Shown in pieces: positions 1-64,000 of a stretch of 64,000 nt of DNA. The first letter of the stretch is position 1. Each line of letters starts with the position of its first letter. Origin of the DNA: Phoenix dactylifera (lineage: Eukaryota; Streptophyta; Magnoliopsida; Arecales; Arecaceae); NCBI RefSeq assembly GCF_009389715.1, contig NC_052404.1, positions 10,176,480 through 10,240,479 of the forward strand, read 5' to 3'. The translations under genes and the position numbers were made by a program. A model generated the notes under the pieces. It did no database searches. It worked only from the letters and a program-made list of their open reading frames with translations, and was not told where the DNA came from.

Positions 1-612
1 ATTTTACATTCTTTGCCTTTTCTTTTAGCATCATCAAGGTTTGTTCCCTTTGTGAGTATCATTTTCCTTTTTGCTTTGTCTTCTACTCCACATTAATGTG
101 TCTTAAAATATTTAATCTTGGTTCAAAGTCTCTCTTTCTTGTTCTATGTCATTTGATATGATTGTTGTTGTTTTTGGTCCTATGAATAAAAAATATGTGT
201 AAGTAAAAATGTAAATTACATATTCATTATATAATGAATAAAGGGGAAAGAGAAACACCACCATTCAGAAACCACATCATTGAAGTAATTCAGACACACA
301 GTCAGTTAAACTATAATCTAATCTTGTTTCCAGACTGAGGTTACTAACCATCTCTGATTCCTTGAACATTCCACTTCTAATAAGAACACCGACTGAAGTG
401 CCAGTGTTAGTTTCCACTCTACTATAATAAAAATATCAAACTCAATTGTCAAATAATCATGTCTTCTCTTCTGCGCAACATATGGCTTTCCAAGGAGAGT
501 TATTGGAAGTCAGATATCCCACTTGTATGTTCTCCTTTACAACTACACAACCCTCTTCAATTTTCTATGACGTATTAAATCTTTAATGAGGGTCAGAATA
601 TCTGCCTTATAC

Positions 613-927
613 TCATGCAGACCTCCAAAGGGTTGGATTGAATTTTACTGCGATAGATGGGGTATCATCCACAGTGCCCTTTATTCGGGATGTTCCTGGG
701 ATTTCCTCTGAGTTTGAATCAACGCTGAAGAGACCCATGGTTAGATTTGTTGAGCAACCACTTTCTTTCTGGCCTATGGGGACTAGATTATAGTTACAAG
801 GAGGTCCCAGTAGCTCTGACTTATAATCTTGGGATCTTGTCCTTGAGCTAACAAAATAAAGCCCATCAACTATGCATGCACAATCTTTTTTTTCACTTGT
901 AGTATGCTTATTAATTGAATTATTCAT
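613..927 (-). other. unrecognised 104-codon open frame
   Basis: An open frame with mixed composition (no simple repeat) in otherwise non-coding DNA. It reads as a Ser/Thr/Asn-rich peptide with the stretch EIPGTSRIKGTVDDTPSIAV. I recognise no domain, and no convincing splice sites or partner exons were found nearby. It could be a gene relic or chance. It is listed only because it is the one open frame in the first 5 kb that is not clearly repeat-derived. Confidence 0.15.
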
Positions 928-1160
928 AAAGATATGGTGTGATATTTACATGCCTATGAATTACAGTAAATCTTCTGTCTACCCCTTCTTATATATTATT
1001 CGAGGATGTGTATGCTGCAAGTGTTAACATGTACATGTTTACTAGAGTTTGCAAACTCTGGACCATCTCTTGGCTAGTAAGAAAAGGGAAATTCTATAGT
1101 GGTGGGTGAATTTATCTTGTATAGTTTGCCCCTGTCCTTACTGCTGTAATCTCTAGTAAG

Positions 1161-1465
1161 AAATATCTTCCAACCTTTTACGTGGTAAGCGTTATATTCC
1201 CAAAGGAGTACCTAAAGGGTCTATACGTTCGAATGATGCAACTTTTAACTTATGGTGGGAGTTTGATTATTTTTTGTATCCCATCAGTTAATTTTCAATT
1301 TCAGAAATATTTTAAATATCTTCCGACCTTTACAGGGTCAGGGGGTATATTCCAAAAAGAGAACCTAAGGGGTCTAGATGTTTGAATGATGCAACTCTTA
1401 ACTTACGGTGGGAGGTTGATTATTTTTTGTATCCCAACAGTTGATTTTCAATTTCAGATATATTT
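1161..1465. repeat. two-copy tandem duplication, period about 152 bp
   Basis: Two direct copies begin at AAATATCTTCC (1161 and 1314). They share the run GGGTCTA, then GTTcGAATGATGCAACT, TTAACTTA.GGTGGGAG and TTTTTTGTATCCCA. The copies differ by scattered substitutions, so the duplication is not very recent. No gene is seen in it. Confidence 0.75.
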
Positions 1466-2544
1466 GAAATTAAGCTACTTCAGGAAATTCACTTGCAGAA
1501 CATTCAAATTAATGACATCAAATTTGTAGGGGAGAGGATAATGTTAAGCTTATTCAGTTGTTATGCTTAATCTAGACGCAGCAAGACTCTGGCTCTAGTG
1601 TGGGTCTTTAGCATAAACTTATTTTGAAACATGATACACTTTGGAAAATTAATTTGCTTGTGAAAAGTGAAAGAGGTGGTTAAAATGAGAGTGGGCACGA
1701 CAGTTATTTGAAGCATTATAGAAGAGGTATCGAAAGAAGAGAGCAGACATTGGGAGTGCTGAAACACTGGTTTCTTTCTGAACAGCCTAAAGAGTCATTT
1801 TTGGTGCACTGAAGGAGTTTTTCTGTCCTAGGAGGTTTATGCATTCAAGTGAGGGAGCTTTAGAATTATAAATGAGCTGAATGAAAATATACAGTTTGTT
1901 GAAGAAAATATCAACCCAGATTGCACATGCCTGATTGCTCTTTGCGCACTAAAGCAGGTCAGGTGTACTGAAGCCTGAGTTAAGTACTAATTATTTTGCT
2001 AAATGGTCAACTTCTTTACAAAGACCCTATGACAAATTTGAAGTTACTTTCATTTCCTTTCAAGTTCGAATAGATTAGGTTTCTACAGATTTCTGTGGTC
2101 TCAATTATTCTGTGATGAAATTAGAAACAAAATGGGAACCAAGTGCTGATGGTGGTCAGAAAGCTGTTCTCCTGTGACGGCTAATATAATTCAGTCAGAG
2201 TATTTCTGAGTGGAGATTGTTGAAGGCAAACCTAAAGTCGCCAGGGTGCTGGAGATTGGACGATTTTTTGGTCCTTCACACCAAGTATCTGCATTCTGCA
2301 GGTGAAATCTTATCCTATAAAAATCCAATGCTTCTATTTGTTTGGAGTCTATGCTTGGTCCTTAACTTAAATTTGTAAGCATTTGATAGCTATACTGGCC
2401 ACAGCAGTGGTGTATCAGTCAAATGAAGCCGATCAAGGGCCTGTTTGATTTTGTGTTGAGAGCTTGTTTTGAGAATATTGGTATATCTGAAGTGTACTTC
2501 TCACATGTCTGGCAAGCACATGCTGCAAAGCTCTTTTTAGGCGC

Positions 2545-2583
<39 letters not shown>

Positions 2584-5377
2584 CCTTTATGGTGCAAGTT
2601 GGTCGACTAAGTTTGGTCAAAGTTGATTTTGGCTTCTTCATGGGACCTGGACTTGGATGAAACCCAAATTGGTTTTGAGTCTATCTATGGATCCGATCCA
2701 ACCAATTAGTTCCTGCCTAATGAGTTGGACAGATGAAGCTGCAGCAATTGTTAGCCCCTTCAAAGTAGGGCATTCCCACAAAATTGCAGTGCCAGATCAA
2801 TTATCAAGCCTCTGCTGTCTATATCCCATATACAGAAAGGTCCCTCCTGCCTAAGGGACCAGCAGATTCCAGTACTTTTGATTTTAGGATCCAGCAGATG
2901 ACTCTTTTCGTAAGTATCTTATATACAGGACTGAATTCATCCACTTTTTTTTTTTGAAAAAAAAAATGACTGAATTTTAAGGAAGATGAGGTCAAAAACA
3001 TCTGAAAGCTTAGGTGACTGGGGAAAACAAGTTATAAAAGCATCTATTAAGACTTAAAGCCTAATAGATGTTCCAGAGTTCCTGAAAAATCAGAAATAGG
3101 AACCCTAAGCTTTAGATACAAGTGACCAAATATTGGATCTCAGGCACATTCTGAAAGTTCAATTGAATCATGTGTGGATTTTAATGTCAGACAAATTCTT
3201 AAAGACAACTGATTCTGTATTGTCTGATCATGTGAGTATTTGTTAGATTGGTGTTTCACTTTGGGAGGGCTGGAAGATATAAGCAGTTCTATCATTTAAT
3301 GTACTTTTAGGATATCTATATCTACTCCTACTAAATAATTGGTTGCAAAGTTCAATCATTTAAAACATCGCATCTGGCTGAAATTCAAGTGGTTTTCCTA
3401 TATTGATGCAGGTTACTCTATCTGATGACATATCAATTGGTGATAAGGAGCATGGTCTAATCTAGCTAATGCAGCAGTCTTGGCACTAAGCTCATGCTGC
3501 ACGCATGGCCTGAGTATTTACAGGCATGCAGAAGAGAGCTGGGGATTGGTGTCTATATATCAGGATCTTGTGACTGGCAGTCCAAATGGCTTTGATTTGT
3601 TATTATTTAAGACTTGATGGTCGGATAGCCAAACACATTGTTACAATATTTAACTTTGTGGTCCACATTTTAAGGACTGCCCTTAGGTTTACATATTACA
3701 TTATTCTTTGTCATTATATCCATTGATCTTTACTGGAACCCAAATTTTGCGGTACTTCCAGTTTGGACAGAAAACTTCAAACTAATCCATTCTGGTCTCT
3801 AATTGCATGGTTGAAAAAATATTCCATTCAATGCTAGCATTTGGCCCGATAAGCTCGAGTTTTCTGTCTCTTTTCGTCTTCTAGCTTGTGGGATGCGGTA
3901 GAAAGATGCATTAGTATTGTTGTATTTTTAATTAACAGACTTGGAGATGTTTAACAGATCACTTAGAGAGATTCTAAATTTCCAATATCAACCAGATTGC
4001 TTACCTTTACCTCGGACAATATCATGGCTAAAAATTTTAGCAACTACATCAATCACAAGTGGAGCCACTCTCATCTCCATTTCCCTCCTTTCCGTGAGTA
4101 GGTATTCTATAAAAATTATACAAGTTAAAAGAGTACCAAAATCTTTTAATGAAGTTGCCATCAATGAAAAGCAGCAGCAACTACTGATATATGTGCTGAG
4201 CTACAGCTTTAATTCAATGATGGACCCCCAACGTATTCTTTTGTCACTTCTTTGATCATGAAACACTCAATGATTGTAATGAAAGGTTTTATATGCTGAA
4301 TACAGTGAAAAGCAAGACGATCTTAACAATTTATTGGCCTTTGTCTAGGATTCCAATGGTGAATATCTTATGCATGAAACCGTATTAAATGTCCACAAGC
4401 ATAAAACCAATGTCACAAGTCAAGCAGAGCCAACTGAAATGACTTACTTTACCTTAGTGCTATCAAGGCCATAGGATTCATGACAGAGTTCCAACCATGA
4501 TCATTATCAACGCTCTCAAATGAACCTCAACCACCACCATTTAAACATCGGGATCAGAAATGAGCAGGTGGTGACGTTTTCTAGGGCCAAGAAGAGAGGG
4601 AGAGGTGAGATGGTCACTGCTGAAATATAGCGGGTGAAAGTTAGGGGTTGAGCAAGACACGGAGAAAGAACACGAGAGAGGAACAGGGGCTCAGAAATAA
4701 AAGAAGTTCTTCTATGAGAATAAAAATTTCCTTTTCTAATTAAACTTTTTATATACCCAACACTTCTTCTAATTTAACTAAAAATTAATTCTCTACAAGT
4801 ATTTCTTCACTAAAATTAATTCTCTACAAGTATTTCTTCACGAGAGAGATATATTCCACATCCCTCTCCCCTTACACCAGGGTGTCTCTTTTTTCCAATT
4901 TTTCAGTCGAATCACAGCTGTTCATACATGCACGTGCATCGCACATGCTTGAGCTCAGCCGTGCCAGGCTTCGGCTTGCATCCCAATTGATCATGTAGGC
5001 CCAACCTAAAGGAATGAATGCTCTACGCCTCTCTTCCTTTCATTTTTGTCCTCGCTAGAAGCACTCGTATAAAAGCACTTGTATACTTTTTTGTCCAAAT
5101 CTCGACTTCCCCTCCTTTGTCTTTCACTGAAGGCTGTTGAGCACAAAAACAGTAGCAGCAGCAGCAATTAAGCACCATAAGTTCTGAGAAAATTTTCAAA
5201 TTTCCAAATGCTTTCGGCTTTGGGTGATAGAGAAGATGATACTGAAAATGATAGGGAAGCATGAATTAATAAAACAAATATCTTATTATAAGAGAGGCCA
5301 CATATGGAAAGGGATTGTAAGTGGAACTCCCCTAGCTTACCCATATCAAAGAAATCATATATACCTAATTTATTTTT
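1466..5377. other. intergenic region without a recognisable gene
   Basis: AT-rich DNA with only short, unsupported open frames. Apart from the GA run near 2.55 kb, the only structure I see is a 32-bp direct duplication near 4,779-4,841 (TTAATTCTCTACAAGTATTT twice). No splice-compatible exon chain, RNA gene or transposon terminus was recognised. Confidence 0.5.
2546..2583. repeat. (GA)n microsatellite
   Basis: A GA dinucleotide run of about 38 bases with one interruption (GAAAGA). It lies in non-coding DNA. Confidence 0.9.
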
Positions 5378-5825
5378 GAGTTTTTTTAACATGAATATCC
5401 TTCTAAAAATTCAAATTTGTATGAATACTCTCTTAAAATTTATATTTATTTCTCCACCCTCATAAAACACTATTTTTGCACAAATGCTCCTAATATAATG
5501 GTTCTTTTAACACTATTAATAAAAAGCATATTTATTTTAATTAAAAATAAAATAGAAATTTAAAATTAATTTTTTGTCCTCCATCGCGATTGCTTTACAA
5601 ATTTTTTTTGCACATGTACCCATTGAGAAATTTTAGTCATTTTAATTTGAAATCGTTAATTTTTTAATGACGTTAGATAGCGTGGGTACATATATAAAAA
5701 TAAGGACAAAAAAGAGTAGAATAGCAAAACAAGTATTTTATGAAGGTATACATATAAATATCAATTTTGGAAGGGCATTCATGCAAAATTCGATCTTTAA
5801 GAGGGTATTCATGCAAAAAAAACTC
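5378..5825. mobile_element. MITE-like foldback element, about 448 bp
   Basis: The left end GAGTTTTTTTAACATGAATA is repeated inverted at the right end (GAGTTTTTTTTGCATGAATA on the minus strand). Similarity runs inward over about 110 bp through TTCTAAAAATTCAAATTTGTATGAATA-type sequence. Flanks read TTTATTTTT on the left and TTTATTTTA on the right, which could be a 9-bp target duplication of the Mutator type, though the AT-rich context makes this weak evidence. There is no coding capacity. Confidence 0.55.
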
Positions 5826-5852
5826 TTTATTTTATACCCATTTTAAAAAATG

Positions 5853-7216
5853 AGTAAATTAAAAAATCCTCTTGAGGTTTACATTTATTACACTTATACT
5901 CACTAGTTTGTAAAATCTAGAGAATCTAGTTAAATTAACGATGTTAATGAATCCGTTTACCTCATATAAAAAGTCAAAATTGCTCATGTGTGATGAGTAA
6001 ATTATAAAAAGCCCCTAAGATTAGGGATAAACTATACTTACATTCAATAGTTTGAAAAATCTATGCTTATCCCCCTGAAGTTTATTTTTATTTAACGTTT
6101 TAACCAATAACTTAACAGAATGTTAGCCAAACTATTAACTTAAATGAGACTAAATGTCATGTTAGAAAAAATTTAAAAAATGACCAAAGTAGCATTAAGT
6201 GATATAACATCCATCCAAGTAGGAGACAATCGCAAGGCATCATGGGTCTGAGCTTGATCTTGATGAATTATTAGAAAAAAGCCATGTGTTTAGGAATAAG
6301 CAATCTAGATCTCTCAAGCAAGTAGATGTCTTTAAAATTTTCTGTTTCAGGAAACTAACATTAAGAGTTTTGTCGCTTGAGCCGGCCTTTCCATGGTCCA
6401 ATCCAGACTATGCAACCACAACTAATGCATCCGCCAAAAAGAACCGTATTGATTTGGATTTTTTTGATGATGGGCTGCCAGAGCTATTATAGCTCCATAT
6501 ATAAATATAGAAATTCCCATTCATAGGATCAATGTTAAAAAATTATATCTACTGTATTGGACAAGTAGAATTCAAAATCAGCAAATAATACACCGACATC
6601 TCCGATCTCCATAATGTGATGGGCGAAGAAGGAAGAACAAAATCTAATCAAGAAGGACAGAGGTTGGTCGAAAAAGATGCTCATCGTCGGATGTCAGTTA
6701 GAAAGAAAGTTTGTTATTGGTTGCTCATCGAAAAAGGATACTCATTGGAAAGTGATGCTTGTGCTAGAGTGGTGAAGTAGAAAAAAAACCCCTAACCACT
6801 TAATATCGAAGAGAAGAAGACTTTTGAATATATAGTAATAGATCCAAGAGTTCCAAGAGCCAGAAAAGTAAAAAAAAAAGCTTTATTTTTTTATAGAGAT
6901 AATTTTGACTTTTTACAATAAATAAACAATTTCACTTACACTGTTAATTGAAATGAGTATAAGTGTAAATTTTTACAAAATATTGGATGTAATATAATAA
7001 AGATAAATCTTATGAAGGTTTTTGTAAAGTTATTGCCATCATTTGCAAAAAAATTTCTGACATAGTATTTAAATCCCATTAAAGATTAACGGTTTAACTA
7101 ACATTCTGTTAAATTATGAATTGAAATATTAGATAAAAATAAACATAAAAAAATTAAGTATAGATTTTTCATCTTATTGGATGTAAGTATAATTTAGATG
7201 GATTTTGTAATTTACT
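5853..7216. mobile_element. nested long-inverted-repeat element(s)
   Basis: Four related arms of about 140-160 bp are seen. Two lie on the left in plus orientation (starting AGTAAATT at 5853 and 5996). Two lie on the right in minus orientation (about 6890-7035 and 7050-7216). Arm 5996-6160 pairs best with 7050-7216, sharing TTAACAGAATGTTAG. Arm 5853-5993 pairs with 6890-7035, sharing AAAAAGTCAAAATT. The arms therefore interlock rather than nest simply. Long AT-rich terminal repeats suit a Mutator-like non-autonomous element. The unique centre (about 6170-6880) contains a 68-codon open frame at 6286-6492 that I do not recognise. Confidence 0.5.
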
Positions 7217-7644
7217 TTTCAAGAATTAATAAACCAATAGCCGGTCTAAAAGAACAGCTCTTGATCAAGGAATGGTCAAGCCGACAAGGTACCCCTTCAA
7301 AATAACAAGTTTCTGACAGGATAAGGAGAGAAAACACCAGAAATAATTTAAAAGAAACAACTAGAGATAACAGTAGCCGAGTTAAGCTTTGCATCTGTCA
7401 ACAGCAATATAAAAAAATTCATGCAGATTTCACTCTATGGATGAAGCTGTCACAAAAAATCCATTCTTTCATTTTTCACAATGAGATATCTTCCCCGTAA
7501 TATGATCGGTTTACAAAACAATCTCAATACATAATGAGATTTGAGAGCTCCTAGAATACCGTCTTTGCTCCATAGCCTTATATTCTGACACTGAAAATCT
7601 AAAATTTCAGGCAAGCTTTTGCTAGTGACAACTGGGAGAATCCA

Positions 7645-10600
7645 TTAGCTTTGGGAATCTTCATTTGATGAAGCTCCTTTGACTTGCATAATAACTGGAT
7701 CTGTGCTGCTGCCAGCTAAATTTTGTTTCCTTTCTGCCTGTAGTGATCGACACAAAGATTCGAGCTTCTCTTTCTGATTCTTCACTTTTTCTAGCTGTTT
7801 CTTCATAAGTTCACGCTTGAAGATGAGAAAGAAGAGTAGAATTAGTAGGATTGTCCTTTGTCAAAAGGGCGGGGAAAAATAACTGCATGCAACAGTCTTA
7901 GAACCTTTGAAAACAAACAAAATGTGAGGGCCAAACTATAAGACAAATTTCATGGTTTTCTTTAGCAGGGCAAACACACTTAATGTTAAAATCGATTTAA
8001 GAGATTTAAAAATAAAATAAGTTCTACTTGCAACTTTCAACTTCATACTCAACTCCTTGTGTTTTGGCAACAAAACCCACTCTCATGAAAATTCCCAACT
8101 TCGAATCATATGATTTTCTAACTGAAAATGGCTGTTGTAAAGAAAAAAGAAAACAAAGGCAGCCATCACATCTACACTTTGTTCGTGAAGGGCAACCCAA
8201 AATAGATGAAGCATGAGCTATCCCCTATGAATACATTTGGACTAGTAGGTTTTATTTTTACACCAGGATTTTCAGTGAGTTCTATCACATCGCTCATATT
8301 AACATTCCGTGTTAGTGTTAGAGAGAGTTAATATGTTCCTTACCAACATAAGCTTCCATATTTGATCTAGAAAAGTAACTGTTCCCATAATCTAATAAAA
8401 AGACTTGTAAGATTTGCCTAACGTCGAATCATGTATCACCCCCCTTTAAATTGGGTTCTCCACAGGTAGAAACAGGCATCAAGATTCAAGCATATATTTT
8501 TGATGTTTCACTCCTTTATTCTTCACAAATTCAAACACTAAGAAAAAAGTTTCAAGATATTATCTTCTGAATGAATAGGTTAGCTACAGATACATGCGAG
8601 AAAATATTAGATAAGAGGGCACAAATACTTGACAATTAGACTCCGAGAAGCAATAAAGGAAGTTGCATGGGTATTTTGGCAGGATATCATACATTCAAAC
8701 TGGCCGTAAATATATGAGATAAAGCTTGTACCTTGTAATTTTCCCCAAAGTACATATTATTTTTCTAGAGCATGACCAAATTTCATCATTGAGTTACCCA
8801 TTATTTTTACCGCTTCTTGATGGATACTTACTTCAGATATCAATATTAGCTTCCATATTGTATCCGTGGTGTGACTAGCTAAAAGGGTCCCATATAAATC
8901 TAAGCCCATCTGTAAGCAAAATTATGAATAGAATCCAGGTATCTGTGGAGGGAAGACAAACAGATTATTAAGTATAAAAAAAAAACTTAAAAACATAGGT
9001 ATCTGGATGATGTACGTCCAAGGAAGGTGGGATCTATCTTAGTACCATAAAAAGAAGCGGAAAACCATCTGCATTGTACTTCAACTGAGCAGGAAGTCAG
9101 AAAATGCATGAACAAATGAAGCATTGCAATTTAAAATGTAGAGGTAGATGAAGCATAATTTTCGGGGTGGAGTAGGTGTGAAGATGCTCATTCTGACAGA
9201 TCATGTATTTTTTGGAAATGATGGGAATATGACATTTCTGAAGTCATTCTTAAAGGGCCAGGACTATGGAAAGTTTCTGTGCCAGTTATACCAGCCGGCA
9301 TAACAAAACAAAACTATTGATGGTAAAAAAGAGAACACTTGCCATTGAACGACTTAGAGACCTGAAGTTTAGGTAGTCCTTTATGAAAAAGACAATCTTT
9401 CACCTTTTTTTTTGTTTACAAATTTACTTTGATACTGGTAGCATACTACCAGCAACAAAAACAGCAGATATTTACACTATAGTCAATGTAAGAAGATGAC
9501 AAAACCAACAATATTTCATGTCTAATTGACTTGGGAACCAGCAAAAAAAATGGACCAAAGTTTTTCTGCATAGCAAATACCTATTATCATTGGATTCTCA
9601 GTGGCATAGTGACTAGTGACATCTGGAGGGTTTAAAAAAACCCAAAAAACTAGCAATTGATTTTAACATGGATGCTCAGCTTACCTCCTCAACAAGCTTC
9701 ACAAGGGCAATATCTGACTTCTCACACTTGCTTTTTAAAAAATCATTCTCCTTCTTGAGTTCCTTTATCAACTTTGCCATCTGATTATATGAAGTGCCAA
9801 AGAAACAATTTTAGTTAATATATATGAGAGGAAAAGAGAGAAGATATACATAAAGTTATATCTTCAAAAAGTTTGGGTCTATTACTTCATATAAATATGA
9901 AATCCCAACTCAAAGGCAAAAATACCTTTTCCATCTCCTGCTTAAATGCTTCGAAGACCTCGTTGCTTTTTGACAAAGCTTCCTGAAGAGACAGTATACA
10001 TTTAAAAATTAGTTTTATTCCTGCTTTATCCATGCAAAAAGAAGACAACTTATCTGGCAAGCATGAGAATAATGATGCAGCTGGTGGTTTTAGATCCTAA
10101 ACATTTGGTTGCTTGATGGAAATGGTACAAATTCCAAGATAAGGATAATCAGGCTGGAAGGTGCACTTATAAGTTACATCCTACTTTTTAATGAAGGGGA
10201 TCAGGCTTTAGCCTAATCTTTCTCAAAAAGAAAAAGAGGTTACATCCTTCAACCAGTGTGCTTAGAGTTTCCTCCTCCCAGTTAATCAATTAATGCAGAA
10301 CAAGTGTGAGCCAGATGTGCTCATGCTTCCATCAATTATTCAGTAAGTGGTGCTTATTTGACGCTCATGACCTTAGACAGTGACTGACTGCCTTTTTGCC
10401 AATTCATCAAACTTTACGAATACAAAAATTTGAATTTTCGGCTAGAAATTGGGCAACATAAAAATTCCACGCCCATATGACAGTGCTGTAGAAATAAGAA
10501 TACCAAATGGATGTGCCTAATAACTAGGAATTAAGGATGACTTCTAACCTACACAACGCAATAATAGGGTACTGCAGAGCTAGAAAAGATGGTGTTTTCA

Positions 10601-13600
10601 TGTAAAAATTGTGAATAAGGAGAAGGTTCAAAATTCTTATGGAACCATAGACCTCGCACTTGGCTTGTCTGAAGAACCTTTAGATTGACAAACTTAGATA
10701 TGAAAAAGTACCTGAAATTGCTGAAATTTTTCTCCATCAGCTGCAAGCTGTAAACGCAAACTCTTCTCGGTGGCCATAAGTTGTGCAACTTGTTCAGCAT
10801 ACAATTGCATGTGGGTTTGTTCTTGAGTAGACTTCTCTTGCTGTTTTTGAATTTTCAGATCAGCAAGCTGAAGTTCCAGTGTTTTCTGTTTCAACTGTGT
10901 ATGAATTTTTTAAACAGGAAAACTAGTCAGCCTTATAATCAACATGTTAAAAATTGGTGAGAATTATAGAAGATCTTACTTTTTGGGCGAACTGTTGTTC
11001 AGAGAGAGCATATTGGTCAGCAAGATGTTTTAACTTATTTCTCAGCCTACAAGAATCTCAAAAAACTTAGTGCGGTGCAGAAGGAAACATGAGAAATATA
11101 ATGAAAGCCTAAATGAACGAAATATAGGGGGAAAAAGACATTAAAATGTCTAAAAAATGAATAACAAAGGGGAAAAAATTCCGAAGTAGCAAACACCATG
11201 GAGATTAAAAAGTCACATGAAATATACCATCATGACAGGTGCAAAATCTGTTCAAAAAGAAAGATGTTTGCTGCTGGGAAAAGAATATTCCATATTCATT
11301 ATGACTGAACTAGATATGAAACTGTCAAATATATAGCATTGAGTAAAGATAGAAGAGTGATTAAAGAAAGAAAAACAGAGAATACAACTCCAAATATTGT
11401 CTGCGTAGCAAAAAATGTTAGGAGGTTTGATGTCCCAGAAAAGTTGAGTTTTCTTCAATTTGAGATTGGAAAATAATGATAAATGCAAATTCTTTTTTTA
11501 AAAAACGAAAACTCAGCATGTCTTCCACTACGAGTCTTGGCTAATGTTAATCATGAAATGATTACAATCTACAAACCAAAACCACAGATCATGACTCTCG
11601 AGATGACTGAGGACAAGTTAGAAGGAATCTCCAAAATCATCAATTATTTTGACAGACAGACACACATCATTGAGTGAAACTGTACATCACATCAATAAAA
11701 ACACGTCAAATTATAATTTTAATAATAGGCTTTGGTCCGAGGTCCTTCATAATGACATCAAATTTTGTAATTCTCAGACCATTCTTTTAATAGATGTTCA
11801 AAAGGCTATGTGGTTCCACCCATCAAATTGACCAATTTTCTGTTACTTTTGATCCAGGAGAATCCTCAGACTTGACGCGGACCACTTTGACCACTATGAG
11901 TGGGGCTGGACAAAGTTCAAGAGCGAGATCTGCCAATCGGGAAGCCAAGTCGCCGCCAAACTTCCGGAGGCCATAACTTGGTCATACGATACTCGATTAA
12001 AATAATCTTTTTTTTTTGAAATAGAGTATCTTTTTGAGATCTACAACTAAGAGGTTGAATTGGGATGAAATTCCACCGTTACACCCCGAAATAGACCGGT
12101 CAAACCGAAAGTTTTCTTTTCGGGTAAAACTTTGATCGGGCGTAGCTCTCTATCCGATAAGAATCTGGCGGAATGACCGAAAGAAAGTTGATGTAGAAGA
12201 CGAGATATTTTAGTTTTTTTCTACTATAAATGTTTATTTTAGAAAAAAGAGTACTATTAGGATTAAAAAAAATCCGACCTAAATTGTATTAGGACGGACC
12301 TCACATTATAAATAGAGGCTATGTACCTCCTTTTTTTAAGAATTAATAAAAGAAAAGGAGATTTTAAATCCTACTTTTAAGATTTCTTATAGTTTTTTTT
12401 GGGAGATTTAAGTTGAGCGGGTTGAAAAAAAATCTTTCTTCTCCATAATTGGATCAAGTTGATATCAGAGCTTCGGTCTGCTATATCTATGGGAGCCTTT
12501 GTTCATAGTTCATACGTGTGAGCAATAGAAGCAATTAGAAGAAGGGTTATCCGTTCTTCAAGCACATCGAAGGACAAAGGCAAGTATGGCTACTAACTCT
12601 TCCTCAATGGGTGATGATGAGACAAAGGAATGTCTCATACAACTAGAAAAGAAGATTGTCCAACTCATCATGATCATCTCGAGATTGGCAATACCTTCAG
12701 CACAAGCACCAGCAACTCTTGTTGCAAAGTTGTCTCCCATGGCTCGAGATGAAGAATTACCATCCAGCGAGGAGGATGAGAATGAGCGACTTATGAGTAT
12801 GAAAAATCTCTCTTCAACCATTTAAAGTTGAGGCTCCAATCTAGATCCCTGTATATGATGGGGTTGTTAATGTGGAAAAGCTAGATAACTGGCTAGACCG
12901 GTTAGAGACATATTTTCTCCCTAATTAGATCAACTTTGTATATTGTATACGGTAAAACTTCTATTAATGATCAACAAGTATTATCCACTTCATAGTGGTG
13001 ACTAATAAATCTACTGAAAAAATACTGAAAAAATTCATGCTTAGCCAAAACAAGATGATAAAGAGTACTCTCCAAAAGTGTTAATTTAAAATGTAATTAT
13101 GAAAACATATTTTTGCTGTTAAGTATTCAATCTAAACATATTTTGTCCTTCATAAATAACATCTTACATCTCATTCTCCTTGAGTTGAGAAAGGCACTCA
13201 TCTTTCTGCTCCTCGAGCTTAATGCTTACATCCTATAACACAATGCAGAGATCGCTATTGAAATATTAGTTGCTAGAAACCCGAGAAACAATAAGAAAAG
13301 AACAATACAAATGCAAAGCAAATAATATGAAAAACTTGGAAATGGGTCAAAGGCATATGGCAAGGCAAACAGTCAATATGAAGTTGATGAGATTCTAATC
13401 AAAACATGGAGTTACCTAGTGAATTTTATGTATGCTTTTCCTCAAGTAATCTTGCAATAAAGACATACCATTTATCGACCAGTATCATCTATGTTGTTCT
13501 CCATTAAACAACAAATTGCCAGTGATGTTGCTGAAGTGAAGCAGGTAATTTAGCAGAAAATCGATCTACTAGTAAAAATGATGTCAAATAATAACCCAAC

Positions 13601-16600
13601 AAGAGCTCAAAATGGATCTAATAAACCCAAAACTTGTACCACCCTCCCATGGCCCGCCCGCCTCGAGGGAGGGAGAGAGAGAGCAATCAACAACAATAAC
13701 AAAGTAGAAAGTAAAAGATGACAAAAACTTGATTACATGAAAAATACTTAGAATACACTTCCTTAACATTCTGGAAGCTGGAATTATCCAAGCAGACCGA
13801 ACATTCAAGTATCATGGAGAGAAAATTCTGTCCCCTGTAACAAGCACTGAAATGAAAATACCCGAAAATTCTACTTGTTAATGTTCCTTTCTTTTGTTTT
13901 TCTTTTTTTATTAGTGTCTACATATATACTAGTGCTAATGAGGAAATCTAGTTGCTTTCCTTTTCTCTTAAAGTGTACAATGGCAGATCTCAGTATAAAT
14001 ACATTTACTAAAAGGTATGCTCATGGTTTCCTTCCACAATGCACAAGACTTGCATAAATGGCCTTGCTGGCCTTTATCACAATGCCCCTATCCTCAAACA
14101 CTCAAAAATTTAATAACAATCTTAACCCTTTTTTCTTCATTATTCTGCCTAGTATCTTGCATTTGCACAAAATATTTTTCCATAGGTACATGCACAAGAT
14201 ACTTTGCCACCAAGGAAGACATTGGAAGTTATCGATCAATAAAAAATACAGAAAGTTAGGCCCCCAATTCTGCTGAAATTTAGGTGACTAGAAAAGAAGA
14301 TTGAGTAATAACCTTCATCAGGAATTAGTAACCTATAATTAGACTTTGCTTGCAATTTAAGGCTAATATAGGGTGGACAAAGAATATAACATTCACAATG
14401 AAGCTGCTTTCATTCATATCATTTTGACTCTTGGAGTCTGAAAGAAACTGATTGTTTTTTATGTGACTTAAATTCCATTATATTTGTGTGTGTGGTGGTT
14501 TTCAATAAGATGCTGATCCATGACCTTCAGAAGGATGCTTGCACCTAGCAGTTGATTTTGTGTGAAAATGTGGTTGAGTTTGTTTAGAATGTGCACATGG
14601 GGTGTCATTGCATAGAGAAATAGGAACTGATTCAGAAGGCACCTCTTTTTCCAGGAACCTCTCTTGGGATCTTGACTTGGCAGAGACCCGAGAAGCCATA
14701 TTCCAAACTATGGAAGAGGTCCCAACAGTCTAATATTGAAGGAAAGGCTAGATCTACACAAGGGATGTTCGAAAGAGTTTTGCTGTCAGTAACAAGCTAT
14801 AGGGCCATTATCTTGATTCAGGGTCTTGGAGGTCACTTATACACATTCAAGGATGATCAGTTTTTGGATGCAGAACTTATCCCTTCATATAGTCCTCCGT
14901 CTTCTCTCTGCTTCTGCTTTACAAATGAGATCCTCTTTTTTCCTTTACGATTTTGCTGTTCTTCTTTGATCTACATACGACCTAGTCATAGGGTAACTTA
15001 TTGAAATGTTACATCTCGTTGATACAAACCATTTAATAAAAAAGAAAAGAAGAGAAAAGAAACAAAACACATAGCTGTTTAGCTACTTTACATCAATAAC
15101 CCCATATCGGTTAAATATTGTTTGTAAATACAGTAGCAACGTGCTTTTGCTGTATTTTGGTATCCCATAAGTCACCATTTAAATATCAAAATTTTCATTA
15201 CAGAGTTTGTCTTGTGTAGCTGATATTATTATTTTATTGTTCATGCAACCTGTATTTTTTTTAATGAGATAAGCATAAACTATGACGATTGTATGGTATG
15301 AGCATACCTTGATTGCATCATTAAATTTTGTAGACAAGTCTAGTCTCATATTCTGTCCCTCAGTTGATACTCTTCGGCATTCATCCTGCAAAAAAGTAAA
15401 GCAAGTATACACATAGGTGAAAAGCATATTAGTGTTTCAGCAACAAAAAAAAAAGCATATTAGAAAATATGCCATTATGATCTGATTGTATCTTTGAATT
15501 GCAGAATGTACCATAAGCATCTTATTCTGACGCTGCAGCTCTCTACAAAGTGACTCAAGCCTTTCTCGAACAGCAACAGCTTCAAGATGCGAGTAAATTG
15601 AACACAAAAAATCAGGTGTAACATAATTAGAATATAAATGTGTTGGCAGGAGATAGAGGGCTTTGCTACTTATTCAATGAGCTTTTCTACTTAAAATAAC
15701 TAAATGCAGAGAGTGAAAAAACTTCAGAGAACAGGCCGATAAATATGGGACCAAGAAGGAATTTAAATCTGGCATTCTTTATGATTCCAACTTTCACAGA
15801 GCACCAATACAGTCATATTCCAGGATTGGGAATTCTGACTAACTGTGGTCACTACTGAAATGATATCTTCAAGCCCACTAAGACATTCAAAAAGAACTCT
15901 TTTTTTTTGCACAAATAAAATTAACCAGAAAGGGTCATACATGATGATTTAACAAACATTTAAATGAGGAGCACAAAAAAGGTTATTGTCACAAGTGTGA
16001 TTTATATTTCGTGAAAGATGGGTGGCACCATCAAACGGACAGAAGATGAATTATGATCATATTAAATGTTTCTAGTTCAGGCTCAGTTACATTGCATGTC
16101 ATATCTCAAAAGTTAATAAAGTAATATTTTAACACTTGCCTGCATCTCTTTCTGCTATAACTTTCTGATAATTCAAAGTAAACTCTAACAGCTCTTTTTC
16201 CGACTTTATGCCACGCTTTCCAGCTTTACGTTTTGTTTCAGTATTTTCCTGAAAAGACCATGAGGTACAAACTGATGTCACTCTGCAATTCAAGTGCTGA
16301 AAGTGCTTAAAAAGAAACAAGTTAAGATATCAAAAGCAAATAGCCGATTTTTTATGTCATGAACCCACAATTTGCAGAAATCAAAGGACTTGTTGCTTTA
16401 ACACAACAAACTGATTCACGTAATTCTTATGTCCTCCTGGGGAGGAAAAAAATTTAGGAGAGAAAGAAGGTAGTACATAATGATATTAGCCTATAATTCA
16501 AATGTTGAAATAGACCAAAAAACTCCTGGAAGAAAACAAGGACGCCAAAATACCTAGGCAACACAGAGAGAAGGCATAGGCAACAACCAGCTCACTGAAA

Positions 16601-18906
16601 CAAGGTGGCAAGGGAAATAGAGCCCTTCCCAAAAAAAGGAAAAAAAGGAAAAGGAAAAAGAAAATATATTATAGCAAAATCAAGCTAATACAAATATACA
16701 ATTGCTACAGCCAGTATTGCAAGCATATTGTATTTTATCACCATTGTAAACATCATTAAAAGAGTCATTCAAGTGTCATAAAACCACTGCTAAACCAGAC
16801 CTACAGATGATGAATCATTAAATTGTCTATGCTATCAACCACAAATTTAGAAAGAAACATGGTAAAGATAAGTTGGTGCATGACAATCTCCAACTAATTT
16901 TTATTCCTCAGCATTGCAGAATTGATTTAAGCATAACACATCAAGAGAAGTACAACACTAGCGAATACCTTTTGATGTTTTAAACTATCAGCATATTCTT
17001 TGGAGCATCTTTCCTTCGAATTGGTGGTGTGTAACTCCAAGCACCCTTCAGCATTTGCAAAAACCATGGAAAAGAAAACACAAGAATCAATATAGCTGAC
17101 GGTTCAATGTAAGTTTCTGTGAAATTAAAATCATCAGCTAAGATTCATTGGCTTCTTCAACACTTAAAGGCTAGAAACATAGAGCAGCACATTCCCCTAG
17201 GTAGTACTCAAAAAAAGAAACTCCACATACTTTACTTCATCAGCAAACACCAATGCCACCTAATATGCAAGTCTTTAGTTTTCTTTTCTTTTCTTTTTTG
17301 ACCAAGAATTACAATTATTTCTATGAGTCATTTTTTTGGCTAAAACTGATGCCTCTATGAAGTACCTTCTTAAAGCAGCTTGTTTAAAATTTGCTCAAAC
17401 ATCCATGATCTTTCATATTTATAAATGTCTTCATAAAACATCTATTTATGCAACTGAAAAAGTATTATAAAGGAGTTTTCCAATTGGCCATTGTGGACAC
17501 ATTTAAATTTCCCATTACGTGTGTTCCCAATTTCAGTTAATGTTTTCTCTCTTTTTTTTGAATTCGAATTTACTAACACTTTCTCACAGCATATAAATAT
17601 AGCGTCAGCTAACCTTGTTGAAGATGATATCAATAGAATAATATTTTGATGTTAATCTGCATGTTATCTTAGTCAGTGTCTTACTTGAATGAGGACCGAT
17701 ATCTATTATTCTAATATAAGATAACCAATATTTATCAGAATCAAACAATGATGAAAAGCACGAATTACCATGCAGATTAGTCATTCAATCCATGCAGTTG
17801 TTCTTTCCTTCGTTCTCTTTTCTTCTTCCTTTCTCTTCTCCCTACATATCCTACATCTCCTCATTCAAAACAGATAGCACCTCTAACTTTTCTTATCATT
17901 TTTCTTTATCATCTAAATGGATCCAGCTTGCTAAGATCCTTTATCTTTAGGCCGCCACCAAATCCCTCACTAAAACATTTATAGAATAATTCTCCGAACT
18001 CCCTACAAACTTCCACCACTTTCTCAAAATATTGACATTAGCCACAATCTCTTGAAATTATCACCTCTCTCTTCCTAGGCTTTGTTTTCTCAAAAAAGAA
18101 AAATAAAAAAAATAAATAAGATAAAGTAAAACATAAAAATCAGTATTCCTATGTCCATTAAGTCACTTGACCTTAGCTTTTCCTTAGGAACTCATTGTTT
18201 TCCTAGTAAATCCCTTTGACAAGGAGGGGTTCGCAAATACAAATCATTAAATCAGATAATCCCAAAATCAGGAGGGGAGACAAAAAGGAAATGGGTCTCA
18301 TTTTGAGAGAAATTCTTAGGTATAGCAAGCTTTCTAGAACCAATCTTAGTGTCCGTTTGTTCTCCAACAGAATTAATCATGAGTTAACGTAATTTACATA
18401 CTTCGTTTCAAGAAAATGATAAAAAGATTGGTCTTAGAACCCTAGAAAGATAAAAATGATGACCTGCTTCTTTCTTCCAGTCACTTGGCTACTCAAGAAA
18501 AAACAGATGCAGGTTAAAATTTAAAACCTTCTTCAGAAGACTGACAGTCCCCTCGACTTTCTTCTGCAGATGATGCTACCGAGATCTCGTTCATCTCCTT
18601 CGATTTCTCCGAGGGATCATTGCCTGGTTCGTGCATCGAGGTCCTATCTTCCACTCCCATGTCTTTCTGCGACGAGGAATCAGTGGAAGTTGTCAACCTT
18701 CCCAACCCATCCGCTACGCTGTCGAGATTTACGGTCTTGGCCGCGCCGCAGAGCGACGATCCGTCTCCCGGCTCGCCGGAGGGACCAAGATCGAGCAACG
18801 CGTCCATGTAATCGGGCGGCGCCGCCGGGGCCTCGGCGGAGCTCTCGACGAAGCCGTCTGGCAACGAGTCCGCTTCCGGGAGTCGGTTCGCGGGAGGGCT
18901 CTCCAT
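7645..18906 (-). CDS. taxilin-like coiled-coil protein, complete 11-exon gene
   Basis: Exons (minus strand, in order): 18906-18528, 17045-16969, 16248-16140, 15579-15512, 15385-15308, 13232-13168, 11046-10980, 10894-10712, 9982-9926, 9780-9685, 7815-7645. They total 1,350 bases and join in frame to 449 residues plus TAA. The first exon encodes an acidic, Ser/Pro-rich, probably disordered N-terminus of about 126 residues. From about residue 150 the protein is almost continuous charged coiled coil. The taxilin-family signature LESLCRELQRQNKML lies at about 196-210, preceded by YQKVIAERDAAVAVRER. Taxilins bind syntaxins and act in vesicle traffic in animals; the plant role is poorly known. All donors are GT except the GC donor after exon 3. 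The first donor (AAG|GTTTTA) is weak but fixes the reading frame. The 2.1-kb intron 11047-13167 carries a gypsy relic. The start is the first ATG of the only long open exon, with a TATA box about 215 bp upstream. Confidence 0.9.
11841..12950 (+). mobile_element. Ty3-gypsy relic: LTR plus start of gag, in taxilin intron
   Basis: An LTR-like block of about 615 bp (11841-12455) begins with TG and ends with CA, with a TATAAATA-type promoter inside. It is followed by a primer-binding-site-like TTGATATCAGAGC and then a gag-like frame starting near 12587. A few codons further on, the text resembles the YDGVVNVEKLDNWLDRLETYF segment of Ty3-gypsy gag. The element is broken: only the 5' end remains, with several breaks. 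It lies antisense to the host gene inside the intron 11047-13167. A diverged relative of the same LTR is present near 32.2 kb. Confidence 0.7.
13233..15307. other. taxilin intron of 2.1 kb
   Basis: This intron lies between the exons ending in FNDAIK and starting DVSIKLEE. It is AT-rich and contains only short chance frames and a short GAGAGAGAGA run near 13,672. No transposon terminus or gene was recognised. Confidence 0.6.
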
Positions 18907-19117
18907 GTCCGCGAGCGGCGGATGAGAAATCTCTGGTGGTGGGGAGAACGACGGATTTGGGGATATGGCAGAGACGGGAGAATGGAAGGGTTTCGGAGGT
19001 TAAAGAGGCCGCACCGGTGAGATCCACTTTATATCAAGTCGGCGTTCTTTACGAAGATATTGCCGACTCCGGATAAGAACGGAGATGGGCGTGTGAGTGT
19101 GCGTGTGGCCGCGCGCA

Positions 19118-19126
19118 TTATATATA
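19118..19126 (-). promoter_or_regulatory. TATA box of the taxilin-like gene
   Basis: On the minus strand the sequence reads TATATATAA, about 215 bp upstream of the start codon. A GC-rich leader (CACACGCACACTCACACG) begins shortly downstream. This gives an expected transcript start near 19,090. It is the only good TATA match in the region. Confidence 0.5.
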
Positions 19127-19129
19127 CCT

Positions 19130-20446
19130 ATTTTTATTTATACTTTCTTTTAAATAAAATAATATTGGTTCAAAAAAAAATATTAATTTATTTAATACAA
19201 AGTGTAATAAAAAATAATGCAATTATTTTCTATTATTATTCATTATTTATTATAATACCGGTATAATGACCATTATTCCAATGATTATTCTAATATTAAA
19301 ATTTTGAGAAGTTAATTTTTGAGAAAAATAATGGCCATTATAATCATTATAACAACTATTAATTATTTTTGTGAGAGTTCGTCATAGTGAGATAATGTTC
19401 AAAATCTCAAAAAGAAAAAAAGTAAGATTTCTAAATTTCCTAGTCTATGCTTAAGATATTGCGTGTTTCAATACAAGTCAACCTCTAAATATTTACTAAA
19501 CAAAATATATTTGCTAGCAATGATTCATAAGCATTATCTACTAGGAACTCATCTAGTACCTTATTATGCTATTGTTGATTAGATACGATATGCATAATAA
19601 TTGATTATTCGATTATCATTAAATGATGCAATTTTTTGTCAGTGGCTAAACATAAAATTAAATATAATAAATAAAATATATAACGCATAAGTAATCATCA
19701 TCATTGTCATCATCTTGTATCTCTCTGATTCACCTCTCTTTTCCTCTTGTTTTGTTGGTGATTTCAAGCACAACCAAATTGGTTGCCCATTTTCACATGG
19801 TAATCAAGTTATTAATTGCATAACCAGTTAAAATAAAACAAAATTCATTGCAAGACATCTAAAGCTCCATACATGGATGTAGACCATGTCCAATTGCTAG
19901 GTCTAGATTCTTGTGTAAGATCGGCAATAAAAGTTTAAAGAATACTTTACGAACATTGTCACAAGATGCATGATATTTCATCTTCAATGCCAAAATTGTT
20001 TTGTTAATGCCCTTCTAATGCGTATTGATGGTTCTACTGCAACTGCCGTTTTGGAACATGACAGCACAACATAAAGGTTAAAGGATAGTTGGAACTGCAT
20101 TTTTTGTATATTTTGAGCAAATGAGCATGCAACGAATAAAACACGCGCTTGGGTACACGCTTTGACTGAGGGGTCCATTCTCATCATCTGTGTTCTTCAA
20201 GTCACTTTGTGGATTTTGTTCTTTTATTTGCATCGAGAACATGTGGAATTCTTCAAGACCTTTGATTTTCCAACAAGGCCAATTGATCATGTGGTGGAAG
20301 TAAGGCGTGTTCATGACCTTTATTTCACATGTAAGACCTTTTAAATACTACCAATCCAAGTACAAAAGTATATGTCCGTATAGTTTTTTCTACAAATATT
20401 GAATGGATCTTGTTTGTTTGTAGTGGAAAACAAGCCTGGTAATATA
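19130..20446. other. AT-rich intergenic spacer
   Basis: About 1.3 kb of very AT-rich DNA. Around 19,210-19,370 there are short self-complementary ATTATTATAAT-type tracts that could fold. No gene or clear element boundary is seen. Confidence 0.5.
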
Positions 20447-20456
20447 GCATGACTAG

Positions 20457-20782
20457 CCACCAAGATGTTAGCCTGGTGGTAAGGGGACGATAATTCTACC
20501 TGAGTTGCCCGGGTTCGAAACGCGCGGGCATCGATTAAATTCAGGGATTCGATGCCCCACGCCCGGTTGGCTCGTTGGCGGTTATGCTTTCCTTCCACAT
20601 GTAGTTTGATGGTGCGAGGTGTGACGTACTCACCTTCAGGTGGGGAGGGTGTGAGTAAAACGGCGTCCACCCATATCGAACATTCTCCTGGTGGGGCGGA
20701 GGTCCAGTGCGTGGGGCTGCTATGTGGGGGTGGGCTGGTCCCTTCCTCCCCCTACCCCTTTTTATCAGAAAAAAAAAAAAAG
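20457..20782 (+). mobile_element. tRNA-derived SINE, 326 bp, with target-site duplication
   Basis: A pol III A box (TAGCCTGGTGGTAAGG from 20469) and B box (GGGTTCGAAAC, 20511-20521) stand about 40 bp apart, as in a tRNA-derived head. An unrelated GC-rich body and a terminal A run of about 14 bases follow. The element is flanked by the perfect 10-bp direct repeat GCATGACTAG at 20447-20456 and 20783-20792. This is the classic product of LINE-driven retroposition. The perfect duplication suggests a fairly recent insertion. It has no coding role; open frames across it are chance. Confidence 0.88.
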
Positions 20783-20849
20783 GCATGACTAGATTGGTCC
20801 AACTCAGAGCTAATATGATGCTCCACGTGGTCAAACCAGGTTGATCTTA

Positions 20850-21320
20850 TCAAGTTGAGGAGCTAGACAAGCAGAGTAAAAAGACCTACGAGGTGAAGCT
20901 TCACAGCTTGAGCACTCTTTCAGCTTAGCATCCATCCTGTACCAACCTGAATCCTCTCATCTCAGCTAGTTTTTTTTTCATTTTTCACTTTATGCGGAAG
21001 AGCGTTCCCTCTATCAAGTCGGGTTGCAGTGTAATCCCAAATAGTTACAATATAGCTCTGTTAAGATACGATTCGCAAAATATTTGAAATTCTACGGCTA
21101 TAAATAGGCTATAAGCCTCTTAAAAAAAAGTATATGAGTCCTCTAACGACCCAAGCATCCCTAATACTGGCATTACTAAGCTCTTTATTCTTTTTATCTT
21201 CTTTCTCATCTCTCCTCCGAGAAACTATTTTCAGTTTAACCACCGGAGGGTTCGGCCGGAGCTAATATCGCGAGCTCTCTAACATTGTCTATTGCCACGT
21301 AGATCTATAGAAGCATTCCA
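20850..21320 (+). repeat. probable LTR fragment (Ty3-gypsy-like)
   Basis: The block has the layout of a plant LTR promoter and R/U5 region. There is CTATAAATAGG near 21,100. An oligo-A stretch follows, then a T/C-rich leader, and then CACCGGAGGGTTCGGCCGGAGC, which resembles the U5 text common in plant gypsy LTRs. No matching second LTR or internal region is present, so it is a solo or broken fossil. Its ends are not defined. Confidence 0.4.
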
Positions 21321-21377
21321 TGTTATCGATTTGAGATTGGCAGCAACAAATCTCATCAAATATGTTGAATTAATGAT

Positions 21378-22828
21378 TGCCACGCCCCCGCCTCTGCGAG
21401 GCACGTGAGGCACCTAGTGCCCACGTGGGGGCCACATGAGGGGGGACCGCGGGGCTCCCCTGCCAGATATTGTCCGGTTCTGGGGCTTCACGCAAGCGTC
21501 CTTCACCCTTCCTCGGTTTTGTTTTCCACCCAAAACGCGTCTGCAGGATTAGAAGACACCCGCCTCATATGCCCAGGCTCTGGAACGAGTCTTTCCGATG
21601 TGAGACTATTGGGCCTCACACCCTTCCCACCATCGGACAAGAGCCGTCCTCGGCTCTGATACCAAATGTCACGCCCCCGCCTCTGCGAGGCACGTGAGGC
21701 ACCTAGTGCCCACGTGGAGACCACATGAGGGGGGAACACGGGGCTCCCCTGCCAGATATTGTCCGGTTCTGGGGCTTCACACAAGCGTCCTTCACCCCTC
21801 CCCGGTTTTGTTTTCCACCCAAAACGCGTCTGCAGGATTAGGAGACACCCGCCTCATATGCCCAGGCTCTAGAACGAGTCTTTCCGATGTGGGACTATTG
21901 GGTCTCACACCCTTCCCACCATCGGACAAGAGCCGTCCTCGGCTCTGATACCAAATGTCACGCCCCCGCCTCTGCGGGGCACGTGCGACTATTGGGCCTC
22001 ACACCGGTGTGAGGCCCAATAGTCCCACATCGGAAAGACTCGTTCCAGAGCCTGGGCATATGAGGCGGGTGTCTTCTAATCCTGCAGACGCGTTTTGGGT
22101 GGAAAACAAAACCGGGGAGGGGTAAAGGACGCTTGCGTGAAGCCCCAGAACCGGACAATATCTGGCAGGGGAGCCCCGCGGTCCCCCCTCATGTGGCCCC
22201 CACGTGGGCACTAGGTGCCTCACGTGCCTCGCAGAGGCGGGGGCGTGACATTTGGTATCAGAGCCGAGGACGGCTCTTGTCCGATGGTGGGAAGGGTGTG
22301 AGGCCCAATAGTCCCACATCGGAAAGACTCGTTCTAGAGCCTGGGCATATGAGGCGGGTGTCTCCTAATCCTGCAGACGCGTTTTGGGTGGAAAACAAAA
22401 CCGGGGAGGGGTGAAGGACGCTTGCGTGAAGCCCCAGAACCGGACAATATCTGGCAGGGGAGCCCCGTGTTCCCCCCTCATGTGGTCCCCACGTGGGCAC
22501 TAGGTGCCTCACGTGCCTCGCAGAGGTGGGGGCGTGACATTTGGTATCAGAGCCGAGGACGGCTCTTGTCCGATGGTAGGAAGGGTGTGAGGCCCAATAG
22601 TCCCACATCGGAAAGACTCGTTCTAGAGCCTGGGCATATGAGGCGGGTGTCTCCTAATCCTGCAGACGCGTTTTGGGTGGAAAATAAAACCGGGGAGGGG
22701 TGAAGGACGCTTGCGTGAAGCCCCAGAACCGGACAATATCTGGCAGGGGAGCCCCGCGGTCCCCCCTCATGTGGCCCCCACGTGGGCACTGGGTGCCGCA
22801 CGTGCCCCGCAGAGGCGGGGGCGTGACA
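21378..22828. mobile_element. palindromic TRIM array (five 243-bp LTRs and one LTR piece) with 5-bp target duplication
   Basis: LTRs of exactly 243 bp lie at 21378-21620 and 21667-21909 (minus orientation), and at 22008-22250, 22297-22539 and 22586-22828 (plus orientation). A short 48-bp LTR piece lies at 21956-22003. Neighbouring LTRs are separated by 46-bp internal segments holding only a primer binding site (TGGTATCAGAGC, matching initiator tRNA-Met) and a purine tract (GGTGGGAAGGG). The two arms meet head to head at CACACCGGTGTG (22000-22011). The whole block is flanked by ATGAT at 21373-21377 and 22829-22833, so it appears to have entered as one unit. It is a non-autonomous TRIM-class LTR element with no genes. 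LTR copies differ by only a few per cent, suggesting youth. Confidence 0.85.
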
Positions 22829-22839
22829 ATGATAGTTAA

Positions 22840-23850
22840 TTTTTGGGGGGATGGTAGTTTAGATTGGAACGTATTTGTCTTGCCACTGATAGTGAGTGTA
22901 ACTCATACATAGATGGGTGATATGGGGCTCCAAATATATCATGCATGTTCTCGTCTTCGAGCATGGACAAATGCAATGCATGAGTTTTTATTTTCTAGCA
23001 AACCAACAGATTTACAGGTTGGGATTGATGCTTCGTTTTCAATATGCTCTTAAAAGATACAGGCTGAGGAAGCCAACTGGCCGATTCCTCCATGATATCT
23101 TGTCTGGAAGTGTAGATTGACCTTATCAACTCTCTTATCATCTCGATAAGAAAATATTCAACTTTTTTTTATATAACAAAAATCTCTACCCTGCTGGATG
23201 GGAAACGGCCAAGCATCACACCAATCCTTTTTTTATTTTTTTATTTACCGGTATCTCACTACATCCGAATGTGAGTACGCCGCCACGAGCAATCATAATG
23301 CAAAACATGAGAGAAACCCTGCGAAATGGGTCGGTGCCATCCCATAAAAAGACTCTGGAGTAATAAGCTATGAAGGAGGCACCCCAGTCCGCCATACTGT
23401 TTACCTTCCAAAATACGTGTATGATTCAGAATGAGTCGAGACTTTTCATAAGGTGGCATATCTTCCAGATTAGTGGGTGTAAATTTGGCCTGACATGCCC
23501 GCATCTGGCATACTGAGTGTAGGTCCGACTGTTTAATCACACCAATCATTGGTGCTCAGCGGATTCCGGACACCCGTTGCCGTGGGATCCTAATCCAACG
23601 GTTCAGCACGTCCGACTGATCAATTGGACTCGGAGCTTAGCGTCCACAGCTGCGTTTCTCAGTCCCGCACGTCACCCCAAGCCCTCGGAACTCAAAAATC
23701 GACTGAATTAATCGCGCGGTTACCTACGCGGACACGTCGATGCTTAATATCCACGCGCGACTCGAGATATAACCGTTGGATCCCTAACAGCGTAGAATGT
23801 ACGGTGCCTGCATTAGCTGGCACCCGCGAGGTAAAGCTCCTAAAAATAAA
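22840..23850. other. IVD upstream region
   Basis: About 1 kb between the TRIM array and the IVD TATA box. It holds a 96-codon minus-strand frame at 23259-23549 that I cannot assign. A GC-richer stretch from 23,540 contains several CGCG and ACGCG motifs and probably forms the IVD upstream promoter. No other feature is supported. Confidence 0.4.
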
Positions 23851-23852
23851 GT

Positions 23853-23860
23853 TATAAATA
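23853..23860 (+). promoter_or_regulatory. TATA box of IVD
   Basis: TATAAATA lies 148 bp upstream of the IVD start codon. It predicts a transcript start near 23,885 and a leader of about 115 bases. No other TATA match is better placed. Confidence 0.6.
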
Positions 23861-24000
23861 ACCTTGTCCTGTTGTCCGTTCCGACGTCACTTCGTTGTTA
23901 TCCACTGAAGATTCGGCAACTCCTGTATGCTCCTTCAAAACAGCGACGAAATAATTCCCAAATCTCTCCGCTTCTCTTGGGTCCTCTACGTCGTTCAGAT

Positions 24001-27000
24001 ATGCAGAGGTTTTCCGCTGCGAGACGCGTCGTAGCTCTTCTCCAGAATCGGAGCCGGCAAAGGGCTTCGTTCTCCACCTCGCTCCTCTTCGATGATACCC
24101 AGAAACAGGTCGTCTTCTTTACTAGTTATTAGTTTTTTTTTTCTTTCATTCCATTCATCTAAATGATCTTGGAGGTTTATGGAAATCTAGGAGTAGGTTT
24201 TCGTTAATAGATTACGAATTAGGTAGTGCATTCTTGATTTAGTGGTATTCTTTATTTGTTATTGTTTTTTTTCCTTTTTAATGCCTCTTAATTCGAATCT
24301 TTTTTGGCTATTAAGGAAAGTAGGAGTAGGGTTTCATCAATGGATTAAGAGTTAGGTGGTTGGTTCTTGATCTGAGGGAGATTGGTGCAATTCTTGCTAA
24401 TATTATTTTCGGGTGTTATATTGCCGGTTGCTCACTATTCAGCCCTCGAATTTAAAGTGTTCTCGCTTCTGGGATTATGGTTGCTATGGTCGCCGGCTTT
24501 TATTCTTGGCGAGGGAAGGAATTGAGGATTGAAGTGATTTTATATATTCTTGATAAATATATTGAGCAGGGAGTTGATAAATGTCGTCCTATTTGCAGAC
24601 AGATTAACTGACTTGTATCCAGTGATTTGATCACATACTTTAACTACTCTAGTGCTGGAATACAGAAACTAGTATCTGGTGTTGATTTTAAGATTCAGGA
24701 TGAAATATAGTGACACATCGTTGTCCAACTTTTAATATTCTTGTTGCAATTTTTCAAGAGCTGATATGGATAAAGATATCTTGTAATGCACTTTGTCTTT
24801 AAAAAGAAAGAAAGAGGCATCTCTCGCTGAAAAACATGAAAACGTGCTACTAATATTAGTTTCTGAAATATGTGTCATAGATTTTTGATAGGTGCTAGTT
24901 CAGAAACCCTATATTTGAATGTAATGTTATTTCAATCTGAAATTCAAGACCTGCAGCTTCAAGAATGATGCAGATTCTGTTAGGAAACCTAGAACAGTTA
25001 TGTTTACTTATTAAACCTTAGCAAGCAACAATCTGACTTGGTATCAGTGATATATTTTTGTACATTATTTTGGCAACATGCAACAAAATTTCTTATATTT
25101 CTCACTGTAACTTCATAATATTTTTTTCACAGCTTTCTTTGTACATTGATAATCTGGCTCAATATAAGCACTAACCTGCTTTAATAAAATGGAAGTATCC
25201 ATTTATGTGATTATTGCTATTGTAGATCCTTTCTATGCTCTAGCAAGGTCTATCAGCAAATGTGAAAAGTTTCTCCTGTTTATTTGTTGCATGACTGTCC
25301 TTTGACAACTTTTTGTTGTGATTTTCATAGTTTAAGGAGAGCGTCTATCAATTTGCACAAGAAACCATTGCCCCACATGCCGCAACCATTGATGCAACGA
25401 ACTGCTTTCCGAAGGTCACAAGATTTATCAGCTATTTGATTCATTGAAAGCTTATATTATGGCATCTAACCTTTGTTATGTTCTAGGATGTTAACTTGTG
25501 GAAACTCATGGGAGATTTCAATCTCCATGGCATCACTGCACCAGGTAAAACCACAAGGATAACTAGGATCAAATAATTTCTTTTGTATGTGCATTCGATT
25601 TCATATTAAATTATGAGATTATAAGCCATTATTTTTCCTGTTTAAATAAACTTTATATAATTAGAAAGATGGGTATCTGCTAATAGCAAGTTTGTATTTC
25701 TCATAATCGCATGTTGAACAAACTAATATCTATAAAAAGGAAACACATTCTGTTTATTCAATGAAAAAAATGGGAATGCTGAAAAGTCTGACTAACAGGT
25801 TAAGGTAAAGAACAAAAATAAATGGTGATAAAGTTGACTCTTGTTGACTGTGCTATGTTTAACAAACTAGACTAATAGACTAGGTTTTGGCTAAAGCACA
25901 AGCAAATGGTTTTTGCATGAAGTCCTTTTACAGCTTGAAGTAGACTGGGGAGAGCCTATTGGGTGAAGCACTTGCATTAATGTAGCAGGCATTATGTTTG
26001 ATCCCTTAAGGTTCAAGCCATCATATGGATGATGGCACACAGAATAATTGGTACTTTCTTGTCCTTTCTTTCTTTTTTTGTGTTAACATGAGTGCTGCCT
26101 TCTAAAGGATTAATAGATTTATATTTTTCCTTTCCAAGAATGTATAACCTCTTTTCTCTTCATACGTTATCTTATCCCTAAACATGACTGTTTATGCTTC
26201 TTAACTTTTAATAATATCTTCCTTGCCAGTTTCTCCGGTGATGATGATTCTTTGCAATACTGAGATGTTTCATGAGCATTGAGCACCTGCTGTTTCATTT
26301 TATATTTTGGAAATAAAAATCAGTCTATTTTTTCTGATGTGCCATAACTCATTATTTCATTGTAGAGGAATATGGAGGACTTGGTATTGGTTACTTATAC
26401 CACTGTATAGCAATGGAGGAAATAAGTCGTGCTTCTGGATCTGTTGGCCTTTCTTATGGTGCTCATTCAAACCTTTGCATTAATCAATTGGTACATGGGC
26501 ATGCTGTGACTATGAATTGTACTATTGTGTGCCAAATATCTAAAACAAATATGTAAAATGAATATCATAACCTTTTTGTAGGTGCGACATGGGAGCTCTG
26601 CACAAAAGCAGAAGTATTTGCCAAAGGTTTTTCTTTATCCCCTCTTGTAGTTAGTATTCTCCTTCATGGAAACCTAGGTTTTTTCTTAACATTTGGTCAA
26701 AACATTTTATTTAAATGGAGATCACTAAGAGTAGAACTAGATTTGTCATGTTATCATATTTGCTCTAATTGCAGCAAGTTTTGCAAACAAAGCTACTACT
26801 AGTTGCAGGCACTGCATCAACACAGTTTAGTTATTTGATAATGCTTTCTCTCTTTCTTGGAGTTTTGCCCTTTTTGCTGTCTTTCAAGTAGTTTGACTGT
26901 AGTTTATCTCATGATATGCCATACCGGCCTGAACTGGACGATACAGGGCGTACCGTACCATATCAATTTGGTATCGGTATCTGGTACAAGTGGCGTACCG

Positions 27001-30000
27001 ATACTTGGCACGAAAAAAAATTTTGTACTGTACCAACCAAGGTACACAGAATCGACCGAACTGACGTACTAGTGAAGACTGGTACCGGTTGGAACCGATA
27101 CCGAACCGGTTCCATTTTATTAAAAAAAAGGCGCAGATGCACGTGCGTCCATGTTCAGCCACAGAGTGGCATTAAAAGCGGGGCTCGCTGCCCCGCGCGA
27201 AAAGCCCGTGCGGGGAACCGCATGCGTGGTCAGCGGTTTGCACCGCGCGGACGTGCACAGGCGCGAGTCAAGGACGTGTTTCGCGCTGCCTCGCGCGCGG
27301 GCCTCTTTCCGTTTTTTTTCCCTTCTCTTGTTCTCCTTCCCAACCCTTCTCCTCCTCTCCTTTCTTCCCCTCTCTTCTCTTCTCTTCTCCTCTCTTTCTC
27401 CCTTTCTCCCGCGAGCAAAGAAGAGGCCGGAACCGCACCGGAGAATGGGCGATCCTCGTCAGCCCGAGGGAGGAGGTAAGCTTCTTCTTCTTCTCCTCTC
27501 TCTTCTTCTTTCTCTTCTTCTTCCTCTTTTTTCCTCTTCTTCCTCTTTTTCTTCCCCGGTGTCGGTACCGGTACTGGGAAGGAGCTGTTCAAAGGGGACG
27601 AAACCGAATTCTGTGGCTGTACCGTATCGGTGCTAGCCGGCACCTGTACGGTACAGGCTGAACCGGTCGGTTCCGACCGATTCAGCAGACCTTGCAACAC
27701 TGTGCTAGTGTGATACCGGTATGAGGTCCGGTACCGAGACGGCAAATCTTAGTCTATCCTTTATATGCAATGATTATCATAAGCTTATTAGGCTACATGT
27801 ATTGGTAGGTTTCCAGTTTGGTGCTTCATGCTGGTTGTTTTCCACTTAGTGCTTGAGAATTTTTCTTTCTGGCTCATTATTCCATTTATAAAATCAACTC
27901 ATGAGCTGAGTTATGAGTTTATGATGGTATGACCTTTAAGAAGTGAAATGAGTTCTCAGAAAAGTTGAAGGTGAACATAAGCTTCTATAAATTCAACCTG
28001 AACTCCAATGTAAAAGATGCTAGCTTACTAGCTTAGAATTGGAAATAGAAATTTAATTTTTCATGCACAGTGTACAGCTGCTGTTTGCAATGGCATCATT
28101 GCACCCTCATCCTAATATATATTGTTTTGTATCATAAATTATTGGTACTAATGCATGTATGACTATAACATTTGATTTTACTTACTTTCATGAATCAACT
28201 TAAATATGAACATCATCAAGAATTTCTTCTAAGAGTTTTTTTGTTAGAATATATCAACATGTATTCTGTAGTTGCCTATTGTTGTATTCGTTGGTCTCAT
28301 TCTATAGTGGTTCTTCTGCCGGTTTTTGCTTTACATGATACTGAAAAAAAAAAACAGTTGTTGATATCTTTTCATCAATTGTGTGATGGATAATATTCAG
28401 TTGCATTTAGCCTATTATAAGGCTCCTTTGAGGTCCTTTCTTTCCTATTCTCGCTGTGCTAATTATGTTTTCGGCTTTTATATGAAGCTAATCAGTGGGG
28501 AGCATGTAGGGGCATTGGCTATGAGTGAATCCAATGGTAAATAAAACTGAATTGGTGCTTCAATTTTTCATTTCTGCCTGGTCTTTGAGACTAGTGAAAA
28601 TTTCACATGATGTCTTCTCATGTTCTGTACATTATTTATTGTGTCTGTCCAATGCTTCAGCTGGTTCCGATGTTGTCAGTATGAAATGCAAAGCTGATCG
28701 AGTTGATGGTGGTTATGTCATAAACGGGAATAAGATGTGGTGTACAAATGGGCCGGTTGCTCAAACTTTGGTATTCTCTTGTTAATTATATTTCTTTTCT
28801 ACATTGTATCTATCTGCATCATCAATCTTCTCCTGTGAACTTTGTTTTTTTATTCTAAGTTATATGCTATTGCAGTTATTTTCGCATTATGTAAATAACT
28901 TTGGGGTGATAATGGTTAACCAACCTCATCAAAACAAAATGTTAGTCGAAATGGCAGTTTTTTTCCATGGGTAAAGATAAGTTCCTAACTTCCTATCCAT
29001 AATTAACGTTTGACATATGAACTGCAGAAATGTTCTTGTACCTGAACAATAATGAACAACAATCCAGTTCAAACACATTGAGGAGCTTCTCCCTTGATAT
29101 CCATCAAATGTTTAGAAGTAACATGGTATTTGCATTAGGGTTTTCCTTTTTGAGGGATTACCATTGAAAGAGGTGGAAGAAATAAATTATATTCCTGAAA
29201 TTAAGTCTGCCTATTCCTTATAGACCATGAAATGCTCTTTCTACATTTGGTGGTCTCTATTCACCAAGGTGTTTTTCAATTTTTTCACCTATACAAAACA
29301 ATTGTGAAAATTCATACTTTGACGCATGCATCTAAATTTTTAGGGTTACTCTGTAGCTAGCATTCTGCATTCTGCAAATGATATACATTATACAGTATTT
29401 TGGATTACTATAATATATAAATCCATCCCTTTCATTCATGTGCTGAAAGATTACCCGTCAGAATATTATCAGTTTGCGATGTTGAAGGATAAAGCATCAT
29501 GATTTGATGATGGAAGGAGCTGTAGGGACCGGTAGAATAGTTACCATTTCCATGGCATGCAGGGCGGCATCCCCAAGGAGTTTTGAACTCTGGGGAGGAA
29601 GTAGGGCAAGAGTTATTATACAGGATACGGCTAAATACTCATATGCTTATAATGACAGTGATCGACTATTTAAGAATACAAGAGTATGGATATTTCCATT
29701 TTCTTGAGGACTTCCAGAGTTTGCAAGCAAAGAGGACAAGCATTGTTTTTAATGAACATGGTCAGGCTTTGCCAAACCTTTCTTAAAAAAAAAAGAAGGA
29801 AAAAAGATGACAGCCATTCTTTGTCTTCTTGAGAAATTTTTGCACCCCCTTAGAATGATCTGCATAGAGAATGCTTGACCCTTCTTAAATCTTCCTATAT
29901 ATAATGACTTCAAAATCCTTGAGAGGCCAACACTTGAAAAGCACCGTTGGTTGAGCGTGGAGTGGTCAAGTTCCAAGCGGAGTTGCTTTTCTTTGTTGAT

Positions 30001-33000
30001 TAGCATTATTTATGAAGAACTTCATGAGTGTATGTTTGAAGCTGCAATTGACATCAAGTATTTACCCTACAATCCATGTGATGTATAGACTATAGAATGT
30101 AGATCTGGCAATCATCTAATTAATCTAAAAGTGGCAAGCACTATGTACTATGATATGCTACTTTTAAAAGGTGCGAATTTAGAACATTGCATATGCTATT
30201 ATCCATATGTTATGTCAATTACAAACAGTCAGACCTGGATCTTTCTGGAAGAGGGGGTACATAACCTCCAGGATCTTGATTTGTACTAGCAGGGGCAATT
30301 AAGATTAAGGTTCTTTTCTTGGATGCAAGGTTTCACATTGTTATGTTGGGTTGAGTTATCCTCTTCATGCATCAATTTATATTGGGCCTATTGGTTCTAT
30401 GAACTTTTATTTTCTCAATCAAAGATTTGTTTCATTGTATGGCCTCCTATTTACCATCATTTGGCATCTACCCTTCACATAAGATGTAAAACTAGTAACC
30501 CTATTGGATTTCACTGCTTTTGTGATTTTGAAATTAAACCATGTTATTTGGTATTCTGGAATCTGGACCCATGGGTATTCATATATAGGTTAGTGATGCT
30601 GAAATTGTGATTAAATTTTTGCTTTTGAGCCAGATAAGGTTGACCTTAAATAAATGGAGGAAAAGCTCAGAAATTAAATTCTGTGAAGAATTCTCATGAA
30701 TGTTTCAGAAGTCTGAGGAATTCTATTACTTTGGACTAGAAGCAGGTACTGTGAGTATTCGCTTCTCATTTTCTCATAGGTGTTGAAGATTTGGCATTAC
30801 AGTTAGTTGCATCTAGTGGGCAGCCCATGAATTTGCTGGTGAACTTACCGAAGGAGCTGGGTGAGAGAGCCGTCCCTAGTAATTCCCTAACTTAATGGAT
30901 AACAATGTTTCGGGATATGATTCACGATTTCTGTGTGGGTCCTAGCAAGTCTTGGTTTTTCATGTTCTTTGCCTGCAAGAAAATATACCGTTTAATGGTC
31001 ATTCTGAGGTAGAGCAAGGCACTGACAATCTATTATTTTTCTTTAAGTTCTTCTTTACTTGTCTGGATTCAATCCAGCATGATTCTCTGATCATCTTTAA
31101 CTCATTACTGAAACGTGATTTTGCAACAGGTAGTGTATGCAAAAACAGATGTCCATGCTGGATCAAAAGGAATTACTGCATTTATAATTGAGAAAGGGAT
31201 GCCGGGGTATTTATATTTTATTCACTTCTATTTTACTTATACATGTCAATCTAGGCTTTTGCAAAATTCTTCTCGATCTTTCCATGCAAACTTCAGAGCA
31301 CAATATGTTACTTATTTATCAGATTTAATTGCTATCATGGGTAATAGAGAATCTTTTACCATATTTTGAATCATAGAATAATTTTGTACTTTTTGAAATT
31401 GAGAATCAAAATTCTAGTATAGTGTGCTATCATCTTCAAATTTTAAACATGCTGCAATTCTTTGAAGGTCTCTGTAGTTATGGCTGTTTTTGCTTCTTGC
31501 AGTTTCAGTATTGCGCAGAAATTGGACAAACTTGGCATGAGAGGAAGTGATACGTATGCTGTTCTTGTTTATCAGGATGTTCTATCAAAAGCTTAACCAT
31601 TGGAAACAAGCTTTTTATAACTAACTGAAGGAATATTTTTTCAGATGTGAGCTTGTATTTGACAATTGCTTTATTCCTGAAGAAAATATACTTGGTCAAG
31701 TGGGAAAAGGTATATAAACATCCCTAAACTTTACTAAGGATACAAAGAATTTTTGCCGAGGGAAATTTATTTTTTGAGAAAGAGGAGAAAAGTTTATTTG
31801 TCTAGTCATATTTGCTTCTCTTTATGTAGGCTTTAACTTCAGAAATATGCTGCTAAAAGAGTAGCCACATTTTTCTCTGGAAGTTTATACATCATTCTTT
31901 TTCATTATGGCTAACACACTAGGAATTTGTGGTCTTCAACCAGGAAGTCAAACTTTTCTTACTTATCAACATGGCTTTCTTAGAAAACTATGAAGTTTAA
32001 ACAGAAATTATATTTAACATATATATACATACATATATTACACACACACACACATATAGTTGGACTTCTTGGAAAAGGGGTTAACAATTCAAAATCAATG
32101 ATAGACTATCTAAATTTAACATAAAAGAGGGCAGCCTAGTGCATGAGGTTCTGGCCATTGTAAAGTTTAGGGATGATCTAGGAGGATCATCGACTCGATG
32201 TGGATCACCATGACGCCTGAATGAGAACTTTTTTTCTTTTAAATTGGGTAACTTTTCGAGATCTATAACAAAGCTCTAGCTCCTAAAAGATGCGGCACAA
32301 CTAGCCATTAGGCCCGAATTCCATCGTTTGAGCCTTAAAATGGGTTGGTTAAACCAAAAATTTTCTTTTTGGGAAAGACTTTAACTGAGCATATTGCACA
32401 ATCTATGAAGAATTAGGTAAAGTGACAAAAGGCAAAGTCGATGCAGGAGTTGAGATCTACCCCCTTTGGAAATTAACTAGTGTCAATTGGTAAATGGGTT
32501 CAAGTATTTGTCGAACTGTATATTTTATAGGACATGTTTGTTTGAGATAGGAAATGTTTTAGAGTTTTTTTTCTTTTGCATTCTCTTCCTTGAGTTAATT
32601 ATATATTTTTCTGATTTTTTGTAAATGAGAATCTCTTCTCATGTACCTCTTAGAAACTTGTCTTGTTGGAAATCTTCTTTGTCATTTGTTATAAAATTTC
32701 ATCTTCTTTTCTTCTTTTTAGAAAGCGTGCATATTCTGTATGACATGAAAGAATAATATTTGGCTGTCTTAATATTTGATAAGGTTCATAAATCTCTTAA
32801 CAATCTTAAAACTTGAAATGATACCGCACTGTGTTTATTTATTTACTTATTTGTTAACAGGAGTCTATGTCATGATGTCTGGGCTAGATTTGGAAAGGCT
32901 TGTTTTAGCTGCTGGTCCCCTTGGTCTTATGCAGGCATGCCTTGATGCAGCTATTCCTTATGTTCGCCAGCGGGAACAGTTTGGCCATCCGATTGGGGAA

Positions 33001-36000
33001 TTTCAATTTATACAGGTTTGGATTTACAACTGAAATATGTACATAACATCTCTCACCCTTCCTAAATATGTACATAATAAAGATGCATTCTAAAAATTCT
33101 TGCTACTTACATCATGAATTGTCACCAAATTTCAGGGAAAGTTGGCTGACATGTATACATCTGTGCAGTCATCGAGGTTAGGAGAACTCATAAGACTGTA
33201 CTTTGAATTTTGCCTACAATTTTATTGGACAACAGCTGATCTCCTTTTTACTTTTTTTTTTTTTTCAAGAGCATTTGTGTATTCTGTTGCTAGGGACTGT
33301 GATAATGGAAAAATTGACCGGAAGGTATTCCTCCCAACATTAGTCTTTGTTTATGTTGTGCACCATCCTGTTATATTGTTCCATATATTTTATATATTAA
33401 ATGTTCATTCTAATTCTATATCCATTTGTTATGGAGGCGTGTTTCATATGCACATGTTTGCAGGTTTTTGTCATGACTGCATGAATTGCATTATTCTCCT
33501 ATTCATGAGTGTGGCATATTAATTGTCAGTTTAATATTTAAAAAAACCATATCTTGAAATTGTCTACAGGTGGATATTTAAGAGAAGACTTAAAATTCGT
33601 TGGCTCATCTCTTATTATAATTATGCTTTTAGGTACGAATGTCGATCGTGCTATAGTCACGAAAGGATTCCACTTGAACATAGTTGTCAAGTCAAAAATA
33701 TGGTACTGGATGACCATTTTCTGATTTGTCAAGTTTTTAGCCAATTAGGATTTTTGAGTCTATTGGGGATTTGCTTCTAAGGTGAGTTTTCATAAACCTT
33801 TTAATTACCAGGATCTAACATTGTTTCTGATTTGAAGACTGATTATTAAGATTGTGGATTTGACAGTGGTTAGCGAACCTTAGTGACTGGCAGTGAGTTA
33901 GAAGATTTCAATCTTAACATAAGCCAAACATCTCTTATACCAATGCTTACGCTTTTGTATTCCAACCATTCTCAATTATCATGCATGACATCCAATAGTG
34001 GGATCATATTATAAAATAGTCTTATATTGACCAAATATTGCATACTAAAGACCCTAAACTTGAGATCATATTTGAAGTGCCAGCTTACCAAGCTGGTGAA
34101 GTCTTTGGTAGGTGTACCAAGTGACTCAGAATTATATATGTGCCTATTGAATACTGCCTTCACTCAGTATCGGGGGGTTAGGGGTATTGAGGAAGGGCTA
34201 TCATTGTTGTGTAGCCCATTGCCATCTATCAAAAAAAAAAGAAGAAAAAATTACTGTTCATCTTCATTTTTTTTGGGGGAATTACTTATTTGCGCTTAAC
34301 CAGAGTTGTTTAGACTAATGGTTATCTTTAGGATCAATTAGGTGTCTGAAGGAGTTAGGTGCTAGCAAACTGAAGAGCTGAGAATACCAAGTGATATATG
34401 TTACTAGATTGAGAAATGACACATGGCACCCAAAGGCACTGGTTCGTGATTGAACTTCACCAAACCACCCTTGTCATGCTGCCCAATAACACTCAAAATG
34501 GCTAAGTGCACCTTTTTTTAATCAATAGGTACCAACTGTGCCCCATGCTGGTACAGCATGCGCTAGCTGATGACTGTTAAGGGTATAGGTGCCATTATTT
34601 AAATCCTAGGTGCCATTATTTAAATCCTGGGCAGTATTGATATATTTACTACAGAAAACTGCATGTCTATAGTTTGGAAATCCAAGTTGTGTAGCTCAGA
34701 TCCTTCTTTTTTGGGTATTTAAGAGGCAAATTTTGGGCATGTTAAAATTACTGAAGCAGTCTGTCTTCAAAGAGTTGTTAGGCTTGTAGTGCTTGTACAT
34801 TGAAGTGGGCTTATCCTAGCAATTTTGTTAGTTTGTTCTAGATATCTTTGATTCTTTTGCATGTTCCTATGGCCAAGATTTCTAATAATCTGGTCGCTGT
34901 AAAATCTACGGTTATGCACTATGAAGGAATGAAGTTTGATCAATGAATGACTTGTTCTCCTTGCAAGCATGGGTGGTACATCTTCAAATCTGTCAGTGGT
35001 GCTACTCCATTATCCTTGATTAGTCCAATCTTAGTCATGTTGGTGTTGAAATTTCATCTTTAGGCTCGGTCAGGAATATGGTGATTGGTGAGACTCTCTC
35101 TCTCTTAAGGAATAAGGAGGTAAATTTTCCTAGTCATCCCTATAGTGCAGGATACCTGTGACCATGACAATGAGTGCAATTTTCTAAAGGTTCTTTAATA
35201 AAAACAAAGGGCTTAAGATGGATTGGATACAGACTATTGGTGTATCTGTATCTGTATCTGTTTTCTATTCAGCAGATATGAATACAAATATGGATATTAA
35301 ATGTATACTAGAACTCGTATCTGTAATTGTTTTAAGGGGAAATGGACATGAGTTGGATGATAATTATATTGACAATTATAATGAACGGATTCTTTGGATA
35401 CAAATCAAATTCATTGCACTATGGCCTGGAAGTTTTGCATTTTGTGGTAGCCCCGATAACTCCAAAGTCATTTATGGTGGAGATAAAAAAACATGGAACT
35501 GGCAAAATACGTTACAAGCTCATGTTTTCTATGAACTGCAGATGAACGCTAAAAAAATTACATTTTTTTTTTGCTAGTCTGTATTAGATTTATTTATATT
35601 TGGTTACTCAATTGTAATTCTTGCCTGTTTAAGTGCATCATCAGTTAAAGCTGATGAATGCTTCGGTTTCATGCATATCCCAGCGACACCAATTGAAGAT
35701 TTTATTGACAATTAAACGTCTCTAAGCTGGGTTTGTTTGAAAAATATTTAAGGTTCATCTTGTACAATAGCTCCGCCATTCTAAAATTGGATTAAAAATC
35801 ACTACCTGAATTTTCTTCATGGATCTTTGTTATTCATTGAAAATTATTTGAGCTGGATGGAAACATAATATGGTAAGCTCCTGCTTGTATGATGAGTTGT
35901 GCATCCCAAAGTATGACCTCAATGATCATTATGTTATTTTGTCCCTTGTAATAATTCATCTTTATGGTGAATTATGCCACTGGGATCAGATGTTCTTTTT

Positions 36001-39000
36001 TTTATTATTTATTTTGTAACTACGCTTTTGATGCATCTTGACCTGTATGAATGCTAGTTGTTATAGGATTGTGCGGGAGTAATTCTTCTAGCTGCTGAGA
36101 AGGCCACCCAAGTTGCTCTTCAGGTAAAATCTCACTCTTAATTTCACTTTCCTGTATTGTAGTTATTGTGGAACATGTATCCCACCCAACTTAGAGGTCC
36201 TTAGAAAATGCGTGAAATGAGTTCAACTCTGTTTTTCAAGATTGGAAAGATGCTGGAATGTGAATGAAAATGCAAGTAAAACTAGCATTGAAACTTTGTT
36301 GATGCTTAGAAAATGACTAAGAAACAGTGGGGAAACCATCGCTGACCAGTTTTTAAGCAGCTTTCACTCTTTCCTGTATTTTTCCCATTTGAACTTGTTA
36401 TTTTCTGTTTCTTGCTTCTGGGAATTTTCTAGTTTTTATGCAGCTTTCCCATATCTTTCCTGCATGTTTGCCCGTGTTTCTCCTTATTTTCTCTTTCTTG
36501 CTTCTGGAAATTTTTCTGGCCAGTCCCCTACTTCTTGCTTGCTGCTTACCACATCTTTATATTTCTTGGTTTTAACCTGATTCAAATAAGTTTCTTGCGT
36601 TCAGTGATCTTAGTAGATAAGATTTCTGTTTAAAGTAAATGAAACTAGTGTTGCTGTCTCCTGCTGAAGATTTAGGGATCAATCTTTCTAAAGGTGAAAT
36701 GTGAAATTCTTGTCTGATAACAAAGCTGGTACAAAAATACAAAAGTAGTGCTGGACTAACTGATGTAGCCTATAGGGTAGATTGCAGAAATTGGGTCCCA
36801 AAAAACCCAGTTCGGAAAGGTGGGTCAGCCACCCAGAGAGCAGGATACCTGCAGATTTGAATTTAAAACCTGGAACAGGATTAATTTTTCTAGATATTGG
36901 GTGGTGGGAATATTCTTTCATATGGTTGGCAAGGTGAATAAGCTTAGGGCTAAGGTGTAGGATTAAGTTAAATGAACTGATGATCTTAGGCTGATATCTG
37001 TAGCAAACAGCAAGACCTCTGAACTGATCTGATTAATTTGGGTTCAGATCTGTACACTTTTTTTTTTTTTTTATTTTAGGGTTGGAGGGTGTGGGAAGGT
37101 GGGGGGAGAGCGCTGTAGTTTTTTCTTCATCCATCAATCTCCTCTATTGTAAATACTATGGCTTGTCTCCTTCTCCTTAGTTGCACCAAATCAGATAGCA
37201 TTCAAATAAAACTACAATAGGTATTCCTCTCTGTCGGGCCTAAACCTGGAATATGTATATATATAGAAAGATGACTTCTCTGATTTTTCTCCGAAAATCA
37301 TTGCCATTTTGCTCTTGTTGGGCTGTTAGCCAGAATCAAAAGGCAATGATCTCGTATTTTCAATGTAGGGCCCATAATAGGTTGAAGCCAAGACCTTCTT
37401 GCCTTCCCCAACAGCTAGCTTCAATCACCATGACACAAAAATCCACTTCGGATATTCGCTTCATCACCCATGACTTAAAAATCCACTTCGGATATTCTAA
37501 TGTTTCAGGGCCATCACCTCTGCACTGCAAGACTGATATTCAATACTGTTACAGAACGAAAATATGTAAGGCTAGATATGTTCTTTGTTGACTTCCCTTA
37601 AATGTTCTGGATCATGCATTTGTTAGAGAAACATAATCCATTGTGTGTGTGTGTGTGTGTGTGTTTGTGCAGTGTGCCCAACAACTAGAAGTCACACATG
37701 GACATACATGCCATATTTTAAAATTTAGAATTTCATTCTTGTTCTTTTTATTTTTCTTTATACTAAATAATTTTAAGTTTCTATATTTGATTTTTTTGAA
37801 GTAATGGTTTGCAGCTCCTTTATCAGATCTTGAAGTGACTTTTCTTTTTGATTGGCTTTTCAAGTAGTGCACTCATTTCCTTGTATGTGTGGATGCACTT
37901 TTTTTTATCGCTTTCAATATCATATCAAAAACTGTCGATCTCAAATTACAGTTTTCTACCCCTGCTAATGCTTCAGAAATTTCTTAGTTGCTTTCCCGTT
38001 AAATTCTACATCTTTTGCTTAATTCTCTCCATATTATTTACTGCATTTTGCATGAGCTCCCAAGGATAATGTCACAATCCATGCTGTTTGTTCTTGCCTT
38101 CTTTAGAAAACTATCCACTTTTGACGAAACTTTATGTTCCTTTAATGCAATCACAATCAAGGTATGCTGAATCAATATTGGGGCTTGTATTGGCCAGCAA
38201 CCTGTTTGGATGGTATTGATCTGTATCATACCGCTCCAGGGCATGTCGAAATAGGGAGAGTTGAAGAGGGAGGGGAAGAGGGAGAAGGAGAGAGAGGAAG
38301 AGAGACGGAGGGAGAAGGGCAGGGAGAGAAAGGGAGAGGGATGAAGTAGTTGAGAGAGGTTCAAGCCTTCACGGGGGAGCTTCGAGAGCTTTGGATCCGG
38401 CAATGTGGACCGAGAGAGGGGGGAGGTAGAAGGAGATTGGTTTGAGCCATTATGGGGGAGGTTCGAAAGCTCCAGATCCAACTATGGGGATTGAGAGATA
38501 GAGAGAGAGACTTACCTGGTTGGAGACCTCATCAACATCGTCGTTGTGCGGCGTTGTCATTGATTCGACGGGGATGAAGGGCTCGATGGATTAGGGCTTC
38601 AAAACTGACCGAGGGAGAGAAGCTCGAATAGGGGAGGGGAAGCCTTTATATCCCAAATTGATAGGCTGAATTGAGTTGGTAACCCACTGGTCCGGTTCAG
38701 CACGTCCCAAGCTGGTTGGTTTGGCCATGGTTTGGCTAACCTCGATCACAATGCTAATTTCCTTTTCAAAAAAAATATTGGCTATATCAGAAGCCACCAT
38801 CCTTAAGATTCATACCTTGCAGTCCAGCACGCACTTTAAGGCATCATGTTCCTTCCTGACATTCATGGTTCATGCCTCCAACTAATGCTCCCTGCATTGC
38901 CCAAAATTGCATTTTTGCTTTTCATCTAGTCCTGGTGTTGCATTTGCAGTAACAACATCAGTACTCTCTAGATCTAGTGTTTCCATTATGTCTAATTCAT

Positions 39001-39365
39001 AATCGTAAGTGTCAACCCTTTGGTGAAAGAAGGCACATAAAGCGGACTACAAATAGTTAGGAAAAGGCTAAATAGTAATGGTTATGGTTATTGTTAACCC
39101 CCCTTTTTTCTAAAACTGACAATCTCCTCGGCTTTACTCTAGTGCAACTTATCCAAGTGACTGATTGTTTCTGCTGCATTGCAAGACTTTGAATCACCCT
39201 ACATGTTTGACACTGCAGGCAATTCAATGTCTTGGTGGCAATGGGTACGTGAATGAGTACCCAACAGGTCGTCTTCTGAGAGATGCAAAACTATTTGAGA
39301 TTGGTGCTGGGACTAGCGAAATCAGACGAATGATCATTGGTCGTGAACTTTTCAAACAAGGCTAA
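24001..39365 (+). CDS. IVD: isovaleryl-CoA dehydrogenase, mitochondrial, complete 15-exon gene
   Basis: Exons: 24001-24108, 25331-25414, 25487-25544, 26366-26490, 26582-26626, 28488-28536, 28661-28770, 31130-31206, 31503-31553, 31645-31709, 32861-33015, 33136-33176, 33270-33324, 36067-36123, 39219-39365. They sum to 1,227 bases, 408 residues plus TAA, almost the length of known plant IVDs. All introns are GT-AG. The enzyme oxidises isovaleryl-CoA to 3-methylcrotonyl-CoA in leucine breakdown and passes electrons to ETF. Residues 1-30 are Arg/Ser/Ala-rich without acids, as in a mitochondrial presequence. Acyl-CoA dehydrogenase landmarks follow: EEYGGLG, MSESNAGSD (152-160), [27 protein letters not shown] and a C-terminal GAGTSEIRR. 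Glu269 in [13 protein letters not shown] is the IVD-type catalytic base. Oddity: Ser155 replaces the usual Pro of MSEPN. Introns total about 14 kb, swollen by insertions. Poly(A) signal AATAAA lies at 39528-39533. Confidence 0.95.
26915..27750. repeat. GC-rich insertion with GGTACCGG subrepeats in IVD intron 5
   Basis: A block of much higher GC than the surrounding intron. Both edges carry degenerate palindromic subrepeats (CCGGTACC, ACCGATACCG, CCGATTC). The centre holds CT-rich leader-like sequence, then ATGGGCGATCCTCGTCAG reading [11 protein letters not shown] and a strong splice donor (GAG|GTAAGC) near 27,478. The edges show loose inverted similarity, so a TIR-type DNA transposon is possible, but I found no target duplication. 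Long frames across it on both strands are low-complexity chance frames. Confidence 0.45.
29747..29800 (+). mobile_element. possible LINE 3' tail in IVD intron 7
   Basis: TTTTTAATGAACATGGTCAGGCTTTGCC-type text ends in an A-rich run. A close relative (AATGAAGGGGATCAGGCTTTAGCC, then an A-rich tail) stands near 10,190-10,245 in a taxilin intron. A shared text before an A-rich tail suggests 3' ends of one non-LTR family. No coding part is visible. Confidence 0.3.
32037..32054. repeat. (CA)n microsatellite
   Basis: A short CA run next to TATATACATACATATATTA, in IVD intron 10. Confidence 0.8.
32160..32460 (+). repeat. diverged gypsy LTR fragment in IVD intron 10
   Basis: The order of short matches follows the LTR at 11841-12455: GGATCAtC, then TTTCGAGATCTA.AAC, GAATTCCATCGTT, GGTTAAACC, AAATTTTCTTTTTGGG and a GACTTTAACTGAGC run. 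Identity is low, so this is an old fossil copy of the same family. It has no coding part. Confidence 0.45.
33325..36066. other. IVD intron 13, 2.7 kb
   Basis: AT-rich intron. A segment near 34,160-34,260 ends in an A-rich run and could be a retroposon tail. A segment near 35,215-35,320 repeats GTATCTGTATCTGTATCTG-type text. Neither has clear boundaries. No gene is seen; the 119-codon frame at 35218-35577 lies in the repetitive part. Confidence 0.4.
37640..37664. repeat. (TG)n microsatellite
   Basis: About 24 bases of alternating TG in IVD intron 14. Confidence 0.9.
38150..38780 (-). repeat. insertion with promoter-plus-first-exon-like segment in IVD intron 14
   Basis: On the minus strand a TATA-like GGGATATAAAGGC (about 38650) is followed by a CT-rich leader. 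Then comes ATGACAACGCCGCACAACG (38,563 downward), reading [15 protein letters not shown], and a strong donor CAG|GTAAGTC near 38,518. Downstream are GA-rich tracts and a roughly 70-bp imperfect duplication (GGATC..GAGCTTTCGAA). It looks like a captured or cryptic first exon, antisense to IVD. The outer boundaries are unclear. Confidence 0.4.
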
Positions 39366-39527
39366 CAAGAAGATGATTTCCATATGATTATTATGAACGT
39401 ACTCTGTAGAATCACTGCTTGGAGCAGCAGGTGACAAGGGAGATGCAATGCAGGGTATTGTTGATCAAAATCAGTTGATCTGTCCACCAGCCTGACTTGT
39501 ATCAACACATTATCTCTTCTACATAGT

Positions 39528-39533
39528 AATAAA
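39528..39533 (+). terminator. IVD polyadenylation signal
   Basis: AATAAA lies 163 bp after the IVD stop codon and before the LINE remnant. It is the first canonical signal downstream. Confidence 0.5.
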
Positions 39534-39620
39534 GAAGTTTGATTTGACATTTACTTTCTAGAAATGCTATTGGTGAGTTATTGTACAAGATGTACAATTG
39601 CAAAGAACTAACTTGGCTTG

Positions 39621-39790
39621 GGCTGCAGATTGGGCGGCCACCCACGTGGCTAACCACGCCGGCAGTATTGTGTGGATAAGGGATGAGGAGCTGCCTCGGG
39701 AGCTCTATGATATTTTGGTTTTTGACTTTATTGAGTATATTTGTACATGTGTTGTATGAATTACCTGTCGTAGTGGGAAAAAAAAAAAAA
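39621..39790 (+). mobile_element. severely 5'-truncated LINE (RNase H tail) with target duplication
   Basis: The frame reads ADWAATHVANHAG, then IVWIRDEELPRELYDILVFD and a stop. This is the C-terminal RNase-H-like end found in many plant non-LTR retrotransposons. A poly(A) run follows. Direct repeats TAACTTGGCTTG (39609-39620) and TAACTTGACTTG (39791-39802) flank it with one mismatch. Only about 170 bp were inserted, typical of incomplete reverse transcription. It sits just past the IVD poly(A) signal. Confidence 0.8.
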
Positions 39791-39802
39791 TAACTTGACT
39801 TG

Positions 39803-40350
39803 CAACAATTTGGCATGGGACCTGAGTGGCAGTGGCCGGTGCTGGTGGAACAATAATCTCCTGCTGGAGCCCAGTAATTTTTGGTGAGAGATTGGCTGTG
39901 GTGCTTCCCACCTTAGGCTGGGATGGATGTTCATTGTCCGGGATGTCTGTTGAATTGCAGGCTGAAACTCTTATGCTTTGTTCGATTGGTTGCTGGGCGA
40001 CTAATCCAAATTCAGTGTATATGGTATTACAGAAAGTATCGTGCCTGTCGTTAGCAGAAGACAACAACAGGCATCCAAACAGAGGATTTCAGATTGGACC
40101 AAAAAGCTGTTAGTGGATAAATTATGGGAATGATGCCCTTGGCTCTCTCACAAATTTGATAATTGGAGCTGAAGCATTCTTCACTCGGAGCATCTCTAAA
40201 TGTATTTTACTGATCAAATAAAAGCTAGCAACTGGTTTCATGGAGTAGCCTCGGACATGGAGTAGCCTTGGATATTCTCAATTCAACTAAATGTGTTTTT
40301 GAAATAAAAGTTTTGACCCTCATGAAATGGTTAACTATACATTTGTCTTT
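39803..40350. other. intergenic, nothing recognised
   Basis: This stretch follows the LINE tail. A 95-codon plus-strand frame at 39826-40113 overlaps an opposite frame of similar length; neither shows a domain. No repeats with clear ends are seen. Confidence 0.4.
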
Positions 40351-40905
40351 GTCACACCCCTAACCTGAGATTGCAAGTTGAGAGTCGCGACCATATACTT
40401 ATAGAAAACTCTCCTATAAGCATGTAAGGCATCTCATCACGTATCATAAACAAGCAGCAGAATAAATTTAAATAACTAGTGTTCAAATCTCAATTTAAAT
40501 AACTAGAATTAAATTTTAATATCTCACATAACCAACAAAATGTATCAAACTCTAGTTAAATTTTGATCTAAATAAAATGTCAAATTCAACTTAGTTACTT
40601 TTTCGATTATAACTCTGTAACATCTTAGTTCTCAGAATTTGTAAAAACAGTAAGATATGGAATATAGAGATAGACAACTCAATAAGCAATGAACACTTTA
40701 ATTAGATAAATTAGGTAATAAATTAAATAATTATTTTTAAAAATGAATATATGAAACTTATCAATTTAAAACCAAATTTAGATAAGCAGCATTATCGAGA
40801 TATTACGCATGCCAAACTTAATTTTTCTCAAAATCTAAATGCCGTTCATAAATCAATTTTTTTTCAAATCTTCAAATTTACTCGATAGTTAAGAACTATG
40901 ACCAC

Positions 40906-41093
40906 ATCAAAGTACCATCGCATAACCCCTAGTAGCAGGATATCAAAGTGCCATCGTACAACCCCCATTAGTAGGATATTGGAATGCGAATATACAACCT
41001 CCACAGCTAGGGTATTGAAATACCAACGTACAACTCTCACTGGTAGGATATCAAAGTGCCAACGTACAACCCCTACTAGCAGGATATCGAAGT
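40906..41093. repeat. 36-bp minisatellite, five copies plus a partial
   Basis: Five diverged units of exactly 36 bp. The pattern is ATCAAAGTGCCAACGTACAA followed by CCCCTACTAGCAGGAT. They start at 40906 and end with a partial unit (ATCGAAGT). Because 36 is a multiple of three, a 12-residue repeat appears in a chance open frame. The surrounding 40,350-41,800 starts with GTCACACCCCTAACCTGAG and looks like part of an old LTR element (uncertain). Adjacent units without spacers rule out CRISPR. Confidence 0.8.
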
Positions 41094-42578
41094 ATAGTTT
41101 GGCTATGAGTCCAAATCTGTTTCAAATCAAAACTTTTTTTCTCAAAAGCATGTTCAATGCTCCAAATCGTAAGATATATAAAATCATACGACATTAAAAT
41201 CAATCGAGTATGATCCATATCAAAACCAATATGTTCGATCAAACATCATACAATATTCTAAAAAAAGACATATAATAATATATTATGCATCAAGTTCATA
41301 AATCAAGAATAATTCAATTCAAATAATATTTATAATTTATCAATAAATTTTAAAAAAGAGTTATATTATTTATCTTATGAGCGAAATCAAACTACGGGTC
41401 CAAATAATTTTGACAATTCCTCGTAAAATCTAAGACTTTAACGAACGCTCATTGAAATCTCTAGTGAGCACTATGAGCCAATACCATTGAAAGTTGGAAG
41501 TCAAAAAAGGAAAAAGGAACTAACGATGGTAGCGATCGGCAAAATAATGAGGCAAAAGGGAGTATGAATTTTTAAATAGCTGATGGAGGCTAGGTTTCGT
41601 AGCTCCTATAGAAAATCATAATTGAGTAAGAATTCGCCTCCTACTTCGAGTCAAACAGTACTCTATCTCTCTTTTTTTTCAATCTCCTACTCCAAATCGA
41701 GCAAAGCTCCATTTTTTTTTTCGTCTCCTAATTCAACTCCCATATCTAGGTCAGTCAAGTAAACTGAGCCCAATCCCTTATTAGCTAAACTGAATATTAT
41801 AACATGAATGATGGACGGAAAGGGCCAAATCATCTCTTATAGGTTACCAGCCTATATCTATGATTACCACTTTTGATTTCCTAATGTATTGGTAATCTCA
41901 TTCAATACTTTACAGTGAATTGCATGGCCTGTAACTTTTACCTATGATGCATCTCCCGATGACAGAATTCTATACATCAAATCATTAAGCCATATACCTG
42001 CATGGTGCTTGTTACAGAAAAATGGATTACATTTAAAAAAAAAAAATGTTACCCCGTTGTTTTGCATGAAAAAAATGCTGAGAATTTGAAAAGAATGAGC
42101 ATTATGAAATTACAATATCAAATTCGGATGATCTATATTCCAACAAACCAGTTTCTTGCTGGGCACCCAGGTTTAATATGAACACCATCGGATGGCGTGC
42201 CATTGAAAGCGCTCTCCACGTATCGCATTTCACAAGGTCCACTATCCTTTTCAAATAATAAAAATAAGACTGAATGGTTATGGTTATAATAAAAATTATT
42301 ATAACTACAGGTAATTTATCCGCAGATGCTAATATAAGTTGCTTGCCCATGTCATAAGCTAATTTCGAAAAATAACTGCCTCTTAATTAAGCCTGCGCCA
42401 CGTCATAAAACTACATTTGCTTGGGTAAGGTGAGGCTCTTCCTAGGTCTTCCTACTCCAATTTTAAATGCCAATGCATCATTCTACAAACTTATATTACT
42501 TGTCGATGTATTTTACATTGAAAATTATGAAAAAATTACGTTTATTTCATCAATAAACACTAGACATGAGTATGAAAA

Positions 42579-43007
42579 TGTAACAATTCAAGATCTCACC
42601 CAAAATGGCTAGCCGGAAGGTATTATTTGGGTTCCTTGACCCTGTATAAGTACCCAAGATTTACTCAGCGAATAACCGATGTAGGAATAAACACACGCCC
42701 GTACGGATCCTCACATACTCCCTCCGTTCAAGCCCTGACGTCCTCGTCAGGCTAAGGGTTCAAATCTAATCACAAACACCACGATTGGCCCGGGGTCAGC
42801 CCCAATGGATCCGTGCTGCAGTGTCCCCTAGTCCACATAGGTTATGAGCCGGGTTCACTCTGATACCATTTGTAACAACCCAAGACCTCATCCAAAATAG
42901 CTAGCCGGAAGGTATTATTTTGGTTCCTTGATTCTGTATAAGTACCTAAAATCTACCCTGCGAATAACCGATGTGGGACTAAACACACGTTCGCATGGGT
43001 CCTCACA
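42579..43007 (-). mobile_element. whole TRIM retrotransposon with 5-bp target duplication
   Basis: Two LTRs of 137 bp lie at 42579-42715 and 42871-43007; each starts TG and ends CA. Read on the minus strand, the 5' LTR (43007-42871) is followed by AA and the primer binding site TGGTATCAGAG. A 155-bp internal segment and a purine tract (GGAGGGAG) precede the 3' LTR. Flanking GAAAA at 42574-42578 and 43008-43012 is a perfect target duplication. It looks whole for its class but codes for nothing. LTR divergence near 10-15% suggests moderate age. Its LTR shares TGTGAGG and CACATCGG with the array at 21.4-22.8 kb. Confidence 0.9.
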
Positions 43008-43492
43008 GAAAACATAAAACCACCTATGCTTGCAACATGAAGCCTGACTCATGAAAGTTCGAATCCTCTTTATTCATGTCATGAAATGGATGGTCCAAAT
43101 TCAGTTATCCACCACCATCCATCCATCAATTAGTGACAGAAGCTTGAACAGAGATACCATATATGGCCTACCTTCATTAATCCGTGATTGAACCCGACAA
43201 TTTGGATTGAATCTGAAGTGAATGAATTGGGCAGTGGTCAACACTAGACCTTCATTTTCATAGTTGCAGCCACCCTACTGAGCCTTAATTATATCGCTGC
43301 TACATTATTATGGTATCCTTCCATCCGATTCTTAAAGCTAGCCAGACTAGGTGGAGGGTCGATCCTAGATCCTTGTAGTCTGATTGGCCCATGATGGGTT
43401 TATAATGGCCACAAGATGAATGTGGAGTCAAATTTTCAATAGGAGATCTACAAAAGAAAGAAAATAGATATAAATGGGATTGGATCACATTT

Positions 43493-44490
43493 AGATATAG
43501 ATATAAATAGATATGATGGTGATTCAATAATTTTGCTATTTGTCAATCTAACTCTATAAATGGGATTGGATGCATAATTATATTTTACTGGCTCTGGAGC
43601 TCTACAAGGGCGGCTTCTTATTATATAGTAAAATAAAAGTTTGTTATGTTAATGAAATCAATAGTGGTCAATTTCCTGTATTAATATCAGTGCAACCAAC
43701 TATTAATAGCGTTAGTTAGCATACTTAAAATCTATTATAGTTATACTTATATATACATCTTGTATATACTATTGTATACACGCAATTCATATATAATTCA
43801 ATATACGGAGATTTCATCTTCTTCTTCCTCTTCTGTAATTTTTTTTTCTTAATTCGGTATCAAAGCCCACTTGTCCTTCTTGCCTGCCAAAATTTTTTTG
43901 CTTCCACTAATTAATCCACATGTCATCCCTCGTACTCTACATGTGAGAGAAGGTGTTGAAAAATAATAGTCCCACATCGGATAGGTTAAGAATTTTTGTG
44001 GTGCTTATATACTCTTAAGCCCATTTATTGAAATGCTCAGATTTTTAGATAGGTTCTTATCCATATAGAGTAATAATAAAGTGATATCCTTAGTAGTTTT
44101 ACGGATGAAAAGAGTGGAATAATAAAAACCATGAGCGAAACTAAATCGAGAGACCATAGCATTGAATTTTGCAGACCAGGCATATGGAGCTTACTTAAGA
44201 CCATATGAAGTATGACGAAGCCAGTATACCTTATTTGGTGGATGAGGTAACTTGACGGTGGCTGTATATATACTTCTTCTGAAAGATCACCATTAAGGAG
44301 GGTATTTTTGACATCCACTTCTTCTGAAAGATCACTATTAAGAAAGACATTTTTGACATTCATATGAAAAGGTGGCTATTTTCTAGAGCCACAGTAATAA
44401 GACCAAGTATGCATCCAATCCCATTTATAGAGTTAGATTGACAAATAGCAAAATTATTGAATCACCATCATATCTATTTATATCTATTTA
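43493..44490. mobile_element. Copia relic framed by inverted repeats of about 80 bp
   Basis: About 80 bases at 43493-43574 are repeated inverted at 44408-44490 with near-perfect identity (AATAATTTTGCTATTTGTCA in both). Between them lie Ty1-copia remains. There is an LTR-like promoter with a following GGTATCAAAGCC primer site near 43,855, and a second LTR-like AGTCCCACATCGG block near 43,970. On the minus strand at 44037-44363 is a reverse-transcriptase remnant with the DVKN.FLNGDLSEEVYIQPP text. The element is broken in several places and rearranged. The inverted repeats are much better preserved than the Copia parts. Confidence 0.6.
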
Positions 44491-44775
44491 TATCACAAAC
44501 AACTCTCGAGTTTGTTTAGCGAACTTCGCATCTTGGACTACTGGGTTGTTAGTGCGCACAGGCGGCGAGCCACAGAAGAAGCCTGCTTGGTTGTTCATGT
44601 CTGAATCACCATCAGGATCATCCTGAGAAGGACCAAACTTTAAAAAAGTTGGATACGAAAACTAATAAATTAAGACTAAAATATCTGTTACATGATTTTG
44701 AAGTAGACGGGTACCTTGTTCAAGATAATATCAAGGATCTCCGGACCACAATCCCCTCTATGGATAGGCAAAATG
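44488..44775 (-). pseudogene. 3'-terminal two-exon fragment of an unrecognised plant gene
   Basis: Exon 44775-44715 follows a TTTTTTTCCAG acceptor and reads ILPIHRGDCGPEILDIILNK. A 92-bp GT-AG intron separates it from exon 44622-44488, which reads DDPDGDSDMNNQAGFFCGSP then PVRTNNPVVQDAKFAKQT and ends at TAA. The two exons share a frame across the junction. The GSPP.R..NPVVQDA motif resembles the C-terminus of a plant-specific family of unknown function; this is memory of a pattern, not a search. No upstream exons are seen. It is probably a captured fragment in the CACTA-associated block, and its last codons abut the Copia-related inverted repeat. Confidence 0.5.
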
Positions 44776-46020
44776 CTGGAAAAAAATAAAACAGAATCAG
44801 GGAGATGCAACCTTGGCGCCGGCATTGTAAGAATATAACGTTGAAAAGATGAGGGCATTGCGTCATGCATGCTTTACGGGCTTTATCTCTAGCTGGTTAG
44901 TTCAAAGTCATTAACTAATATATGTTCACTGGATGCTGACTCATCTTATTGAAATCACTTTGGAGAAACATGAAAAAGAAAAAAAAGTTCCATCTGCAAT
45001 GTCAAATATACTAAGAATGACAAATAAGGTCAAAATTCAACCAGCCTTCTACTTTAATTCAAAACTATAACATGAACCAAACTGGCACAAAATTTATCAA
45101 CAATTATACGCTTTTTTCAGAAGCATTTTCACTGCACGCTGGGAGTGAGCATCAGAAGCATATTCATTGAATAAAATGTAAAATCCATCAGAAGCATTTT
45201 CACTGCACCTGAGTTGGGAGGTCCCAAGAGATCATGTATCAAACCCCTGGTGGAGAACTGATATTATTTGACTACCAAATCCATCAGAAATTGGCATCTT
45301 GCATGGAACTTGATTCTGCTCGTCCGATGGTAAGGTATAGATATCCTATAAATGAACTGTAGTGGAAGTATTGTTGTTCCAACACATAACATCATGTTGA
45401 AGATTCCTTGGAATAAATAGGCAGTGAGGAAATTAAATGGACCATATCTGAAGGAGTGGTGGTAGTAGCTGTCTTTTTGAGTCAGTTACAACTTACAAGG
45501 TTGTAAGTAGTAATTTCTCAAGGCACTCTTCCAAGAGGAACTTCACCTATCAAGCCCCAATACAGTCTTAGCTGCGCTGTCTTTTTGCCCAATAAGAACA
45601 AGTGCCCAAGAAGAATACATGAAGACAGTTCTGAAATAAAATGTTAATCACTCGATTGCAGTCATGTGAGAATTACCAAACAGCAAAATCTTCCCAGCAT
45701 TAGCCTTGCATCCAGAAAATACATCATAACAATTATAAAAATGAGAATGATGCCATAAATCTGAACACATTAGATATGAAAGGCGTGACCTCAATTGATG
45801 GAAACCTGGTCTGGAAATTTATGTTTATGTTTTCTTTACAAATTCAAGATGGACTTTACAAAAAAAGGCAGTATAATTTCAGCTATCTTACCACTACAAC
45901 CCTAGCAAACCCAACACAACACAATGAATATGTGCATGAAGAACCATGCAAAATGTAAAGCTATTCTGATTGAGGCTGGAAAAAAGACCATGGAATATTA
46001 GTTGATACATGGAAAGCTAC

Positions 46021-46475
46021 CTTGGTAAGTGTTGCTATTCCACTCATTCTTTGCATAAAATTGAGGGCAACCCTTTCTGCCACAATAATGCTGCATGCAC
46101 ATCCTTAACATAACAAATAAAAAGAAAAATAAACAAGCATTCTTATGAGTATAATCAAAAGACCAAGTCATGTTATAATCTAAATTTTTACCATATACTT
46201 TGCCAAACTGCATGCCTTTGTGAACATAGTTTCCATCTTTCTGAGACCATTCAACCTATCAAATTATCCAGAAAAATTCTGCTGAATGAAACTAGCGAGC
46301 ATTATATTGAATCTTGGAGAATTTATAGCAAGGAGTTATACCTTTAATGATGGATCAACCTCATTAAAAATCATCTCTGCAAAAGAAATTCCAGCAATGA
46401 CCCCATCCTCCTTTGCAATGAAGTGGGCTTCTGCTTTCATGTCCACCGGAACAGTGGCTAAACAAGTTACATCCC
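46021..46475 (-). pseudogene. QPT: internal three-exon fragment of quinolinate phosphoribosyltransferase
   Basis: Exons 46475-46342, 46255-46192 and 46090-46021 have good GT-AG sites and join in frame. They read [56 protein letters not shown] and [20 protein letters not shown]. This is the N-terminal and hinge part of nicotinate-nucleotide pyrophosphorylase (carboxylating), the plastid enzyme that makes nicotinate mononucleotide from quinolinate for NAD. The catalytic barrel (the ETRKTAPGLR region onward) and the true 5' exons are absent. The fragment cannot be a working enzyme. The open frame and intact splice sites suggest a young capture. Confidence 0.85.
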
Positions 46476-47261
46476 CTGTCTCAATACAAAGAAAACAATA
46501 AGCTAGATAATCGTCATACAAGTTCTGCAGGACTTCCACTGCAAAATATTGTGCAAATATTCCACTCAAGAACAGAGTGAGAAGAATTTGAAGACCCCAA
46601 ACCATACTTTCCCTGGTAGTTGAATTTGTTACTGTACTTGCTATTAAAGCACCCTACCACCTTCACTCTTCCCCCTACTGGAAGTGTTTCAAATGGACTA
46701 CACACTATAAAAATTAATTTATTGACTAGAAGTAATGATAAATACCGTAGAGCACTTACATAGAAAATCTGAACAAGGATGAAACGTAAGAAGGAATAAA
46801 GTGCTAAAGCTGCTTTATGGTCGCAAAGACTCTGTGAACTTAATTTTTCACATTGATCAGGTAATATCCACATCAGGGTTGGGATGACTGCAGACTTTAG
46901 TGTAAATAAACTGCACAGAAAAAAGAAGCTAACAGTAAATAAATCGCAAACACATAAAAATTAACAAAGTAGCTGTACAGGTATCAGCTCAACCCCCTGT
47001 ATGACTATAACTCGTTAACCATTAACTACAAGAAACACGAGATTAGATTGCTGTCGAGTGCAAATAAAATAGCACATAGATATCACGAAAATTAATGCTT
47101 GGGACAAATGCCCATTGTTTCACAACCAAAAAAGAAGTTTAATGAAAGAAAGAATTTGACCAGTGCCAAGAAAACCATCTTTGATAACCAATGTTTTCAT
47201 TTCTGTTTGGTTTTCTTCAATAATCTAAAGAGATAACCACTTTTAAGAAACGAGAGAAGAA

Positions 47262-47803
47262 GAAGGGAACCGGAGTGCGAGGTCGACGGTGGCGGGGAAG
47301 CGAGATGGGGAGGCGATGGATTAATGTCGGCGCGGGACGCCGATCGGAGCTCGGAAAGCGAGATGGGGAGGCGATGGATTGATGTCGGCGCGGGGACGAT
47401 GATCGGAGCTCGGGAAGCGAGATGGGAGGCGATCGGAGCTCGGGGACGCCGATCGGAGCTCGGGAAGCGAGATGGAGAGGCGATCGGAGCTCGAGGACGC
47501 CGATCGGAGCTCGGGAAGCGAGATGGAGAGGAGAGGAGATGGGGACCCTTTTGAATGAGAGGAGAGGAGACGAGACGAGACTTTTTAAGGCAGAGAGGGT
47601 TGGAAAGGATTTGGCCTACGACGACGCTTATAAGCGTCGTCGTAGGTCCAGCTTACCGCGACGCTTAAAAGCGTCGTCTATTCTAATGATGTACCGACGC
47701 TTTTAAAAAGCGTCGGTAAAATTTGGCGCTGATCAAAACTATCCCGACGCTTTTCCCTAGCGTCGGGAAAAAAGCGTCGGAAAATGTACCTTTTCCTGTA
47801 GTG
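47262..47803 (-). mobile_element. CACTA transposon terminus with subterminal palindromes
   Basis: Read on the minus strand from 47803 the end is CACTACAGGAAAAGG. Several copies of CCGACGC/GCGTCGG follow in inverted pairs: 47742-47767, 47691-47718, and a perfect 32-bp palindrome at 47615-47646 (arms CCTACGACGACGCTTA). This is the layout of En/Spm-type subterminal regions. Further in (47281-47540) a GA-rich tract carries tandem copies of GATCGGAGCTCGGGAAGCGA spaced about 30-60 bp. The opposite terminus (CACTACAGG on the plus strand) was not found to the left, down to 39 kb. Confidence 0.7.
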
Positions 47804-48629
47804 AATGTATGTTACTTCTCATTTCAATAAAAGCACCCAATAATTCACACTTCTTCGATGTTTATTATCTAGCCCCTTTGGTTTTCACAGCAATACTCAC
47901 ATGTCATGCCAACTTAAAACAATCATGGCCAGTCCCAATCATGATAGGAAAGGTAAAAGTTTGCCATTAGGTTCACAGCCAGTTGTTAAAAAAAAAAAAA
48001 ATCCAAACTATCAAATGGATCCAAATTTGATATTCACAACTGCAAGTGCATCACTTGTTTTATCTAAAGGTAGTGCTAAATAGAAATGCTTGGAAAAAGA
48101 GGATTAAATAGAAATGCTTGCAAGTGCATCACCAATCATTATGAACCATCACCAAGCTTATTGGAGGCAACTGAGCCTCACAGTGTCAAACCAACAACAG
48201 GGAGCAAATCTATTGTATTTTATTGGCATCATAATACTTAGGTACAATATTTAGGCACAATGGCATTCCTTACAAACCATAAGCTTTACTTTGCACAGAC
48301 TAATCCTCTTTTTTTTTTCTTCAGTTTTTTTCTCTATTTAAACTTACAGATTCTGGACAACAGTAACAAAAAAAGCTAAACATCTATTAAAAAGCAAGCA
48401 AGAAAGAAAGACCACGAATACTCCTATCCAAAACTAGATTAGAAAAATCAGCATCATCATTCCTCAAACATATTTTTTCCCATAAGATTATTGTCTAATC
48501 AAGGTAAGCACGTGTGAATAGTATATTAATGTGAAATTCAAGAGAGAGAAGAGGGAAAACAGTCTATAAACCCTGTAGCATAGAAAGATGCGGTTGGTTA
48601 ATCCAGAACTATTAGGGCGAGCCAGATAC

Positions 48630-49381
48630 CTGATTTCTATAAGGATAGATGTACTCTGAAGTGAGCTCCATGTATTTGCATTTCATGATCCCTGCTGGAC
48701 CTCCCTTGAATCCGTACAGCGTGCTCCCCTTGGCTCGATCCTGCAAGTAATCTACCATGACGACAAAAAAGATGAGGAAACCAAGAAATTAATCCATCAC
48801 ACAATCAACCAAAAGCACACCAAAAAAAAAATCATCCATGACCACAAAAGGATATAGAAAGAAATCAATCAATCAATAAGGGGTAAAAATCCAAAAGAAA
48901 CAATGAAACGAAGCGCTCACCAAAGATCCCAGAGATGACATTGTGCCCACCGGGAGCCTGGCCTCCAGAGAGCACCACTCCGACCTTAAGACTCCCAGCC
49001 ATCTCCGAAGGAGCGGAACCCGTCGGAACTAGCGTGGCGGAGGGCTGGCCGAAAAGATTAGGAAACAGCTTCTTGATCTCATCTGCAATCGATATCGTCA
49101 CAAGCATGACAATCAAAACACAGACCATCATTGGCCTCAGATCGATCGATATAGATCTCAATCAAGTCATAAGGGGGAGAGAGAAAACAGGGGAGACAGA
49201 TACCGGGGTTCCCGGCGGCGGAGCTCAGAGGGCCGTCCACGATCTTGAAGGGTCCCCTAACGACGGAGGGGAGGGGGAGGGAGTGGTTGAGGCGGCTAGT
49301 CTGCACCTCGCTGTACACCGCCGCGAGGCGGCCGGGCGACGGCCCCTTGCCGCCGTTGGCGAGGATGGAGTTCGCAGCCAT
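48630..49381 (-). pseudogene. 5' fragment (exons 1-3) of PFP beta subunit
   Basis: Exons 49381-49204, 49082-48921 and 48751-48630 join in frame to 154 residues. They match the start of pyrophosphate-fructose 6-phosphate 1-phosphotransferase beta: MAANSILANGGKGPSPGRLA, VYSEVQTSRLNHSLPLPSV, EIKKLFPNLFGQPSATLVPT, VGVVLSGGQAPGGHNVISGI and GSTLYGFKGGPAGIMK. The beta subunit is the catalytic subunit of this cytosolic glycolytic enzyme. The GGQAPGGHN nucleotide/pyrophosphate loop is present, but the remaining ~400 residues are missing. After exon 3 only intron-like sequence runs to the CACTA end at 47803. The fragment includes its own TATA box at 49461-49469. A CACTA end at 49823 lies about 440 bp upstream, so it appears captured. 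Confidence 0.85.
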
Positions 49382-49460
49382 CCGCGGAGATCGAGAAAGA
49401 TGATGAGATGAGAGCAAGCGACGGAGAAGATATATCACTTTGTATAGTGTGCTTACAGTC

Positions 49461-49469
49461 CTTTTATAG
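49461..49469 (-). promoter_or_regulatory. TATA box of the PFP beta fragment
   Basis: On the minus strand, CTATAAAAG lies about 80 bp upstream of the PFP beta start codon. The captured piece therefore includes the parent promoter core and could still be transcribed. Confidence 0.5.
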
Positions 49470-49509
49470 CAGGGGGAGAGGGAGCAGGGTGGGATCGGTT
49501 AGGGTTATC

Positions 49510-49823
49510 GTCACGGAGATTCAGGGGGTGAGGGAGAAAGTCTAGGGCTCAAGCCTCGAGCTATGAACCACCAGTTATATGAGCGGAGGTGAGGCAACGC
49601 TCGATCTATGAACCGGAGAGGAGGGAGGAGGCTTGAGGGAGAATCGGGAGGCGGAGAGGCGGAGAGGCGGAAATGCTTCCAGGCTAGGGATCGATCGGGA
49701 GAGGAGGAAGCTACCGACGCTTCTTTGAAGCGTGAGGACATGTGGCGCTTGGGGTATTTTTTCCCGACGCTAGTGAATAGCGTCGGCAAAAAAGGGTCGG
49801 CTTTTCCCACATTTCCTGTAGTG
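49510..49823 (-). mobile_element. second CACTA terminus
   Basis: Read on the minus strand from 49823 the end is CACTACAGGAAATGTGGG. Inverted GCGTCGG copies follow (GCCGACGCTATTCACTAGCGTCGG near 49,765-49,790, and GAAGCGTCGGTAGC near 49,715), then a CT-rich tract. It has the same orientation as the end at 47803, so the two are not the two ends of one element. Its mate was not found in the window. Confidence 0.65.
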
Positions 49824-51014
49824 AGATCACTTACAAAGCAACATACATCCTAAAGCTAATATGAGATTGCCTTTGAAGATCAAGCATATGGATGACTATA
49901 ACATGGCTGGTATGCCTTGCATTGGTTGATTTATTTTTCACTTGCACACTATTCTTCATCTATTGCATGTGCTACGATTGTATAAAAGGAGTGCTGAGAG
50001 AGTTTTCAATCTAAATCAAGTTGTTGCATAACCAAATCAATAGAATAAATACCCATGCGAACATGTAAGATTAAGTTTTTCCAGTATGAATTTCTTTTGA
50101 TGGCTAAATTTTAGCAGTCAGTGCAATACGAGGTGTTCCTACCTTAAAGTTTGTGTTGATTTTTCTATGGAGGTTTCTACTACATGCTATATGTAAACCT
50201 TACTTATATTCTGATACCACTTCCTGTCCTAATTCTATTAGAGACTATAGAAACTACAGCTTGATGGAATTTCTCTTTCATGGACAAGAAAAGCAGGCAG
50301 TTTCCCCTCACTCCTCTGCCTTTTGCTTCTGATTGCTCGAGAACAAGGTTTGTTATGATTACTGAGATGAGAATGCTAAGTGAAAATGGCATCATTCCAT
50401 CGCAAGGATGTGAGAGCTAACTTGAAGATATTAACATGTAATAATAAGCCAGAAATAGACTGCCCTAATGCACACCTGCTAACAAACGCGCTGTAAGCAT
50501 GCAAGTACGAACACTGTTTTGGGTTAGCGATACCAAGTTAGCAAGTTTAAATGGAGAAACTACTGGGGAAAATGGAAGGATAAATCAAAGCATCTTTTTG
50601 ATGGAATAGTATCATCCATGTTTATCTCAGTTAATTGGGTTAATAAAATAAAAAGTGGGCACTGACTACTGCCAAGTTTTGTGAATCACTGGTGCACTCC
50701 CTCAAACTTCTCGAACGCATGCACGAAAAAATTATAAAAAGGTTCATCTAATTAAGCAGAGTTAAAGGGGTTTATAGTGCGTAAACCTCAAGCGAGTTAG
50801 CCTAAATGTAATTAAACTTTCTTCATTGGTATAACTGTGCACCATCCTCTTGCCATCACATTACCACTGTCTCGTTCAATCAACTTACATTACGTTGATT
50901 GCGTAACCATCATCGATTCTACTACATGTTTTGGCATGCAGAAATCACGAAATCTCTGACGCTCACCATGGACTTCGATGTATGACAAGGCAGCAACCCC
51001 ACCACCCTTATCTT
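49824..51014. other. intergenic, nothing recognised
   Basis: AT-rich DNA between the CACTA terminus and the LINE. It has only short frames, no exon chain and no element ends. Confidence 0.4.
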
Positions 51015-51022
51015 ATCATCCA

Positions 51023-51866
51023 CTGTCGGCAATAACACCACTTTGGTACTTACAACCCCACCACCTTTCCATGCATGACAAGACATCCCATTTTAACACC
51101 ATTATTTGGAGACTGCCAAATACCAGAAAAGCTGAAGATCTTCAGCTGGCTGTGTTACTACAACAAAATTGCCACTGCTGAAAAAGAAGCTAAGGGACCT
51201 GACTCATGTCCGCTCTGCTGTAACCGTAATGAAACAGTAGATCATTTGCTGCTGGGGTGTAAGTACTCAAAGCAACTCCGGCAGCTCCAGCTTCATTATT
51301 AAGACCTATGGAATGATCGGAGATCGTCCAACCCCACGAAGGAGATGATACTAGCAGTGGACTGCTTGATATTCATAGGCTCTTGGTGTATCTGGATGGA
51401 ATGGAAACAACAGTGTTTTGATTGAAGTCTTTCAGGAGAAGTAGGGAAACTGGTGGCATTCCTACTTAGAGAGTAGAGACTAACTGAAAATTAAAGGACA
51501 GTTCACAGTTGATATGAGAAGCCATCGCCTAATTGTAGCAAGAAGGGTGGAAAGCAAAGAAGGAACATCAAGGCACTGAAGGACATGTCTTCATCAGTCG
51601 CTTTTCTCTACGTAATCAGGGTGTTGGTTTAGTCTCGCGAGGAGCCTCTCCCTCCAACGAAGGGACGGAGCCATGCACCATGCCGCCTAAAACCCGTCAT
51701 CTAATTACGATGACGTGCAGAAGGAGAAGCGGACAAACTTGCTTTCTAGGCCTGTAAATACCCAGTGACATACCTCTCGATGTAAGATTAACTGATTAAT
51801 AAATATAATGTGGGAGAAGTATGCTCCTTAATTCCTCCATTCTAGATCAGAAAAAAAAAAAAAAAA
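51023..51866 (+). mobile_element. 5'-truncated L1-type LINE with poly(A)
   Basis: The frame from about 51085 reads FGDCQIPEKLKIFSWLCYYN and then GPDSCPLCCNRNETVDHLLL GC. This is the zinc-binding segment at the end of plant L1 reverse transcriptase (CxxC...HxxxxxC). After one stop it continues LIFIGSWCIWMEWKQQCFD, also typical. About 430 bp of 3' untranslated sequence and an A run (51851-51866) follow. A possible 8-bp duplication ATCATCCA occurs at 51015-51022 and 51866-51873, which would set the 5' end at 51023. The element is degraded, so it is old. Confidence 0.7.
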
Positions 51867-51873
51867 TCATCCA

Positions 51874-54200
51874 ACGTAGGTGGCTGCGTGCTGCATGCGA
51901 GTGGAGAATAGATGAGATTGCAGAAATTTCTGGAGCTTTGGTTACAAGAAAAACAGAGTTTGATAAATAGTATTTTTACGGAATGCATATGTCACAATGT
52001 TTATTTAGCAAGTGCGTGATGAATATGAGAAATCCTTTTTGAATCTCAAAAGGGAAAAAATCTTTTGTTTTCTTGGAAAAAAAATTGGAAAACAAAATTT
52101 CTTCCAATTAAACTAGCAGAGTTGTCAAAGTTGGTAGGGTTCGAGTTCCATCTTCACCTCAATAAAGATGGATGGAGATCTAATTCTCTAAAAATGTTTT
52201 CCCTTCTTTCCCTGGCTTGCCTTGCAACCAGAGGATGGAGACCTTGGGTTTATTAGAATCTGCGACTTGGGCTTTAAGCTTAGCAAAATCCATAAGCTGG
52301 ATTGCTTGGTTAGCGATGCAAAGGAGACTTTGGCTTGGCACCCTTCCAAGGCCACAACTCTCTCCGTGAACATCTTCAATTGTCCTATAACAAAAATCAT
52401 ATGGGATGGGCACTATAAAATATCATATAAAGCAGGGCTTCTATTTTGCCATATTTCCTCTAGCACCCATCTTAAACAGGAAACCCAAAAGCAAATAGAA
52501 ATATAACTTTTCTTACTAATTGAGTCCATCAATTCCATAAATTAAAAGAAAAAAAAAATGCACATGCCAAGAGAGATCGTCCATGAAGAGACCATCTGCA
52601 TCTCTTTTTTCTTTTTTTGTCAAGCCTCTTTATCTATCATCTTCCTTATCAAGTTGTCTATTATATTCATAAGGTCTTCCTGTCTCCTCCCAATTTTTTT
52701 TTCCTCTCTCTTTTCTCAGATCTTTGCATCTAAAAATTCATGGAGTCTAAAGAATTGTATATATATAATATCTTATGTCAGATAAAGCTAGAAAACTGCA
52801 TACCGTTATTAATAAATACTATGTTCTGAAAACTATGCATCGATTTATCTAAATATATGTATTAGCTAGATAACTAATTTATTTGGTATGTATTATTTGG
52901 TCGAGTAGTTTGTATTAGTAAAAAACATATTTTGAAAACTATATATCAATTTACCTAAAGCCGTGTATTGGATTACTGCTGGATGTGTAATAAATAAACT
53001 TGCAGTATATATCAGAAATTTAATGAGTGTGTATCACCGGCCATGTAGTACGTATGGGTATATATTAGGTTGCTCGATGACTAATTTACTAAGTGTGTAT
53101 CATCTTTTCATGTACTATGTACTACTAAGCACTATATTCTAAAAACTGCATATTGATTTATCTTAATGTATGCATTGGCTTACTAAATAATTAATTTGCT
53201 TGTTGTATATTACTTGGCTATGCAGTATATACTGATAAAAAGTATGTTTTAGAAATAAAGAAGACAGAGGATGCCATGCACGAGAACATTCTATCTTTTA
53301 TTTTTTTAATCACGTAACTGATGATTTCGTAAAAGTCTAGGACTTTTGAATAAGATGGGCTGAAAAAAATAGGACAAAATTGGCCTTACATTATTTTTGT
53401 TCATTGTCCGGTATCCAATCCATTCTAAGACTGAGTTGGACTTATACTCCACTCACCTCCTCTTTCCCCATCGAAAAAGATAACGAAGATGACTCAGCCC
53501 TGTATCTTTCTTGAGAAAGTAGGATTCACCTTCCTTCGCGCGAATCCACCTGCTCTCATTTTGCAGTGGGCGATCCAACGGTGGCTTCGCACGAAGCATC
53601 GTGAATCCTAACCCTTCGGCCGAGGGAACAAGCAACATCGTGAGACGTGACATCACCTCCGTTTATTCCCATCACTTTCCCCTCCATTCCAATATACCAA
53701 TGACAAAACCAGCACCAGATTTCCACGCCCGCCCTCTCCTTTTCCACGAGCAACTCCTTAGTTTGTCCCAAAGACGCTCCTCTTCCCTCCACGCCTCCCC
53801 CCATCGCCTTTCCATGCTCGCCCTCGTGACACCACCATTCTTCCCTCACTCCCACCACATCATGAACCAATAAATTTTTTTTAAAAAAAAGACGTACAAG
53901 CAAATATATTTAAGAAACACATAATTAATACCTGATAACTAGGTAAAAAAATATGATAATATTATCTCTGTGTCCCCCAACTAAATTCCAAGCGTAGACC
54001 AACGTGCACCAACGTCAAATAGAGCAAGTCATGATACTTTTAATTACTAACAAAATAGTTCCTCTGGATATCACCAACTTATGAAATGAAATAAATAATA
54101 ATAATAATAAAAATACTTATTGAATGTTATATACCCATAAATAAATGTTGAATGTAAAATATATAATTAAAATGTATTGATATAAATAAATAAATGGGAC
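51874..54200. other. intergenic, mostly AT-rich
   Basis: No gene is recognised. A GC-richer stretch at 53,430-53,870 has opposed frames of 90-115 codons with no domain. A short ATA trinucleotide run lies near 54,095-54,110. Around 52,790-53,230 the text TACTATGTTCTGAAAACT..CAT.GATTTA recurs about three times, spaced 120-220 bp apart, as a diverged repeat. Confidence 0.45.
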
Positions 54201-54305
54201 GGACTTAAAACATGCCAACAAAAATAATAGTTAGACGTATATATACTGCATTTAACAAATCAGAGGTAGAATGGAATCCAATCACCTTCCGGGGAACAGA
54301 GGTTA

Positions 54306-56507
54306 TCACCCTCCGCCGCCACCTCTGAGTGTACTTCGAAGAGAGGAAGAGGAGGAGGACGACGAGAGGTTGAGCCCCACGGCGTTGTAGTCGGAGACGC
54401 TGTCCTGGAGACTGAGGAGGAGGTGGTGGTTGACACTGAAGCTCATGGACGGCTTCGAGACCGGCACGAATGGCGGGTCGGCCTCGCCGCTCAGCATCTG
54501 GACGACACTCCTCATTCCCGGCCGCAATTCCGGATCCGGGCTCGAACACGCCAATCCCACCAACAAAACCCTACTCATTTCCCCTTCGTCGAACTCCCCC
54601 TCCAGCCGCCGGTCGGCCGCCTCCAGAATTCTTCCCTCGCCGTGCAATCCCCACACCCATTCGACCAAATTGCTGCACCACCGGGTGCTGCTGCAGGCGG
54701 CGGCGGCATGGTCGACGCCGTCGATGGGGCGGCGGCCGCAGGCGACCTCGAGGACTAATGCACCGAAGCTGAAGACGTCGGTCCTCTCGGTGGCTCGCCC
54801 GGTGAGGAGGTATTCGGGGGCGAAGTAGCCCATGGTACCGGCGGCGACGGTGGCGTCTGGGGACTTGTCGTGCTCCACCTGGCGGGCGAGGCCGAAGTCG
54901 CCGAGCCGGGCGTTGTAGCCCTCGTCGAGCATGACGTTGCTGGATTTGACGTCGCGGTGGATCACTTGGCGCTCGCACTCCCGGTGGAGGTAGGCGAGCG
55001 CAGAGGCGACACCGATCAGGATCTTTTTCCGGTGGTGCCATGCCAAAGGCGGCGCCTTTAGCTCGAACAAGACCTTGTCGAGGCTCCCGTTGAGCATGTA
55101 GTCGTAGACGAGGAGGATCTCCCCCTTCTCGTGGCACCACCCCTGGAGACGGACCAAATTCCGGTGCCGGAGGCTGGCAATGATGGAGAGCTCTTGGAGA
55201 AACTCCGCTCTCGCCTGTGCTCCGCCGTTATCGCCGCCGCCCCCCCGGATGCATCGCTTGACAGCCACCATCGCGCCGGTCTCCGGGATGATGCCCTTGT
55301 ATACGGTCCCGAAGGCGCCGTGGCCGATGATTCGAGACTGGTCGAATCCTCGGGTGGCAATGCTCAACTCCCGGTAGCTGAACTCCCTTGGGGTCTTCAC
55401 GATCTCCGACGCCGCCGCCAAGTTGTCCCATTTCTTGAGGGCTTTTGACCGCCGTGCAAAGGCCCAGATGCCGAAGCCGGTGCAGGCCGCGACGACGAAG
55501 GCCCCAGCCGTCGCCACTCCGGCTACGGCGGCGGGGCCCTGTTTGCACAGCCCGTTGCTCTGGCACGGCGACGACGAATGGGCGACGGCGCTTTCGTTGC
55601 TCGGGCCCTCGGCGGCGGCGATGGAGACGGACGGCGCCGGGGCAGGCGGCGAAGGGGTGGAGACGTTGGGATTGGGGGAGGCACGCTGCGGCGGAGCTGG
55701 GGAGGGGACGGCATTGGGAGAGGGAGAGGAGAAGCTCCACCATTCGATGCTGTGGATCTCGGTGCTCCCCTGGGTAGACCCGGAGAAGCCGACGAAAGTG
55801 TAGTCGTCGACGAATTGGCCAAGGTCAACGGGGAGGGAGAGGACCGGATCGGCGGGGCGGACGGTGGAGTAGGAGACGAAGACCTGAAGTAGCCCCCCGT
55901 TGGCGCCGCCATACTCGATCCAGGCGTTGATGAGGTCGCCGCTCTTCAAGTCGATGCCAGCGGAGTCCAGATTGGCGACCTGGGCGGAGACCATGCTGTT
56001 GAGGTCCACCCCGACGTGGTTGCCGTTGATGTCCTGGAATTCCATGTCCATGAGGGTGTCGAACTCGACGGCGACGACAGCGCCGGCGGCCCCGGCGGAG
56101 GCATCGAGGAGGCCCAGGAAGCCGCCGGCGTCGCCGACGGCGCTGTCGTCAGAGGTGAGGAGGAAGGCGAGGCCGCCGCCGATGGAGGAGGGGTTGAGAT
56201 TGATGATGGAGAAGGAGAAGAATGTGGAGAAGGGGAGGGGAAGGCGGGTGGAGGGGTGGCGGAGGCGGACGGGGTCGGCGTAGAGGGCGCGGCCGGCGCC
56301 GGAGTTGGGGACCGGTAAATCACGTGAGAGGTAGATGCTGCCGTTCTTGAGATGGGCGTCGCCCAAGAGCTTTAAACTCCCAAGCGGCAGCGTCGCAAAG
56401 TCGAACCTCGTGGCATAACCGCCTTCCAGCGAGAGGGACAATAAGAAGAAAATGGAGAACAAAACGGGCCGATGCCGCTGTTGCTGGCTCTGCTGTTCCG
56501 GCGGCAT
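54306..56507 (-). CDS. L-type lectin-domain receptor-like kinase (clade VIII-like), intact single exon
   Basis: 733 residues, intronless and very GC-rich. A signal peptide (about 1-32, with a FSIFFLLSLSL core) is followed by a legume-lectin domain (about 34-260). Clade VIII-like text includes FDFATLPLGSLKLLGDAHL, NLNPSSIGGGLAF, VEFDTLMD, NGNHVGVDLNS and FVGFSGSTQGSTEIHSIEWW. A Pro/Ser-rich linker, a transmembrane helix (about 325-350) and a cytosolic Ser/Thr kinase (about 375-675) complete the order. The kinase shows GHGAFG (395-400), Lys417, HRD (517-519), DFG (537-539) and APE (563-565). It also has the FSYREL start usual in this family. All catalytic residues are present, so an active plasma-membrane kinase is expected. 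Relatives act in defence or stress signalling; the ligand is unknown. The start is the first Met before the signal peptide. A Ser-rich, Gly-rich tail ends the protein. Confidence 0.95.
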   Translation of the reverse strand: MPPEQQSQQQRHRPVLFSIFFLLSLSLEGGYATRFDFATLPLGSLKLLGDAHLKNGSIYLSRDLPVPNSGAGRALYADPVRLRHPSTRLPLPFSTFFSFSIINLNPSSIGGGLAFLLTSDDSAVGDAGGFLGLLDASAGAAGAVVAVEFDTLMDMEFQDINGNHVGVDLNSMVSAQVANLDSAGIDLKSGDLINAWIEYGGANGGLLQVFVSYSTVRPADPVLSLPVDLGQFVDDYTFVGFSGSTQGSTEIHSIEWWSFSSPSPNAVPSPAPPQRASPNPNVSTPSPPAPAPSVSIAAAEGPSNESAVAHSSSPCQSNGLCKQGPAAVAGVATAGAFVVAACTGFGIWAFARRSKALKKWDNLAAASEIVKTPREFSYRELSIATRGFDQSRIIGHGAFGTVYKGIIPETGAMVAVKRCIRGGGGDNGGAQARAEFLQELSIIASLRHRNLVRLQGWCHEKGEILLVYDYMLNGSLDKVLFELKAPPLAWHHRKKILIGVASALAYLHRECERQVIHRDVKSSNVMLDEGYNARLGDFGLARQVEHDKSPDATVAAGTMGYFAPEYLLTGRATERTDVFSFGALVLEVACGRRPIDGVDHAAAACSSTRWCSNLVEWVWGLHGEGRILEAADRRLEGEFDEGEMSRVLLVGLACSSPDPELRPGMRSVVQMLSGEADPPFVPVSKPSMSFSVNHHLLLSLQDSVSDYNAVGLNLSSSSSSSSLRSTLRGGGGG

Positions 56508-56733
56508 TGTTAAGAATTCCGGCGATCCATCAGCCGAAGTTCTGAGCTAGAGAGAGAAAGAATGGGGGAGAAGGTACGATGGAGGATTCTTGGGATTGAA
56601 GTTAGGTGAAGTGGAGGCGAGGGGGTTATTTTTGAGATGGGAAAAGGAGAAGGACTGCAAGTGGTGGGTGTTGGTTCGACACTTAAAGAGAGATAATCCA
56701 AAGGGACCTGATGGAGACAAGTGGCGATAGGAT

Positions 56734-57186
56734 GCCACGTGTCCGGCTGCAGCGGTAAAACTAGATGGTGATGAGGGCGGTCGGGAGCCACCGGTCCGGT
56801 CCAACCTTTAGCATCGGCTCCGGCGATTAATTAAACCTCGAGCGTGCAACGTTAAGATTTGACAATACGGCAGTGGAGATGACGCCCGTTATGGCAGAAG
56901 CTAACATAAATTTCAGCCGGACGTATAACGGCCGTTACTGATACGTGGCGGTTGGGATGTCCGTGATCTTGGAGAAGGTGATGGGAATGGGGACACGGTG
57001 GTGTTGATGATTCGTGCGAGCATGTGATGCGAATGGACGGTGGTGGTTTCTGGCAGTCTTTTTCTTGCCCTTCTCCTTTCTTTCTGGCTTTCTGTTGGCT
57101 AAGGTAAGTAGTAGCCACACGTCATGCACGTCCGATAGCTGGCAGATGGAGCTCCCCCATCGTGGGGAGTTACGATCCTACGTGGC
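56734..57186. promoter_or_regulatory. ACGTG (G-box/ABRE-like) cluster upstream of the lectin kinase
   Basis: Three ACGT-core motifs lie 0.2-0.7 kb upstream of the kinase start codon: GCCACGTGTCC (56734-56744), TACGTGGC (56942-56949) and TACGTGGC (57179-57186). Such boxes bind bZIP or bHLH factors, and when clustered often give ABA or stress response. Function here is inferred from motif and position only. Confidence 0.4.
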
Positions 57187-57229
57187 GCCATTCCACTGGT
57201 TTGATCGACCAAGAGGTTGATGCTCTGAA

Positions 57230-59312
57230 GCCAGAACTCACGGTGCTTCGTGCTCCCTGCTCCTCTCTAGGGCCGCGGTAAAAGCCAGAGCACCACGGCG
57301 TCCTTCTCGGCCCGTGAAGGCAGCGGCCGGTCCGAGGCGGGGAAGGCAGTCATAGGCTGGTGTAAAAAAACAAAAAAAACGGGAGGGGGCAAAGTAACGC
57401 GGTCTTTTTATCTCTTACATAACATGCACTGACGCACGTACCAAGCTTTGTCCTCATACCAAAATCCAAGTCTCTTTGTTTATTTTCCTCATTTGTTGGT
57501 ACCGTTGCTTTGTGTCGCCACTACTGTATATTATCTTCTCTGATAAGGTAAAAGAGATTGATATAAAATCTGTCGACAAACTTTACGAATCGATTTACAC
57601 GCTATGAGTGGTAGCTGAGGACAGGCCATGGAGTGGATTGTACGCATTGGTTGGTCTAACTTAGTTTAACTTTCCAAATAATCCATTGATATGAAACATG
57701 TATATATTAGCAGGACCCTTTATATTCCCATTAGCTTTCTTTGTGTGCAATGCACGGTTTGTTGTGGGAATCTGTGTAGCTTCTAAGGCTTGCCTTTTGT
57801 GAGGGATGCTGTCAGCGGCCCACTACCGGGTGCGGGCCGTCCAACCATTGGGGATTTCGTCTGAATCTTATTAAATAATATGACTGACAGCATCCATCAT
57901 AGGCACCTAAATACTTCTTTTTCATTTTTCTTTTTAGACATGGGACCCGAGGCCGATGGACTGTGCGAGTTATTCGAGAAACAGCTTTCCCCTTGGGCCA
58001 TCCACCAACAGGCACGAGTGGACCAGACCCAACCTTAACGCGCTTGGAAGAGAGCATCGCCTTTAGGCCCACCAATATGCTCTGTATCTTTGTTCCTTCC
58101 CTTCTTCTTTTTTTTTTTTTTTGAACAAACGAATGTGCTCTATATCTTACAAGGATTAGGTGCAATATAATCCAAGAATTATAGCTGCCAAACGAAGGTG
58201 GGATCATCAACCTACAATCAGAATGCAGAGTAAGCCAATGTTTTGGCCGGAAGTTCATATTACTGATATTGTTAGGCCCCTTAACAAGCCAAATTAAGCT
58301 CTGGCTGCGGTTGTTATAGCAGCTGGACCACGGAAGTAGATAAAACTGATCATAAGCCAGACCCACACAACTTAATTGATCATGAAGCATAATAGTTCAG
58401 CCATGCGTGGTGTTTTAAAATTATCAAATCCTTTCTAATTTTATTTACTATTTTGTTGTTTATTTTTTATTATTTTCTTCTTCTTTTTTTGGCTTCCACA
58501 CATTCTTGGATGCTGATGAAGCCATTGATCAACACAAGCAGTACCCCAATCAATGGTTAACCTCACATGTAAATGAATAATATCGCTTGCAACCTTGAAG
58601 CTCCTTGGCTCAACGAGAAAGGTGAAAAAATTTGAAATGATACAGTAGCAGCAAGACAAACGACACAGATGGTGAAGAACATGGTGTTCTGTGAATGATG
58701 GAATTTTCTTCCAACAAAATGAGAACGGAATCTATGACATTGATGGAGCCCTTCACGATAGCTGTTCCTAATATACCTGGAAAGCGTAGGATGGTAGGTG
58801 AATATCGCTGACTAAAATAACATTAAAATATATATCATCCCTTGAGACAGATATTGATGGCAAACCAAAACAAGCAACAATATGACTTAACTTTCGGTAG
58901 AACAACTTGATGTCACCGCACATAACTTGGCAAAGACAGCATCACGGTGAAAAATCGTGGAAGTAGTTGATTTAGTTAGCCTGTGATAGAGCCTCAAGGG
59001 GTCAAGCCTGCGGGGAACCACCCAAGCAGCAAAGGATCAAAATATTCTGCCACTCAAGAAGGCAGCCAATTTTACTTTGAACCCGACATGCTATAAGCAT
59101 GTCAAATAACCCAATAAATAAAACTTTGTGGCTGCAATTCATATATCTAGTAAGTAACCTAAGCAATGCCACAATTAATTATCTGTGACACCTTTTGCAA
59201 ATAGTACTGCTGTATAATTATCTACAAGCTGGGCAAACCTGTTCAAAATATGAGGGCCCACTGGACATTGTTTATCCTTCTGCCCTGGCAACTGCAGTGG
59301 CATCAACAACAA
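57230..59312. other. intergenic, nothing firmly recognised
   Basis: About 2 kb between the lectin kinase promoter and the pseudouridine synthase 3' end. A 192-codon minus-strand frame at 57812-58390 has no domain and contains a lysine run encoded by a poly(T) tract, so I treat it as chance. The final few hundred bases probably hold the 3' untranslated region of the next gene. Confidence 0.4.
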
Positions 59313-62051
59313 CTACCTGCCATCATTGCCATTTTCTGCTGGTCTTGTTCGATCTAGTTCTTCCCGTGTTTGGAGGATGGGTGGCAGCGGAGCAGTGATT
59401 CCTACCATCTGTGAGGACAATATGTCGAGGGAAGCATAAGCATAGTTAACCCCATTCCGATTGTAGAGAGGTTTGGCAATGGAAATTTTATTAAACATTC
59501 CATTTTAGAATCTTTGGTCATCAATTCGACACTTTCTTGGATGTTCCTTTAAAGATTTACAGGCAACAAGCTTCACCCATGTTTGGGTTTCCTGAGATTT
59601 AGGTATACACCAAGAGAAGAGATGATAGTATGACCGGCAATAAATAGGGATATTAGATAAAATGATCATCAGATGAAGAATTGCCAAGCAAATTTTAAAT
59701 GGTGATGGAGCCACTGACATACTTGAACAGAATCTTCCTTTTAATGGTAAGAAAATAAAGAGAAAATTAAGACAATTATTTAAGTAATTATAAGCATATA
59801 TATGCCCATTGATAACAAGACAAATAATGGCTTCTGATGTAATTCTGATGAAAATTTATTCCTTGGGTATACAGTAAAAATGTTAAACTAACAAAACCTA
59901 TCCAGCTGGTAATGATAACCAAGTTTTGCCTTTAAAAGTATTAATTATGACTATGATTCAATAGTAATTCAACCAGTTGTTTCAATATTTAAATACCCAT
60001 TATTTTCATTAAACACGCATACATAGACACATATAAAGACTAAAGAGACTAAGAAATATTTTCCATATGTGGCATCTTTGGTGAGAAACACTAGTCAGAA
60101 TTCAGCTTATGCCAAAGATTTTATCAGTGAATTAGACAGTTCCACTCCAATCTTATTATTATCCTTCAATTTAGCAAATAATTAATGTTTTTTCTATACA
60201 TAGGAAAGTTTTTCTACTAAACCATAAAGATAATAAATTGCATGAAAAGAACATATCGAGCTGATGGTTTCTAGATCATTATATAGTCATTATGTAACCT
60301 AAACTTCCACTAAAATATAGAAACCAGTTTGAAATTGTCTCCATACTATCTACCTACTTTTACAATACAAACTCTTGCGGTATGGATTTACCCATAAACC
60401 ACTGCAACTCTCAAACAAATTATGCACAACAAGTACTGTATACTAAGTTTCTGATGCACTATATTTTGAATCTATTTAATTCTGCTAACAGTATGTTTCA
60501 GCAAATGCTATATAATCCTCAATGTGCTTGTCTTGGACTCAATGTACTCAAGAGATGCATATATAATTTTACACTTACCTCATGTATGGTTGGGTGATGA
60601 AGAACAAGTTGATGTGCATGCAAGAAATAGCCACAGTCTCCAGGTACAGAGTGCACTGGTTTTTGATAACCACTAACAAGAGGGTAACAACAGTAAAAGC
60701 AAAGCTAATGAGCTAAATATAGAAAATTACAGGAGGAAGCAAATCTAAAATCAAATACTTTTAACATAAATGATCATATGCTTGTCATTAATCTAATGCT
60801 GGCATATATATAATTAGAAAGAGCCAAGGGAATTTCCACAACTGAAGCTGTTATTCACACAAGCAGTTTGCAGCATAGCTGCCAGAATAGGGAGCGGGCT
60901 GCAGGAGCAGTTACAGTCCTAGTGTAGGTGCAGGGAAGCGAATAATTTAAGAACAGTTGAAGGAAGCGCTTAGGAAGCAGGTGGGAATTTGAGTTTCTTA
61001 AGAGTTTCTAAAGCAAGGACGTTACCCAAGGTAGAAGTTTCTGGCTACCAAGGTTTGCGGTGACCTAAAAGGAGGTTCCACTAGAACAGTGACACAAGCC
61101 AACCCATCCATATTCCTACCTACTCATCATAATATAAAAGATATAGAAAGTTGAAATTGATTAGCAAGCCCTGATATGGGTTATAAATCAGACTCAATAA
61201 TTGATTATCAGCTGAGGTGATTTGTGAGGTGAATCAAAGGACTGTTGGCAACAATGCAATTTCTCCTGTTATCTAGTTCAAGATTGCAATGTGAAATAAT
61301 GATCACAAGATTAATCAAACTTGATGTAATATTACATGGTGAAATAGTTATTATGATTAAAACATTAACTTGATATCTTTGCTGCTTGGAAGATGGGAAT
61401 GTATTCAAGGATAAAAGCAATCAAAGAAGAAAATTGAAGAAATCAAAGAAGAAATCATAAGATCATTAAAACAAGTTGAAGAGAACAGAAGAGATAATGG
61501 ATATGGTTCTCTTAAAATATTCAGTACAGTTCAGAATATACATCATAATTATCAAACTGCAATTCTCCTTTTTTCCACATATCATTTTTTACATGAAATT
61601 CCCATTCAGTATCATATACGAACAAAGTAATGTTTAAATATGTTAGAGTTTTATGAATTCAGTGATGTGTCTGTTTTAGATGCTCCTTTTGATGCCGAAG
61701 CACCAATGAAAAATCCGCAAGCAGAAAAAAAAAACCAACTTATTTTATTCCAGAGTTATGGGGTTGTTATTTTTTTTCTCAAAGTGGCATATAACAAGCT
61801 GATAAAGCTGGGGCCCAGAAAAATGAAATTGACAGATTGATTATACAGAAAGAGCACTACATAGAAGCCCCTAAAGTTTTGGATATCGCATTGAAAATTA
61901 AGGAACTTGAATATTGGTTACGGAAGAGATTCTAGTTATTATGTCAGGCTATTACGAAGCAAGATGACATACCCATCTTCTGCAAAACCATCATCTATAG
62001 GATCTGGCTCAAAGGGTTTAGGACACCCACCAATACCATAAAGAGGATCAC
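59313..62051 (-). CDS. RluA-type RNA pseudouridine synthase, last three exons (gene runs off the right edge)
   Basis: Exons 62051-61973, 60672-60579 and 59408-59313 join in one frame with GT-AG sites and end at TAG. They read GDPLYGIGGCPKPFEPDPID, then GYQKPVHSVPGDCGYFLHAH, QLVLHHPTIHE and MVGITAPLPPILQTREELDR. The NDPLYG-type text, followed by HAH.L...HP and .I.APLP, is the C-terminal core of the RluA family, which isomerises uridine in tRNA or rRNA. Length and spacing suit the plant RNA pseudouridine synthase 5-like group, but the assignment within the family is from memory. The catalytic Asp motif (HRLD.. region) and the GRxHQIR strand are upstream, beyond 64,000. The gap 62,052-64,000 is intron; I found no exon there. 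Confidence 0.7.
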
Positions 62052-64000
62052 CTGTTTGAAGGAAAAATAAATAAATAAACCCAATTATTCACAAGCTTTG
62101 TCCATTAACATGCTTTGGAAAAGTGAGCTGACAACAGTTAAACAACTTATGTAATACCCAGCCCTTCAAATACTGACAAAAAAGTAGAGATTCATCCACC
62201 CCTGTGGAGAGGATAGCGACTATAAATAAATGTCTAATCATAATATAGCTGATATATAACAAAAGGTGAAAATGTTAAAAACACGACATTATAATAAACA
62301 TCAAATCCATGGTAAGCAGTATCACCATCAGGGCAGTATATGGTAAAAAGCCCAACCATGAAAGTAAATTTTTAGCCAGCAGTTTCCAAATAAGTCCAGG
62401 GAATGCATGTATAAGAAGAAGTTGAATTCTTTATCTGTTAACATAGATAGTTATGGTTTTTTTGTCTAGCATCTAATAACTGGTGCAAATCCTATTTAAC
62501 TATGACTCTTGAGCAAAATCAAAGATGAAAAATTAAAATCTGTGATATATAATACAAGCTCTCTCCATTGCAACTCTTATGACATATTCTTACAAATGGT
62601 AACAAAGATCAATGTAGCATGTGTCTAATGTGCCATACTGTCTATTAATTTTATTAAGATATCATGTCGTTAGGACATTTCTGTACTGAGTATCCAATAT
62701 GAGCATATCATGCTTGAACTAGAATGCTACATATGAACTGAATTAGAAAGTCATTCAGTGCTGATCTTTCAGCAATATTGTTTACATAAAGATCACTGTA
62801 GCATATGTTGGAAAATGTTCTCATAGTACCATATCGTCTATTAATTTTATTAAAATATTGTGTCTTTAGGACATTTCTATACAGAATACCTTATATATGC
62901 ATATCATGTCTGAATTAGCATGCTGCATATAAATTGAATTAGAACGACAATCAGTGCTAATCTTAGGGCAATCTTGTTTACATAAAATAATAAGATCCAA
63001 ATAAATGCTGAGAGCCTCACAAAAGTAGTTCCTTTCAAGATGCTTTATCGCAAATTACCTAATAATCAACTTCATACGGACTTTATAGAAGACTCAATAT
63101 TCAAATTGTCACTTAGTATCCAAATTCTTGTTGTTAAAGCTCATGTATTTTGTACAGAAGAGCTATCAGTCATACACCCAATAATTAAACTGAGAATCAT
63201 GTGCTAGTCTTTTTGTACCAAAAGAATCTTACTGTGTCGTGGTGATTCTAAATTAACAAATACACCACCAGATTTAGTGAAACATGTTAAATCCAACATA
63301 TCAAAAGATCATGCGATGATAGTCTTTTGTGTGCCTATTATCAGGGGTGAATGCTCAAAATCAGCACTTGGTACCATAATTGAAACTTAAACAGTTTCAT
63401 GATAATTATTTCCCTTCATGACATCTACATTCAATTATGGAGATCTAGTCAATACATCTCAATGTTTTTTTTTTTAATGTCAACACCCCCAAAAACATAT
63501 CTTGGAATTCTATTTCAAACTATTTCATATCACCTTACTGGCTGATATGAAGCTGATAACTGGTTCTAAAATAGGACTTCAACATAATGAAATGAATCAT
63601 AATTCAATTACCACTACTAAGGTTAGTGCACTACCTGTAAGTGGCATCCCAGAACTTAACCAGGTTATGATGGGAATGAATAACAGCTATCTAGTGCAAC
63701 TGATGTAAGTAAAACATGCTCAACGCATTTTTTAAACTAGTACTACTTTACTCTAAAATTTTATTAGATATTCTTGTGAAAAGATATTTTATATTTTCAT
63801 AACTGTTCTTATTCCCCAAAGTTACTTTGATTTATATCTGCAGATATTTTAGCTGTTGATTTAACTTGCAAATACTGTCAACAAATAGAATCATCACTAC
63901 GTTACTGGTTTTGAAATGCATGACATCTCAGATCCATTGTATACGGCACTAAAAATCAATATTTCAATGCTCTGATCATATCTAATAACTACCATAAGGA
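62052..64000. other. large intron of the pseudouridine synthase gene (inferred)
   Basis: AT-rich DNA with no exon I could fit to the phase needed (an upstream exon ending with one extra base). Two similar stretches near 62,640-62,690 and 62,830-62,890 share TCTATTAATTTTATTAA and TAGGACATTTCT and continue with a common GCATATCATG...TTGAATTAGAA, making a diverged direct repeat with a period near 190 bp. Confidence 0.45.

Follow-up and report, generated by a model that had tools for sequence, protein, structure and literature searches.

Plant transposons of the CACTA superfamily are known to capture pieces of host genes. In the soybean wp allele, Tgm-Express1 is a 5.7-kb CACTA element that lies inside a gene and carries pieces of five host genes; chimeric transcripts were detected by RT-PCR, with exon skipping (PMC1947982). 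Likewise, two further studies describe CACTA-captured genes in wheat 3B (PMC4290129) and host genic regions captured by Tpn1 elements of Ipomoea (PMC5105172). For Pack-CACTA elements, the proposed route is one of closely spaced tandem insertions followed by terminal deletions (PMC13317346), with local same-orientation insertions that are remobilised from their outer TIRs (PMC8903248).

Here, we describe a locus in a 64-kb window (the whole stretch of DNA analyzed, without a single ambiguous base) whose closest precedents are Tgm-Express1 and the Pack-CACTA elements. Like Tgm-Express1, it belongs with the CACTA superfamily and holds intron and exon pieces of unrelated host genes that are still spliceable; unlike Tgm-Express1, a complete element with transcripts shown by RT-PCR, it contains no complete element. 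As in Pack-CACTA elements, CACTA TIRs adjoin host coding DNA and neighboring ends share one orientation, but where those elements have their TIRs and target-site duplication, this locus shows a pair of 5′ ends for which we found no convincing 3′ counterpart. The wheat 3B and Ipomoea Tpn1 elements, some of whose captured pieces are transcribed or chimeric (PMC4290129, PMC5105172), are alike in the capture of gene pieces by a CACTA transposon and differ in host and family. The locus is most likely a further case of this known kind of capture. A first-pass annotation had presented the assembly of three genes as unusual; given precedents in several plants, it is most likely gene-fragment capture of the ordinary kind. 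The features of the block are as follows, from high to low coordinates.

49712-49823, minus strand: 5′ end of CACTA element A, with TIR CACTACAGGAAA exact at 49823-49812 and hairpin subterminal repeats.
49468-49461, minus strand: PFP beta TATA box, TATAAAAG, 5′ of the ATG at 49381.
49381-49204, minus strand: PFP beta exon 1 with the ATG, after a leader; GT/AG splice sites.
49082-48921, minus strand: PFP beta exon 2; GT/AG splice sites, PDB and tblastn matches.
48751-48630, minus strand: PFP beta exon 3; phase-0 end at a GT donor, PDB and tblastn matches.
47612-47803, minus strand: 5′ end of CACTA element B, with TIR CACTACAGGAAA exact at 47803-47792 and hairpin subterminal repeats.
47295-47531, no strand: GC-rich array with a repeat unit of ∼51 bp; it separates the end of B from the QPT exons.
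46475 or 46479 to 46342, minus strand: QPT internal exon a, with acceptor CAG/G (46475) or GAG/A (46479).
46255-46192, minus strand: QPT internal exon b; splice sites, PDB and tblastn matches.
46103-46021, minus strand: QPT internal exon c; phase-0 end, splice sites, PDB and tblastn matches.
44775-44715, minus strand: putative exon T1; splice signals only, no family match.
44637-44488, minus strand: putative exon T2; splice signal and open frame, no family match; ends with TAA at 44490-44488.
43492-44492, no strand: decayed Copia-like tract adjoining the low-coordinate edge of the block (RVT_2, E 0.0021, under the curated cut-off).

Both CACTA ends, which had been annotated at 49823 and 47803, proved sound. 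The 12-bp TIR is exact in each, and each has the CACTA start and subterminal repeats by which termini of the superfamily are recognized. CGACGCT/AGCGTCG occurs 13 times in the window, and 12 of these occurrences fall within two stretches beside the two ends. Aligned with each other, the ends are 69% identical (78/113 columns), and on this comparison they are the ends of related yet distinct elements. They face the same way. All three pieces lie inward of end A; of these, QPT and the third piece also lie inward of end B, whereas PFP beta is on the outer side of B. Host coding DNA, as expected of a Pack-CACTA element, therefore lies inside a TIR (PFP and QPT for A, QPT for B). A literature search on TIR CACTACAGGAAA returned nothing relevant, one on CACTA elements with gene fragments together with oil palm returned no such capture, judged by title, and none was found that joined QPT with a transposon and PFP. 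A CACTA-end pattern, searched for in viral contigs, matched one stretch (L001), which we regard as a chance match: it had no blastn match to the window (E 1) and was phage-like by eye.

The two ends do not bound an element: both point in one direction, and a search of the window by pattern, motif, alignment, and flanks gave no convincing end of the opposite orientation. The search combined the TIR pattern, motif positions, local alignment of both termini on both strands, and comparison of flanks. TIR-like strings (CACTACAGGAAA with up to two mismatches, both strands) numbered 15 against 6.2 expected, a count reached by none of 100 shuffles. The subterminal motif was counted only at the two exact ends and at the five plus-strand TIR-like strings, which have two mismatches each and lie at 1476, 34647, 39211, 42303, and 47024. 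Within the next 250 bp, GACGC/GCGTC occurred 1, 0, 0, 0, and 0 times at these strings, respectively, compared to 3 times at A and 9 times at B. The 3-bp flanks of the exact ends are AGA (A) and AAT (B), and neither triplet flanks any of the five strings. Local alignment of the termini yielded self and hairpin matches and otherwise low-scoring noise.

One string deserves separate mention. That at 47024 differs by one mismatch from CACTACAAGAAA and may represent the eroded 3′ terminus of a B element of no more than ∼780 bp, in which case QPT would be A's alone. We set this candidate aside provisionally because its flank is ATT where AAT is needed and no subterminal motif occurs in 250 bp.

Two inverted TIRs around the host DNA were thus not found in the window, and so we do not class the locus as a Pack-CACTA element. 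Among other gene-capturing transposons, Pack-MULEs enclose the captured DNA in long TIRs, and Helitrons have a 5′ TC end, a 3′ hairpin-CTRR end, and an AT target. In an ungapped search for inverted pairs from 34 to 58 kb, the only pairs that enclose the block (I7 and I8) have 22-nt A/T-rich arms, which are not the long TIRs of a Pack-MULE. An 88-nt pair (I1), 97% complementary, forms the arms of the Copia-like tract, which also share 80 bp at 100%, and lies beside the block, not around it.

We then turned to the host-derived pieces. Splicing of PFP beta exons 1 to 3 gives an open frame of 154 aa from the ATG, which we take to be about the first quarter of the full protein. Its product matched the PPi-dependent phosphofructokinase 1kzh in PDB (E 1.5e-20) and, weakly and under the cut-off, the PFK profile of Pfam (E 0.0051); exon 1 on its own had no Pfam match. 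QPT exons a to c make up 95 codons with acceptor 46479 and cover the entire QRPTase_N profile (Pfam E 5e-23), that is, the N-terminal domain profile only, and the product matched solved QPTs in PDB (best E 2.7e-16). With these matches, their coordinates, the open frames, and GT/AG introns, the 5′ PFP beta exons with their TATA box and the middle QPT exons of the first-pass annotation are confirmed. Judged by these genes, the host is presumably a plant.

When complete PFP beta and QPT proteins of plants served as tblastn queries, each of the six known exons of the window was hit with an E of at most 1.5e-19, and there were five additional hits at E 0.6 to 9.8; no further convincing PFP beta or QPT exon was found in the 64 kb with these queries. 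Since the introns of both pieces are kept, the copies derive from DNA and not from mRNA. The PFP and QPT frames contain no nonsense codon over 249 codons. With an assumed transition share of 2/3, zero stops are expected at the 5% level for neutral sequence up to ∼0.16 substitutions per site, so selection is not demonstrated, and we rejected the stop-free frames as proof of it, this being too weak a test. The open frames are compatible with either youth or constraint.

The third piece is less clear. T1 and T2 share a common frame, but neither the spliced T1+T2 peptide nor the T2 frame matched Pfam (the latter in a scan of ten selected frames of the window, which also covered the Copia-like tract and the neighboring genes), and the best PDB match had an E of 0.25. 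A pattern built on this piece had two matches in viral contigs, neither of them a relative, and no literature text on the fragment was found. A similar plant motif may exist, on which we do not rely. The open stretch of the piece, 44661-44491, is 57 aa long and unremarkable, as the window contains 430 stop-free stretches of at least 50 aa. In addition, the TAA of T2 lies inside a microsatellite of 10-bp period (44470-44494) next to the Copia-like tract, and hence this stop codon probably did not come with a captured gene. Of the proposed 3′ exons of a third gene, then, the splice signals and open frame stand, while their identity as a gene is putative, and the claim of a borrowed end with its stop is not supported.

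Together, these results point to two truncated CACTA elements with transduplicated host gene DNA, now decaying, an explanation that we consider probable. It rests on the exact TIRs with subterminal repeats, the lack of a convincing opposite end, the kept introns, the absence of further convincing PFP or QPT exons from the window, the frame outcomes given below, and the precedents. Against it count the unexplained surplus of TIR-like strings, the possible 3′ end of a short B at 47024, the PFP and QPT frames that are still open, and the long in-frame chimeras that some splice forms would give. A and B would be related CACTA elements, presumably non-autonomous and in the same orientation, with B beside or inside A. 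A would have acquired the 5′ PFP beta piece with its promoter and introns by transduplication at the DNA level, and B, or A if B is a short insertion, would have acquired the middle piece of QPT and perhaps the third piece. The 3′ ends of both would since have been lost, most simply through one deletion or rearrangement with a breakpoint near the Copia-like tract at ∼44488. Closely spaced same-orientation insertions with subsequent terminal deletions would fit the same-facing ends, and a nested pair that later underwent a single deletion would fit them equally well. We infer the capture by CACTA elements, the order of events, the truncation, and the lack of function; the exons, introns, TIRs and their orientation are observed. 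As neither a 3′ end nor a target-site duplication was found, the gene pieces are not proven to have been moved as parts of one transposon. CACTA-associated capture of more than one host gene, as first annotated, is the reading that we prefer, and close precedents for it exist, but a single element and a third gene are not supported. If the capture reading is true, host gene DNA lies inward of each of two adjacent CACTA ends that share one orientation, the arrangement from which multi-gene Pack elements originate in the local-hopping model (PMC13317346, PMC8903248). It would be one more example and would introduce no new principle.

The same-facing ends without 3′ ends, and the presence of several unrelated pieces, could also be accounted for if PFP, QPT, and other pieces were filler DNA, copied into breaks near CACTA insertions, with the CACTA elements associated with the pieces and not their carrier. 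A remark in the wheat 3B study on CACTA gene duplication by double-strand-break repair lends this some plausibility (PMC4290129). However, the PFP TATA box lies inside end A, 244 bp from the subterminal repeats of A, as cargo would; this is not decisive, and we regard filler DNA as a rather unlikely source of the block.

A further alternative is a new chimeric gene, in which the PFP promoter and start lead into the QPT exons and the last exon, with a protein under selection or an RNA of regulatory function as the product. The TATA box and ATG, the GT/AG sites, and the 249 codons free of nonsense all speak for it, as do the predicted three-part frames given below. When every exon is joined through the consensus-like acceptor 46475, the frame reads GM and stops directly after PFP, at 156 codons. 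Joined through the weak acceptor 46479 (GAG is a poor splice acceptor), it stays in frame through QPT and ends with HFAYP and a stop in the next exon, at 254 codons. No frame was found open from the borrowed start to the borrowed stop through all parts. Among 188 exon combinations that start at PFP exon 1 and contain QPT or third-piece exons, 14 ran on to the last stop; QPT exons were present in 12 of these, and T1 was skipped in every one. The longest three-part frame has 298 codons (acceptor 46479, T1 skipped); another of 256 codons uses acceptor 46475 and skips PFP exon 3 and T1, and one of 252 codons uses ordinary sites only and skips QPT exon a and T1. A predicted three-part frame is thus possible but not the default, and of the chimeric read-through in the first-pass annotation what stands are in-frame forms that depend on exon skipping, comparable to the skipping documented in Tgm-Express1.

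By analogy with that element, transcription of the locus, with splicing at its captured sites, is possible. Against a chimeric gene stand the early stops of the all-exon joins, the position of the final stop inside a microsatellite, the neutral divergence with which the lack of stops is compatible, and the small extent of the PFP and QPT pieces. We therefore consider such a gene quite improbable, and the locus is most likely not a functional one. There is a very slim chance that the two same-facing CACTA elements gave rise to a transcribed, alternatively spliced three-part gene that makes a protein or small RNAs against PFP and QPT; it would consist of the PFP promoter and N-terminus, the N-terminal domain of QPT, and a new C-terminal tail, with at most 298 codons (T1 skipped). 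A hairpin-type source of small RNA was rejected, as self-comparison at E 1e-5 gave no inverted copy of the exons.

An assembly error, or a misjoin of real PFP and QPT genes, is highly improbable. This is the scenario that the first-pass annotation named as its own refutation. Nothing was found in its favor; the 64 kb contain no ambiguous base and, beyond the six exons, no convincing PFP or QPT exon, although a misjoin would be compatible with both observations.

The block is set among genes and repeats of other kinds, as follows.

7648-7860 and 10697-10909, minus strand: taxilin-like exons (Pfam; the match of 7648-7860 is under the curated cut-off).
39165-39362, plus strand: exon for the C terminus of an acyl-CoA dehydrogenase (Pfam E 3e-13), on one flank of the block.
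51036-51299, plus strand: zf-RVT match (Pfam E 6.3e-10) of a retroelement, probably a LINE.
56546-54309, minus strand: L-type lectin receptor kinase, an open frame of 746 aa with Lectin_legB and Pkinase, on the other flank of the block.

The acyl-CoA dehydrogenase exon is probably isovaleryl-CoA dehydrogenase-like. Scans of the window with Rfam (at gathering thresholds) and for tRNAs gave no matches. Farther from the block, at 21378-22833, we noted two tandem arrays of 289-bp units, which are mutually inverted and ∼96 to 97% alike.
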